This document shows positions 1 to 47,425 of a DNA stretch of 47,425 nucleotides, piece by piece. The position numbers and the translations under genes were made by a program. Origin of the DNA: a bacterium (GTDB lineage Bacteria > T1Sed10-126); the NCBI GenBank assembly GCA_003554945.1, contig PWHN01000086.1:1-47425 (forward strand), read 5' to 3'. The notes under the pieces were generated by a model, which ran no database searches, was not told the DNA's origin, and saw only the letters and a program-made list of their open reading frames with translations. Numbering within the stretch: the first letter of the stretch is position 1; the number at the start of each line of letters is the position of its first letter.

Positions 1-65
1 GATTGGCCTCCGGCCAATCTCCGAGGTATATCTGGCAATAATCAGATCATCCAGGATCTATTGCC
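1..65. repeat. two hairpins downstream of radA
   Basis: The first 19 bases form a perfect 8-bp stem (GATTGGCC/GGCCAATC) with a 3-base loop. Bases 34-65 form a second hairpin with an 8-bp stem (TGGCAATA/TATTGCCA). Both lie about 140-200 bases past the radA stop codon in the direction of its transcription, so they could end that operon or belong to the next gene outside the window. Neither has a clear T-run on either strand, so calling them terminators is inference. Confidence 0.4.
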
Positions 66-87
66 AGCTATAAATCCGTCAAACACC

Positions 88-179
88 TTTGAGTAGCCCA
101 ATTAAAGCTTATAGCTATTTAAAAGGTCGCACTAATCAATTACTCTCTAAGATAGCAAAAAGGATTTCAATAGAGCCAA
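88..179. repeat. decayed repeat, copy 1 (partner at 40809-40880)
   Basis: This gap after radA shares three short blocks with 40809-40880. TTTGAGTAGCCC (88-99) and GATTTCAATAGAG (163-175) are in the same orientation in both copies. A 27-bp block at 129-155 matches 40809-40835 as reverse complement with 23 of 27 positions identical. The simplest reading is a decayed element whose 27-bp block was a terminal inverted repeat, each copy keeping one end. No coding potential is seen. Confidence 0.5.
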
Positions 180-206
180 CAAAAAAGTGTGGTCAGTCTT
201 TGAATC

Positions 207-1529
207 TTATTCTAACAGAACTTCGGCGGCTTGAGCAATAGTTCTGGAACAATGAACTTCGCCTGCGTTTTTAATATCTTCAGAGTTACCGCCGATAAAA
301 ACTGGTTCGCAATTCAGGCGTAGACATTCTTTAATACGCCGGTCAGCCTGAGACGGAGGTCGTAATTCGCCCGTTAACCCTAACTCTCCTACAGCGGTAG
401 TTTGCGGTGGTAAAGGTTGATCATGGGAACTACTTAGAACTGCAAGCGCGACGGCAAAATCAGCGCCGGGGTCTTCAAGAGAGAGACCGCCGGTGACGTT
501 GACAAAAACGTCCTGATCGCCGAGAGGAAGCTGTAGTTTTTTTTCAAGGACAGCCAGCATCATATAGAGCCGTCGGGCCGGATAACCGGTAGTTGACCGC
601 TGCGGGGTTCCGAAACGGCTTGGTGCGACAAGTGCCTGCACCTCAACCAGCAGCGGGCGGCTTCCTTCGAGAGTTATGGTTAAGGCACAGCCGCTGGCGC
701 GGCGATCTGAGCTTCGGAAATAGCTCCCCGGGTCAGATATGGGCAGCAGCCCCTTACCCGTCATTTCAAAAAGTCCAATCTCGCCACTGGGGCCAAAACG
801 ATTTTTGACGCTGCGAATCAGACGGTAACCACGGCGAGCGTCGTCAAAGTAAAGCACGGTATCAACCATGTGTTCCAACCGCCGCGGACCGCCTATTTTT
901 CCTTCCTTGGTGACGTGACCAACCAGAACGAAAGGTACGCCGTGCTGTTTGGCAGCCTTAACGACTTTCTGAGTAACAGCTCTCAATTGACCGACACTGC
1001 CCGGCATACCGCTGGAATCTTCACTGGTAACAGTCTGAATTGAGTCAATGAAGACAAGCGAGGGATTTAGTTTAGTTATAGAACTGGTCAGAGCTTCAAT
1101 TTTATTGATATTCAACAGCTCAAGATTATCTGCAGCAGCGTCAATTCTACGGGCACGTCGGGCGACCTGGCCGGCAGATTCTTCACCGTTTACGTATAAA
1201 ACAGGGGAACCATCCGCGTCCCAATTTTCCGCCCACTGAAGAAGAAGAGTTGATTTGCCAATACCAGGAGCGCCGCCCAACAAAACGACGGAACCGGGCA
1301 CAAGCCCACCGCCTAAAACACGATCCAGCTCCCCTATCCTGGTATGCTGACGCTGGGCGCTGGAATCGCTAATTTCATTAAGAGGTTCTGTTTCAACGGC
1401 GGGCGGTGAGAAGGAGGACTCTTTTTTTTCGGTGGGGGCAGTCTTTTGAAGAGTATCAAACTGATTACACGAGGGACATCTTCCCAGCCAGTCAGGCGAC
1501 GTGTAGCCGCAGTCTTCACAGACAAACAT
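207..1529 (-). CDS. radA: DNA repair protein RadA (Sms)
   Basis: RadA is a hexameric RecA-like ATPase that drives branch migration in homologous recombination. The 440-aa product has the full family layout: an N-terminal zinc finger (C4, C7, C18, C21), Walker A GGAPGIGKST at 85-94, a Walker B-like VFIDS at 159-163, the RadA-specific KNRFG motif at 242-246, and a C-terminal Lon-protease-like domain from about residue 260. The length is normal for the family. It is the last gene of the minus-strand rpsF-ssb-rpsR-rplI-dnaB-radA run, 20 bases after dnaB, and is probably co-transcribed with dnaB. Identification is secure. Confidence 0.97.
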   Translation of the reverse strand: MFVCEDCGYTSPDWLGRCPSCNQFDTLQKTAPTEKKESSFSPPAVETEPLNEISDSSAQRQHTRIGELDRVLGGGLVPGSVVLLGGAPGIGKSTLLLQWAENWDADGSPVLYVNGEESAGQVARRARRIDAAADNLELLNINKIEALTSSITKLNPSLVFIDSIQTVTSEDSSGMPGSVGQLRAVTQKVVKAAKQHGVPFVLVGHVTKEGKIGGPRRLEHMVDTVLYFDDARRGYRLIRSVKNRFGPSGEIGLFEMTGKGLLPISDPGSYFRSSDRRASGCALTITLEGSRPLLVEVQALVAPSRFGTPQRSTTGYPARRLYMMLAVLEKKLQLPLGDQDVFVNVTGGLSLEDPGADFAVALAVLSSSHDQPLPPQTTAVGELGLTGELRPPSQADRRIKECLRLNCEPVFIGGNSEDIKNAGEVHCSRTIAQAAEVLLE

Positions 1530-1549
1530 ATTTTAGTTTTCCAGCGGAC

Positions 1550-2929
1550 TCAAAATCCCACTGGTTCCGGCTCGTCTTTCCGAGAATCAAAACGCATATA
1601 TTCAGCGTTAAAAATAAGGGGAACGGTTCCAGTGGGACCGTTACGCTGCTTGCCAAGTATAAGTTCAGCGTTCCCCTTATCCTCTTCGTTTTCCGTGTAA
1701 TAATAGGGACGGTACAGGAATCCAACGACGTCCGCATCCTGTTCGATGGCCCCCGAACCTCTCAGATCGGAAAGCTGAGGACGCTTTTCTCCACCGCGTC
1801 TTTCCACTTCCCGGTTTAACTGAGTAAGAGATATAACCGGGACCTGTAACTCAATGGCCAGTTGTTTCAATCCACGGCTAATCTGTGTGAGAGCCTGAAC
1901 TCTACTTTCAACATCAGTCACCGGGGACATGAGCTGTAAATAATCGAGTAAAATCAAGGAAACGTCGTGCTCGGCTTTTAGTCGCCGGGCTTTGGCTTTG
2001 AGATCGAGAACGTTCTGATTAGGCGTATCTTCGATATAAATGGGAGCATCACCAAGACGGACAAAACCATTGGCGATTCTCTGCCAGTCGGAGTCAGAGA
2101 ATCTTCCGCTTCTCAGTTTGCCAAAAGGAACCCGAGATTCAGCGGAAAGGAAACGCATGGAAAGATCCTGTTTGAGCATCTCAAGGCTAAATATTGCAAC
2201 CGGCCTGTCTTCTCCCAGGGCAACGTTTTGAGCGACATTCAGGGCGAAACTGGTTTTTCCCATACCGGGGCGTGAAGCAATTATTATTAACTGCCCTTCA
2301 TGCAATCCAGAGGTCATACTGTCCAGCTTGGTGTAGCCGGTTTTTAGACCGGAAATTACGCCGTCTCTCTCCGAAGCTTCGTCTAACTTCTCAAAAGTAT
2401 CCTTGATGATCTCACTTAAAGGCTCAAGACGCCCTGTAACCTGATCACCCCGGAGACCAAATATCTTCTCTTCAGCCTTGTCGATTAACTCCTGCGCGTC
2501 CTCTTCTGATTCATAGCACCTTTCAATTACATCGTTACAAGTGTTTATAAGTTCACGGAGGAGGTAATACTTTTTAACAATTTCTGCATAATGCTGCACA
2601 TTAGCCGAGGACGGTACGGTATCCACGAGTTCAGCTATATAGTGACTTCCCTGGACTTCGGACAACTGCCCGCGAGTTTCCAGCTCTTCGGCCACAGTAA
2701 GCCCATCAACTTCCTTATTCTCCTGGAACATGTCCCGGATCACATCAAAAATTAACCGGTGAGAACGGCGGTAAAAGTAATCGGGGGACTGAATTACTTC
2801 AACTGCTCTGGGAATTGCCTCGCGGGAAATAAACATAGACCCAAGGACAGCTTTTTCCGCTTCAAGGCTATAAGGGGGACGTCGAGTTATAAAATTCGGG
2901 ACTGAGGTATCATCTTCAGGCGGGGACAA
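1550..2929 (-). CDS. dnaB: replicative DNA helicase DnaB
   Basis: DnaB is the hexameric 5'-3' helicase that unwinds DNA at the replication fork. The 459-aa product has the N-terminal DnaB domain (about 13-115), a linker, and the RecA-like C-terminal domain with Walker A SRPGMGKTS at 219-227 and a Walker B-like LILLDYLQLM. A late SDLRGSGAIEQDAD block is also typical. No intein interrupts the Walker region. The start is TTG with GAGG six bases upstream; it overlaps the end of rplI by 14 bases, pointing to translational coupling. The rplI-dnaB order is common in bacteria. Confidence 0.97.
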   Translation of the reverse strand: MSPPEDDTSVPNFITRRPPYSLEAEKAVLGSMFISREAIPRAVEVIQSPDYFYRRSHRLIFDVIRDMFQENKEVDGLTVAEELETRGQLSEVQGSHYIAELVDTVPSSANVQHYAEIVKKYYLLRELINTCNDVIERCYESEEDAQELIDKAEEKIFGLRGDQVTGRLEPLSEIIKDTFEKLDEASERDGVISGLKTGYTKLDSMTSGLHEGQLIIIASRPGMGKTSFALNVAQNVALGEDRPVAIFSLEMLKQDLSMRFLSAESRVPFGKLRSGRFSDSDWQRIANGFVRLGDAPIYIEDTPNQNVLDLKAKARRLKAEHDVSLILLDYLQLMSPVTDVESRVQALTQISRGLKQLAIELQVPVISLTQLNREVERRGGEKRPQLSDLRGSGAIEQDADVVGFLYRPYYYTENEEDKGNAELILGKQRNGPTGTVPLIFNAEYMRFDSRKDEPEPVGF

Positions 2930-3362
2930 CCTCGACCTCTACCTCCGGTTCCAAATCGCCAACAAGTCTTATACGAACTGAAAATTCCCCCAATTCGCCA
3001 ATTGCTTCGTCGATTATTACCTGGCGCGGATTAAGGCCTGCGATTCCATTCGACTCCAGTGCTTCGACAATGTCATCCGGCGTGACCGAACCATAAAGTG
3101 TTCCCTCTTCTGAAGCTGATTTTTCAAGGGTAAGGCTAATAGTTGATAGACTGTCGGCCAGATCCTGAGCTTCCTCAAGCCGGCGTTCTTTTTGGGCCTC
3201 GATGTCGACCTGCTTACGTTCAAATTTTTCCCTGTTTTCTCCCGAGGCCCGAACGGCCAGATTCTGGGGAAAAAGAAAATTGCGGGCGTAACCCGGGGCA
3301 ACATCAACAAGTTCTCCGGGGAAACCGAGACTTTTTACTTCTTCGGTTAAGATAACTTCCAC
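2916..3362 (-). CDS. rplI: 50S ribosomal protein L9
   Basis: L9 binds 23S rRNA and extends from the large subunit. The 148-aa length and the N-terminal RNA-binding domain are typical: VILTEEVKSLGFPGELVDV followed by PGYARNFLFPQNLA. A central charged helix (about 50-75) leads to the C-terminal domain. The start codon is GTG, preceded by a strong AAGGAGG ribosome-binding site. It lies between rpsR and dnaB and overlaps dnaB by 14 bases. Confidence 0.97.
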   Translation of the reverse strand: MEVILTEEVKSLGFPGELVDVAPGYARNFLFPQNLAVRASGENREKFERKQVDIEAQKERRLEEAQDLADSLSTISLTLEKSASEEGTLYGSVTPDDIVEALESNGIAGLNPRQVIIDEAIGELGEFSVRIRLVGDLEPEVEVEVVPA

Positions 3363-3410
3363 AGCGTAATTCCTCCTTAATCGTCTAAACTTTCTTGTCT
3401 GAGTTTTTTG

Positions 3411-3620
3411 TTAGTTCTGTTCTGCTGTATAAGGCAGAAGGGCAAGGTACCGTGCTCGTTTAACTTCTTTAGTAAGCTGCCGCTGAGCGGGCGAATTAAG
3501 CCTGGTTCTGCGTCTGGAATTAATTTTGTAATCGTCACCTATGTAACCTTTAAGCAGATCAGGTCTTTTATAGGTCACCTTTTCAGGTAATTTATCGTGA
3601 CTGTTACTGCCGTATGGCAT
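3411..3620 (-). CDS. rpsR: 30S ribosomal protein S18
   Basis: S18 pairs with S6 on the platform of the small subunit. The 69-aa product has the family core: a Y-K-x-P-DLL-x-x-(Y/F)-I stretch, then GKI/YKI-x-x-RRRTRL, and the basic tail KEVKRARYLALLPY. The start is ATG with AGGAGG nine bases upstream. It lies 17 bases after ssb, matching the widespread rpsF-ssb-rpsR order. Confidence 0.95.
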   Translation of the reverse strand: MPYGSNSHDKLPEKVTYKRPDLLKGYIGDDYKINSRRRTRLNSPAQRQLTKEVKRARYLALLPYTAEQN

Positions 3621-3637
3621 GGTGTGCTACCTCCTAT

Positions 3638-4084
3638 TTAAAACGGAATATCGTCTTCAGTTCCTTCAACTTCCACATTATCAAGAATTTCTTCCGGCGA
3701 CTCATCGACAGAAGGCTGCGAAGCTGCCGGAGCGGTCGCACCTTCTCCACCGCCCGTACCCAGAAAGTCTACTCGCTGGGCGGTTACCTTCAATTTGGTT
3801 CTTCTTTCCCCCTGCTGATTTTCCCAGGAATCAAAGGTAAGTCGTCCTTCTACCAGGGCCGGTCTACCTTTGGCCAGATACTGGCTGCAATTTTCAGCGT
3901 TTCTACCCCAGACTGTTATGTCTACAAAAGTGGTGTCCTCCTGCATTTCACCCTGGCTGTTCTGGTAAGTGCGATTGACCGCCAGCCCCAGATCGGCAAC
4001 AGCCGTATTATTGGGCGTGTAGCGAAGTTCCGGATCACGGGTCAGATTACCTACCAAAATAACTTTGTTATATCCTCGGACCAT
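3638..4084 (-). CDS. ssb: single-stranded DNA-binding protein
   Basis: SSB coats single-stranded DNA during replication and recruits partners through its acidic tail. The 148-aa product has an N-terminal OB fold (about 1-105, opening YNKVILVGNLTRDPELRYT), a short low-complexity linker, and the canonical C-terminal tip DDIPF (144-148), the docking site for PriA, RecO, exonuclease I and others. It lies between rpsF and rpsR, with ribosome-binding site GAGGGGAG. Confidence 0.97.
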   Translation of the reverse strand: MVRGYNKVILVGNLTRDPELRYTPNNTAVADLGLAVNRTYQNSQGEMQEDTTFVDITVWGRNAENCSQYLAKGRPALVEGRLTFDSWENQQGERRTKLKVTAQRVDFLGTGGGEGATAPAASQPSVDESPEEILDNVEVEGTEDDIPF

Positions 4085-4116
4085 AATAACTCCCCTCTTT
4101 TTAAAGTTTTAAAAGG

Positions 4117-4449
4117 TTAAGCTACTTCTTCTTTTTCTTCGCTTTCCTCTGACTCACTCTGGCGCTCCTCCATGTTTACAATGAGATAGCGCAGAAGATC
4201 TTCCCTGAAGTTAAGCCGTTCCTGTAGGTCGTGAGACTTTGACGGCTCAAGTGCAAAACTGATTAGCCGGTAATCTCCGCGTGTGACGTCGTTTATCGGG
4301 TAAGCGAGGTCTCGTTCGTCATACTGAGTGGATGAATCAATTTCACCGCCCAGATCAACTATTTCATGTTCGACCTCATTTACTATTTCCCGACGTTCGT
4401 CATCTGCCAGAGCAACGTCAAGTATAAACATTAGTTCGTATTCTCGCAC
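4117..4449 (-). CDS. rpsF: 30S ribosomal protein S6
   Basis: S6 forms a heterodimer with S18 in the 30S platform. The 110-aa product opens REYELMFILD, contains the Y-x-I-(N/K)-x-x-x-x-G-Y/D-Y core (YPINDVTRGDYRLISFAL) and ends in an unusually acidic tail (ESEESEEKEE). The start is GTG after a strong GGAGGTGG site. It is the first gene of the minus-strand rpsF-ssb-rpsR-rplI-dnaB-radA run, and a palindrome lies in its leader. Confidence 0.95.
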   Translation of the reverse strand: MREYELMFILDVALADDERREIVNEVEHEIVDLGGEIDSSTQYDERDLAYPINDVTRGDYRLISFALEPSKSHDLQERLNFREDLLRYLIVNMEERQSESEESEEKEEVA

Positions 4450-4505
4450 AAAAATCCACCTCCAATAAAACTGAAAAAGTTCTCCTCACAGGGCTCTTAC
4501 CCTTG

Positions 4506-4549
4506 CTCCATCACCCTCCCGCGGGAGGATAATCCTTAGTAGGACGGAG
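4506..4549 (-). promoter_or_regulatory. candidate structured leader of rpsF
   Basis: Upstream of rpsF, 4515-4528 is a perfect 14-bp palindrome (CCTCCCGCGGGAGG). It lies between a CTCC/GGAG pair at 4546-4549 and 4506-4509, allowing a nested hairpin in the rpsF mRNA leader with CCG triplets available. S6:S18 autoregulatory leaders with an unpaired CCG are known before rpsF in many bacteria. The match here is loose, so the call is tentative. It could also be a remnant of the GC-rich palindromic repeats found elsewhere in this window. Confidence 0.25.
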
Positions 4550-4614
4550 TCGATTTAATCAGGGATAAGCCCGTTTAGGTTTGTGGTAGGAATATGATAC
4601 AAGAAAGTTGGCAA

Positions 4615-5604
4615 TTAGAAAAGATAAAACCAACCCAAAACAGCAATAAATAAGAAAAAAATAACAAGAACCACTATTCCGAGAGCCATTTTAGTCTCTT
4701 CGCTGAGTCCGAACCCGCGCGAACCCCGCGCTCTCTTTTCCGCAGTTTCATCGGGCACCAGGATACTGACATCTCGTCCGCAGCTTCCTTTTCCAACCAC
4801 GTCCGAAGTGATTTCAAGGGTCAGTTCAACTTTTCGCGAACCGGTGGATTTTCCTGAAATTAACTTTGCCGGGAACAACTCTTTTTCTCCGGTTGTTTTC
4901 TTTTCGATTTCGCGCAGAGCTTCCCTGACTTCAATTTTATCTTTCATGGCGGTTGGAATGTCGTCAACCCGAGCATAAATAGTATCACCTTTCTTCAACT
5001 TGCCGAACGAAATCCCTTTCACCGGGTTAATAGGAATTTCACAGGGGATATAGAGCTGATCCTCTTCGGATTGGTCCGAACTCTCACTATCGTCAACTCT
5101 GTCAATTTTACGTCGGAGGGTATAATGTACTTCGTTGTTGGTGAGATCAAAACCGAGGGTGTCTGCGACTATAGTTCTCATCACCGGCGGTATTTTGTCG
5201 TATTCCTGATCTTTTAAGGCCTCAACAACTTTAGAACTTTTATCCTCGAGCAATTCTTTCAGGCGGGAATTAAGCTTGTTCATCGGACCACTGAGTTTAT
5301 CCGAAGAACGTTTTGCTTTTTGAAGATTTTTCTTGAAGGCTTTGGGGGATAACCTGGGTGAGGTTCCTTCGGTTTTTTTGGAGAGAACAACCACGTCAGT
5401 ATCGTTTAATCGACTGCGGGCAGCATTCCAGTCAAAATACCAGAGACCGCTGCGACCGCTGGCCTGAAATCGGCCCTTCAGACAGACCGAAACCGGCTGC
5501 AGCAACTTTTTTGCACGTTTAGCATCTCCCCCGGCTTCCTCCCAGGCAGCCGCGGCCAGCTCCGAATTAACTGACTGTTTTTTGATGAATTTCTTTTTAT
5601 TCAA
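4615..5604 (-). CDS. tail-anchored membrane protein of unknown function
   Basis: The 329-aa product has no recognised family. It is basic and hydrophilic for about 300 residues, with a charged helical stretch around 100-135. A beta-rich region follows (about 185-285; IPCEIPINPVKGISFGKL, then GDTIYARVDDIP). A single hydrophobic helix closes the chain (about 307-329, ALGIVVLVIFFLFIAVLGWF). No signal peptide is seen, so the bulk probably faces the cytoplasm. The start is TTG with GGGGA just upstream. The plus-strand protein at 31149-32171 has the same plan (IPFKGVAPKSL, DEIYVRAL, C-terminal helix), suggesting distant paralogy. It lies 88 bases downstream of the YdjM-like gene. Confidence 0.75.
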   Translation of the reverse strand: MNKKKFIKKQSVNSELAAAAWEEAGGDAKRAKKLLQPVSVCLKGRFQASGRSGLWYFDWNAARSRLNDTDVVVLSKKTEGTSPRLSPKAFKKNLQKAKRSSDKLSGPMNKLNSRLKELLEDKSSKVVEALKDQEYDKIPPVMRTIVADTLGFDLTNNEVHYTLRRKIDRVDDSESSDQSEEDQLYIPCEIPINPVKGISFGKLKKGDTIYARVDDIPTAMKDKIEVREALREIEKKTTGEKELFPAKLISGKSTGSRKVELTLEITSDVVGKGSCGRDVSILVPDETAEKRARGSRGFGLSEETKMALGIVVLVIFFLFIAVLGWFYLF

Positions 5605-5692
5605 ATTATCCCCACTTTTTACTCTTTGTTGAAATCCTTGCTGCTAAGAGACTACTCAACGGTATTGGGAGTTATCCTTGTTTGGCCTCCGG

Positions 5693-6820
5693 TCAGTCCA
5701 GAACCGGCTCACCCGAGCCATCGGGAGCCTCTTCAATACTGCGGCCGTGAGTTTTGCGGATATTTTTCTTTATTTCTCCGATCATCCAGAAATAAGCCCC
5801 CATCGGTATCACGATAAATAACAGCACAGAGAGCCACCAGTTAATTGGAATAAGTTGAGTAGAAAAATAATCTAAATTCAAAATAATCAGGACTACGGCG
5901 GTATAATCGATAGAAAAGTTGGTTCGCGGGTCGCTGGCGCTGAACAGCTCCAGACCTTCCGTACGTGGAGTAAAAAGAGGCCAGAGTAGCGAACCACCGA
6001 TGTGACCGGTCATATCTTCGGTCAGGTGGACCCAGAAACCGAGAATAGAGACTACACCATAGAGCCACCAGTTGGTCATATTGAGCAGAAAAGGAATGAC
6101 AAATGCAGGAATGGCCAGGAGAGCTCCCAGGACATAGCTGTGACTCCATGTCCTGTGCCAGGGCAGCCAGTTGAGATATACTTTGCCATCCGATTCCTTC
6201 TGGAAAGCAAACTGGGTCCCGCTTAAAATATCGAGGGTGGACGGCTTCATACCGCTGCCCTTTTTGTCCGGCCCCTTAATTTTCTGCCGTGTCCAGCGAA
6301 TCAACTTATTAAGCCAGTCCAGATCGGTAGTTCTGCCCTTCAGGGTCGCTTCCTTTAACTTTGCTCTCCCGACTCTTTCAAATTCAGGTTCAGTGTTCGG
6401 GATCGGGAGCTGGGAGGTGGTAACAACGTCGTCAAACTGAATAGTGACTTCGTCCTCGTCAAACAGGACATGGTAGCGTCGCCATTCGTTTGCACCAAGC
6501 TGTATCGGGTAAAACTGGACTCGAATTTCTTCACCCGAACGGTGGGCAGTATCTATAGCTTCAGCGAGCGTTTCTGCCATTTCTTGGGCGTCGGGATTTT
6601 CGGGATGGGGGTCAATTTGATAATCGGCAACAGAAAAAAACTGTCCGAGTTTAAAATCCATGGTATCAGGCATAACGGCATACAAACCGGCCAGACAGAT
6701 TATAAAAGAGTTTGATACAGCGCCGCCGGCGTCGGCACGGCTGGCCGCCGACATCCTTACAACTTCCGGTATAAATGTTGCAGCAGCGACTCCAGAGATA
6801 AAGTGCGTCAAACCTTTCAT
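5693..6820 (-). CDS. YdjM/DUF457-like inner-membrane protein with a long insert
   Basis: The 375-aa product resembles the LexA-regulated YdjM (DUF457) membrane proteins, annotated as putative metal-dependent hydrolases. Their polar signatures are present: an N-terminal THFISG, MPDTMDF at about 49-55, HRTWSHS at about 223-229, and HLTEDMTGH with SLLWP at about 266-285. Four or more hydrophobic helices follow the HRTWSHS motif. Between the N-terminal part and HRTWSHS lies a hydrophilic stretch of roughly 150 residues that I do not recognise; E. coli YdjM is only about 200 residues long. The start is supported by AAGGTG eight bases upstream. Function is unproven for the family. Confidence 0.65.
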   Translation of the reverse strand: MKGLTHFISGVAAATFIPEVVRMSAASRADAGGAVSNSFIICLAGLYAVMPDTMDFKLGQFFSVADYQIDPHPENPDAQEMAETLAEAIDTAHRSGEEIRVQFYPIQLGANEWRRYHVLFDEDEVTIQFDDVVTTSQLPIPNTEPEFERVGRAKLKEATLKGRTTDLDWLNKLIRWTRQKIKGPDKKGSGMKPSTLDILSGTQFAFQKESDGKVYLNWLPWHRTWSHSYVLGALLAIPAFVIPFLLNMTNWWLYGVVSILGFWVHLTEDMTGHIGGSLLWPLFTPRTEGLELFSASDPRTNFSIDYTAVVLIILNLDYFSTQLIPINWWLSVLLFIVIPMGAYFWMIGEIKKNIRKTHGRSIEEAPDGSGEPVLD

Positions 6821-6848
6821 CCAGTAATCACCTTAGGATTAATTTTCA

Positions 6849-6922
6849 TCAGAGTATACAAAATCTTTCCCCCTCACCCTGGCCCTCTCCCTCCAGGGGA
6901 GAGGGGATAGATGAGTAGTTAC
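6849..6922. repeat. GTAACTACTC-type MITE, left end decayed
   Basis: The right end (GATAGATGAGTAGTTAC, ending at 6922) and the core (CCCTCACCCTGGCC, then a CCCTCTCCC/GGGGAGAGGG stem) match the repeat family described at 36191-36252. The outer 12 or so bases of the left end are altered, and no flanking duplication can be seen. It sits between the TctA-like gene and the YdjM-like gene and would be transcribed between them. Confidence 0.6.
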
Positions 6923-6963
6923 CAAAAACAGTGTTGCAAAATATTACGGCACATCACAATAAT

Positions 6964-8388
6964 TTAAACCAGCCCCAACATTTGTCCGATCAAATCACCG
7001 TAACCGGCCATGTTAAGTGCTATTGGCACGAGAAGCACGGCCATACAGTGGCTACGCCGACAGTTGAAGAATACTGGAACCATTCCGATAATTGTCGTTA
7101 TCGCCGTAATAATAAGTCCCGGTATGCCGGTCATGAAATAAATTATTACGGTTACCACAATCAGTGCAAAATAATGAAGCATCGCGGCGTCAAAGTTATG
7201 AATATATTTAATACAGAGCTTGGTAACCAGGTAAAGCATAAAGAAAGAAATTGCGGCACTGAAGAGAATAGTTCCGCTAATTAGCCAGTAATCACCAGGC
7301 TCAGGTGAAAAAGCCGGCCGTAGAATAAAGTTTAATCCACCACGACCCATCCCCCCGGGGGTCATGTCGGTTATGACAAAAAGAAGCAAGAAAGCACCGA
7401 CGTAGTAAAATATTTTGCCAACGCCGCCGGAAATAAGAAAGTTTCTCTCCTGGCGGTAATACATCTCAGGCATCACGTAATCAATAGCTAGGTCAGAATC
7501 CTCGGGCGGGTCTTCCATTTTGGGTTTGTCCAGCGCCTGGTGGTTGGTGGCATGACCGGCGAAAAGGGCCCCTATCCCCGCGGTAACAGCGGGCAAATAA
7601 GCAGCCATAAGCCCACCTACAACACCAACACCGCTCCCGTAGCCGAAATCTTTCCAGTCGGCATTGATTTGTTTTGAATCGTATTGTTTTGGCACGTCGT
7701 AGTCGGCAATTAAGCTCTGTATGATCGAAGGGAAAGCGAAAAAACCGACAAAGACGGGCATAATGTTTTGAAAGGCGGCTTCGATTGGAATAATGCTCTG
7801 GGTGGTAAAGATTAAGCCAAACATCGCCGAGGCTGTGAAAGTAAAAAGTCCGGCAAAAACATTTCGCCAGGCGTCCTTAAATTTTGTCCAGGGGTGGGTG
7901 CCCCGACCGGCTCCTTTGGGCCACTCACTCATTATGTAAAAGACCATGACCACGCCCAGAGCCCAGTGGAGATGAGCTCCGACAATTTCGTAAATATAAG
8001 GCCAGATAACGTAGAAAAAAGGAGTTAACAGTATCAGAAGCAGGGCGCCAATTAACGTTCCTATGCCGGTAAGAAGGGAGGCGTCTTTGCCCTTACCCTG
8101 GGAGACCATGGCCGCCGAGGGAAGCAGGGTCGCTCCCGCTGATTCGTCAAATGCACCAAGAAAAGTCATGGGAATTGTATTCATAAAAGAAAAGGCCACT
8201 ACCATGGACATAAAAAACGGTGCAAGAGCGTAGTAAGGTATTAATGACCGAACGCCTAGCCACATCACGAAGGCGACCCCGGCAAGATTGTAGATGTGTA
8301 GAGATGGGATGGAACAAAAAACTGATCCAATTAGCGTACCAAGCAGAGAATAACCAATTATCACTGATGGCCGGTATAAAAAATCCAT
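6964..8388 (-). CDS. TctA-family (COG1784-like) multispanning permease
   Basis: A very hydrophobic 474-aa protein with about ten or more membrane helices. It resembles the TctA/DUF112 group, especially the stand-alone COG1784 branch: an early IPSLHIYNLAGV segment, the GAFDESAGATLLPSAAM loop, and a second-half repeat ending RRSHCMAVLLVPIALNMAG. Classical TctA works with TctB and a periplasmic TctC to import carboxylates; neither partner is present, so the substrate is unknown. I place the start at ATG 8388, eight bases after AGGAAG, rather than the GTG at 8397 that abuts that site. It follows the two zinc-ribbon/OB genes by 35 bases and is very likely in their operon. Confidence 0.7.
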   Translation of the reverse strand: MDFLYRPSVIIGYSLLGTLIGSVFCSIPSLHIYNLAGVAFVMWLGVRSLIPYYALAPFFMSMVVAFSFMNTIPMTFLGAFDESAGATLLPSAAMVSQGKGKDASLLTGIGTLIGALLLILLTPFFYVIWPYIYEIVGAHLHWALGVVMVFYIMSEWPKGAGRGTHPWTKFKDAWRNVFAGLFTFTASAMFGLIFTTQSIIPIEAAFQNIMPVFVGFFAFPSIIQSLIADYDVPKQYDSKQINADWKDFGYGSGVGVVGGLMAAYLPAVTAGIGALFAGHATNHQALDKPKMEDPPEDSDLAIDYVMPEMYYRQERNFLISGGVGKIFYYVGAFLLLFVITDMTPGGMGRGGLNFILRPAFSPEPGDYWLISGTILFSAAISFFMLYLVTKLCIKYIHNFDAAMLHYFALIVVTVIIYFMTGIPGLIITAITTIIGMVPVFFNCRRSHCMAVLLVPIALNMAGYGDLIGQMLGLV

Positions 8389-8423
8389 TACCCACACTTC
8401 CTGTTATTAGGGTTTATCATATG

Positions 8424-9434
8424 TCACTGGACCTCTCGAATTGTGTCCGGGTCGTCCGGGTTGGCAAGATCAAGCTGGGGATTACCACGAAATTCACCCA
8501 CCTGGGCCAAAATATCAACAGTCGTTCCCGGTGTAGTCAGCAAATTTTGTTTTTCCTCAGGCAAATCATCAAAAATAAAATCGGGAACGGTCAAATCAAT
8601 TCTCACTCCCCGGTCCTCAAGTTCAATTACTCTTAGTTGACCGGGTCTTGAAATCTCCCCTATTGTCCCACTGACCCAGTAATATTCACCAATATCTGCA
8701 CTGCCTATAGCGGCAATTTCACGGCGCTGTTCTTCAAATGACTCAATAACTCTGAACCGCTGCGGTAAGCTGAGATACATCTGTGCGCCCCACTGCGAGT
8801 CAAGGTCAAGCGAGCCGATAATTTCTACCCGATCAAATAAGTTCGGGGGGAATTTTCCCCCTAACTGCTCGCGAAAGTCACTCAGGGCATTGAAGCCACG
8901 CACCCGTATGTCATCGTCTCCGTCAGTAATTCTTAGCATGAAATGGTCGTCGGCTTCCTGCAGTTCAACCTCGGACACCCGTCCAACTATACGGGCCGGA
9001 GTAACAGAAATTGAAAAGTCACCCGACTCTTCGTCCGGCTCCTGGTAGTCAACCTGACCAGGATAGAGAACATAGCGGCGAATTCTACGGAACGCGTCGT
9101 TCAAAACCCGAGCCGGATCTTCCAGATCCACCCTGTCCATTATTTCCTCGCGGTGTATTTCCATTGTAGCTCCAATTTCAAACTCGGCCGGGGCAGTGAT
9201 AAAAGAGGCGGTTCCCAGAAACAAAAGTCCAATTATGATGGTCGCGAAGGCGATTTTATTAATAAGTCCCAGGGAAATGCTTTTTGTTATCCGGGCGCCA
9301 CAGGTAGGACAGGTTAAATATCCTTCCGCCTGGTCTCCACAGGTAGGACACTCCCAGTAATAAGCCTCGTCTTCTTCCCCTATTTCTCCGTGGGCAGAAT
9401 ATTCAGTTGTCTCCTCACCGTTTAATTCAACCAT
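8424..9434 (-). CDS. zinc-ribbon, single-TM, OB-fold-like protein (paralogue 1)
   Basis: The 336-aa product has an acidic start and a zinc ribbon with two CPxC-type knuckles (C29, C32, C42, C45). One membrane helix follows (about 55-78), then a long beta-rich region. That region contains two similar modules, ARIVGRVSEVELQEADDHFMLRI...(about 147) and YWVSGTIGEISRPGQLRVIELED...(about 252). Each looks like an OB fold of the tRNA-anti/nucleic-acid-binding or periplasmic type. It aligns with the next gene upstream (9495-10343) along most of its length: KFPPNLFDRVEII and EFPPNNFDRIEVI, QFR/QWFRI, VPDFIFDDL and VPDFLYEDM. It carries about 60 extra residues after the helix. The ligand is unknown. Confidence 0.75.
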   Translation of the reverse strand: MVELNGEETTEYSAHGEIGEEDEAYYWECPTCGDQAEGYLTCPTCGARITKSISLGLINKIAFATIIIGLLFLGTASFITAPAEFEIGATMEIHREEIMDRVDLEDPARVLNDAFRRIRRYVLYPGQVDYQEPDEESGDFSISVTPARIVGRVSEVELQEADDHFMLRITDGDDDIRVRGFNALSDFREQLGGKFPPNLFDRVEIIGSLDLDSQWGAQMYLSLPQRFRVIESFEEQRREIAAIGSADIGEYYWVSGTIGEISRPGQLRVIELEDRGVRIDLTVPDFIFDDLPEEKQNLLTTPGTTVDILAQVGEFRGNPQLDLANPDDPDTIREVQ

Positions 9435-9494
9435 CTGATTTCAATCCTATCTGAATCAATTGCTCAAAAACACTAATCAATTTGCTGCGTCCCA

Positions 9495-10343
9495 TTAGTT
9501 ACCAACCACCAGTATAGCGTCGGTACTGGCCAGATCGAGCTGAAGTTCGTCTCGAAACTCGCCCACTTCAACAACAGTTTTAACCCTTTGTCCCGGCGAA
9601 ACAAGCGCTCTTTGAACATCTGACGCCATATCCTCGTATAGAAAATCCGGGACGACAAGGTCAAGCTCACCCGTCCCATCGTTCAAGGTAATTAAACGTA
9701 TCCCGCCCGGACGCTCGATTCCCATAACCTGCGCCTCAACGACATGATTTTCGCCAATATTGTCGTGGCTTAAATTGCCGATTGACACCGTTTCCCGCTC
9801 ATGCCAGCGTTCAAGTATTCTGAACCACTGCGGAGTGCGAAGAAACATGGAGGCGCCAAACCGGGGATCAATATTAATCTGACTTATTACTTCTATGCGA
9901 TCAAAATTATTGGGTGGAAACTCTCCCTCAAAATACTGCCTGAAAGTTTCTAACATGTTAAAACCAAGCAGGTCTATGTCATCGCCCGCCTGGGAGAGAG
10001 TCATAATGAAGCGATCTTCCCCTTCGTCGACGTTGACTTCTGTAACATCACCGGTAATTCTTACAAGGGCGCCGTTCATGGCCTCGTTAACTTCAGCGAT
10101 TTCTACGCTGGGAATCTCGTGCACGTAGCGCGTATACCCCCAGAGGAATATGACGCCGATAATCGAGCCAATTATTGCTATAGTTTTGATTAAGAAAAGA
10201 GGATTGCTTTTTGTAACACGTTCACCACACCGAGGACAGGAAAGGAGACCTCCAACATGGTAACCACAGGAAGGACAGTTGGCTCCTTTTTGCTTCTTTT
10301 TTTCTAATTCATCGGGGGAACTGTCAGTCGCTTCTTCGGCCAT
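9495..10343 (-). CDS. zinc-ribbon, single-TM, OB-fold-like protein (paralogue 2)
   Basis: The 282-aa product is a shorter paralogue of the protein at 8424-9434. It has a zinc ribbon (C23, C26, C36, C39), a membrane helix (about 50-70), and two OB-like modules beginning LVRITGDVTEVNVDEGEDRFIMTL (about 92) and VVEAQVMGIERPGGIRLITL (about 206). It ends with GEFRDELQLDLAS, matching GEFRGNPQLDLAN in its partner. It is first in a three-gene operon (this gene, paralogue 1, TctA-like permease) with gaps of 60 and 35 bases. The start is ATG with GGGAG seven bases upstream, behind a good promoter at 10463-10491. The tandem duplication suggests the two proteins work together. Confidence 0.75.
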   Translation of the reverse strand: MAEEATDSSPDELEKKKQKGANCPSCGYHVGGLLSCPRCGERVTKSNPLFLIKTIAIIGSIIGVIFLWGYTRYVHEIPSVEIAEVNEAMNGALVRITGDVTEVNVDEGEDRFIMTLSQAGDDIDLLGFNMLETFRQYFEGEFPPNNFDRIEVISQINIDPRFGASMFLRTPQWFRILERWHERETVSIGNLSHDNIGENHVVEAQVMGIERPGGIRLITLNDGTGELDLVVPDFLYEDMASDVQRALVSPGQRVKTVVEVGEFRDELQLDLASTDAILVVGN

Positions 10344-10462
10344 TTAATTGCTCCCATTTTATGATTGACAACTTTAATAACCCAGGAACTCCCTGAACGG
10401 GAAACAGAACTAAATTCTATTAAAACCGATCATCAGAAATAAAGCTCTTCTGCTTTGCTATC

Positions 10463-10491
10463 ATAATACATGTTACAATCCCCTGCGTCAA
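10463..10491 (-). promoter_or_regulatory. sigma-70-type promoter for the zinc-ribbon/OB/TctA operon
   Basis: On the minus strand, TTGACG (10491-10486) is followed after exactly 17 bases by TATTAT (10468-10463). Both hexamers match the consensus at five of six positions. Transcription would start near 10456, giving a leader of about 113 bases before the ATG at 10343. Only a weak small hairpin is visible in that leader. Confidence 0.65.
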
Positions 10492-10537
10492 ATACTTTTT
10501 TAGTGTAGTTACAACCTACCAAAACATCTCCCCTCCC

Positions 10538-12649
10538 CTATTTCTCAGTTTTAGTGCCTTTGCATTCCGGATATTTAGAGCAGCCCCAGAAATAACCGTA
10601 GCGCCCTTTTCGGCGGTCCATTTTCGCCCCACATTCCGGGCAGGGTCCAATGTTCTCTTGTAACTCGCTGTAATTCATCTTCGGCTTACCAACCGGCCGC
10701 CGACCTTCACAATCAGGATGAGCAAGACAGTGATAAACAGCGGAACGAGAGCCTTTTTGCTTCACCATGTGCCGTTCACAGATTGGACAGCTATATGACT
10801 TTGCCGGCAGATTAGAGGTAAAATCACAGTCTTCCCGGTCGCAGTGGACAAATTTTCCGTATTGACCTCGCCGGGAAATCAAATTACCGCCACAGCGTGG
10901 GCATTCTGCATACTGCAGCTCTTCTTTTTCCGTTTCAGCCGTACCCTGTGGTTCAATATCTGCCCCCGCTTCAAGCCAGCCTGTAAGTTTCTCGTCAAAA
11001 TCTTTTAAAAAATCACGCCACTCAAGACTGCCCTCGGCAATCCGATCAAGCGCCTCCTCCATATCCTCAGTTAACCGGATGTCACAAATTTTAGGTATTG
11101 CTCGCTTTAAAAAACAGATAACGTCAATCCCACGCCGTGTCGGCACAATTTTTTTGTTATCCGTTTTAACATACTGGCGGCGCTGTAATTTTTTTAACGT
11201 TGCAGCGTAGGTTGAAGGTCTACCTATTCCCTCCTTCTTCATCATTTGAACTATCGCCCCTTCGGTGAACAGTTCAGGCCCCTTCGTCTTCGACTCCTTT
11301 ATATCGATCTTATCGACTGAAGGCTCCTGGTCCAGCAATTGCTCGAACTGTTCGCGGTCGTACTCTTGTTCTGGTGGGGTTTCTTCGTTTTTTCGTCGGC
11401 AGCGATAAAACCCGGGGTCAATGTTAGTGCGCAGTTCAGCTTTGAATAGAGCTCGGGGTTCGGCTTCAGCAGGCTGCAGGGTTAAGATTAATTTTTTCCA
11501 GCGGGCCGCTTTCATCTGGGACCTTATATAGCGCTGCCAGATAGCTCCATAAAGGGTACGTTCGGCTGAGCTAACGCTATGCAGCTCTTCAGGAAGCAAA
11601 CCGGCATACTGGGCACGTATTGCCTCGTGGCCCTCCTGATCACCACCGCCACCCTGGCGCCACTGGCGGTGTTCTTTACCAAATTTATCACAGATATAGG
11701 CGGCCGCCTGTTTACAACCAGAACGTGAGAGCCGGTTGGAGTCGGAACGGTGGTAAGTAATAAGTCCCTTCTCGTAAAGTTTTTGGGCGACGCTCATCGT
11801 CTGACTGGCCGGCCAACCAAACCAGCTGGAGGCTCGCCTTATTAACTCTGAACTATCGAAAGGAAAAGCAGGATTAGTTTGTGTCTCTTTAACTTCGCGA
11901 TTTTTTACCTGAACTCCTTTTTCCCTGACTGCTTCTGCCAGCTCTTCTACTGTTTTCCGTTCAGTAATTAATTCTTCGTCCGCGGACGTTCCTATTTTAC
12001 AATCCCCGAGCTGGACAAGCTCGGCCACAGGCGGCGGGGTGATTTTTTTGTTTTTACCTCTCAACTCTAAAAGTAAGCGGTAAAACTTTACCGGTTCAAA
12101 CTCGTCCACTGCCTGCCAGCGTTCAACAATCCGATTAAGGACAGCAGTTTGAACCCGGCCCGCCGAGAGCTTTTTGCCCTTGAAAGCGCTCATCAGGAAA
12201 GGACTTATTTTGTAACCGGCCAGGCGGTCCAGTAACCGGCGTGCCCACTGTGAGAAAACCATATCCCAGTCGATATCCTCCGGCGCTTTAAGTTGCGCCT
12301 CAACATTCTCGGAGGTAAGGCCCTCAAGTCTTAAACGAGGTGGAGGACGGTCGGCCGCAAGGACCAGTTCACTAACCTGCCAGGCTATCGCCTCCCCTTC
12401 TCGGTCGGGGTCAGTGGCCAGGTAAATTTTCTCAGCGGTTTTGGCTTTTCTTTTCAGGTTGTTTATGGTTTTTTGGTTGCCCCGCCGGCGGATGGGAACC
12501 CAGCACGGGCTGTAGTCGTCGGCGATCCCCATCTCATCAGAAGGAAGGTCATAAAGATGCCCGCGCGTGGCCGCGAAATCCCAATCCCCGCCGAGAATCT
12601 TGGCCAGTGTTTTGATTTTTGTCGGTGATTCAACAATTATTAAAGCCAA
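10538..12649 (-). CDS. topA: DNA topoisomerase I
   Basis: Type IA topoisomerase that relaxes negative supercoils behind polymerases. The 703-aa product has the TOPRIM domain (opening LIIVESPTKIKTLAKIL; acidic triad D80, D82, E85 in ATDPDREGEA) and the catalytic tyrosine Y299 in LITYHRSDS, where most homologues have YMRTDS. Three C-terminal zinc-ribbon repeats begin at about C583, C621 and C670. The start is TTG with GAGGT seven bases upstream, directly before the conserved LIIVESP. It is divergent from hppA; its end lies about 47 bases from the promoter of the downstream operon. Confidence 0.96.
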   Translation of the reverse strand: MALIIVESPTKIKTLAKILGGDWDFAATRGHLYDLPSDEMGIADDYSPCWVPIRRRGNQKTINNLKRKAKTAEKIYLATDPDREGEAIAWQVSELVLAADRPPPRLRLEGLTSENVEAQLKAPEDIDWDMVFSQWARRLLDRLAGYKISPFLMSAFKGKKLSAGRVQTAVLNRIVERWQAVDEFEPVKFYRLLLELRGKNKKITPPPVAELVQLGDCKIGTSADEELITERKTVEELAEAVREKGVQVKNREVKETQTNPAFPFDSSELIRRASSWFGWPASQTMSVAQKLYEKGLITYHRSDSNRLSRSGCKQAAAYICDKFGKEHRQWRQGGGGDQEGHEAIRAQYAGLLPEELHSVSSAERTLYGAIWQRYIRSQMKAARWKKLILTLQPAEAEPRALFKAELRTNIDPGFYRCRRKNEETPPEQEYDREQFEQLLDQEPSVDKIDIKESKTKGPELFTEGAIVQMMKKEGIGRPSTYAATLKKLQRRQYVKTDNKKIVPTRRGIDVICFLKRAIPKICDIRLTEDMEEALDRIAEGSLEWRDFLKDFDEKLTGWLEAGADIEPQGTAETEKEELQYAECPRCGGNLISRRGQYGKFVHCDREDCDFTSNLPAKSYSCPICERHMVKQKGSRSAVYHCLAHPDCEGRRPVGKPKMNYSELQENIGPCPECGAKMDRRKGRYGYFWGCSKYPECKGTKTEK

Positions 12650-12730
12650 TCGATCTACCTCGCAAAAAAATAATTTTCTATTTATTCTTACATCATTTTG
12701 CTAAAACGTGAAGAAGTTCGGCTAAATCAG

Positions 12731-12759
12731 TTGAAACTGGACAACTTTACACTTATAAT
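12731..12759 (+). promoter_or_regulatory. sigma-70 promoter of hppA
   Basis: TTGAAA (12731-12736), a 17-base spacer, and a perfect TATAAT (12754-12759). Transcription should start near 12766, about 34 bases before the ATG at 12800. Because it lies downstream of the TTG at 12698, it rules out the longest possible reading of hppA. Confidence 0.8.
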
Positions 12760-12799
12760 AATGAACCTAAAAAATATCTTATCAATGGAGTTGATCACT

Positions 12800-14845
12800 A
12801 TGCCACATCTTTTGGAAGGATACATGGCGATTATCAGTTATGGACTGGGAGGACTTGGCTTAATTTATGCCTTAATCCTCGCTTTAAAATTAAAGACAAA
12901 ATCTCGCGGTAACGAGAAGATGTCGACTCTCTCCGATTACATATATCACGGAGCATTAACCTTTTTAAACAAACAATACGTTGCGCTGGTTATTTTTGCA
13001 ATTGTTGTCGCCCTGATATTAGGCGGTTTAGGCTGGTGGCTCGAAGACTTTCCCACCTATATGTGGCTTTCGTATCTTGTTGGTGCCCTGCTTTCCGGAT
13101 TGGCCGGCAACATAGGCATGCGGATTGCTACCAGTTCCAATGCGCGAGCTGCAGAAGCGGTTACTATTAACATGAAACAGGGGCTAAAAGTAGCCTTCTC
13201 AAGCGGTGCCGTCATGGGTATGTCCGTGGTTGGATTTGGTGTTTTAGGAATCAGTGTTTTCTATTTCCTTGGTGCCGATACTCAGCTTCTCTTCGGTTTT
13301 GGGTTTGGTGCCAGCTCAATCGCTCTGTTTGCCCGTGTCGGTGGCGGTATATATACCAAAGCTGCTGACGTTGGCGCAGACCTAGTTGGCAAAGTTGAAG
13401 AAGGAATCCCTGAAGACGACCCCCGCAACCCCGCTGCTATTGCCGATAACGTAGGCGACAACGTAGGTGATGTCGCTGGTATGGGAGCTGACCTTTTCGA
13501 GTCCTACACCAACTCAATTATTTCGGCTATGGCACTTGCTGGTATAGTAGCCGGAAACGGCCTTCTTCTACCCGCCGGGTATCTGGAGGTTACAACCGTT
13601 CTACCTCTCCTACTCGCCGGAATTGGAATTCTGGCCTCTATACTCGGTTCCTTTGTTGTCGGAGCTGGAAAAGCCAAAAACGTTCACCTCTCCCTGAATT
13701 TGGGGGTATTACTTGCTTCAATTCTTATGGCGGTTTTTTCTTTCGGATCTATCTATTATCTGATCGGTTATAAAATGACAGAGACCCTCTACCTGTTTGG
13801 CGCTCTTATCTCCGGTCTTCTGGTTGGAATTGTAATCGGTCTGTCAACCGAGTATTTTACTTCTTACGACTACAGTCCCACTAAAAGTATTGCTTACGCC
13901 TCACAAACCGGACATGCTACTAATATTATCCGCGGTATCTCTGTCGGTATGATAAGCACCTGGATACCGGTTGTCTCAGTTATTGCCGGTATTCTTGTCT
14001 CTTACGCCCTGGCCGGTTTATACGGCATTGCACTCGCCGCTGTGGGCATGCTTTCGACGCTGGGCATTACCCTGGCCGTCGACTGTTTTGGCCCGGTCGC
14101 TGACAACGCTGCCGGTATCGCTGAAATGGCTGAAATGGGCAATGATATCCGCGAAAAAGCCGAAGCCCTGGATGCTGTTGGTAACACTACAGCAGCAATT
14201 GGGAAAGGGTTTGCTATCGGTTCAGCCGCTTTAACCGCGCTGGCACTATTCGCGAATTACCAGGAGCAGATTGGCGAAGTTAACTTTGACGTTACTAATC
14301 CAACGGTAATGGCCGGCTTGTTAATTGGTGGCCTTCTGCCCTTTGTGTTTACCGCTTTAACTCTTAACTCAGTTGGACAGGCGGCTGAAAAGATGATCTC
14401 CGAAGTACGCCGGCAATTCAGCGAATTCCCCGGTATTCTCAAGGGCGAAGAGGATCCTGATTACGAGAGTTGTATTGATATTTCGACTGCTGCTGCACTG
14501 CAAAAAATGGTTCTACCCAGTGTTCTTGCTGTCGTGGTCCCGATTCTGGTCGGACTTTATAGTCCCAGCGCTCTTGGTGGACTGCTCGCCGGCGCTATTG
14601 TCACCGGTTTCCTGCTCGCCATCTATCTTGCCAACTCCGGCGGTGCCTGGGACAACGCTAAAAAATACATTGAAGCAGGCAATTTTGGTGGTAAAGGCTC
14701 AGAAGCTCACGACGCCGCCGTTACCGGGGACACCGTTGGCGATCCCTTTAAGGACACTTCAGGTCCTTCATTGAACATCTTGATCAAACTGATGTCTATC
14801 GTCTCGGTTGTTTTTGTCCCTGTTTTTCTTCAGATCGGCGGCTAA
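12800..14845 (+). CDS. hppA: K+-dependent membrane-bound pyrophosphatase
   Basis: An integral membrane ion pump that couples pyrophosphate hydrolysis to H+ or Na+ export. The 681-aa product has about 16 helices and the signature loops: [40 protein letters not shown], and late [21 protein letters not shown]. In [18 protein letters not shown] the position after GNTT is Ala, which marks the K+-dependent class (K+-independent enzymes have Lys). Whether it pumps H+ or Na+ cannot be read with confidence. The start at ATG 12800 has GGAG nine bases upstream and a promoter just before; a longer in-frame TTG start at 12698 precedes the promoter and is rejected. A strong hairpin follows the gene. Confidence 0.96.
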
Positions 14846-14859
14846 AACTGTCCTCGTAA

Positions 14860-14885
14860 CCCGCTTCTCCTGCAGGAGAAGCGGG
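14860..14885 (+). terminator. 26-bp perfect palindrome after hppA
   Basis: A perfect inverted repeat with arms CCCGCTTCTCC and GGAGAAGCGGG around TGCA begins 15 bases after the hppA stop. It is a strong hairpin and the likely end of the hppA transcript. Only AAACCAACCTTTT follows rather than a clean T-run, so it may act as an mRNA 3' end stabiliser as well as, or instead of, an intrinsic terminator. Confidence 0.6.
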
Positions 14886-14953
14886 AAACCAACCTTTTCC
14901 TCCCCACTGGGATTTGAAAAGCTTTATGGCCCAAATTTGTACAGGTGATTGGT

Positions 14954-16012
14954 ATGCAGACTGTTATTGTTGAAACGGAAAAATCAATTTTAGAGCTTCT
15001 GGCAGAGATAAGTGGGGTCGTACTGCGTCTGGACGACTTTCACGAGTCGTTGGATTACATCGTAAAGCAGACTACTCGTGAATTAGGGGCCAGCTCGGGC
15101 AGTCTTGCCGTTTATTCTCGTGATACTGAAAATCTTAAAATCATCTCATCATACAACCATAGCATGCAAGAAATAGAACGTATGAACGATAATAATCTTC
15201 TGCAGCCGGGTAAAGGGATAGCAGGGCGGGCCTTTTCAACAGGTGAGGTAATTCAGACGCCAAATATTCGTTGCTCCGGGGAATTTATGTCCGTCTTGCC
15301 ACAGGCTTGCGAAAACTACACCTCTCTGCTGGCTGTCCCTCTTCAGGTGAAAGATGAAAAAATTGGGGTTTTGAATTTTACCTTTGCCCGGCAGACCGTA
15401 CTCAGTGAAAACAATCGTTACTTGCTTCAAATAGCCGGCAACTATATTGCCATAGCTATACGACAGAGTGAACTGACTGAAAAATTACAGCAAAAGAATG
15501 AGAAACTCTTGCAAATGGCCCGTGAGGACAGTCTGACCGGTTTACCCAATCACCGGCGTATCCATGAAATTCTCCGCCAGGAATTCAACCGGGCTCGCCG
15601 GAACAAGGCTCACCTCACTGTGGCTATGGTGGACATCGATTATTTTAAACGTATTAATGACACTCACGGCCACCCGGTCGGCGATCTTGTTTTACGTAAG
15701 CTGGCAGCAATTATGGATGAAGAAATTCGCGGACATGATCGCGTGGGGCGTTATGGAGGCGAGGAATTTCTTATCGTTCTACCGGACACTGATATTGAGG
15801 CCGGATTTGAAGCGCTTGACCGGATACGCAGAAAAATTGAATCTGATGGAGTCATAATCGGAAAAAGGAACATATCCGTGACTGTCAGCGCCGGACTTAC
15901 AGAAGCCGGACCTGATAATTATCCTGAAAAAGCCTCTTCCCTGGTAAAAATTGCTGACCGGCAGCTTTATGCAGCTAAAAAGGCTGGGCGTAATAATTGT
16001 TATACCGGGTGA
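14954..16012 (+). CDS. GAF-GGDEF diguanylate cyclase
   Basis: The product (352 aa from ATG 14954, with AGGTG six bases upstream) has an N-terminal GAF sensor domain (about 10-170), a coiled linker (about 171-192) and a GGDEF domain. The active-site motif is GGEEF at 268-272, and an RGHD sequence at 259-262 lies exactly five residues before it, the RxxD product-inhibition site. It should therefore make cyclic di-GMP from GTP and be feedback-inhibited. No membrane helix is seen, so it is cytosolic. The signal bound by the GAF domain is unknown. It is followed by polX after 26 bases. Confidence 0.92.
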   Translation: MQTVIVETEKSILELLAEISGVVLRLDDFHESLDYIVKQTTRELGASSGSLAVYSRDTENLKIISSYNHSMQEIERMNDNNLLQPGKGIAGRAFSTGEVIQTPNIRCSGEFMSVLPQACENYTSLLAVPLQVKDEKIGVLNFTFARQTVLSENNRYLLQIAGNYIAIAIRQSELTEKLQQKNEKLLQMAREDSLTGLPNHRRIHEILRQEFNRARRNKAHLTVAMVDIDYFKRINDTHGHPVGDLVLRKLAAIMDEEIRGHDRVGRYGGEEFLIVLPDTDIEAGFEALDRIRRKIESDGVIIGKRNISVTVSAGLTEAGPDNYPEKASSLVKIADRQLYAAKKAGRNNCYTG

Positions 16013-16038
16013 ATATTTCTTGACCGCAGGTGGCATCC

Positions 16039-17754
16039 ATGCCCGTTTACAATTCTGACGTCGCTGACGTCTTCAATCGAATAGCCGATTACCTCGATAT
16101 TCGCGGTGATAATCCATTCCGTATTCGAGCCTACCGCGAGGCTGCTCATACTCTCAGTAACCTGGGACGCGAACTCTCACAAATGGTCGAGTCCGGTGAG
16201 GATCTTACCGACCTGGAAGGGATAGGAAAAGATCTCGCTGAAAAAATTGAGACTATAATTAAGACCGGTACCCATCCAAAATTAAAAGAGCTCGAAGATG
16301 AATATCCTCCTGGCCTGCCCGAACTGTTAAAGATTAACTCTTTAGGACCAAAAAGGGTAAAAACTCTTTACAACCGGTTGAATATCACCAACCTGGCCGA
16401 CCTGGAAAAAGCTGCTAAGCGGGACAAAATATCTGCGCTCAAAGGATTTGGAGAAAAAACCCAGGCTTCCATACTTAAAGCAACCAGGGAGAGACGTAAA
16501 TACGAGCGGCGATATCTGTTGAACCGGGTTGAAGAAGTTGTTGACTCCCTGCTCGATTACTTGCAGAACTGTTCTTCCGTTCAGCGAGTTAAAGCCGCTG
16601 GCAGCTACCGGCGGCGTAAGGAAACTGTCGGGGATATTGATCTATTGGCTACTGCCAGCCAATCAGCAAAAGCCGGCGATTACTTTGTTGATTATGAAGA
16701 TGTTGAAGAAATAGTTGCTCGCGGCGAGGCAAAGATTTCAGTCCAACTAAAAAACAGCCTCCAGGTAGATTTGCGAATTGTAGAACCGGAAAGTTTTGGC
16801 GCGGCGCTGCTCTATTTTACCGGTTCGAAGCCCCACAACGTCAACCTACGTTCACGAGCTGTTAAAATGGGGCATAAAATAAATGAATACGGTCTTTACG
16901 AAAACGAACAGCAGCTTGCCGGAGCGGATGAAGCTGCTATATACAAAGAACTCGGCTGTGATTATATTGAGCCTGAGCTGCGCGAAGGCCGGGGTGAACT
17001 TAAAGCCGCCAATGCGGGAGAGCTGCCGGAGCTGATTAAGACCAGCGAAATTCGGGGTGATTTCCAGTCACACACCACCGCCAGCGACGGTGCAAACAGT
17101 CTGCGGGAACTGGCCGCAGCAGCCCGGAAAATTGGCCATGAATACCTTGCAATTACCGATCACTCTCACAACCTTGGGGTCGCCGGCGGGCTAACGCCGG
17201 ACGAGCTAAAACGACAGATGGATGAGATTGATCGCCTGAACGAAGAATTTGACGATTTCCGTCTCTTAAAAAGTAATGAAGTCGATATACTCGAGGACGG
17301 CAGTCTTGATTATGAAGAGCAGATTTTAGAACGGCTCGATGTTGTCCCCGTAGCTGTTCATTCTAGTTTTAATCTCTCGGAAAAAAGACAAACGAAGAGG
17401 ATTAAACGGGCTCTAAAAAATCCCCATGTTGATTTCCTCGTCCACCCCACCGGCCGCAAACTAAATTATCGTGGTCCTTATCGGATAGATCTTGAAGAAA
17501 TAATGAAGACGGCATTAGAAGAAAATTGTGCCCTTGAGATTAACGCCCAACCCGAACGGCTCGACCTCAATGACGTCCACGCACGGCGTGCGAAAGAGAT
17601 GGGACTAAAACTTGTCATATCTACCGACGCACATAACGCCGGTAATCTCGATTACATAAAATACGGCGTTTATCAGGCTCGCCGCGCCTGGCTTGAATCG
17701 GACGATGTTCTGAATACTCTTGCCTGGGAAGATATCAAAGATTTTTTTGTTTGA
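16039..17754 (+). CDS. polX: DNA polymerase/3'-5' exonuclease PolX
   Basis: A family X DNA polymerase fused to a PHP domain, used in base-excision repair gap filling. The 571-aa product has helix-hairpin-helix segments (about 58-75 and 93-140) and nucleotidyltransferase motif GSYRRRK (188-194) with D199 and D201, plus D244 in LQVDLRIV. A C-terminal PHP domain runs from about 337 (GDFQSHTTASDG, ITDHSH at 372-377, ISTDAHN near 545). The first PHP motif has Gln where most PHP enzymes have His; I believe other bacterial PolX proteins share this. Start ATG 16039 has AGGTGG five bases upstream; a GTG at 16030 overlaps that site and is less likely. Confidence 0.95.
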   Translation: MPVYNSDVADVFNRIADYLDIRGDNPFRIRAYREAAHTLSNLGRELSQMVESGEDLTDLEGIGKDLAEKIETIIKTGTHPKLKELEDEYPPGLPELLKINSLGPKRVKTLYNRLNITNLADLEKAAKRDKISALKGFGEKTQASILKATRERRKYERRYLLNRVEEVVDSLLDYLQNCSSVQRVKAAGSYRRRKETVGDIDLLATASQSAKAGDYFVDYEDVEEIVARGEAKISVQLKNSLQVDLRIVEPESFGAALLYFTGSKPHNVNLRSRAVKMGHKINEYGLYENEQQLAGADEAAIYKELGCDYIEPELREGRGELKAANAGELPELIKTSEIRGDFQSHTTASDGANSLRELAAAARKIGHEYLAITDHSHNLGVAGGLTPDELKRQMDEIDRLNEEFDDFRLLKSNEVDILEDGSLDYEEQILERLDVVPVAVHSSFNLSEKRQTKRIKRALKNPHVDFLVHPTGRKLNYRGPYRIDLEEIMKTALEENCALEINAQPERLDLNDVHARRAKEMGLKLVISTDAHNAGNLDYIKYGVYQARRAWLESDDVLNTLAWEDIKDFFV

Positions 17755-17786
17755 AAGCATAAAAATGAAATAAATCAAAATAAAAT

Positions 17787-17815
17787 TTGCATTTGGGGAG
17801 ATCAGCGCTTATACT
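17787..17815 (+). promoter_or_regulatory. sigma-70-type promoter of the small acidic ORF
   Basis: TTGCAT (17787-17792), exactly 17 bases, then TATACT (17810-17815). Transcription would start near 17822, about 43 bases before the ATG at 17865. This gives the small gene its own promoter, separate from polX. Confidence 0.6.
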
Positions 17816-17864
17816 GTGGCTGGACGGCGATAAATTAGTAAATCTTCACAGGAAGGGTTAGACC

Positions 17865-18104
17865 ATGATTGAGGGATTAGATTGGGCTGACGCTGAAGAT
17901 CTTTCCTTTTTTAGTCCCTGGGAGACCGAGGCGAGTTTACCTGGAGAACAATTACAAACCGCTGAAAATAAAGACCCCGCCCCGGCAACCGGAGAGCTTC
18001 TGGGAGCTGCTGACCAGTTATCCTCCCGCCTGGAAGAGTTGAATCTTTCCGAACATGATCCCGAGGAGATCGGCCTCGGCTTTCAAGTAGATCAACTGGC
18101 TTAA
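17865..18104 (+). CDS. small acidic protein of unknown function
   Basis: A 79-aa, strongly acidic product with no recognised domain, signal peptide or membrane helix; a helical leucine-rich stretch runs from about 44 to 64 (LLGAADQLSSRLEELNLSE). Support for its being real: AGGAAGG eight bases before the ATG and a promoter-like pair 50 bases further upstream. It lies between polX and a BON-like gene, with a 75-bp palindromic repeat following. No function can be proposed. Confidence 0.5.
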   Translation: MIEGLDWADAEDLSFFSPWETEASLPGEQLQTAENKDPAPATGELLGAADQLSSRLEELNLSEHDPEEIGLGFQVDQLA

Positions 18105-18188
18105 AATTTTCTTCACTGGCTTTACATTACTTCCCGACTCCCAATCTACTTCCACGTAAACCCCAAAACATTCCATCAGTCCCCTCGC

Positions 18189-18263
18189 CCGAGCAGTCAC
18201 TCAGGAACGCAAGGCCTGAATTAATCACTCTTTTTCCCTTTACAGGCCTGATTGACTGATCGG
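18189..18263. repeat. 75-bp palindromic repeat, copy 1
   Basis: This 75-bp segment differs at only 7 positions from 21108-21182. Its 17-base ends (CCGAGCAGTCACTCAGG and CCTGATTGACTGATCGG) pair with two mismatches, and an inner GGCCTG/CAGGCC pair nests inside. The surrounding CCCCTCGC and CAGGGAGAGGGAG look like remains of the GTAACTACTC-type element, but its ends are missing here. The rest of the 338-base gap (18105-18442) has no other feature I can support. Confidence 0.65.
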
Positions 18264-18442
18264 TCAGGGAGAGGGAGAAAGATGCGTTGGAGGGTTATGG
18301 GTAAAACGCCGAGCACCTTGTCAAAGAGAGAAAAAAAAGATATTGTATTTCTCAGCTAAAAATTCAACGACTGGTCGGGCTGATCCCGGTGAACTAAGTT
18401 TCGTTTGCGTTTAAAATTTTAAATTGATGGGGGGTATTTATA

Positions 18443-18763
18443 GTGAAAAATCAACGTAGTGACTTACATGTTTCACAGGACATAAACCGCACTCTCGTCC
18501 GCCAGGATGTCAAGGTTAAATCTATCGATTACAGGTATGCAAACGGCCGCGTTACATTTAAAGGTAGATTGGAAAAACGTCACGGCAAAGAGATTGAGGA
18601 CAAAGACGAGGTTAAGAAGATTGAACACCAGTTGAAACGCATTGACGGAGTTACAACAGTGGAGTGGGACCTTAAAAACTGGAAAAAGGAGCACGGTGGA
18701 TGGCAGAAAATTGACGGCGGTGATGATCTTCGAGAACAGATACGTGAATACAGAGGCAATTAA
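18443..18763 (+). CDS. BON-like small protein
   Basis: A 106-aa basic product without signal peptide. Residues about 20-82 have the pattern of a BON domain: VKVKSIDYRYANGRVTFKGRLEK, a charged helix with KKIEHQLKRIDGV, then TTVEWDLKNW. BON domains usually bind lipids or attach to membranes, often in envelope or osmotic-stress proteins. This one has no secretion signal, so a cytoplasmic or peripheral role is more likely. The start is GTG with a run of six Gs 11 bases upstream. The similarity is judged by eye. Confidence 0.6.
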   Translation: MKNQRSDLHVSQDINRTLVRQDVKVKSIDYRYANGRVTFKGRLEKRHGKEIEDKDEVKKIEHQLKRIDGVTTVEWDLKNWKKEHGGWQKIDGGDDLREQIREYRGN

Positions 18764-18796
18764 TTTAATCCCTACTTCCCTTTTGATTCAATCCCC

Positions 18797-18824
18797 TTGA
18801 ACGAGGTAATTTCATAATCATAAT
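18797..18824 (+). promoter_or_regulatory. candidate promoter of the SerA-like gene
   Basis: TTGAAC (18797-18802), a 16-base spacer, then CATAAT (18819-18824), about 60 bases before the gene at 18884. The -10 matches at five of six positions and the -35 at four, so support is moderate. Confidence 0.45.
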
Positions 18825-18883
18825 TTAGTCGGTTAATTACGGCAAAACTAATTTAACTTATCAATTATTTAGGAGGAGTTAAA

Positions 18884-19786
18884 ATGAAAATTATTGTCTG
18901 CGACCCGGTTGACGAAAAGGTGGTCAAACACTTTCAAGATAGTTTAGAGTTTGAAATAGTGGAAGCCTTTGAAAACGATGAAATAGATGAGTCACTCCCT
19001 GAAGCGGCTTTTTTGATTGTCCGCAGTGGCACTACTGTAACTGCCGAACGGCTTGAAGAGGCTGAAAATCTGATTGGTATTGTTCGAGCCGGAGTTGGTC
19101 TCGATAATATTGACCTGGAAAAGGCAGAAGAATTAGGAGTTGAAGTGCAAAATACTCCGGAGGCTTCGACTAACGCCGTGGCTGAACTGGTCATAGGACA
19201 TATTCTCGCCGCCTATCGCGACATTCCACGCGCTGACAGGCACATGAAAGAGGGCGAGTGGATAAAGGGCGAACTGAACGGGAGTGAAATCATGGACAAG
19301 GTTGTCGGGCTGATCGGTTTTGGACGTATTGGACAGCGTGTTGGTGAGTTTGTAAGCGCATTCGGTGCCGACGTAATAGCTTATGACGCTTTTATCAGTG
19401 ATAATGAAATCGAGGACGGCGGCGCAAGACCAGTTGAATTAGAAGAAATTATAACTGGTTCAGACATTATTTCGCTGCACATACCTTTTACACCCGAGAC
19501 AGATAATATTATTGGAGCACAAGAGCTCGAGCAAATGAAGGACGACGCTTTAATTGTTAACTGCTCTCGCGGGGGCTTAGTCGATGAGGACGCTCTGGCT
19601 GAGGCGCTGAAAGAGAATAAAATCGGTGGTGCCTGTCTCGATACATATCGAGAAGAACCGCCGGGAGCTATCGACGCTGTCTGCGCGGAAAAAAGCGTGT
19701 CCACCCCTCACCTTGGTGCGACAACGGCCGAGGCTCAGGCGAGAATTGCAGACCTATTGATTAACAAAATAGAAGCCATGGCCTGA
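18884..19786 (+). CDS. D-2-hydroxyacid dehydrogenase, SerA-like short form
   Basis: An NAD-dependent D-isomer 2-hydroxyacid dehydrogenase, most similar in style to phosphoglycerate dehydrogenase, the first step of serine synthesis. The 300-aa product has the Rossmann motif GFGRIG at 145-150 and the catalytic set R229 (NCSRGGLVDE), E257 or E258 (YREEPP) and H276 (TPHLGATT). The ASTNAVAEL stretch and final LGATTAEAQ fit SerA. It lacks the C-terminal ACT regulatory domain of longer enzymes, so serine feedback would be absent or different. AGGAGGAG precedes the ATG. Exact substrate remains an inference. Confidence 0.85.
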   Translation: MKIIVCDPVDEKVVKHFQDSLEFEIVEAFENDEIDESLPEAAFLIVRSGTTVTAERLEEAENLIGIVRAGVGLDNIDLEKAEELGVEVQNTPEASTNAVAELVIGHILAAYRDIPRADRHMKEGEWIKGELNGSEIMDKVVGLIGFGRIGQRVGEFVSAFGADVIAYDAFISDNEIEDGGARPVELEEIITGSDIISLHIPFTPETDNIIGAQELEQMKDDALIVNCSRGGLVDEDALAEALKENKIGGACLDTYREEPPGAIDAVCAEKSVSTPHLGATTAEAQARIADLLINKIEAMA

Positions 19787-19892
19787 TGTTTAGGCTGAAC
19801 GAGATTAGCAAGTAGCTCGATTTTTTCTCCAGAAACTGACGCTGCCTTTCGATAAACATTAGTGGAGTTCAAATTTATCGGGAGGCAGTTCA

Positions 19893-20156
19893 GTGAAGAT
19901 AAAAAATAGTGAGTTACAGGCGCTTCTCTCACTGCTTGGAGATAAAAATCCGAAGGTGGCGGCGACCGCCCGGCGAAAACTTTTGGGATTCGGTCCTCTA
20001 GTAATTGACGATATTAAGTCGCAGCTTCCCGGGTTAGAATTAAGAGCACGAATTAGGGTTCAACAGGTAATCGCCTGGTTAGAGACAAAGCCGCGTTCCT
20101 GGGAGCTACCGGCATTTATACCCCGATTCTCTTATCGACGGGTAAAAGAAAGATAA
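19893..20156 (+). CDS. short HEAT-like repeat protein
   Basis: An 87-aa basic product with a predicted pair of HEAT-like helices (LQALLSLLGDKNPKVAATARRKLLGFG, then IDDIKSQL and ARIRVQQVIAWLE). It aligns with the N-terminal 70 residues of the next gene: LLTLLADEDETIASQAEKHLLEIGEQA and VRIRLEQILEQIE. It therefore looks like a partial duplicate or partner of that protein. The start is GTG with GGGAGG seven bases upstream; the next gene begins 19 bases after its stop. Confidence 0.6.
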   Translation: MKIKNSELQALLSLLGDKNPKVAATARRKLLGFGPLVIDDIKSQLPGLELRARIRVQQVIAWLETKPRSWELPAFIPRFSYRRVKER

Positions 20157-20175
20157 GCGTCTTCAGCGGAGGAGA

Positions 20176-21054
20176 ATGTTCAGTATGCAGAAGCAACAGA
20201 ATAAAAGCTCTACTGTGGACGCCCTTTTAACACTTCTCGCAGATGAGGACGAGACTATTGCCAGTCAGGCTGAAAAACACCTGCTGGAAATCGGCGAACA
20301 GGCTTCTCCCTACATCAAAGCTGACCTCAGCAATCAGCCGCCCGAAGTGCGTATTCGCCTGGAACAAATTTTAGAACAAATTGAGCCAAGGCTATTGCAC
20401 AACACATTTCGTAACTTACCGGTCGATAGAGAAAACTTTGATCTTATCTTTGAGCCGGCCCTGCTTGCTTTTACTCGCGTGGGTTTCCCGGACTTCAACA
20501 TCAAAAAAGTCATCTCTCAACTGAGTTCTCTTGCTGCTAAAGTAAACAACGAGCTGCAGCGCTGGGAGACAATCGACGATCACACGCGGGTCAAAGTGGT
20601 ACGCGATGTTCTGCTTGAAAAACAGGGCTTCAAAGGTATCTCGGACACAAAAGAAGATGCTCCCAACCACTATTTTTTAAACTGGATACTGGAACGAAAA
20701 ACAGCCAGTCCCCTGGCTCTATGCTGTTTGATTAAACTGGTCTGCGACCGGGTCAAACTGCCTTTTCAGATCGTCGGATTACCGGTGCACGCATTTCTGC
20801 GTTTCACCGGTGAAACTGAGGTTCTGTTTATGGATCCTTCCTTCGAAGGTAAATTTTTAACACGCGAAGACTGCCGGGAATATCTCGAACGGACCGGCTT
20901 TGATTTTGTGGAGGAATACCTTGAACCTTTAACTAATAAACAGGTGTTACAAAGGCTTTTACGCGAGCTGATGGATATTTTCCATCGACATGGAAATACT
21001 CAACGAGAAAAAGAACTGCAGTCCTATTTGACTATAATCAGCCGCAGGTATTAA
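20176..21054 (+). CDS. HEAT-like + SirB1/transglutaminase-like protein
   Basis: A 292-aa product with an N-terminal HEAT-like segment (about 12-75) and a SirB1-type transglutaminase-core-2 domain (about 80-270). The family signature is NHYFLNWILERKTASPLALCCL followed by LPFQIVGLPVHAFLRF. SirB1 proteins generally lack the catalytic cysteine of true transglutaminases and have no settled function; here the position reads SPLALCC. The end (LQRLLRELMDIFHRHGN, QSYLTIISR) resembles the TPR-like tail of the family. ATG 20176 and ATG 20185 are both possible behind GGAGGAGA. It forms a pair with the short HEAT gene upstream. Confidence 0.75.
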   Translation: MFSMQKQQNKSSTVDALLTLLADEDETIASQAEKHLLEIGEQASPYIKADLSNQPPEVRIRLEQILEQIEPRLLHNTFRNLPVDRENFDLIFEPALLAFTRVGFPDFNIKKVISQLSSLAAKVNNELQRWETIDDHTRVKVVRDVLLEKQGFKGISDTKEDAPNHYFLNWILERKTASPLALCCLIKLVCDRVKLPFQIVGLPVHAFLRFTGETEVLFMDPSFEGKFLTREDCREYLERTGFDFVEEYLEPLTNKQVLQRLLRELMDIFHRHGNTQREKELQSYLTIISRRY

Positions 21055-21083
21055 TCTATCCCGCTGAATGACTAACTCCCATG

Positions 21084-21218
21084 GTAACTACTCATTTATT
21101 CCCTCTCCCGAGCAGTCAATCGGGAACGCAAGGCCTGAATTAATCATTGATTTTCCCTTTACAGGCCCGATTGACTGCTCGGCCAGGGTGAGGGGGAAAA
21201 GATAAGGTGAGTAGTTAG
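21084..21218. repeat. GTAACTACTC-type MITE carrying a nested 75-bp palindrome
   Basis: The outer ends GTAACTACTCA (from 21084) and TGAGTAGTTA (to 21217) are those of the family at 36191-36252. Flanking octamers CTCCCATG and CACTCATG agree at six of eight positions. In the centre, where other copies have a short hairpin loop, lies a 75-bp palindrome (21108-21182) whose 17-bp arms (CCGAGCAGTCAATCGGG/CCCGATTGACTGCTCGG) are perfect. The same 75 bp occurs at 18189-18263. Confidence 0.75.
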
Positions 21219-21324
21219 CACTCATGAATTAATCGGTTGAAGATTCGTCAAGTTTTATAATGGGCGTAGTCAGATGAAGTTTGCGCATGAAACGAGTTAA
21301 CGTGAATAAAGGAATGAGAGTATT

Positions 21325-21864
21325 ATGATTCTTTTTCGCCTCTATTTTTATCCTGCCTCTCTTTTTAACAAATACCCGGTCCGCGTCTGGCGACGTGTAA
21401 CCCTCTGGCTAAAATGGGGCCTGCTAATTCCCTATCTGGCGATAATACTACGCCTGGTTATCGATAGCCCGGAAGAAGTCAGCTCAATTTTTTCTTTTAT
21501 ATCTTTTGTCGCCGAGGAGAGCGAACTGGCTATTCCTTTTGCTGTTCAATTCGGTCTATTCATGGTTGTCCAGGGCGCTGTATTAATATTTGTCTGGCTG
21601 CTGCGGGGTCTGCTTATTTATCTTTACTATCGGGTTAGTCGTGTTAAATTTGACGAACGCGAGATGGCCTTGAGCATTGCGGCCGCCGGTCTGTTAACAG
21701 GCATCTGGAATCTCCTTCCTTTCGGCTTCTTAATTCCCTACGTCCTCACCCTGCTGCACTCTCTTTTTCTGACGACTTACCTGATATTTCGGGTCAATCG
21801 AACCACTCTCCCCCAGGCCTTCCTCGGTTCCCTTCTGCCCGCTTTGATACCACTACTCTTTTAA
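21325..21864 (+). CDS. multispanning membrane protein of unknown function
   Basis: A 179-aa hydrophobic protein with about four to five helices (roughly 27-42, 52-65, 74-100, 113-140, 145-178) and positively charged N-terminal and inter-helix loops. The look is that of small Yip1-like or uncharacterised integral membrane proteins, but no diagnostic motif is present. GAG and AAGGAA lie shortly before the ATG. It stands alone between a MITE and the convergent yjbQ gene. Confidence 0.6.
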   Translation: MILFRLYFYPASLFNKYPVRVWRRVTLWLKWGLLIPYLAIILRLVIDSPEEVSSIFSFISFVAEESELAIPFAVQFGLFMVVQGAVLIFVWLLRGLLIYLYYRVSRVKFDEREMALSIAAAGLLTGIWNLLPFGFLIPYVLTLLHSLFLTTYLIFRVNRTTLPQAFLGSLLPALIPLLF

Positions 21865-21981
21865 ATATTTTGGTTCTGCAGCAAACCTTACCTCATACCC
21901 CGATATATAAATTGCCCAATACATCAATACTCCGGTATTAATTTGGCCGCCTGTTCCGCTGTCGCTATACCATATAATTTT

Positions 21982-22392
21982 TTAAGCAGACAGAGCGGAC
22001 AACAAAATCCGCCGCTCACGGCTTTTGTTGTCACAGTCAACAACCACTACCTGCTGCCATGTCCCTGTCTGAAGCTCACCGTCCTTAAACGGGAGAGTAA
22101 CTCCGGGTCCCAGCAGCGCAGCACGCAGATGAGAAAACCCATTACCGTCCCCCCACTTTTTGTTGTGCTCGTAGTGGGCGTTCGCAGGAGCTAGCTCCTC
22201 CAGTGCTTCCTGGAGATCAGCTATACAGCCTGATTCATATTCAATCGTAGTCACTCCCGCTGTCGCTCCCGGGACAGAAACCGCGAGCAGTCCCTCCCCA
22301 CCTACTTTACTCAAAAAGGAATTGATCGGGCCACTTAAGTCCTTTACGTCAGCGTAACCGCTGGTTGAGATTTTTATTTCGCTCTGTTCCAT
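21982..22392 (-). CDS. yjbQ: YjbQ / UPF0047 family protein
   Basis: A 136-aa beta-rich protein of the YjbQ family, for which a weak thiamine-phosphate synthase activity has been reported in E. coli. The signature is clear: NAHYEHNKKWGDGNGFSHLRAALLGPG, PFKDGELQTGTWQQVVVVDCD and a terminal ERRILLSALSA. I start it at ATG 22392, preceded by AGGATG and immediately after the aldo-keto reductase stop at 22400. A longer in-frame reading from 22485 would overlap that enzyme and has an unrelated N-terminus. Confidence 0.85.
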   Translation of the reverse strand: MEQSEIKISTSGYADVKDLSGPINSFLSKVGGEGLLAVSVPGATAGVTTIEYESGCIADLQEALEELAPANAHYEHNKKWGDGNGFSHLRAALLGPGVTLPFKDGELQTGTWQQVVVVDCDNKSRERRILLSALSA

Positions 22393-22399
22393 TAGCTTA

Positions 22400-23218
22400 T
22401 CATCCTTTCCATGGAGCAATCGGTGGATCAACGTAACGATCCCCGCAGTCAAACCCGTCAATTTTTTCAATGTCTTCTTCTTCAAGGTTTAACTTCATTG
22501 CCGCGAAATTGTCCTTGATGTGGGCTTCACCGGTTGCTTTGGGAATAGTGATTAGCTTCTCTTTCTCGAGCTGCCAGGCGAGTATAACTTGAGCCACCGA
22601 TACATCGTATTTGTCGGCTATCTTCTGTAAACCGGGATGATCAAACAGAGTCCCGTGACGAAAAGGAGAGTAAGCCACAAGGTAAATGTCCTTGCTGACA
22701 AGATAATCGTGCAGTCGTGGCTGCTGGAGCAAGGGATGCATCTCCACCTGGTTGGCAAAAATATTGCCCTCCAGAATCTCCAGTGCTTCTTCCATTAGTT
22801 CAATAGTAAAGTTACTCACGCCTATCTGCCGCACAAGTCCCTCGTCCTGGAGTTCTTTTATCGCCGGTAGCGTTTCCCGGCAGTTATAATTGCCGGCTGG
22901 CCAGTGAACATACAGACAGTCTATGTAATCCAATCCCAGCTTTTCGAGACTCTCTCTGGTGGAGCCGTGGACGCCGGCTCTATCCAATGATTTTATCCAT
23001 ATTTTAGTGGCGACAAACAGCTCCTCTCGGGCTATGCCGCTGGAGGCGATTCCTTTTCCAACCGCCTTCTCATTCCCATAAAATTGGGCCGTATCGATAT
23101 GGCGATAACCAACTCTAATTGCCGTTTCAACACTTTGAACGCACCTCGCCGGATCAGTATTTTCCCAGGTTCCCAATCCAATCCCGGGGAGCTCATTTTT
23201 GGTAAAGTAACGTGACAT
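22400..23218 (-). CDS. aldo-keto reductase
   Basis: An NADPH-dependent (beta/alpha)8 barrel oxidoreductase of 272 aa, the compact prokaryotic AKR5-like type. The catalytic tetrad is visible: Asp in HIDTAQFYGNE with the Tyr five residues on, Lys in ATKIW, and His in LYVHWP. The IGVSNF and AYSPF motifs follow. The C-terminus (PPIAPWKG) is typical of 2,5-diketogluconate-reductase-like enzymes, but the real substrate cannot be told. GGAGGTGG precedes the ATG. It forms a two-gene unit with yjbQ, seven bases apart. Confidence 0.9.
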   Translation of the reverse strand: MSRYFTKNELPGIGLGTWENTDPARCVQSVETAIRVGYRHIDTAQFYGNEKAVGKGIASSGIAREELFVATKIWIKSLDRAGVHGSTRESLEKLGLDYIDCLYVHWPAGNYNCRETLPAIKELQDEGLVRQIGVSNFTIELMEEALEILEGNIFANQVEMHPLLQQPRLHDYLVSKDIYLVAYSPFRHGTLFDHPGLQKIADKYDVSVAQVILAWQLEKEKLITIPKATGEAHIKDNFAAMKLNLEEEDIEKIDGFDCGDRYVDPPIAPWKG

Positions 23219-23323
23219 AATGCCACCTCCGTTAGAATTTTTTCCTGTCTATCTTCCAATGATTTCATCGCTGCGGACGCGTCCCCCCGCCTCGTTTTTA
23301 CGGTCTGGAATTAACGATCGTCA

Positions 23324-23405
23324 TTGCGGGCTTGACCCGCAATCCATTTTTTCAACCCCCTTTGTCTTTCCCACCTTCAAGGGGGGGAAAGGAAAGGGGG
23401 GATGG
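23324..23405. repeat. two short intergenic palindromes
   Basis: Within the 312-base gap 23219-23530, TTGCGGGCTTGACCCGCAA (23324-23342) is a 7-bp hairpin that recurs exactly at 30754-30772. Next to it, 23355-23405 carries the CCCCCTTTGTCTTTCCC / CCTTCAAGGGGGGGAAAG core found in several MITE copies, but without the GTAAC ends. Nothing else is evident in the gap except a TATAAT at 23501-23506. Confidence 0.55.
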
Positions 23406-23500
23406 TTTTCAGCTCTGCGGTCAATACGTTCCGGGACCAAAATGATGTTGGAAAATTTTGTTTTATCGCTCATTCGACTGGATTTATGTGGTAGTTATTT

Positions 23501-23506
23501 TATAAT
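23501..23506 (+). promoter_or_regulatory. possible -10 box of rtcB
   Basis: A perfect TATAAT lies 25-30 bases before the rtcB start. The hexamer 17 bases upstream is CTGGAT (23478-23483), a poor -35, so this is a weak call. Confidence 0.35.
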
Positions 23507-23530
23507 AAATCAGACAAAAAGCAGAGAAAA

Positions 23531-24961
23531 GTGAGGGTGTCAAAGGATATGGAAATCGAAAAGATTGGAACAAATAACTATGTAATCCAAAAGCATTCCG
23601 ATATGCGCTGTGATGTAAGTTTATACCTTAGCCCTCCCCTGCTCGATCTCGTCCAGGAGGACGACTCACTCAAACAGCTCTGCGACGCCGCCTCCATGCA
23701 GGGAGTCGCTGCCGTCATCGGTATGCCCGACCTGCACCAGGGGTTTGGTATACCAATTGGTGGCGTCATGGTCATGGACGCTGACAGGGGATTAATTTCT
23801 GCCGGTGCCGTGGGAATGGATATAAACTGCGGCGTCCGGCTGTTAAAGACAGAGCTTCAGGAAGAAGATCTGGCAGTTGAAGAACGCAACCAGCTTATGC
23901 GCACGATCGCCGGCCAAATTCCTACCGGGATTGGAACTACAAGTCCGCTGCAGAGCACCCTGAAAAGCCATCTGAAGAAGATAGCGGAAAACGGGGTGGA
24001 ATACCTTACTCGTCTCGGACTTGCCTCTGAAACGGAACTGAGCAATATTCAGGACAGAGGCAATTATCCCGGAGCTTCAGTGGCGCCACTATCTGAACGA
24101 GCTCGTGAAAGGATGCACCAGTTGGGAACGCTTGGCGGCGGCAATCACTTTATTGAGCTTAACCGAGTGGCTGAAATATACGATAAAGAGAGCGCACAAA
24201 ATTTTGATCTAAAAACAGGACAGCTCGTAATTCAGGTACACTCCGGCAGCCGCGGTTTCGGCCACCAGATATGCAAAGATTTCTCCTCTAAAATGCAGCA
24301 GGAAGCAAATAAATTGGGCGTAAAATTACCGAGCAAGGGGCTTGCGGCGGCACCAATCGAATCTCAATGTGGACGCGAATACCGGCAGGCGATGGCCGCA
24401 GCCGCTAATTTTGCTTACGCCAACCGCCAGGTGATGACTGAAATTATTCGCCGCAGTTTTGAGGACCGGGCCGATCTTACCGGGGGCGGACGGTTAGAAA
24501 TACTTTATGACATTTCTCACAACCTGGCTCGATTTGAAGAAATTGACGGGAGACGCTACCTGGTCCACCGCAAAGGAGCCGTGCGTGCCCTCCCCGGCGA
24601 CCATCCCGAATGTCCGGAAATTTTCAAAGAAACGGGTCATCCGGTCCTGGTACCCGGAAACATGGGAAGCAATTCTTATGTTTTAACGGCAGGCAAAAAC
24701 GTCAAAAATCTCTACTACTCGGTCAACCACGGGGCGGGAAGAGTTATGTCACGAACTGCCGCCAAAAAGAAATTTGATCGGAACAGTCTAAACGAGCGAA
24801 TGGGGTCGATACCTATTTATGGTGCCCGTCCGAACCAGGTCCTGGATGAGGCACCGGGAGCTTACAAAAACATTGATACTGTGGTCGATACCCTGGCTGA
24901 CATAGGAGTCACACACCGCGTGGCCCGGCTTGAGCCTCTCGCAGTTATCAAAGGTGATTAG
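23531..24961 (+). CDS. rtcB: RNA-splicing ligase RtcB
   Basis: A GTP- and Mn2+-dependent ligase that joins 2',3'-cyclic phosphate or 3'-phosphate RNA ends to 5'-OH ends. The 476-aa product has the family's metal and guanylation sites: MPDLHQGFGIPIGGV, MDINCGVRL, GTLGGGNHFIE, HSGSRGFGHQ, and the His-guanylation segment SVNHGAGRVMSR. GTG 23531 and ATG 23549 are both possible; neither has a well-spaced ribosome-binding site. No archease or RtcA gene is nearby. The stop codon TAG uses the first base of an inserted MITE. Confidence 0.95.
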   Translation: MRVSKDMEIEKIGTNNYVIQKHSDMRCDVSLYLSPPLLDLVQEDDSLKQLCDAASMQGVAAVIGMPDLHQGFGIPIGGVMVMDADRGLISAGAVGMDINCGVRLLKTELQEEDLAVEERNQLMRTIAGQIPTGIGTTSPLQSTLKSHLKKIAENGVEYLTRLGLASETELSNIQDRGNYPGASVAPLSERARERMHQLGTLGGGNHFIELNRVAEIYDKESAQNFDLKTGQLVIQVHSGSRGFGHQICKDFSSKMQQEANKLGVKLPSKGLAAAPIESQCGREYRQAMAAAANFAYANRQVMTEIIRRSFEDRADLTGGGRLEILYDISHNLARFEEIDGRRYLVHRKGAVRALPGDHPECPEIFKETGHPVLVPGNMGSNSYVLTAGKNVKNLYYSVNHGAGRVMSRTAAKKKFDRNSLNERMGSIPIYGARPNQVLDEAPGAYKNIDTVVDTLADIGVTHRVARLEPLAVIKGD

Positions 24962-25036
24962 TAACTACTCACCTTATCTTCCCCCTTGAAGGGGGTAACA
25001 AAGGGGAGAAGGTAGAGGGGATAGATGAGTAGTTAC
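24961..25036. mobile_element. GTAACTACTC-type MITE with perfect 8-bp target duplication
   Basis: A 76-bp element with inverted ends GTAACTACTCACCTTATC and GATAGATGAGTAGTTAC and a CCCCCTTGAAGGGGG core. It is bracketed by identical octamers GGTGATTA at 24953-24960 and 25037-25044. Removing it and one octamer restores an rtcB ending GAT TAA immediately abutting the TCA (stop complement) of the convergent DUF2071 gene. The duplication is direct evidence of transposition. Confidence 0.85.
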
Positions 25037-25045
25037 GGTGATTAA

Positions 25046-25786
25046 TCAGGACCCGGTGAGGCAGGAAATCGACTCCTTATGGGGACCACTTATCTGCTGA
25101 CTTATTTCTGGCACAAAAAAACAGCCGCTGACTGCTTCAGGGAACCGGTGTCGTTCAAGATCGGCGGCAGTAAATCCAAGCTCCCACTGCTCTATATTAA
25201 GCTCGATTTTTTTGCCGTAAGAGCCGGAAATTTTTAATTTTATCACCCTGTCGCCGGCGGCTGCGTAGTAATAGTTTGGTCGTCTTGTAAAAAAATCAAG
25301 AGCCGCCTCCCGCGAAGAAAAATAATCACCGAGCTGTCCCATTGAGGCTTTACTTTCGTCTATTTTCGCCTTGACAACTCCGGCTCCTCTCCCTTCGATA
25401 TTCCATTTGTAGACTCCACCCGGATGGACGCTGCGCGGGTAGTCAAAATCCATCCGGCAGGTGGGTATTTTACAGTAGTATTTAATAAGCGTGGAGTGAA
25501 AGCGCGGCAAATACTCGCGGATCAGGTAAGTACTGGGGGTCTGGCTGTTGTCGAGTATGTAAATACGGGTTTCGGCCCCCTTAAACGCCAGCCGGGGCCA
25601 GCTCAATTCAGCGAATGAGAACCGGTCACAACTATAGAGTAAAACAGAAAAAAATCCCCACTCCCGCCCACGATAGTGACGCCGGTCAAGTTTAACTCCG
25701 GGCGGTAGAAGACGTTCTATTTCTGAGGGTTTAACTGCAAAGTTAAGATAAAGACTATCATTGATTTCAGCCGTATAAGTTCCCAT
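25046..25786 (-). CDS. DUF2071-like protein
   Basis: The 246-aa product resembles DUF2071 (YqjF-like) proteins, whose fold is related to acetoacetate decarboxylase. It has the opening VKPSEIERLLPPGVKLD, REWGFFSVLLYSC, and a later GGVYKWNIEG and YFSSREAALDFFTRRPNYYYAAAGD. No catalytic lysine can be assigned by eye and no function is known. The start at ATG 25786 has CGGAG eight bases upstream; a GTG six bases earlier is too close to that site. It lies 21 bases after the DUF89 gene. Confidence 0.65.
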   Translation of the reverse strand: MGTYTAEINDSLYLNFAVKPSEIERLLPPGVKLDRRHYRGREWGFFSVLLYSCDRFSFAELSWPRLAFKGAETRIYILDNSQTPSTYLIREYLPRFHSTLIKYYCKIPTCRMDFDYPRSVHPGGVYKWNIEGRGAGVVKAKIDESKASMGQLGDYFSSREAALDFFTRRPNYYYAAAGDRVIKLKISGSYGKKIELNIEQWELGFTAADLERHRFPEAVSGCFFVPEISQQISGPHKESISCLTGS

Positions 25787-25807
25787 GTTCACTACTCCGT
25801 TTATTTG

Positions 25808-26662
25808 TCATCCACGCTTTATCAAAACATAATCATTCAAGTCGTATTCCAGCCGGGTGGCTAACGGTTTACATTTGACCTTGAATAAATGATAGACGGG
25901 GCGTGGCGGTTCGACAAGGGATTCGAAGTTGCCCTGCCCTTTGGCCAGGACGAGGTCAGCCTCGTTAAAATGTCTGAGAAACTCATCACTTACCTGCGAA
26001 AGAATTGTCCCCGGCACAGAAGAATCACTGGAAATAATTTCGCCCCAGCGATAAATACCGGTTTCAAGTGCCTCAACTTTGGTTACGTCATTCAAAATCG
26101 GTGCTCCGCGAACTCCGTAATAAAGCTCCTTATCACTTAATTGTTCCAGAAGCAGTAGATCAAAGACCGCTTCGGCGGTGTTGTCGCCAATTAAAAATAC
26201 CTTCTCAGCTTCTTCCAGCTCGCGACGGAACTGAATCATAACTTCGCTCTTTATTTCTACTTGGCCGGCCTCGGCGAGTCTTTCCATCTGTCGTTCCAGC
26301 TCGTCCTCCCGGAGGGCGACGAGATCAATAGAGTTGGCGGCGGCGGACAACTCAAGCGCCCGTTGGACAGGGTCAGGAGCTTGACGCACCAACCGACGCA
26401 AATCGGGTAATATTCGCAAAGATAGGCTGACTGAGTCCCGTTTAAACTGTTTATAAGGATCTTTTTCATTGGTGAGTTCGCAAAAGTATTTCATCAAGTT
26501 TCCAACCACGAAAGGTGCTGTCTCGCCCTCAAATAACTGTTCAGACTCTTGCAGCAGCCGGCGCATCATTTTTTTAGAAATTTCATCAGATGCCCCCGCT
26601 CTTTTTAAAGCTTCGAGCATCAAGTGGGAAATGCAGGGAATACACTCGTAGCCGGGCACCAT
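25808..26662 (-). CDS. DUF89 / ARMT1-like phosphatase
   Basis: A 284-aa member of the DUF89 family, metal-dependent phosphatases proposed to clear damaged sugar phosphates. The archaeal/bacterial-type motifs are complete: an N-terminal CIPCISHLMLEALK, EEAEKVFLIGDNTAEAVFDLLLLEQL, GVRGAPILNDVTKVEAL, DSSVPGTILSQVS, and DLVLAKGQGNFESL followed by FKVKCKPLA. The Asp/Asn pair and GQGNFE contribute to the metal site in characterised members. ATG 26662 and TTG 26668 both follow AAGGAG. It forms a two-gene unit with the DUF2071 gene downstream. Confidence 0.85.
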   Translation of the reverse strand: MVPGYECIPCISHLMLEALKRAGASDEISKKMMRRLLQESEQLFEGETAPFVVGNLMKYFCELTNEKDPYKQFKRDSVSLSLRILPDLRRLVRQAPDPVQRALELSAAANSIDLVALREDELERQMERLAEAGQVEIKSEVMIQFRRELEEAEKVFLIGDNTAEAVFDLLLLEQLSDKELYYGVRGAPILNDVTKVEALETGIYRWGEIISSDSSVPGTILSQVSDEFLRHFNEADLVLAKGQGNFESLVEPPRPVYHLFKVKCKPLATRLEYDLNDYVLIKRG

Positions 26663-26798
26663 ATCCAATCAACTCCTTCAATAATTGAGATGGTTGAGCC
26701 TTTTTTAACTCCCCTGATTATTCCCCACAGGTTTTATTAAAATAGAAACAGATTCGGCCGGCTTCTCGATTATTATCCCGGTTTGAAGCTATGGCTTA

Positions 26799-26939
26799 TT
26801 AGCCCGGATTATGCACGAAAAATACTTTTTCGTGCATAATCCACCTCTACGAGGTAGCACTCAACGCTTTGAGTGCTCGGTGCGCCCCTGCGGGCGAATT
26901 ATTCACGACAGTGGTGCTGTCGTGAATAATTCGGGTTAG
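26799..26939. repeat. five-hairpin palindromic cluster
   Basis: Five hairpins lie end to end. A perfect 17-bp stem (26806-26822/26826-26842, loop TAC) is followed by a 5-bp stem (26843-26855, loop TAC) and a 9-bp stem AGCACTCAA/TTGAGTGCT (26856-26877). Then come a 5-bp stem CGCCC/GGGCG (26883-26896) and a second perfect 17-bp stem (26895-26911/26917-26933, loop TGGTG). The two long stems share ATTAT(G/T)CACGA, and the outer ends TTAGCCCGGATTATGCACGA and TCGTGAATAATTCGGGTTAG are themselves imperfect inverted repeats. The stop codon of the coiled-coil gene (TTA at 26936-26938) falls in the end of the element. Confidence 0.8.
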
Positions 26940-27232
26940 CGCAAATTTTCAATTTGTTTTTTTACTGAATTTATTCTCTCTTCCAGCTCACCAAGTTCAT
27001 TTTGCAATACATCAAAACTATCTCGTAGCTCTGCGATCTGATTACGAACCGTTTTGAGATCCTCAAGTAGCTCTTCAAGCAGTTTGATTTCCTCTTCAAA
27101 ACTGAGCTCAGTTTCTCCGGCTTCCATCTCTGCCGCCAGCGATTCAGAAGCCGCATAATTTAGCGGTAATATCGCCGTTGCAATAAAAAAACAGAGCGTC
27201 GAAAAAATAATTATCCTCGAAGACGATCTCAT
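26936..27232 (-). CDS. secreted or membrane-anchored coiled-coil protein
   Basis: A 98-aa product with an N-terminal hydrophobic segment (about 6-27, IIIFSTLCFFIATAILPLNYA) ending in a plausible signal-peptidase site (YAAS or SLAAE). An acidic coiled coil with heptad leucines fills 43-98 (EEIKLLEELLEDLKTVRNQIAELRDS...). It is likely periplasmic or anchored in the cytoplasmic membrane and oligomeric. GAGGG lies eight bases before the ATG. Its stop codon lies inside the hairpin cluster, so the cluster forms its 3' untranslated region. Confidence 0.6.
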   Translation of the reverse strand: MRSSSRIIIFSTLCFFIATAILPLNYAASESLAAEMEAGETELSFEEEIKLLEELLEDLKTVRNQIAELRDSFDVLQNELGELEERINSVKKQIENLR

Positions 27233-27260
27233 AAAGTAACCCTCATTTCATAGTGTATTT

Positions 27261-27343
27261 GTAACTACTCATCTATCCCCTCTCCCTTTTTTACCCCCCT
27301 TTGTTTTCCCCCGTCAAGGAGGGGAAGATAAGTAAATAGTTAC
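27261..27343. mobile_element. GTAACTACTC-type MITE
   Basis: An 83-bp element from GTAACTACTCATCTATCCCC to AAATAGTTAC with a CCCCCTTTGTTTTCCCCC/GTCAAGGAGGGGAAG core. The flanking octamers GTGTATTT and GTATATTT agree at seven of eight positions, a slightly decayed target duplication. It lies 28 bases before the coiled-coil gene start. Confidence 0.75.
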
Positions 27344-27434
27344 GTATATTTTTTGGCTACATTCATTATATAAACTACCTTTTCACTTATTATAAGGGTA
27401 AATTGTTCCCCATTTATTCCAAAAACTTTACTTC

Positions 27435-29666
27435 TCAACTAATTTTTTCCAGGTGAGCGTAAGCCAGGGCCAACCTTTTTTCTCCCACCGCGTCAAACTT
27501 GATACTTGCCGTGGGTGAACTCTCCGAACCCTGGATGGCAACTATTTTACCACGCCCAAACTTGGGATGTTTTATTATTTCACCCACCTCGTAATTCAGC
27601 GCAGCTCTGGAGCCTGCATTTGATTTACCGGATGCCGTGGTAATTTTTTTGCTTTTCTTCTTCATTTTTCTTTTTGATCTTTTACGGCTCTGATTGAAGG
27701 CACGACCGCGGCGACCGGAATCGACACCATGCAAGGCGGATGGTTCGTCAAGCAACCCTGCCTCACGTAAGAATGGCGAAGGATGATTCTGACGTTCGGT
27801 TCCGTAAAGCCTCCGCTTTCTCGACCAACTGCAGTATAACCGTTTTTTAGCCCGGGTAAAACCAACGTAACAGAGACGTCTCTCCTCTTCCTTGCGTTCA
27901 GGATCAAACTCAGAATTTCTATGCGGCAGTAAGCCCTCCTCCATACCGGCCATAAAGACCACTTCAAATTCCAGTCCCTTGGCGGCGTGCAGGGTCATTA
28001 AATTGACTGCTGTGGCCTCAGTCTCGGTTGTGTCCATGTCGGTCAACAGAGTAATTTCTTCCACAAAATCAGCCAGGGGGGGGTCAGGGTTTTCCTCGCC
28101 AAAGTCAGCGGCAACACGCTTCAACTCCTCAATGTTTTCAAGCCGTGACTCAGCAGTATGATCGTCCTTTTTTTCGACCACCTTTTCGATGTAGCGGCTT
28201 TTTTCCAGAACCTTTTCTATTACTTTCAAAGGGGGCTGATCATTGTATTCCTGCAACTGATTGTAAAGCTGATAAAATTTGGAAAGGGCGTTATGGGCCC
28301 GACCGGTCAGTTGACCGGATTCCAACAGCAGCGGTAGGGCTTCCAGGCCGCTCGCCTCCTGCGCGGCGGCGTATTCCATCAACGCGGCTTCAGTTTTTTC
28401 ACCGATCCCCCGACTGGGCTGGTTAATAATACGCGACAGCGAGTGGTCGTCCGCCGGATTGACCAAAATTTTTAAGTAGGCCAGTAAATCTTTTATCTCC
28501 ATGCGCTCATAAAAGCCAACGCTGCTTACAATCACATAAGGCATATTCTCACGTGTAAAAACTTCTTCAAAAACACGTGTCTGAGCGTTGACCCGGAAAA
28601 AGACAGCACAATCACCTGGCGATACCCCCTGCATTTTTTCAAGCAGCCGAATCGTCTCCAGGACATACTCAGCTTCTTTGTAATCGTTGCGGGCCGCGTA
28701 AACCTCCGGTTTTCGCCCCTCGGACTTGTCAGTCCAGAGCTTCTTATCTTTACGGTGACTGTTATTTTTTATAACTGCATGAGCCGCCTCAAGGATTGGC
28801 TGAGTAGAACGATAGTTTCGCTCCAGACGGACAGTTTTGGTATTTGGGAAATATTTCTCAAAGTTAAGGATATTACTGATATCGGCCCCGCGCCAGGAAT
28901 AGATACTCTGGTCGTCATCACCGACAGCGACAATATTTCCATGCTTTTCAGCCAGCAGGTGGGCGAGCTCAAACTGAGCCGGATTGGTGTCCTGAAATTC
29001 ATCGACCAGCAGATGTTGAAAACGCAACTGCCAGCGGTTGCGAACAGTTTCGTTTTCCTGCAGTAATTTTACCGGCCTCAGGATTAAATCCCCAAAGTCA
29101 AAGGCATTGTTGGAGAGCAGTATTTTCTCGTAAGTCTTGTAAATGGTATAGAACTGTTCGTCCGCATCTTTGCCCTGTTCCTCGGCGTATTGACGGGGAT
29201 ACATCAGATTGTCCTTGGCATAATTTATACGACCGGCAAGTGTCCTTGGTTTTATCTGTTTGGGGTCAAGCTTCAACTGCTTCAGACATTCCTTGAGCAC
29301 AGCCAGTTGGTCGCGGTCGTCATAAATACTGAAATTTCGCTCCCGTTTTAGTGCATTTACTTCTTCACTCAACAGCCGCACACCAAAAGAGTGAAATGTC
29401 CTGAGTTCCGGCTGTATATTTGTCTCACCAACCAACTTGCGAGCTCGTTCCTGCATCTCGGCGGCGGCCTTGTTGGTAAAAGTAACACCGAGTATTTCAT
29501 AAGGCGCAACTCCACGGTCACGAATAAGGTGAGCTATTCTATGTGTGATTGTACGGGTTTTGCCGCTGCCAGCGCCGGCAAATACAAGCAACGAGCCTTC
29601 ACCGTGGGTAACTGCCTCACGCTGTTTTTCATTCAGAGGGTCTAAAATGGGATCGCTCTCACTCAT
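27435..29666 (-). CDS. pcrA: ATP-dependent DNA helicase PcrA/UvrD
   Basis: A superfamily 1 3'-5' helicase for nucleotide-excision and replication-coupled repair. The 743-aa product has Walker A AGAGSGKTRT at 30-39, motif II DEFQDTNPAQ, QSIYSWRGAD, LERNYRST, the late motif V/VI LMTLHAAKGLEFEVVF and RLCYVGFTRAKKRL, and a C-terminal PcrA-type RNA-polymerase-binding module (GEIIKHPKFGRGKIVAI). It overlaps the trpC stop by eight bases on the same strand, implying co-translation. Confidence 0.96.
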   Translation of the reverse strand: MSESDPILDPLNEKQREAVTHGEGSLLVFAGAGSGKTRTITHRIAHLIRDRGVAPYEILGVTFTNKAAAEMQERARKLVGETNIQPELRTFHSFGVRLLSEEVNALKRERNFSIYDDRDQLAVLKECLKQLKLDPKQIKPRTLAGRINYAKDNLMYPRQYAEEQGKDADEQFYTIYKTYEKILLSNNAFDFGDLILRPVKLLQENETVRNRWQLRFQHLLVDEFQDTNPAQFELAHLLAEKHGNIVAVGDDDQSIYSWRGADISNILNFEKYFPNTKTVRLERNYRSTQPILEAAHAVIKNNSHRKDKKLWTDKSEGRKPEVYAARNDYKEAEYVLETIRLLEKMQGVSPGDCAVFFRVNAQTRVFEEVFTRENMPYVIVSSVGFYERMEIKDLLAYLKILVNPADDHSLSRIINQPSRGIGEKTEAALMEYAAAQEASGLEALPLLLESGQLTGRAHNALSKFYQLYNQLQEYNDQPPLKVIEKVLEKSRYIEKVVEKKDDHTAESRLENIEELKRVAADFGEENPDPPLADFVEEITLLTDMDTTETEATAVNLMTLHAAKGLEFEVVFMAGMEEGLLPHRNSEFDPERKEEERRLCYVGFTRAKKRLYCSWSRKRRLYGTERQNHPSPFLREAGLLDEPSALHGVDSGRRGRAFNQSRKRSKRKMKKKSKKITTASGKSNAGSRAALNYEVGEIIKHPKFGRGKIVAIQGSESSPTASIKFDAVGEKRLALAYAHLEKIS

Positions 29667-30465
29667 CGGATATCACCGGCGCCATCAGAGATTCAATTCG
29701 TCGCTCTATTTCTGCAGCTTGGCTGGCCGAGTCAAGTAGCGCTGTCCCAACCAGCACAGCATTGACTCCACCCAGATTTTGCAAATACCTAATATCATCA
29801 GCACTCTTTATTCCACTTTCACTGACAAGTAGTGACTTTTGAGGACGCAGTTTTAAGAGTTGAGCCGTTTGCTTGAGATCAGTGCTGAAATCACCCGACA
29901 GACGGCGGTTATTTATCCCGAGGATACGGGGAACAAAGGTAAGCTTCTCCAGTTCAGCGGGGTCGTGAATTTCTAACAACACGTCAAGACCCAGCTCTGC
30001 AGCCAGTTGATAGTAATCCCGGAGCTGTTTCGGGGATAGTACGGCAGCGATGAGCAGCAGACAATCTGCACCAGCCGCGGCCGTCTCGTAAATCTGATAC
30101 TCGTCTATTATAAAATCTTTTCGCAAGATTGGTTTACTTACTCTTTTCCTTAATTCTTTTAAAACTTCCAACCCCTGCCCAAAAAATTGTTTGTCGGTTA
30201 AAATTGAAAGAGCCGCTGGTCGCGAGCGGGAATAGACAGTCGCAATTTCACTCGCATCCAGCTCAGTTATTCGTCCGGCTGAGGGCGAGCAGGGTTTTAT
30301 TTCGGCAATCAAATCAATCTTATCGCCCTCGATTGCCTCTTGGAACAGATTCCCCGCCGACCTCGATTCGGCTCTGGAGCGTAGACTTTTCAGCGGCACC
30401 GCGCGTCGCTTATCTTTAACTTCAGTCTCTTTTTGTTCAACAATTTCGTCCAGTATTGTGCCCAT
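29659..30465 (-). CDS. trpC: indole-3-glycerol phosphate synthase
   Basis: Fourth step of tryptophan synthesis, converting CdRP to indole-3-glycerol phosphate. The 268-aa (beta/alpha)8 barrel has the catalytic region IAEIKPCSPSAG (K57), LRKDFIID, LLEIHDPAELEKL, GINNRRL and LVSESGI. No other trp biosynthesis gene is near; it stands immediately upstream of pcrA with an 8-base overlap. GGAGATAG precedes the ATG, and a MITE ends about 25 bases before it. Confidence 0.95.
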   Translation of the reverse strand: MGTILDEIVEQKETEVKDKRRAVPLKSLRSRAESRSAGNLFQEAIEGDKIDLIAEIKPCSPSAGRITELDASEIATVYSRSRPAALSILTDKQFFGQGLEVLKELRKRVSKPILRKDFIIDEYQIYETAAAGADCLLLIAAVLSPKQLRDYYQLAAELGLDVLLEIHDPAELEKLTFVPRILGINNRRLSGDFSTDLKQTAQLLKLRPQKSLLVSESGIKSADDIRYLQNLGGVNAVLVGTALLDSASQAAEIERRIESLMAPVISDE

Positions 30466-30489
30466 ATGCTATCTCCTTTTTTAAAAATG

Positions 30490-30567
30490 ATAACTACTCA
30501 TCTATCCCCTCTCCCTTCACCCCCTTTGTGTCCCCTCTTCAAGGGGGGAAATAAGTTGAGTAATTAC
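30490..30567. mobile_element. GTAACTACTC-type MITE upstream of trpC
   Basis: A 78-bp element with ends ATAACTACTCATCTATCCCC (first base altered) and GAGTAATTAC and a CCCCCTTTGTG/CTTCAAGGGGGG core. The flanking octamers TAAAAATG (30482-30489) and AAAAAATG (30568-30575) agree at seven of eight. It sits 25 bases before the trpC start, so it may separate trpC from its promoter. Confidence 0.75.
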
Positions 30568-30753
30568 AAAAAATGACCGGTAAAACTGTGCGTGAATAAA
30601 CTAAGGATTTGAAATTTTGCCGGCAGCACGATCAGCCATAGATGTTATCAAGAAAGCTCCCGCTTCGGAACCTTTTCATATCAATCGCTTGAAGGTAAAA
30701 TGTGAAGTGACGATATAAAGTTAGGCACTAATAAATTGAGCACCACCACGTCA

Positions 30754-31037
30754 TTGCGGGCTTGACCCGCAAGAAGTTCAGTAATCGGTGTTCGGTATTC
30801 GGTAATCGGTGGAAGCCCGGTAATCAGTGATCGGTAATCGGTAAATGGTTTTGACGTTACTGATTATTGAATATTGATTACCGATTACTGCTCTACCAGA
30901 TGGATTCCGGCTTGGGGGCCGGAATGACGAGCTTCTGTGTTCGTCATTGCGGACTTAATTCGTTGCCGACAACGACAATTTCATTGGATTGCCGTTTATA
31001 TGGTTTTGATTGTCATTCCCGCGGAAGCGGGAATCCA
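30754..31037. repeat. cluster of small palindromic repeats
   Basis: Inside the 683-base gene-free gap 30466-31148. TTGCGGGCTTGACCCGCAA at 30754-30772 repeats 23324-23342. An inverted pair CAGTAATCGGT (30779-30789)/ACCGATTACTG (30880-30890) encloses several GTAATCGGT copies. GGATTCCGGC/GCCGGAATGAC (30902-30928) and GTCATTCCCGC/GCGGGAATCCA (31012-31037) are REP-like units in opposite orientations. A short degenerate ORF across 30867-31088 is made of these repeats and is not a gene. The rest of the gap (30576-30750, 31038-31148) shows nothing I can name. Confidence 0.6.
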
Positions 31038-31148
31038 GCGGCGTTGAATTTGAGCTACAAAAAGGGAACAACAAGGTCGCTGGCGTAGATTTTTGGTTGT
31101 CACCATTTATCAGTAGAACAAACCTTTATTGCAGGGGAATCAATAACA

Positions 31149-32171
31149 ATGCCAGAACCGGAAGATATTATTAAGCGAGAGGAAAAACCGGTCGAAGCAA
31201 ATGTCAGCGTGGAAACTCCACAGCTGGTCGGCGACGAACCACCGCTGCTGTTAGGGTTGGGGACTTTTTCTTCGCCAACTGAAAAATTATACGGTGCTTT
31301 TTATTTTGAACAAATGTCAAATGATGACGGTTTTCGTGCCCTTAACCTTTCACTCTTTGACACTGCTGAAAAATTACAAAGCTTTGACATGCAGGACCAG
31401 CCCCTTCTATTCCAACAAACTTTTGAACGGGTGGCAGCTGTCGCCGGCGAAGTCACTCAGGCCGACCACAAACAGGCACGGGAATCAGTTAAAAAATTTC
31501 TAAACGAAGCAGAAAAGAGATCTCAACTCTGGCACTTTGTCGAAAATTTTGACGAAGAAAATGTCCAGGATTGGTTTTATCAATTAATTAGCAGTATCAT
31601 TCCTAAAGGTAAATTAAATTACAACGCCCGGACTCAATTGATAACCCGTAAAGCACTAAGCCGCAGTATGAAAGGGGCTCTAACTGAAAAGCATCGCCGC
31701 TCGGAGGATGGAGACGAAGATGAAAAAGACGAAAAATTAGAAAGTGAACACCTGGTTTCGATAATAACAATACCGTTCAAAGGTGTGGCTCCAAAATCTC
31801 TCCAGAATGATGACGAAATTTACGTCCGGGCTCTTGGCGGTATTTCGGCTGAATTACCCGACGAGTTGCAGTCCGAAAAATATGATTTTGCAAGCAAGCC
31901 CCTGGAAGCCACAGTGCTCGGGGTCGGAGTGGCCGATAAATTGCCGCCCACCTATGAAGGAAACCCAGAAGACTACTACGAAATTAAAGCCAGGTTCTGG
32001 GACGGCGAGATTGGCTCGGGCTACGTTTTCAAGGATGAACGGGTGAAAATGGTAAATATGCCGGAAGAAGATAACGATTCGGGAATTGACCTGACTCTTG
32101 TTCCCTATTTCATCGGGATAGGGATTATCCTGGTAACAATTGCCCTGGCCGCCTTTATGATTTTTGGTTAA
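31149..32171 (+). CDS. tail-anchored membrane protein, distant paralogue of 4615-5604
   Basis: A 340-aa acidic product of unknown function: a helical N-terminal two-thirds, a very acidic linker (about 184-200), a beta-rich region (IITIPFKGVAPKSLQNDDEIYVRALGG near 205-232), and a single C-terminal helix (about 316-338, YFIGIGIILVTIALAAFMIF). No signal peptide is seen, so the body probably stays in the cytoplasm. The same order and local motifs occur in 4615-5604, although overall identity is low and the charge is opposite. AGGGGAA lies nine bases before the ATG. Its last four bases overlap the convergent rnz stop. Confidence 0.7.
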   Translation: MPEPEDIIKREEKPVEANVSVETPQLVGDEPPLLLGLGTFSSPTEKLYGAFYFEQMSNDDGFRALNLSLFDTAEKLQSFDMQDQPLLFQQTFERVAAVAGEVTQADHKQARESVKKFLNEAEKRSQLWHFVENFDEENVQDWFYQLISSIIPKGKLNYNARTQLITRKALSRSMKGALTEKHRRSEDGDEDEKDEKLESEHLVSIITIPFKGVAPKSLQNDDEIYVRALGGISAELPDELQSEKYDFASKPLEATVLGVGVADKLPPTYEGNPEDYYEIKARFWDGEIGSGYVFKDERVKMVNMPEEDNDSGIDLTLVPYFIGIGIILVTIALAAFMIFG

Positions 32172-33070
32172 CTCAGTTTTATTTTCATTCCCGGTTTCGC
32201 CAGATCTACTTCAGAAAATTCTTTTGCCGCCTCTTGAGCAAGAACACCGGGATGGTCATAACGGCGACTAAAATGAGTCAGTAACAATTTCCTGGCATTC
32301 AGCTTTTTGGCGACCCGGGCGGCTTCCAGAGCCGTCGAATGAAATTTCTTTTCCGCTTGTTCCCGCTCAGATTCTAAGAACATTCCCTCGTGAATTAATA
32401 GATCAGGTTCCTGAAATTCTGGCGGATAATTGTCCAGTGGTCTGGTATCGGTCAGATAAACGAGCCGTTTACCCCGCGGCGGCGGATCACTAACCTGTTC
32501 CGGGTTTATCACTTGCCCGTCATCTAACTCCACTACCTCGCCCCTCTGTAATTCTCCCCAGAGCGGCCCTTCGGGAACATCCAGCGCCCGGGCCTTTTCC
32601 GGGTAAAACTTACGTTTAATGCGGGGCACCTGGAGAGCAAACCCATGCGCCTCCAGCCGGTGTATCAGCGGCTGGGTGGTCAGCTTGAGATTCTGAAGAT
32701 CAAAACTTTTGCTTTCTTCCAGGGGGACAAACTCCGTCTTGTAATGGAGCGTGTAGCTCAGGTATTTTTGAGTCGCTCTAACATAATCCTTGAGCGGAGC
32801 CGGCCCAAACAATTTTAACGGCTCTTCGCCTCCTTCCTGCCCTCGTCTAATTAATACGCCGGGCAGGCCAAGAGTATGATCACCATGCATGTGAGAAATG
32901 ATAACGGCCCCAACTTTAACCCTTGATATCCCGTATTTGGCCATCTGTGTCTGCGAATTTTCTCCGGCGTCCAGCAAATAGTTTACACCCTCATGACGAA
33001 CCACAAAACCGGGGACGGGAAAGCCCGGATCGGGCATAAATCCACCGGCGCCAAGTACAATCAATTCCAT
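32168..33070 (-). CDS. rnz: ribonuclease Z
   Basis: A metallo-beta-lactamase-fold endonuclease that trims tRNA 3' ends. The 300-aa product has the zinc motif HMHGDH (H60, H62, D64, H65), an early PVPGFVVRHEGVNYLLDAGE, the later LTDTRP and LIHEGMF, and LLTHFSRRY near the end. The length fits the short bacterial form. The HST-like segment is present as KFHSTALEAARVA. It converges with the tail-anchored gene, overlapping by four bases. Confidence 0.9.
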   Translation of the reverse strand: MELIVLGAGGFMPDPGFPVPGFVVRHEGVNYLLDAGENSQTQMAKYGISRVKVGAVIISHMHGDHTLGLPGVLIRRGQEGGEEPLKLFGPAPLKDYVRATQKYLSYTLHYKTEFVPLEESKSFDLQNLKLTTQPLIHRLEAHGFALQVPRIKRKFYPEKARALDVPEGPLWGELQRGEVVELDDGQVINPEQVSDPPPRGKRLVYLTDTRPLDNYPPEFQEPDLLIHEGMFLESEREQAEKKFHSTALEAARVAKKLNARKLLLTHFSRRYDHPGVLAQEAAKEFSEVDLAKPGMKIKLS

Positions 33071-33089
33071 CGTTAATCAGTCCTAATAT

Positions 33090-33235
33090 CCCCTCAAAAA
33101 TCTCCTCCCCCCCGGAGGGGGAGGATTAAGGTGGGGGGATAGTGAATTTTTCTGTAACTACTTATCTATCCCTCTCCCACGGAGGGAGAGGACCAGATCA
33201 CCCCCCCTTTGTCTTTCCCCCCTTCAAGGGGGGAA
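33090..33235. repeat. partial MITE and adjacent GC-rich palindrome
   Basis: In the 304-base gap 33071-33374, a CTCCTCCCCCC/GGAGGGGGAGGA hairpin (about 33102-33125) precedes a MITE left end GTAACTACTTATCTATCC (33154) with its CCCCCTTTGTCTTTCCCCCC/TTCAAGGGGGGAAG core ending near 33235. The right terminus is missing. From 33236 to 33374 there is AT-rich, low-complexity sequence with a short AGCTTTTGGCTTTGAGCTTT stretch and no gene. Confidence 0.55.
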
Positions 33236-33374
33236 GCTCGAAGAGGCAAGCTTGCAAGCAGGCGAAGATGCGCAAGACCGAAAATCAAGATCAAGTTCAA
33301 GAACATAAACAAGATTATGAGCACTTAATGAATTTGTATTAGCTTTTGGCTTTGAGCTTTAAGCTGGTCTTATG

Positions 33375-35042
33375 TTACGGTATGAATTTTTGGGCGATCG
33401 GCATCTCCCAACCGGTAGCAAAAGATTTAGAGGTAACTTTAAAACCAATTGGAGCCTGCTGACGCTTGTATTCGTTATAGTCTATTTTACGAACTACTTC
33501 TCTCACCAGACCGGGTTCAAAACCGGTTTCAATCATTTCGCGCATCGATAAATGTTTTTCCACGTAGAGCTCGATTAACCTGTCGAGAACCTCATAAGGC
33601 GGCAAATCGTCCTCATCCTTCTGCCCGGGCGACAGTTCCGCCGACGGTGGTTTTTGCAGGATTACCTCGGGAATAACTGCCGACCTCTCATTTCGATACT
33701 CGGCCAACCGGTAGACCATCGTTTTTGGCACGTCGGACAACAACGCCAGTCCGCCAGTCATATCTCCATAAAGGGTGCAGTAACCGACGGCCAGTTCTGA
33801 TTTGTTCCCGGGCGAAATTAGGAGATAATCAAATTTGTTAGAGAGGGCCATCAATATATTGCCACGAATCCGGGCCTGAATATTCTCTTCTGTCGTATCC
33901 CACTCGGTCTCTTCAAAATCATCCTGCAGCAGGTCCAGGTAGTCGTCGAAAAGCTTCTCAATTTTATAAAGACGACTGTCTATTTCCAAGTTATCAACGA
34001 GCTGTTCGGCGTGCTCAACGCTCTCCGAGCTGGTTACCTGACTGGGCATTAAAACACCGAGGGCATTCTCCGGGCCGAGAGCATCAGCCGCAATCGTGGC
34101 CGCCAGCGAGGAGTCTATGCCTCCGGACAATCCAAGCAACACCTTATCAAAACCACATTTTTCAAGATAATCGGACAACCCCAACTCCAGGGCTCTGTAA
34201 ATCGTTGCTTCTTCTTTTCGAGGAAAATCTGTTGCTGGACTGATGACCTTCTCATTCACGTTATCGTCAAACAATTGGCGACGCTCGACTATCAATAAGT
34301 CTTCTTCGAATGGGGCTCCGCGAGCGATAATTTTGCCACTTTCATTGCAAATACGAGAATTGCCGTCAAATATCAGTGAGTCGTTGCCACCAACCTGATT
34401 ACAAAATAGCAGCGGTGTCTCGTATCTCTGCGCCAGATGGGCGAACAACTCGTCGCGGAACTCTTCTTTGCCACGCACAAAAGGTGAGGCGGCGGAATTT
34501 AAAACAACAGTTTCATCCTCCATCACCACCTGGTCCAGCGGTCGCTCTTCGTAATCATTTGCCAGAAAATCACTCTCCAGCTCAGGTGCATACCAGATGT
34601 CTTCACAGATGGTTAAAACCAGGTCGTCAAAAGCTTCCGGTGGCAAGCCGCTTTCAAAATGTCTTTGCTCATCAAAAACATCGTATACGGGCAACAAATT
34701 CTTGTCATACTGATATATTACTTCGCCGTCTCTTATCCAGGCCAGACTGTTTCTAACTCGCTTGCCTTTTTCTTTCGATTGACTGGAGGCATATCCGACT
34801 ATCAGGTCAACTCCGGTGACCCGTTTGCACAGCTCTTCGAGTGATTTTTTGTTGTAACGAAGAAAAGCTGAACGAAACAACAGGTCACGGGGGGGATAGC
34901 CACAAAGAGCCAGTTCCGGGAAACAGACCAGATCCGCACCGCTGCTTTTTGCTCGTTCGGCAAAAGAAATTATTTTTTTCAGGTTACCGCTGAAATCTCC
35001 AACAGTGGTATTGATCTGAGCCAGAGAAATATTTTCAATCAT
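33375..35042 (-). CDS. nadE: glutamine-dependent NAD+ synthetase
   Basis: Last step of NAD+ synthesis, amidating deamido-NAD+ with ammonia from glutamine. The 555-aa product joins an N-terminal nitrilase-type glutaminase (catalytic E43 in PELALCGYP, K114 in YDKNLLPVYDVFDE, C146 in LTICEDIW) to a C-terminal synthetase domain with the pyrophosphate loop SGGIDSS at 306-312. A GNKSELAVGYCTLYGD block follows. The ATG immediately follows the trpS stop with no gap, so translation is probably coupled. Confidence 0.95.
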   Translation of the reverse strand: MIENISLAQINTTVGDFSGNLKKIISFAERAKSSGADLVCFPELALCGYPPRDLLFRSAFLRYNKKSLEELCKRVTGVDLIVGYASSQSKEKGKRVRNSLAWIRDGEVIYQYDKNLLPVYDVFDEQRHFESGLPPEAFDDLVLTICEDIWYAPELESDFLANDYEERPLDQVVMEDETVVLNSAASPFVRGKEEFRDELFAHLAQRYETPLLFCNQVGGNDSLIFDGNSRICNESGKIIARGAPFEEDLLIVERRQLFDDNVNEKVISPATDFPRKEEATIYRALELGLSDYLEKCGFDKVLLGLSGGIDSSLAATIAADALGPENALGVLMPSQVTSSESVEHAEQLVDNLEIDSRLYKIEKLFDDYLDLLQDDFEETEWDTTEENIQARIRGNILMALSNKFDYLLISPGNKSELAVGYCTLYGDMTGGLALLSDVPKTMVYRLAEYRNERSAVIPEVILQKPPSAELSPGQKDEDDLPPYEVLDRLIELYVEKHLSMREMIETGFEPGLVREVVRKIDYNEYKRQQAPIGFKVTSKSFATGWEMPIAQKFIP

Positions 35043-36032
35043 TCATACAAGCCCCATTTTTTCACGGACGATATCCAGGGTACTGGCGGCACTTGCGCGA
35101 GCCTTTTCGCAACCTGAGGTTAAAATTTCATTCAACTCTTTCGGGGACTCTTCCAGTTCATTACGGCGCTCATCGAATTCCTCCAGGGAGCTATTCATGG
35201 CTGCGGCAATGTCCTGTTTCATATAACCATACTGTATTTCGCCGGCGCGGTATTGTTCCTCGTAATCGGAAAGTACGTCATTATCACCGAATAACTCGAG
35301 CAGTGTAAACAGATTGGCTACCGGTCCTTCCTCGGGAAGCCTGGCCCCCGGTTCGGGCCCACTGTCAGTCTGAGCAGACATTATTTTCTCCTCGCGCACT
35401 GTCGGAGAGTCGCTCAAGTATATGCAATTTTTATAACTTTTGGACATTTTACGACCATCCAACCCCTGCAGCTGAGGTGTCTGTCTAATAAGAGCCTTCA
35501 TCTCGGGCAAGTCAGCGTCATACAGGTGGTTAAACCGGCGCACAATTTCACGACCCATTTCCAGGTGAGGTTTTTGATCCTTGCCGACCGGTACCTTAGT
35601 TCCACGGTGAGCCAAAACATCGGCCGTCTGTAGCACGGGATACGAAAGAAAACCAACGTTGTTGGTCTTATTTTTACCCAGTTCTTCCCTGGCGGCTTTG
35701 TAAGTGGGATTGCGTTTTAACCAGGACTCCGGTGTTAACATCTCCAGCAACAGATGGAGTTCAGCATGTTCGGGAACATCGGATTGTTTAAAAATTACAC
35801 ATTTCTCCGGATCCAGTCCGGCGGCCAGCCAGTCAATGAGGACTTCACGGCTGTTTTTACCTAATTCTTCAGGTTCTTCGTATCCGGTCGTTAAGGCGTG
35901 CCAGTCGGCAATAAAAAAGTAACAATCCGTCTCTTCCTGTAATTCCAACCAGGTCTTCAGGGCACCAAAATAATTACCAAGGTGAAGTGGGCCGGTTGGA
36001 CGCATACCGCTAACTACTGTCTCAGATGACAT
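35043..36032 (-). CDS. trpS: tryptophanyl-tRNA synthetase
   Basis: A class I aminoacyl-tRNA synthetase that charges tRNA-Trp. The 329-aa product has the HIGH-type motif HLGN at 17-20 (within RPTGPLHLGNYFGALK), KMSKS at 195-199, and VPVGKDQKPHLEMGRE typical of TrpRS. AGGAGCG precedes the ATG. It leads a two-gene operon with nadE. Confidence 0.96.
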   Translation of the reverse strand: MSSETVVSGMRPTGPLHLGNYFGALKTWLELQEETDCYFFIADWHALTTGYEEPEELGKNSREVLIDWLAAGLDPEKCVIFKQSDVPEHAELHLLLEMLTPESWLKRNPTYKAAREELGKNKTNNVGFLSYPVLQTADVLAHRGTKVPVGKDQKPHLEMGREIVRRFNHLYDADLPEMKALIRQTPQLQGLDGRKMSKSYKNCIYLSDSPTVREEKIMSAQTDSGPEPGARLPEEGPVANLFTLLELFGDNDVLSDYEEQYRAGEIQYGYMKQDIAAAMNSSLEEFDERRNELEESPKELNEILTSGCEKARASAASTLDIVREKMGLV

Positions 36033-36190
36033 TATTTACGCTCCTTTTTCTTTCCGATTGTTGAGTTCACTCTAAAAATCCGTCATTCCTGCGAAAGTAA
36101 AAATCTATTCCCGCCGAAATTTTAACATGAATCGCCGGGGTGAGCTCATGATTAAACTTTAAATTGACTGCAGTATTTTATCAAAAATTG

Positions 36191-36252
36191 GTAACTAATC
36201 ATCTATCCGCTCTCCCCCAGGGTGATGGGGGAAAGATAAGATGAATATTTAC
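36191..36252. mobile_element. GTAACTACTC-type MITE, shortest copy, perfect target duplication
   Basis: A 62-bp element running from GTAACTAATCATCTATCC to AAGATGAATATTTAC around a CCCCCAGGGTGATGGGGG centre. It is bracketed by identical octamers AAAAATTG at 36183-36190 and 36253-36260. This is the most compact version and probably close to the minimal mobile unit. The rest of the 241-base gap (36033-36273) contains only a degenerate GTCATTCCTGCG-type fragment. Confidence 0.85.
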
Positions 36253-36273
36253 AAAAATTGTAAGTTTTGCAGA

Positions 36274-37437
36274 TTAGTCCTGGCCAATAATTGTGCCCCC
36301 GCGAACGATTGTTTGATCACCGTATTCTTCGTTTAAATTGTCCATCAGTTCGTTTAACCTGGCTTTTCTCTGCTCATCAGAAGCCTCGAAAAGTTCTTCC
36401 TGGCTGGCAGCGGGACGCAGATTAGAAACACCAACGCCCAGCAGTCGCACTCCGCGGGCGTCAATTTTAATCTCTTCAAACAGAGCAACTACCGCCGCCC
36501 ACAATCGTTCTGTTACGTCGGTGTGGCGACGACCGGTATAACTACGGGTCAGAGTTGTAAAATCGCCGCGGCGGACTTTCACCTCAACTGTCTTTGCCTC
36601 CAGTTTTTTGTCACGTAAACGACGGCCAACCTTCTCCATCAAACGGAAGAGGAACTTTTTAATTATTTTTCGATCTTCGAGATCCTCAGGATAGGTTTCT
36701 TCATTGCTTATTGACTTCGTCTCCTCATTTGCTTTTACCGGAGTTGAGTCCTCCCCCAGTCCCCGTTTTTGTAGAATAATGCCCCGTGTCCCCAGCTCCC
36801 GGTAAAGAAAGTTCGATTCAGCTTCCCGAAGTTCTTTGATTGAATTTATCCCTATTCTTTCTAATTCACGGCCTGTTTTCTCGCCAATTCCGGGGATGGC
36901 ATCGAGCGGCAAGTGAATCATAAAGTTATCTTTTTCCTCTTCCTTAATTTCCTGCAGGCCGTCCGGTTTACAATCTTCCGAGGCCAGCTTGGCAATCATT
37001 TTATTTGGACCAATTCCGATTGAACAGGTCAGCCGGGTCTGTTTTTTTATTTCCTGCTTAATCTGACGGGCAATCTCATAAGCTGAATTATCGCTGTGCA
37101 GCACACCGGTTACGTCGAGATAAGCCTCGTCCAGTGAAACCGGTTCCACCAGCGGGGTGTAGGAACGCATAATTTTTTGAATAGTCCGGGAAATTTCTTT
37201 GTAACGTTCACCCCGCACCGGCAAGAAAGTAGCTTCGGGACAGAGTTTTCGCGCCTGAGCCATCGGCATGGCACTATGAACACCATGCTGACGGGCCCTG
37301 TAGCAGGCAGTGGAGACAACGCCGCGCTCGCTCTGCCCTCCAACTACTACCGCTTTGCCGCGAAGTTCGGGGCGATCAACTTTTTCAACCCGGGCGAAAA
37401 AAGCATCCATATCAATATGTAGTATTTTCTGTTTCAA
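36274..37437 (-). CDS. dinB: DNA polymerase IV
   Basis: A Y-family translesion polymerase. The 387-aa product has the palm acidic residues in HIDMDAFFA (D9) and VSLDEAYLDV (D102, E103), ACYRARQHGV, the helix-hairpin-helix IPGIGEKTGRELERIGI, and a C-terminal little-finger domain. It ends GGTIIGQD, with no obvious beta-clamp-binding pentamer at the tip. The start is TTG overlapping the plsY stop by four bases. Confidence 0.93.
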   Translation of the reverse strand: MKQKILHIDMDAFFARVEKVDRPELRGKAVVVGGQSERGVVSTACYRARQHGVHSAMPMAQARKLCPEATFLPVRGERYKEISRTIQKIMRSYTPLVEPVSLDEAYLDVTGVLHSDNSAYEIARQIKQEIKKQTRLTCSIGIGPNKMIAKLASEDCKPDGLQEIKEEEKDNFMIHLPLDAIPGIGEKTGRELERIGINSIKELREAESNFLYRELGTRGIILQKRGLGEDSTPVKANEETKSISNEETYPEDLEDRKIIKKFLFRLMEKVGRRLRDKKLEAKTVEVKVRRGDFTTLTRSYTGRRHTDVTERLWAAVVALFEEIKIDARGVRLLGVGVSNLRPAASQEELFEASDEQRKARLNELMDNLNEEYGDQTIVRGGTIIGQD

Positions 37438-38030
37438 AACAGACGTTCCTCTCTGCCTTCCCAGAGCCGTTTGATGTTACCCCGGTGTCTTACAAATACA
37501 ACCAGGGCCAGTAAAAACGCAGCGTAAACACCGGGATGGTCGGGACCGTAAACGATAATTGATACTATGGGCAGTGCTGTTGCTCCGGTTAAGGAAGCAA
37601 CAGCCATGTGACGGCTGGAGAGCGCGATTAAGAAAAACATTATCGCAGCCAGAGTCGCCCAGGGCAAAAGGACAGCAAAAACTCCGGCCGAAGTGGCAAC
37701 ACCCTTGCCCCCCCGAAAAAGCAAATATACCGGAAAGACGTGACCAAAAACAGCGCCGGCGCCGGCAAGCGTGGCTATCAACAGCTCCGCTGATCCTAAA
37801 CTGTAGAATACAGCGTAAACCGGCAATGCCCCCTTGGCAAAGTCAAGGGCCAGAACCAAAATTCCGGCCAGCCAACCAAAATTACGGCCAACGTTTGTCG
37901 CCCCAATATTACCGCTTCCCATCTCACGGACATCTTCACCGGCGATATAGAGACTGTAAAGCAGCGCAAAGGGAATAGAGCCCAGCAAATAACCAAATAC
38001 CACAAGCAAAACTGCAAACAATGTATCCAC
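37434..38030 (-). CDS. plsY: acyl-phosphate:glycerol-3-phosphate acyltransferase
   Basis: The membrane acyltransferase that starts phospholipid synthesis from acyl-phosphate. The 198-aa product has about five helices and the three family motifs: GSIPFALL, GSGNIGATNVGRN (38-50) and GHVFPVYLLFRGGKGVATSAG. The start is GTG with GAGGAA upstream. It lies two bases after der and overlaps dinB, so the three are one operon. Confidence 0.95.
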   Translation of the reverse strand: MDTLFAVLLVVFGYLLGSIPFALLYSLYIAGEDVREMGSGNIGATNVGRNFGWLAGILVLALDFAKGALPVYAVFYSLGSAELLIATLAGAGAVFGHVFPVYLLFRGGKGVATSAGVFAVLLPWATLAAIMFFLIALSSRHMAVASLTGATALPIVSIIVYGPDHPGVYAAFLLALVVFVRHRGNIKRLWEGREERLF

Positions 38031-38032
38031 GT

Positions 38033-39376
38033 TTATTCCTCGCTTTCTTCGTCCAGTCTTTCGACTATGTTTAACTTGATTGGCGCCAGTTTTAAATCCA
38101 ATTGATCACGCAGCAATTTACGTAAATGGCGCAGATCACTTGCAGTCAGGTGACTGGGATTGTCCGCCTCCAGCGCAAATGTCACCGGATTTATATCAAC
38201 CTGCCTGATTTGTTTCAAAATTACGTCCTGGCTGCTGCTGGACGGCCAGGTAATTCTCTGCTTAAGATCCAAAAACGCGTTGTGCAATTGATTCGCCTCA
38301 AAACGGCGGTTCATTTGCTCATATATGGCATCGGCGGTCGCAAATATATTAGCCAAACCGCGACGCTCTTTGCCACTGGTAAAAAGAACCGGCGCATATT
38401 TTAAAAAATGAAGACGCTCAGCAATATGATTTCGCCAGTTTTTTTCGTTTTTTTCATCCGCTTCGTCAGTTTTATTAACAAGTATCATGCAGCCCCTGTA
38501 GCGGTCAACAATCAAACCGGCCAGCCGCTGGTCCTGCTTATTAACACGGTCGTTCCAATCCAGCATCAGACAGGCGACATCACACCCTTCAAGACTGCGC
38601 AGAGTCTGCATTACAGCCGCTTCTTCTACTTCTTCTTCTACCCGGCTTTTTCTCCTGATACCTACAGTATCCATGAGATGATAACGTTTGTCATCAACGG
38701 AAAAAGCAACATCAACAACATCTCTGGTTGTGCCCGGTTCTTCACTAACCATCACCCGGTCGTAACCTAGTATTGAGTTAAACAGAGTTGACTTGCCAAC
38801 GTTTGGACGACCAGTTAACGCAATTCTCATCCCTGTTTTTTCAGGCGGCGCAAAAACTTCCGGCGCCAGTTCAAATATTTTTTCCTTCAGCTCCGACAAA
38901 TTACGATTGTGTGCGGCGGATAGAGGAACCACGTGCTGAAGCCCCAGTTCATAATAATCAGCGGCGGTAACCTCTAAATCACGTCCCGGGTCCACCTTGT
39001 TTACCACCAGCACTACCCGCTCTTGCACCGGGCGCAATTTTTTTACAATTTCCCTGTCCAGTTGAGAAATATTGGTTGTGGCGTCTACCACAAAAAGTAT
39101 TACCTCTCCCTCTTCCACCATTGTTTCTATCTGGTTTAAAATAAAACCGGGCGACGGCGCCGGGTGATCTGGCTGAAAGCCGGCCGTGTCAACCAAAGTT
39201 ACCGTCCCGTTATCAGAGGTTATTGTACCAGTAATACGATCCCGGGTTAATCCGGGAGTACTTCCCGTGATTGCTCTTTTTTCTTCTATTAGCCGGTTGA
39301 AGAGGGTCGACTTTCCCACGTTGGGACGCCCGACTATGGGAACCAGAACCTGGCGTATTTTAGCAGTATCAGACAT
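38033..39376 (-). CDS. der: ribosome biogenesis GTPase Der (EngA)
   Basis: An essential double GTPase for 50S assembly. The 447-aa product has two G domains with P-loops GRPNVGKST at 16-24 and 189-197, each followed by DTAG/DTVG and NKVD/NKTD motifs, and a C-terminal KH-like domain. It lies two bases after the SpoIID-domain gene. AGGAGCG precedes the ATG. Confidence 0.97.
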   Translation of the reverse strand: MSDTAKIRQVLVPIVGRPNVGKSTLFNRLIEEKRAITGSTPGLTRDRITGTITSDNGTVTLVDTAGFQPDHPAPSPGFILNQIETMVEEGEVILFVVDATTNISQLDREIVKKLRPVQERVVLVVNKVDPGRDLEVTAADYYELGLQHVVPLSAAHNRNLSELKEKIFELAPEVFAPPEKTGMRIALTGRPNVGKSTLFNSILGYDRVMVSEEPGTTRDVVDVAFSVDDKRYHLMDTVGIRRKSRVEEEVEEAAVMQTLRSLEGCDVACLMLDWNDRVNKQDQRLAGLIVDRYRGCMILVNKTDEADEKNEKNWRNHIAERLHFLKYAPVLFTSGKERRGLANIFATADAIYEQMNRRFEANQLHNAFLDLKQRITWPSSSSQDVILKQIRQVDINPVTFALEADNPSHLTASDLRHLRKLLRDQLDLKLAPIKLNIVERLDEESEE

Positions 39377-39378
39377 CT

Positions 39379-40761
39379 TTAACGCTCCTCTTGGTCGCTC
39401 ATACCCAGATATTCATCCAGCCTGTTTGAAAGCTCAGCGTGACGAAAATAAAATTGCAGAATTTCAGAGTAACTTTTCCCTGCTTCGGCCATCTCTTTAG
39501 CTCCCCACTGTGACATCCCGACTCCGTGACCCCAGCCTCGTCCTTCAAACACAATGTTCTGTCCGGAACGTTGAATTTCTTCAAACCAGCTACTCCGGAT
39601 TTTGTCACCGCCAATAGCCATTCGAAACTCATTGGCGTTTAAATTAACCCGCTCACCGGAGGCCGAGCGGTAGCTTACCTCAGAAGCTCTACCAGAACGA
39701 AGAAATCCGGCAGAGCGCAGGTCAGGGTTCGAGCCCATAGCAGTATGTCCGGCGGCCGCAAGCCTGTCATTTATTTCGGCAATTGGCAGCTCTTCCTCCC
39801 ACCTGTAGTGTTGAGTCTGTTCACTCCATGAGTCCGGTCCGGGCTCAATAAAAGGAAACCCATCACCGCCCCAGATGTGGCGGCCATCTTCAATATAACC
39901 ACCCGAATTTGCATGAAAATATGCCGGAACTATCTCGCCGGCGTAAACAAGTATTTCACCCCGGGTAGCTTCAACAGCTTGCCGGCCACGCTCCGATTCG
40001 GCGGTTTTCCCTTCATAAACCTGAGCTGAAACGTCCGCTCTCAAATTTCCGTCCCCGATGTCATCTGCAGCCATCATGTTTAACGCAAAAGACCGCGAAG
40101 CCACTGCTTGAGCTTTCATAACTTCCATCGGCCAGTCCGGAGCTAACTCCTTCTTTATTACCCCGTAAAGGTATTTGTTTAAGGGTAATTCGTTTATTAC
40201 CTTGATCTCAGAACCGCTTCTCAACAGCTCTACACGACCCCGGTATTCAATCTCTTCAAAATTTAAATAACCACTTTCCATTGAAAGCGGTTCTAAACGA
40301 ACTTCCTGCAGTTTAAATTCTTGATCCCCGGTGCTGAAAACAATAGCCCCGTCCTCAAGACTCGCCTCCCAGCTCTGATTGCTATCGAACTCTGTTAGTT
40401 CTTCCATGTCCTGGCCCAGGAGTATGTAAGGCCGCTTGAATTGGCCGCTGATTTGTGGCTTTTCTTCCAGCAAAACTCGGACAAGTGGTTGACGTCCTCC
40501 GCCGCGAACGGAGTAAAGACGCAACCGATCGATAAAGTACCGGCTGTCACGGCCCCTGTTGCGGTCCGGAAATCTCTCTAAAACCTGTTCGAAGTAGGTC
40601 AAAGCTTCTTCGTAGTCGCCTGCTTCAAATTTTTCATAACCGCTCATAAATAAATCTTCAGCTTCATCGCCACTTAGTGGCGGAACAAGCAGGCATTGCA
40701 CAACGAAAAGACTCAAGATAATCCAGGTGAACTTCCAGGGATTCTTCAGCATAAAATTCAT
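39379..40761 (-). CDS. SpoIID/LytB-domain protein with N-terminal TPR
   Basis: A 460-aa envelope protein: an N-terminal signal or anchor helix (about 11-30), one TPR-like pair (about 33-67, FMSGYEKFEAGDYEEALTYFEQVLERFP), and a SpoIID/LytB domain (about 185-450). The SpoIID family includes lytic transglycosylases acting on peptidoglycan stripped of side chains. The putative catalytic glutamate is E205 in YLYGVIKKELAPDWPMEVMKAQ, and the AYFHANSGGYI and GWGHGVGMSQWGA motifs are intact. In non-sporulating bacteria such proteins are thought to act in division or wall turnover. It is co-directional with der, two bases away. Confidence 0.85.
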   Translation of the reverse strand: MNFMLKNPWKFTWIILSLFVVQCLLVPPLSGDEAEDLFMSGYEKFEAGDYEEALTYFEQVLERFPDRNRGRDSRYFIDRLRLYSVRGGGRQPLVRVLLEEKPQISGQFKRPYILLGQDMEELTEFDSNQSWEASLEDGAIVFSTGDQEFKLQEVRLEPLSMESGYLNFEEIEYRGRVELLRSGSEIKVINELPLNKYLYGVIKKELAPDWPMEVMKAQAVASRSFALNMMAADDIGDGNLRADVSAQVYEGKTAESERGRQAVEATRGEILVYAGEIVPAYFHANSGGYIEDGRHIWGGDGFPFIEPGPDSWSEQTQHYRWEEELPIAEINDRLAAAGHTAMGSNPDLRSAGFLRSGRASEVSYRSASGERVNLNANEFRMAIGGDKIRSSWFEEIQRSGQNIVFEGRGWGHGVGMSQWGAKEMAEAGKSYSEILQFYFRHAELSNRLDEYLGMSDQEER

Positions 40762-40808
40762 TTTAGTTATTCAACCACCCTGTTGCGACTCTGTTAAAAT
40801 ATTTTTTA

Positions 40809-40880
40809 CTATCTTAGAGAACAATTGAGCAGTGCTTTCTTTGAGTAGCCCGTCTCCAGCAAAGATTTCAATAGAGTCAA
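40809..40880. repeat. decayed repeat, copy 2 (partner at 88-179)
   Basis: Lies between folC and the SpoIID gene, starting four bases from the folC stop. It contains TTTGAGTAGCCC (40840-40851) and GATTTCAATAGAG (40864-40876) in the same orientation as copy 1, and the 27-bp block 40809-40835 as the reverse complement of 129-155 (23 of 27 identical). Both copies follow the 3' end of a minus-strand gene (radA and folC). Confidence 0.5.
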
Positions 40881-40883
40881 ATT

Positions 40884-42017
40884 TTACTTATTGTAAAAAA
40901 GAGCAGCGAGAGAAAATGAGCCAAGCACCGTAAGACCGTCGCCTGGCTCACTCAGGTTTAAAAAGAGCTGGTTTATATCTTCAGCTCCACTGCTTTTAGC
41001 ATCCTCTGGCCCCTTTTCAACAAGCGTCTGAAGTGGCATTTTACGGGGCGATGGCGGCTCAGTTAAAAACAACCGCTCAGCCGGGCAGCGTTCTAATATT
41101 ATGTTCATCATCTCCTGCGCCCGCTTGCTTTGCAGACAGCCAAACGCCGTATACCAGTTCCCGGCCTCCAAACCGGGCCGGGCCTCCAGTGCCGCCGCAA
41201 CCGCCGACGGTGTGTGAGCCACGTCCAGAAAATAACTCCGACCGTCTTGCTGCAGCAGAGTCTGCCGACACGGCGGCGGTTCTATTTTTTCGAGCAATTC
41301 AACCGCCGAAGTTAATTCAATTTCGTCAAGAAATATCAGCGTATTTGCGACCAGTTTTCTATTCTGAACTAACACCGATTTTGTGGGTTCTACTTCAGAT
41401 AATACTAAATTTCTTTTTTGGACCAATTTTTTGATCTGTTCGCTAATCTCTGGCTCAAGTTCAGGAACAATCAGACCGCTTTTAAAAGGGATCTGTGCGG
41501 TTAGTTCAGCCAATATCTCTTCCCGGGTTGAGCCCAGATATTCAGTATGTTCCAGCTCCACTCCGGTCAAAATAGTACAGTTGGCATTTAAAGCACTGGT
41601 AGCATCCCAGCGCCCCCCCATGCCGGCTTCTAACAGTAGATAATCCACGTTTCGTTCAACTGCCACCTGGACGGCCAGTAAGAAAAGAAGTTCAAAAGAC
41701 GTCATCTTATTTTTCGTCAGCCTGTCCAGCTCAAAAAGCGTCTCATAAAATTCAGAATTATCGAGGCACCGGCCGTTATGCTTTACTCGCTCGGTCGGTG
41801 ATATGAGGTGGGGGGAAGTACAGGAAACAGTTTCACGGCCCAGCTTAACCAGCACCTTCTCCAGCAGGTGAACCACGGTCCCCTTACCATTTGAACCAAC
41901 GACCTGCACAACATCAAAATCAAAAGTATCCCACAGGTCAAGCGCTTCTTTAACCGGTTTGAGGTCAGTACGCATACGACGTTCGACCAGCCGCTTCATG
42001 AACTCTCGGGGCTGCAA
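40884..42017 (-). CDS. folC: folylpolyglutamate/dihydrofolate synthase
   Basis: A Mur-ligase-type ATP-dependent enzyme that adds glutamate to folates. The 377-aa product has the P-loop GSNGKGT at 41-47, CTSPHLISPTERV, LLLEAGMGGRWDATSA, and LDVAHTPSA in the C-terminal domain. It is somewhat short for FolC (usually 400-430 aa). Its TTG start has no clear ribosome-binding site; ATG 41999 is an alternative. It lies six bases after the last eutN-like gene, so it may be translated by reinitiation. Confidence 0.88.
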   Translation of the reverse strand: MQPREFMKRLVERRMRTDLKPVKEALDLWDTFDFDVVQVVGSNGKGTVVHLLEKVLVKLGRETVSCTSPHLISPTERVKHNGRCLDNSEFYETLFELDRLTKNKMTSFELLFLLAVQVAVERNVDYLLLEAGMGGRWDATSALNANCTILTGVELEHTEYLGSTREEILAELTAQIPFKSGLIVPELEPEISEQIKKLVQKRNLVLSEVEPTKSVLVQNRKLVANTLIFLDEIELTSAVELLEKIEPPPCRQTLLQQDGRSYFLDVAHTPSAVAAALEARPGLEAGNWYTAFGCLQSKRAQEMMNIILERCPAERLFLTEPPSPRKMPLQTLVEKGPEDAKSSGAEDINQLFLNLSEPGDGLTVLGSFSLAALFYNK

Positions 42018-42023
42018 TTTTAT

Positions 42024-42329
42024 TCAGTCATCGAATAGTTGACGACGACATTTCTCATTAATATGAATATCGTCCACAATTCCGATAACAAACCCCCGCA
42101 CGGGTGCTAACTCATCGTCCAGTATCATTCGGCTGGGGCCACCGTCGTCTACCATCAATACCTGGTCTCCAACCCCGGCATTTATATTCTTATCGAGACA
42201 GAGGTAGGGAAGCCCCTCATATTCTTCTTTTACAGGATTGTATGGTTTAACCAGCAGCATTCGCAGGGGCTGCATGCTCTCGTGTCTCTGCGTCGCCCAG
42301 GTTCGGCCAACAACCATCCCTATTTCCAT
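42024..42329 (-). CDS. EutN/CcmL-family BMC vertex protein (third of three)
   Basis: A 101-aa EutN/CcmL (BMC-P) protein, the pentamer that caps the corners of bacterial microcompartments. It opens MEIGMVVGRTWATQR, has PLRMLLVKPYN, and ends in VIGIVDDIHI, but is the most diverged of the three: the usual DAVGAGxGE is DKNINAGVGDQ and the GSSAR-like loop is GGPSRMI. It overlaps the gene before it by 10 bases. No BMC-H shell gene or cargo enzyme is in the window. Confidence 0.85.
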   Translation of the reverse strand: MEIGMVVGRTWATQRHESMQPLRMLLVKPYNPVKEEYEGLPYLCLDKNINAGVGDQVLMVDDGGPSRMILDDELAPVRGFVIGIVDDIHINEKCRRQLFDD

Positions 42330-42601
42330 ACCTCGTCCTCCATATCCACGCCGTCAATTATTCCACAAATACTGGCGTCTGAGGGCGGCTCTTTTTCTCC
42401 GAGAGCCAACCCCGCCTCACGAGATTCAATATAAAACACAAACTCCTCATAACCGGCTCCAACTGCGTCGGTGCAGACTATTGGTTCACCACGATCATTT
42501 TTTTTCCAGTCGGTGGGCTGGACGAGAAGAAACCGCTCTCCTTTAAAGTCCGGGTATTTCTGGGAACAGACGACCCGACCGATCACACGTCCGGGTTTCA
42601 T
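42320..42601 (-). CDS. EutN/CcmL-family BMC vertex protein (second of three)
   Basis: A 93-aa BMC-P protein: MKPGRVIGRVVCSQKYP, RFLLVQPTD, TDAVGAGYEEFVFYIES, and SICGIIDGVDM. The loop normally reading GSSAR is ESREAG. It overlaps the first copy by four bases (ATGA) with a GAGGAG site upstream, a tightly coupled arrangement. Confidence 0.88.
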   Translation of the reverse strand: MKPGRVIGRVVCSQKYPDFKGERFLLVQPTDWKKNDRGEPIVCTDAVGAGYEEFVFYIESREAGLALGEKEPPSDASICGIIDGVDMEDEVWK

Positions 42602-42906
42602 TCACTTCTCTCCTCTTCAGCTTTATCGTAAACTCGCTCGTTCTTTACATCAACGGAATCCACAATAGCCATTATTACGCAGTCGGTCGGGCGATTCTCC
42701 GTCAGATGGGTCTGGCGGGCGGTACTTCCGGTTGCGAATAAGACCAGCTCACCTTCGCCGGCGCCAACGGCATCGACACCAACTTTCACACTGCCACTTG
42801 GTTTCATGTCCAGGTTTACCGGCTGCAAAACCAGAAACTTCCGGCCTCTAACCTTTTCTTCTTTCCTCGTTGCGACCACATTGCCGACTACACGAGCAAA
42901 TTCCAT
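42598..42906 (-). CDS. EutN/CcmL-family BMC vertex protein (first of three)
   Basis: A 102-aa BMC-P protein and the most canonical of the three: MEFARVVGNVVATRKEEKVRGRKFLVLQPVN, GVDAVGAGEGELVLFATGSTARQT, VIMAIVDSVDV. GGAGGTG lies just before the ATG. It starts the eutN trio, 79 bases after the AsmA-like gene. Three BMC-P paralogues are typical of Planctomycetes/Verrucomicrobia-type BMC loci, but here no hexamer gene accompanies them, so this is a satellite locus or a reused trio. Confidence 0.9.
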   Translation of the reverse strand: MEFARVVGNVVATRKEEKVRGRKFLVLQPVNLDMKPSGSVKVGVDAVGAGEGELVLFATGSTARQTHLTENRPTDCVIMAIVDSVDVKNERVYDKAEEERSE

Positions 42907-42985
42907 TATAGCACCTCCATATTTTTTCTATTCCTATGTTAAAACTGTTTGACTTTACCATAAATAAGCTAATTTGAGAATCGTG

Positions 42986-45211
42986 TTATTCGCCCAGAAT
43001 TTCTCTGAATATTATACTGGGATCCTCTTCCAGCAGGACTTCCAACCGCTGTTCAAACTCATCCCCCAGTTCCTGCCGGTATGAATCTGAGTTAATCTGC
43101 CAGAGGCCGTCGTAACTTCCTCTTAGTTCAAAAACAGGCAGTGGCCCCGAAAGAACTCCTGCAGCCATAGAACCGGTGTATTCGTCCAGCAGTTCCTCGA
43201 CAATACGTGGTTCAATATCTAATGAAATAAGTCCCTCGTCCAGATCAATCCCACCAGACAGCCAGAGCTCGTAATTTTCACTGACAAGTTGCAAACCATC
43301 AAAACTTATCGTTCCGTCTCTCATATTAACCGGTCCTTCAACATCAGACCAGGTTTTGCCCGCCTCCGGCTCAATTTGTTCAAAAATTTCTTGTGCCGCT
43401 CCCGGTTCCAGGGTCTCAGTTACGGCTTCTTCGATTTGCTCCCATACACGCGAAAGCCTCTCCTCCAGTTGTAAATTGGAATTAAAAATAAAATTCCAGC
43501 CAAACAAGTATCCGCTACCATCTTGTAATTTCATTCCCCCCGGCTCTATTTTTTGATTAAAATAAGCGGTTAATCGGGCTCGGTCTACTAATTCCTTCAG
43601 CCAGGAGTCTTCAATCTGTTCCAGATGCAGGCGGCGAAGGTAACCGGATAAATTATAAGCCTCTCCTGCCGGTTCAAGCTCACACTCAAACTCGCCACCA
43701 AAAATCTCCCCGTCCAGCTTTGAAAAAGTTATCTCTTCTTCTTGCACTGCGAAATCCGCTTCTAAATTTTTGACTTCTCGCCTCCCTAACAGCGCCCTTT
43801 CTGAATTTAACTCGCCGTTAACTTCGATTGAATCCGGCTGTCCACGGTAAATCAGATCTAAATCAACATCTCCGTCAGGCAGCCACTCCTCCGGCCAGTT
43901 AAGAGCAGCCGGCAAAAAGTAGTCTGACTCAGCTCCGGGCCAGTCAAGAGTGTTGATTGAAAATTGGATTTCTGCTGGGCATTTAAAGATTTCATTTACC
44001 CTACCTCCCACCGTCAAAATCCTGTCTCCGCTAATCAGTTCCAGAGACTCGATTTCGAGATTCCCCTCACTTAAATTCAGAAGACCTGTATCAACAGTTG
44101 ATTGAAAAACATACTCTTCTGTCTCTACAACAGGGTTCTCGATAATTATTGTTCCTTTAGTTTCTTCAATCCTCTTAATTGGTACCGTTAAATCAACCGG
44201 GTGCACGAGCCCCGATATATCGGGTAATTCTGACTGCGCCAGGCCAACGACAGGCTCAAGTAGAGCCAACCAGGTCTGCAGGTCAGTCGACGGCGACCTG
44301 AGTCGTGCTTTAGGGTCATCTTCTTTGCCCGCCAGCAGGTCAACTGTAAAAGGGGTAACCCGGTTATTGACCACTAAATTTGTCAGGCCGAGCTTAAGTT
44401 TTTCTTCACTGGCGTAGTCCAGATTAAATTTAGCCCTCATGATCTCGCCGGTAGCCAGTTCCTTCCCACTGCCCTGGAAACGCAATTCACCGCTCCCAGA
44501 AACTCGTTCTTCAGTAATTTTTAATTTATCAATTTCCCCACTCAGCAGACCTCTCTCAGGCAGCGGTATTCCAAAAAATTCCACCGGCAAAATATCTATT
44601 ATTTTCCCACTGTCTATGAAATTAAAATAAAAGTCGTTTATCTGCACTTCTTTTGTTTCAGGTTTATAAACGACCAAGCCACTAAAATTAGCCATCTCCA
44701 GGCGATAATCACTGATTTCAAGGTTGAGGATATGATCGTCAATATTGGTCAAGGAAAGCGCCTGGAAATAATTATCGTTTACCCACCCCGATGATAATGA
44801 AACAGTCTCCAACTGACTATCCAGAAAAAGTTCGGCGATAAAATTAACCTTTTTCTCGCCCACCTCTTCACTGGATATAAACGGTTGTTCAAGACTTAAT
44901 GCCATTATGTCCAACCTCCCCGCCAATGTTTTTAGCGGAGAAAAGGTAACGTTAATTTTTTTTGTCTTAATTGAGAAATGATGTTCGCTATCAACTGGCG
45001 AGGAAAGCTCAACGCCACTTAATTCAAATTTAAAAGGGAAGTTGTAAGAAACTTCCTCCGCTGTCGTTTGAAGACCGGTTGTACCTTCAATACGACGTTC
45101 CCAGTAGGAAATCTCTTGTAATCTCTGAAAGGAAATAACGTAGCTGACAGCCAGATAAACTATTCCGATAGCGATGAGCACTGATAATAGAAAAAAGACT
45201 TTTTTCTTCAT
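42986..45211 (-). CDS. AsmA-like envelope protein
   Basis: A 741-aa protein with one N-terminal membrane helix (about 4-24) and a long beta-rich periplasmic body of AsmA/TamB style: repeated short amphipathic strands, an IEGTTGLQTTAEEVSYNFPFKFELSGVEL opening typical of the family, and an AsmA-C-like end (GGIDLDEGLISLDIEPR, GPLPVFELRGSYDG). Such proteins are thought to form hydrophobic bridges for phospholipid movement to the outer membrane, which supports a diderm envelope. The start is ATG 45211 with AGGTCGG upstream rather than the TTG at 45229. It follows fxsA by 24 bases. Confidence 0.7.
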   Translation of the reverse strand: MKKKVFFLLSVLIAIGIVYLAVSYVISFQRLQEISYWERRIEGTTGLQTTAEEVSYNFPFKFELSGVELSSPVDSEHHFSIKTKKINVTFSPLKTLAGRLDIMALSLEQPFISSEEVGEKKVNFIAELFLDSQLETVSLSSGWVNDNYFQALSLTNIDDHILNLEISDYRLEMANFSGLVVYKPETKEVQINDFYFNFIDSGKIIDILPVEFFGIPLPERGLLSGEIDKLKITEERVSGSGELRFQGSGKELATGEIMRAKFNLDYASEEKLKLGLTNLVVNNRVTPFTVDLLAGKEDDPKARLRSPSTDLQTWLALLEPVVGLAQSELPDISGLVHPVDLTVPIKRIEETKGTIIIENPVVETEEYVFQSTVDTGLLNLSEGNLEIESLELISGDRILTVGGRVNEIFKCPAEIQFSINTLDWPGAESDYFLPAALNWPEEWLPDGDVDLDLIYRGQPDSIEVNGELNSERALLGRREVKNLEADFAVQEEEITFSKLDGEIFGGEFECELEPAGEAYNLSGYLRRLHLEQIEDSWLKELVDRARLTAYFNQKIEPGGMKLQDGSGYLFGWNFIFNSNLQLEERLSRVWEQIEEAVTETLEPGAAQEIFEQIEPEAGKTWSDVEGPVNMRDGTISFDGLQLVSENYELWLSGGIDLDEGLISLDIEPRIVEELLDEYTGSMAAGVLSGPLPVFELRGSYDGLWQINSDSYRQELGDEFEQRLEVLLEEDPSIIFREILGE

Positions 45212-45235
45212 ATTAAACCGACCTGACAACGCAGG

Positions 45236-45625
45236 TTAACCACGCCACCGAAACCTCTTCCGATCGATCTGCCGCTGCAGTTGTTTTTTGACCTGTTCTC
45301 GTATAAATTGCCTCGTGACCGGTATTAGGAGTAAAAAACCAAGAGCGTCGGTCAGTAATCCGGGGGTCAGCAGCACAATTCCCCCGGCAAGAATTAACAC
45401 GCCGTCCAGCAGTGAATTACCGGGTGGGCGACCTTCCATGACCTCTCGCCTGATTTTAAACAGGATGGACAATCCCTGGGACTTTGCCAGCGCGGCGCCG
45501 AGCAGGGCTGTTATAACAACAATCATAACTGTATTAAAAACTCCTACGTACTGACTTACTTTCAGAAGTAACGCCAGTTCTATCAGTGGCGTTAAAAAAA
45601 ATAACATAAACAGCTTGAACAACAC
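45236..45625 (-). CDS. fxsA: FxsA family membrane protein
   Basis: A 129-aa cytoplasmic-membrane protein with about three to four helices, opening LFKLFMLFFLTPLIELALLLKVSQYVG and ending in a basic tail. The ALLGAALAKSQG and GGIVLLTPGLLTDALGFLLLIP motifs are diagnostic. E. coli FxsA blocks exclusion of phage T7 by the F plasmid; its normal role is unknown. The start is GTG with GGAG ten bases upstream. Confidence 0.9.
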   Translation of the reverse strand: MLFKLFMLFFLTPLIELALLLKVSQYVGVFNTVMIVVITALLGAALAKSQGLSILFKIRREVMEGRPPGNSLLDGVLILAGGIVLLTPGLLTDALGFLLLIPVTRQFIREQVKKQLQRQIDRKRFRWRG

Positions 45626-45684
45626 TTCAAATCAACTCCAAATTTATTCTGAGAGCTTGAAATTAACGGCGGGGGTTAATTAAA

Positions 45685-46722
45685 CTATGGCCTGTCGTTA
45701 ACTTTTTTGTCGTGCAACCTGTCGCGTAAATTGTCCATATGCCGGGCAAGTTCACCCAGCTCATCATCCCTGTCTACCGGCAATGCCGGGAGAAATTCTT
45801 CATCCTCAAGCGCAAATATCGCCCTGTGCATATCGACTATTGGAGCGAGTATGTGGTGACTGAATCGATTCGCAACAAAGACAAAAATTAACACAGCCAG
45901 GGCAAAAAATATGATCAGGGTCCTTAGTATTTGACGAGGAAATGCACTGACAACTCGTTCGGGACGTAAAATAAAAACATGCCAGGGCTCTATCCCGTAG
46001 CGGCCCTCCAGCCAGAGCTTACGGGTTGTCCAAGCGTATTCTTCAGAAAGCTCTTCGAGCCGGCTGCTTCCTCTCGCTCCACCCCGGTCCTCGGGGATCC
46101 CCGCTCGAAGCTGCTCGGGTAGCCCTGTGAACGGAAATTCATCGGACAGACTGGCAATCAGCCTGTAGTTTGAATTGGCGACAAAAACAACGTCCCGACT
46201 GTTAAAATAGCTGGGCCTCAGGGCTTCCCAGAGCTGTTTGAGCTCAATTTCACCTACAATCAAGTTTTCTTCGGTTGGATAGATTACAGCTGTTGTGTAG
46301 AACTTTTCCTTTTGATAAGTTTCACTCAGTGTCGGACGCCCCTGCTCCAGCCACTCACGCCGCCGGCTGTCAATATTGATTTTTTCTTCCCCCGTATTGA
46401 TATCTCGCCCCCTATAGTCAGTTACAAAGAGTTTGTTAAAATATCTTTCGCCCCCCTGTTGAAGCTGCACCTGACCATCCTCTACTCTTGCTTCGGAAAT
46501 TAAGTGCTCGGCCTGGCGCAGTGAAGCGAAAATGTTGTCTCCCGTTGCATTAACATAATTTTCCATGTTATCCAGAGACTGCTGGCGCAACAGCGTTGTC
46601 GATTGAAAATAAATCACTCCGCCAAAGATAAACAGCGGCAAAATTGAGGCCAGTAGCAGCAGCGATATTACCTTTTTCCCCAGGCGAGAGCTAAAAGCTC
46701 CCCAGGTGCTTGCTGATTCCAT
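45685..46722 (-). CDS. membrane sensor with extracytoplasmic Cache-like domain and terminal HAMP
   Basis: A 345-aa protein: a first membrane helix (about 18-40), an extracytoplasmic domain of about 225 residues with a Cache-like pattern (FVTDYRGRDINTGEEK, TAVIYPTEENLIVGEIEL, VFVANSNYRLIAS), a second helix (about 267-288), and a HAMP domain (about 290-340, VDMHRAIFALEDEE, DDELGELARHMDNLRDRL). It ends there: no kinase, methyl-accepting, GGDEF or phosphatase output domain follows. GGAGG precedes the ATG, which overlaps the pseudopilin stop by one base (TGATG). It may signal through a partner protein. Confidence 0.75.
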   Translation of the reverse strand: MESASTWGAFSSRLGKKVISLLLLASILPLFIFGGVIYFQSTTLLRQQSLDNMENYVNATGDNIFASLRQAEHLISEARVEDGQVQLQQGGERYFNKLFVTDYRGRDINTGEEKINIDSRRREWLEQGRPTLSETYQKEKFYTTAVIYPTEENLIVGEIELKQLWEALRPSYFNSRDVVFVANSNYRLIASLSDEFPFTGLPEQLRAGIPEDRGGARGSSRLEELSEEYAWTTRKLWLEGRYGIEPWHVFILRPERVVSAFPRQILRTLIIFFALAVLIFVFVANRFSHHILAPIVDMHRAIFALEDEEFLPALPVDRDDELGELARHMDNLRDRLHDKKVNDRP

Positions 46723-47198
46723 CAGTAATCCTCCGCCTTCCCAATAAAGGCTCCATCCTCGGCTACAATTACGTCGTCTCTTGATATGTCTGCCCCAATG
46801 TTAGGCGCCCAGTTACCGTTTGGGCCGGGGCTAAACAGGTCATAGTGGCTGTTAATCGGCACCAGGGCACCATCCTTACGTCTATCACCGGAAGAGATTT
46901 CGTCATGGTTGTTATAGATATAGGGATATCCCCAGGGGTCCTCGGGTGCCGTGTTATATCCCAGATCCTCCCAATCGGATGGATACTCACCCCGGGAAGC
47001 GTAGTAGGAGAGCAACTCAGTGTTGTAAGCATCAAGATCACGCTGGGCCTGAGCGTAACGGGCCTGGTTAATAACACCCGGTAGCTGGGCAAAAGCTATC
47101 GAGGCAAGTATGCCAATTATGCCAATCACACAGAGCAATTCCACGAGCGTAAATCCGGTTTCTGTTTCTTGCTCTGACAAATTAATGAATAGTTTCAA
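46722..47198 (-). CDS. type II secretion GspG-like pseudopilin
   Basis: A 158-aa prepilin. The type III signal is classic: G15 before F16, TLVE with E20 at +5, and a hydrophobic helix (LLCVIGIIGILASIAFA). The globular part has the GspG signature: QRDLDAYNTELLSYYASRGEYP, EDPWGYPYIY, DLFSPGPNGN and a final DISRDDVIV, the calcium-loop region of GspG. It is likely cut by PilD on the cytoplasmic face and assembled into a T2SS pseudopilus. The start is TTG with only a distant GGGGAG. It overlaps the HAMP sensor by one base; no other T2SS gene is visible. Confidence 0.88.
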   Translation of the reverse strand: MKLFINLSEQETETGFTLVELLCVIGIIGILASIAFAQLPGVINQARYAQAQRDLDAYNTELLSYYASRGEYPSDWEDLGYNTAPEDPWGYPYIYNNHDEISSGDRRKDGALVPINSHYDLFSPGPNGNWAPNIGADISRDDVIVAEDGAFIGKAEDY

Positions 47199-47351
47199 CT
47201 GTTAGTCTTTCTCCCCACTCAGCACAATCACTTTTACTCAAGAGTCAAACACTTCCCATCATAGCTATCCAGAAAATATATATCGATCCTTCAACCCGCA
47301 GCTGGCGGCAAAAATTACTCAGCCGCCACCAGTAAAGCTGAATTACGGTTT

Positions 47352-47380
47352 ATGATACCAAAAAAAAGCTAATAACTCAA
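47352..47380 (-). promoter_or_regulatory. candidate promoter of the pseudopilin/sensor operon
   Basis: On the minus strand TTGAGT (47380-47375), 17 bases including a T-run, then TATCAT (47357-47352). Transcription would start near 47345, leaving a leader of about 150 bases that contains a hairpin TGGCGGC/GCCGCCA (47303-47309/47322-47328). No known riboswitch pattern was recognised in it. Confidence 0.4.
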
Positions 47381-47410
47381 TTGATAATCCCAAAAAATCA
47401 GAACCTACCT

Positions 47411-47425
47411 CCCCCCCCCCCCCCC
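47411..47425. other. terminal run of 15 cytosines
   Basis: The last 15 bases are all C. Such a run at the very end of a contig is typical of an assembly or sequencing artefact (poly-G read tails) rather than genomic sequence. Confidence 0.7.

Follow-up and report, generated by a model that had tools for sequence, protein, structure and literature searches.

A conserved operon of OB-fold, TctA-like and YdjM-family membrane proteins in bacteria and archaea and its possible role in nucleic-acid import

Organization of the operon and its predicted products

The DNA analysed here (the window) is the whole stretch of 47,425 nucleotides. On its minus strand, topA is followed by the genes of two zinc-ribbon/OB proteins (ZR1 and ZR2), a TctA-like membrane protein, a YdjM-family membrane protein and a 329-aa protein, and then by a housekeeping cluster that, judged from the open reading frames, resembles rpsF, ssb, rplI, dnaB and radA (Table 1). 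The coordinates proposed in the initial annotation for both paralogues and for the permease were right according to the open reading frame list, and the two-component set described there was incomplete, as the conserved YdjM-family gene, which comes next on the same strand, had been overlooked. The TctA-like gene lies 26 bp from the end of ZR2. The gap between the TctA-like and YdjM genes is 143 bp in the window compared to 12 bp in the sister genome G001, because a dispersed palindrome has been inserted there. This repeat, CCTCTCCCnnnnAGGGAGAGG, occurs a second time in the window at 33171-33191, and its pattern was matched 43 times in the genome while a reversed control pattern was matched 0 times; it is a dispersed REP-like element of the source genome. 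Directly after the YdjM gene, the protein encoded at 4615-5604 has a C-terminal membrane helix, and a Pfam scan of it returned no family above the cut-off. A 329-aa open reading frame is found at the equivalent place after YdjM in the sister genome (locus L109). Upstream of ZR1, the promoter-like site TTGACG-17-TATTAT matches 10 of 12 consensus positions and is the best in the region, so that the site reported as a strong promoter is present; however, since 13 such sites were observed in the region when 6.1 were expected, its strength amounts to a consensus match only.

Table 1. Positions of the operon genes and associated features in the window.
Feature	Coordinates	Strand	Description
ZR1	9495..10343	-	282 aa; four-cysteine zinc ribbon (C23, C26, C36, C39); membrane helix 49-73; OB folds about 93-178 and 199-281
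ZR2	8424..9434	-	336 aa; tandem paralogue of ZR1; relative to ZR1, an extra segment after the membrane helix and ahead of the first OB fold
TctA-like polytopic membrane protein	6964..8397	-	477 aa; YdjM-linked clade
YdjM-family (PF04307) membrane protein	5693..6820	-	375 aa; inserted soluble domain
Sigma-70-like promoter match upstream of ZR1	10463..10491	-	consensus match only
Dispersed palindromic repeat between the TctA-like and YdjM genes	6884..6904	.	

The description of ZR1 and ZR2 as tandem paralogues with a four-cysteine zinc ribbon and a single membrane helix was borne out, as the two proteins are 36% identical across 302 columns (183 bits) and each contains a CxxC...CxxC arrangement and one strong hydrophobic segment. 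The tandem duplication itself, although present in the window, is not the rule, and most loci carry one OB gene. The Pfam OB family (PF01336) scored 24.1 bits in ZR1, below the 27-bit cut-off, and was matched by 20 of 21 OB-protein homologues with a best E of 1e-37. The proposed OB-like modules proved real in the AlphaFold2 model of ZR1 (mean pLDDT 90.5), which contains two OB folds, i.e., two five-stranded barrels with the strands in OB order. The best PDB matches of this model were RPA, HIN and SSB proteins and the anticodon domains of aspartyl- and asparaginyl-tRNA synthetases (Z 11-13 over 87-99 residues), a predicted likeness to nucleic-acid binders that does not prove the ligand. A sequence search for solved relatives of ZR2 gave one weak, unrelated match only. 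As to topology, 39 of 43 OB proteins followed the positive-inside rule with the zinc ribbon inside, which places the OB folds outside. The net charge of the OB regions was neutral on average (median 0), and ZR2 of the window is acidic (-10.7 charges per 100 aa); a basic OB surface was dropped as a sign of DNA binding, since a median net charge of 0 is uninformative. The N-terminal domain of ComEC (DUF4131) was matched weakly by 5 of 21 OB proteins. In another locus (L016, 1699-3183), the zinc-ribbon/OB protein bears an N-terminal GYF_2 domain.

The TctA-like protein scored 94.7 bits against PF01970 (TctA), well above the cut-off of 28.9 and far below the 400-550 bits reached by citrate-type TctA members. 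Where citrate-type TctA has its two LPGLG half-sites, P[GS][LI]H.[YN]N and PxVT-like motifs are present instead, the first of these replacements being common to the archaeal and window clades, and the substrate motif located at the C-terminus of citrate-type proteins has been lost. In a quick tree, supported by SH-aLRT only and including one row (L005) that is probably in the wrong reading frame, the window clade was placed as sister to archaeal COG1784 and apart from citrate-type TctA; the window protein thus belongs to the sister clade and not to COG1784 proper. No TctB-like or TctC receptor-like gene was seen beside the TctA-like gene when the open reading frames of the window were read, no solved relative was found by sequence, and a Pfam scan to E 1 gave PF01970 only, without the ComEC competence domain (PF03772). 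At the citrate-type TctA loci in our sample, receptor-like and small membrane partners are present, and the TctA-like clade model matched 0 of 19 such loci. The view of the protein as TctA/COG1784-type without TctB or TctC therefore held, and its sequence sets the permease apart from citrate-type TctA.

The YdjM-family protein matched PF04307 with 41.9 bits (cut-off 29). Seven residues (H6, D52, D55, H222, H227, H265 and D269) are invariant in 38 YdjM sequences and look like a metal site. Loops predicted to be outer contain on average 0.1-0.3 Lys/Arg, and the soluble domain and the remaining loops contain many; this bias puts the putative site on the predicted cytoplasmic side. No solved relative was found by sequence, and for the structure model (pLDDT 86.8) Foldseek returned 0 PDB matches below E 0.001 and a second structure comparison gave a best Z of 3.5. 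A phospholipase C/P1-nuclease fold, considered as a candidate, is unsupported by these comparisons, which as absent matches do not exclude it. An OB domain (27.9 bits) is inserted in YdjM itself in T. kodakarensis-like genomes; in one Thermococcus-like locus (L222, 1474-2874), this OB domain lies inside the soluble loop. Relatives of YdjM are regulated by LexA and have been suggested as possible phospholipases, an activity that is predicted only (PMC11442139).

Distribution of the gene set in bacteria and archaea

In order to examine conservation, GTDB genomes were scanned with the TctA-like alignment, which found 113 relatives, and 80 loci were kept, from Verrucomicrobiota, Kiritimatiellota, Lentisphaerota, Planctomycetota, Chloroflexota, Elusimicrobiota, Muiribacteriota, Sumerlaeota, Auribacterota and one archaeon. 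At least eight bacterial phyla and some archaea have the genes in the same order, OB, TctA-like, YdjM. Using profile models, an OB gene was found directly upstream in 68 of 76 and a YdjM gene directly downstream in 65 of 79 loci with enough sequence, counts that include loci closely related to each other. Of 386 bacterial genomes sampled separately, 14 encode the TctA-like protein; in usable loci the OB gene was present in 13/14 and YdjM in 13/14, the exception being the divergent locus L167. Neither partner was found beside citrate-type TctA (0/19 loci). The OB, TctA-like and YdjM genes form one conserved set, and the link between permease and OB genes suggested by the initial annotation extends across bacteria and archaea, with co-occurrence being frequent.

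Several groups of loci differ in their surroundings. Two Chloroflexota loci (L102 and L110) have a TctA-like gene without OB or YdjM genes; in each, the next gene encodes an unassigned 140-aa protein, similar in the two loci. In Kiritimatiellales (L090, L080, L088 and relatives), genes for MacB/FtsX, an unknown 430-aa protein, MlaE, MlaF and MlaD stand directly ahead of the operon, with junctions that overlap or leave gaps of about 10-15 bp. In L103, L098, L099, L107 and L112, a LolA-like gene (an assignment tested with Pfam in L103) and two CNNM genes lie directly upstream of a version of the operon with one OB gene. Besides the Mla and LolA/CNNM genes, no neighbour family showed a broad pattern across the loci.

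A TctA-like match was obtained in 171 of 247 genomes from relatives of the archaeon G116. Nine archaeal genomes are of the window type, all nine with the OB gene upstream and YdjM downstream, and the other matches are of the COG1784 type. A single-helix OB gene precedes the TctA-like gene in 16 of the 21 best-scoring COG1784-type loci, and YdjM was present in 0 of these 21. In a lower-scoring set, the models recognised an OB gene in 2 of 20 further archaeal loci, indicating that the archaeal link is frequent and not universal. All nine window-type genomes also hold another TctA-like match, which suggests that the two types probably differ in their job. In the Thermococcales genome G344, which we take to be T. 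kodakarensis KOD1, the full operon is located at 1,836,472-1,842,185 and its OB protein has 992 aa with several OB folds. Genome G356, presumably M. jannaschii, has a stand-alone TctA-like gene.

Archaeal COG1784 genes have been called mostly stand-alone and possible carboxylate transporters, as was suggested for arCOG04469 (PMC5898192). Natural transformation of Methanococcus maripaludis cannot proceed without MMJJ_13020, a single-helix OB protein, or without MMJJ_13030, a TctA-like protein with 11 helices; the TctA-like homologue of Methanoculleus thermophilus is likewise essential, and Fonseca et al. 2023 propose the TctA-like protein as the missing archaeal DNA transporter (PMC10133366). 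The two genes were located in genome G666 through the published transposon insertion coordinates: the OB gene (1,192,953-1,193,564) contains the MMJJ_13020 sites at 1,193,041 and 1,193,088-089, and the TctA gene (1,193,565-1,194,761) contains the MMJJ_13030 site at 1,194,079. The bacterial-clade models scored MMJJ_13020 with 27.8 bits and MMJJ_13030 with 111.9 bits, and because both genes are matched, the window system is, as judged by these models, a homologue in a sister clade of a genetically tested archaeal pair. MMJJ_13020 also matched PF01336 (36.3 bits) and, weakly, DUF4131. The Cys/His-rich end of the M. maripaludis OB protein (L226, 2454-3062; YHTFEDCPYG...CSYC) may bind metal.

Candidate functions

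We infer that the OB, TctA-like and YdjM proteins very probably associate physically as a three-part membrane complex. That this complex imports nucleic acid is quite possible, and for this tentative reading we infer the ligand, the direction of transport, the sidedness and the reaction of YdjM. In the proposed mechanism, the single-helix OB proteins would have their zinc ribbon inside the cell and their OB folds outside, where these would catch a strand, probably single-stranded DNA or RNA; the TctA-like protein would be the translocation pore or carrier that moves the strand across the membrane; and YdjM would be a metal-dependent membrane hydrolase whose cytoplasm-facing site cuts or frees the strand on arrival. 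In the COG1784-type archaeal relatives without YdjM, intact DNA would be delivered for transformation, and the YdjM type would be the scavenging or processing form. Nucleic-acid import is favoured because of the conserved operon, the matches of the OB folds to nucleic-acid binders, the homology to the M. maripaludis pair, the DUF4131 matches, the OB domain inserted in YdjM of T. kodakarensis-like genomes, the replaced citrate motifs and the positive-inside topology of the OB proteins; it is doubted because of the presence of ComEC in all 31 carriers, the second TctA-like match in all nine window-type archaeal genomes, the neutral or acidic OB regions, the missing fold match of YdjM, its predicted sidedness opposite to that of the ComEC nuclease and the links to Mla and LolA genes. 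Of the three ligands considered in the initial annotation (oligosaccharide, lipid or nucleic acid), nucleic acid is now the best supported, and the idea that the OB proteins gate the permease found no support.

The main rival of nucleic-acid import is the handling of envelope lipids, whereby the TctA-like protein would flip or carry an amphiphile, the OB folds would exchange it with envelope carriers and YdjM would hydrolyse the headgroup at the inner leaflet. The position of the Kiritimatiellales operon behind MacB/FtsX, MlaE, MlaF and MlaD, that of a second clade behind LolA-like/CNNM genes and the suggestion that YdjM proteins are phospholipases (PMC11442139) are consistent with it, yet each gene link falls within one related set of genomes and may be a single event, and archaea and Chloroflexota, in which no Mla pathway would be expected, have the system too. 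As DNA uptake in M. maripaludis requires the pair and the structure matches of the OB folds are nucleic-acid binders, we consider lipid handling rather unlikely. An indirect role, in which the OB proteins would be scaffolds for proteins in pilus or surface assembly and the loss of transformation in M. maripaludis would be secondary, agrees with the capacity of OB folds to bind proteins and with their neutral charge, but the fact that a transporter and a hydrolase have repeatedly been inherited together would point to a substrate, and this role appears improbable. Least probable is an orphan carboxylate transporter; membership in PF01970 and the suggestion made for arCOG04469 (PMC5898192) point that way, whereas neither the two PGxG half-sites nor the substrate motif at the C-terminus is retained, the clade model matches 0/19 citrate-type loci, no TctB/TctC neighbour is present, and the OB and YdjM partners would be left unexplained.

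ComEC was found in 36/36 bacterial genomes tested (31 carriers of the operon and 5 non-carriers) and in 0/14 archaea. Replacement of ComEC by the operon in bacteria is ruled out, since 31/31 carriers have ComEC, and because ComEC is so common, co-occurrence excludes only simple replacement. Under the nucleic-acid import reading, the operon might represent a second importer, unrelated to ComEC, that serves salvage or processing and not transformation in little-studied bacteria (including Verrucomicrobiota-type ones) and archaea, an extension that we regard as doubtful.

Relation to known systems

The system is not undescribed as a whole, since an archaeal OB and TctA-like pair was found essential for transformation in 2023, with the need for DNA uptake shown only for archaea (PMC10133366). 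The searched literature contained no account of the three-gene set or of the bacterial branch; the pair itself is already known in archaea. The pair, a candidate for the DNA transporter still sought in competent archaea, belongs to a far wider family with members in many bacterial phyla, and in one branch a putative membrane hydrolase is the constant third partner. These findings correct a carboxylate-transporter annotation, give the uncharacterised YdjM family a defined setting and provide a concrete gene set for tests of the cargo, including one in the genetically tractable Thermococcus. If the import reading is true, many poorly studied bacteria, and some archaea as well, would possess an overlooked machine for nucleic-acid import.

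Compared with TctABC, the PF01970 fold family is common to both, but the window has no TctB or TctC, its substrate motifs are lost and its TctA-like protein forms a separate clade. ComEC/Rec2 resembles the window system, by analogy only, in having an outer OB domain, a polytopic channel and a metal hydrolase, and the OB proteins show the weak DUF4131 matches; in contrast to ComEC, the TctA-like protein lacks PF03772, YdjM is not a metallo-beta-lactamase, and YdjM is predicted to face the cytoplasm whereas the nuclease of ComEC is on the opposite side. The Thermococcales operon has OB protein, TctA-like and YdjM genes in the same order as the window, although its OB protein has no zinc ribbon and its YdjM has an inserted OB domain. 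The M. maripaludis pair differs from the window in the absence of a YdjM gene, in having one OB fold, and in a Cys/His-rich C-terminus of MMJJ_13020 in place of the N-terminal zinc ribbon, with MMJJ_13030 assigned to the COG1784 sister clade and the window protein to the YdjM-linked clade; in both, a single-helix OB gene lies directly upstream of a TctA-like gene that stands without TctB or TctC.
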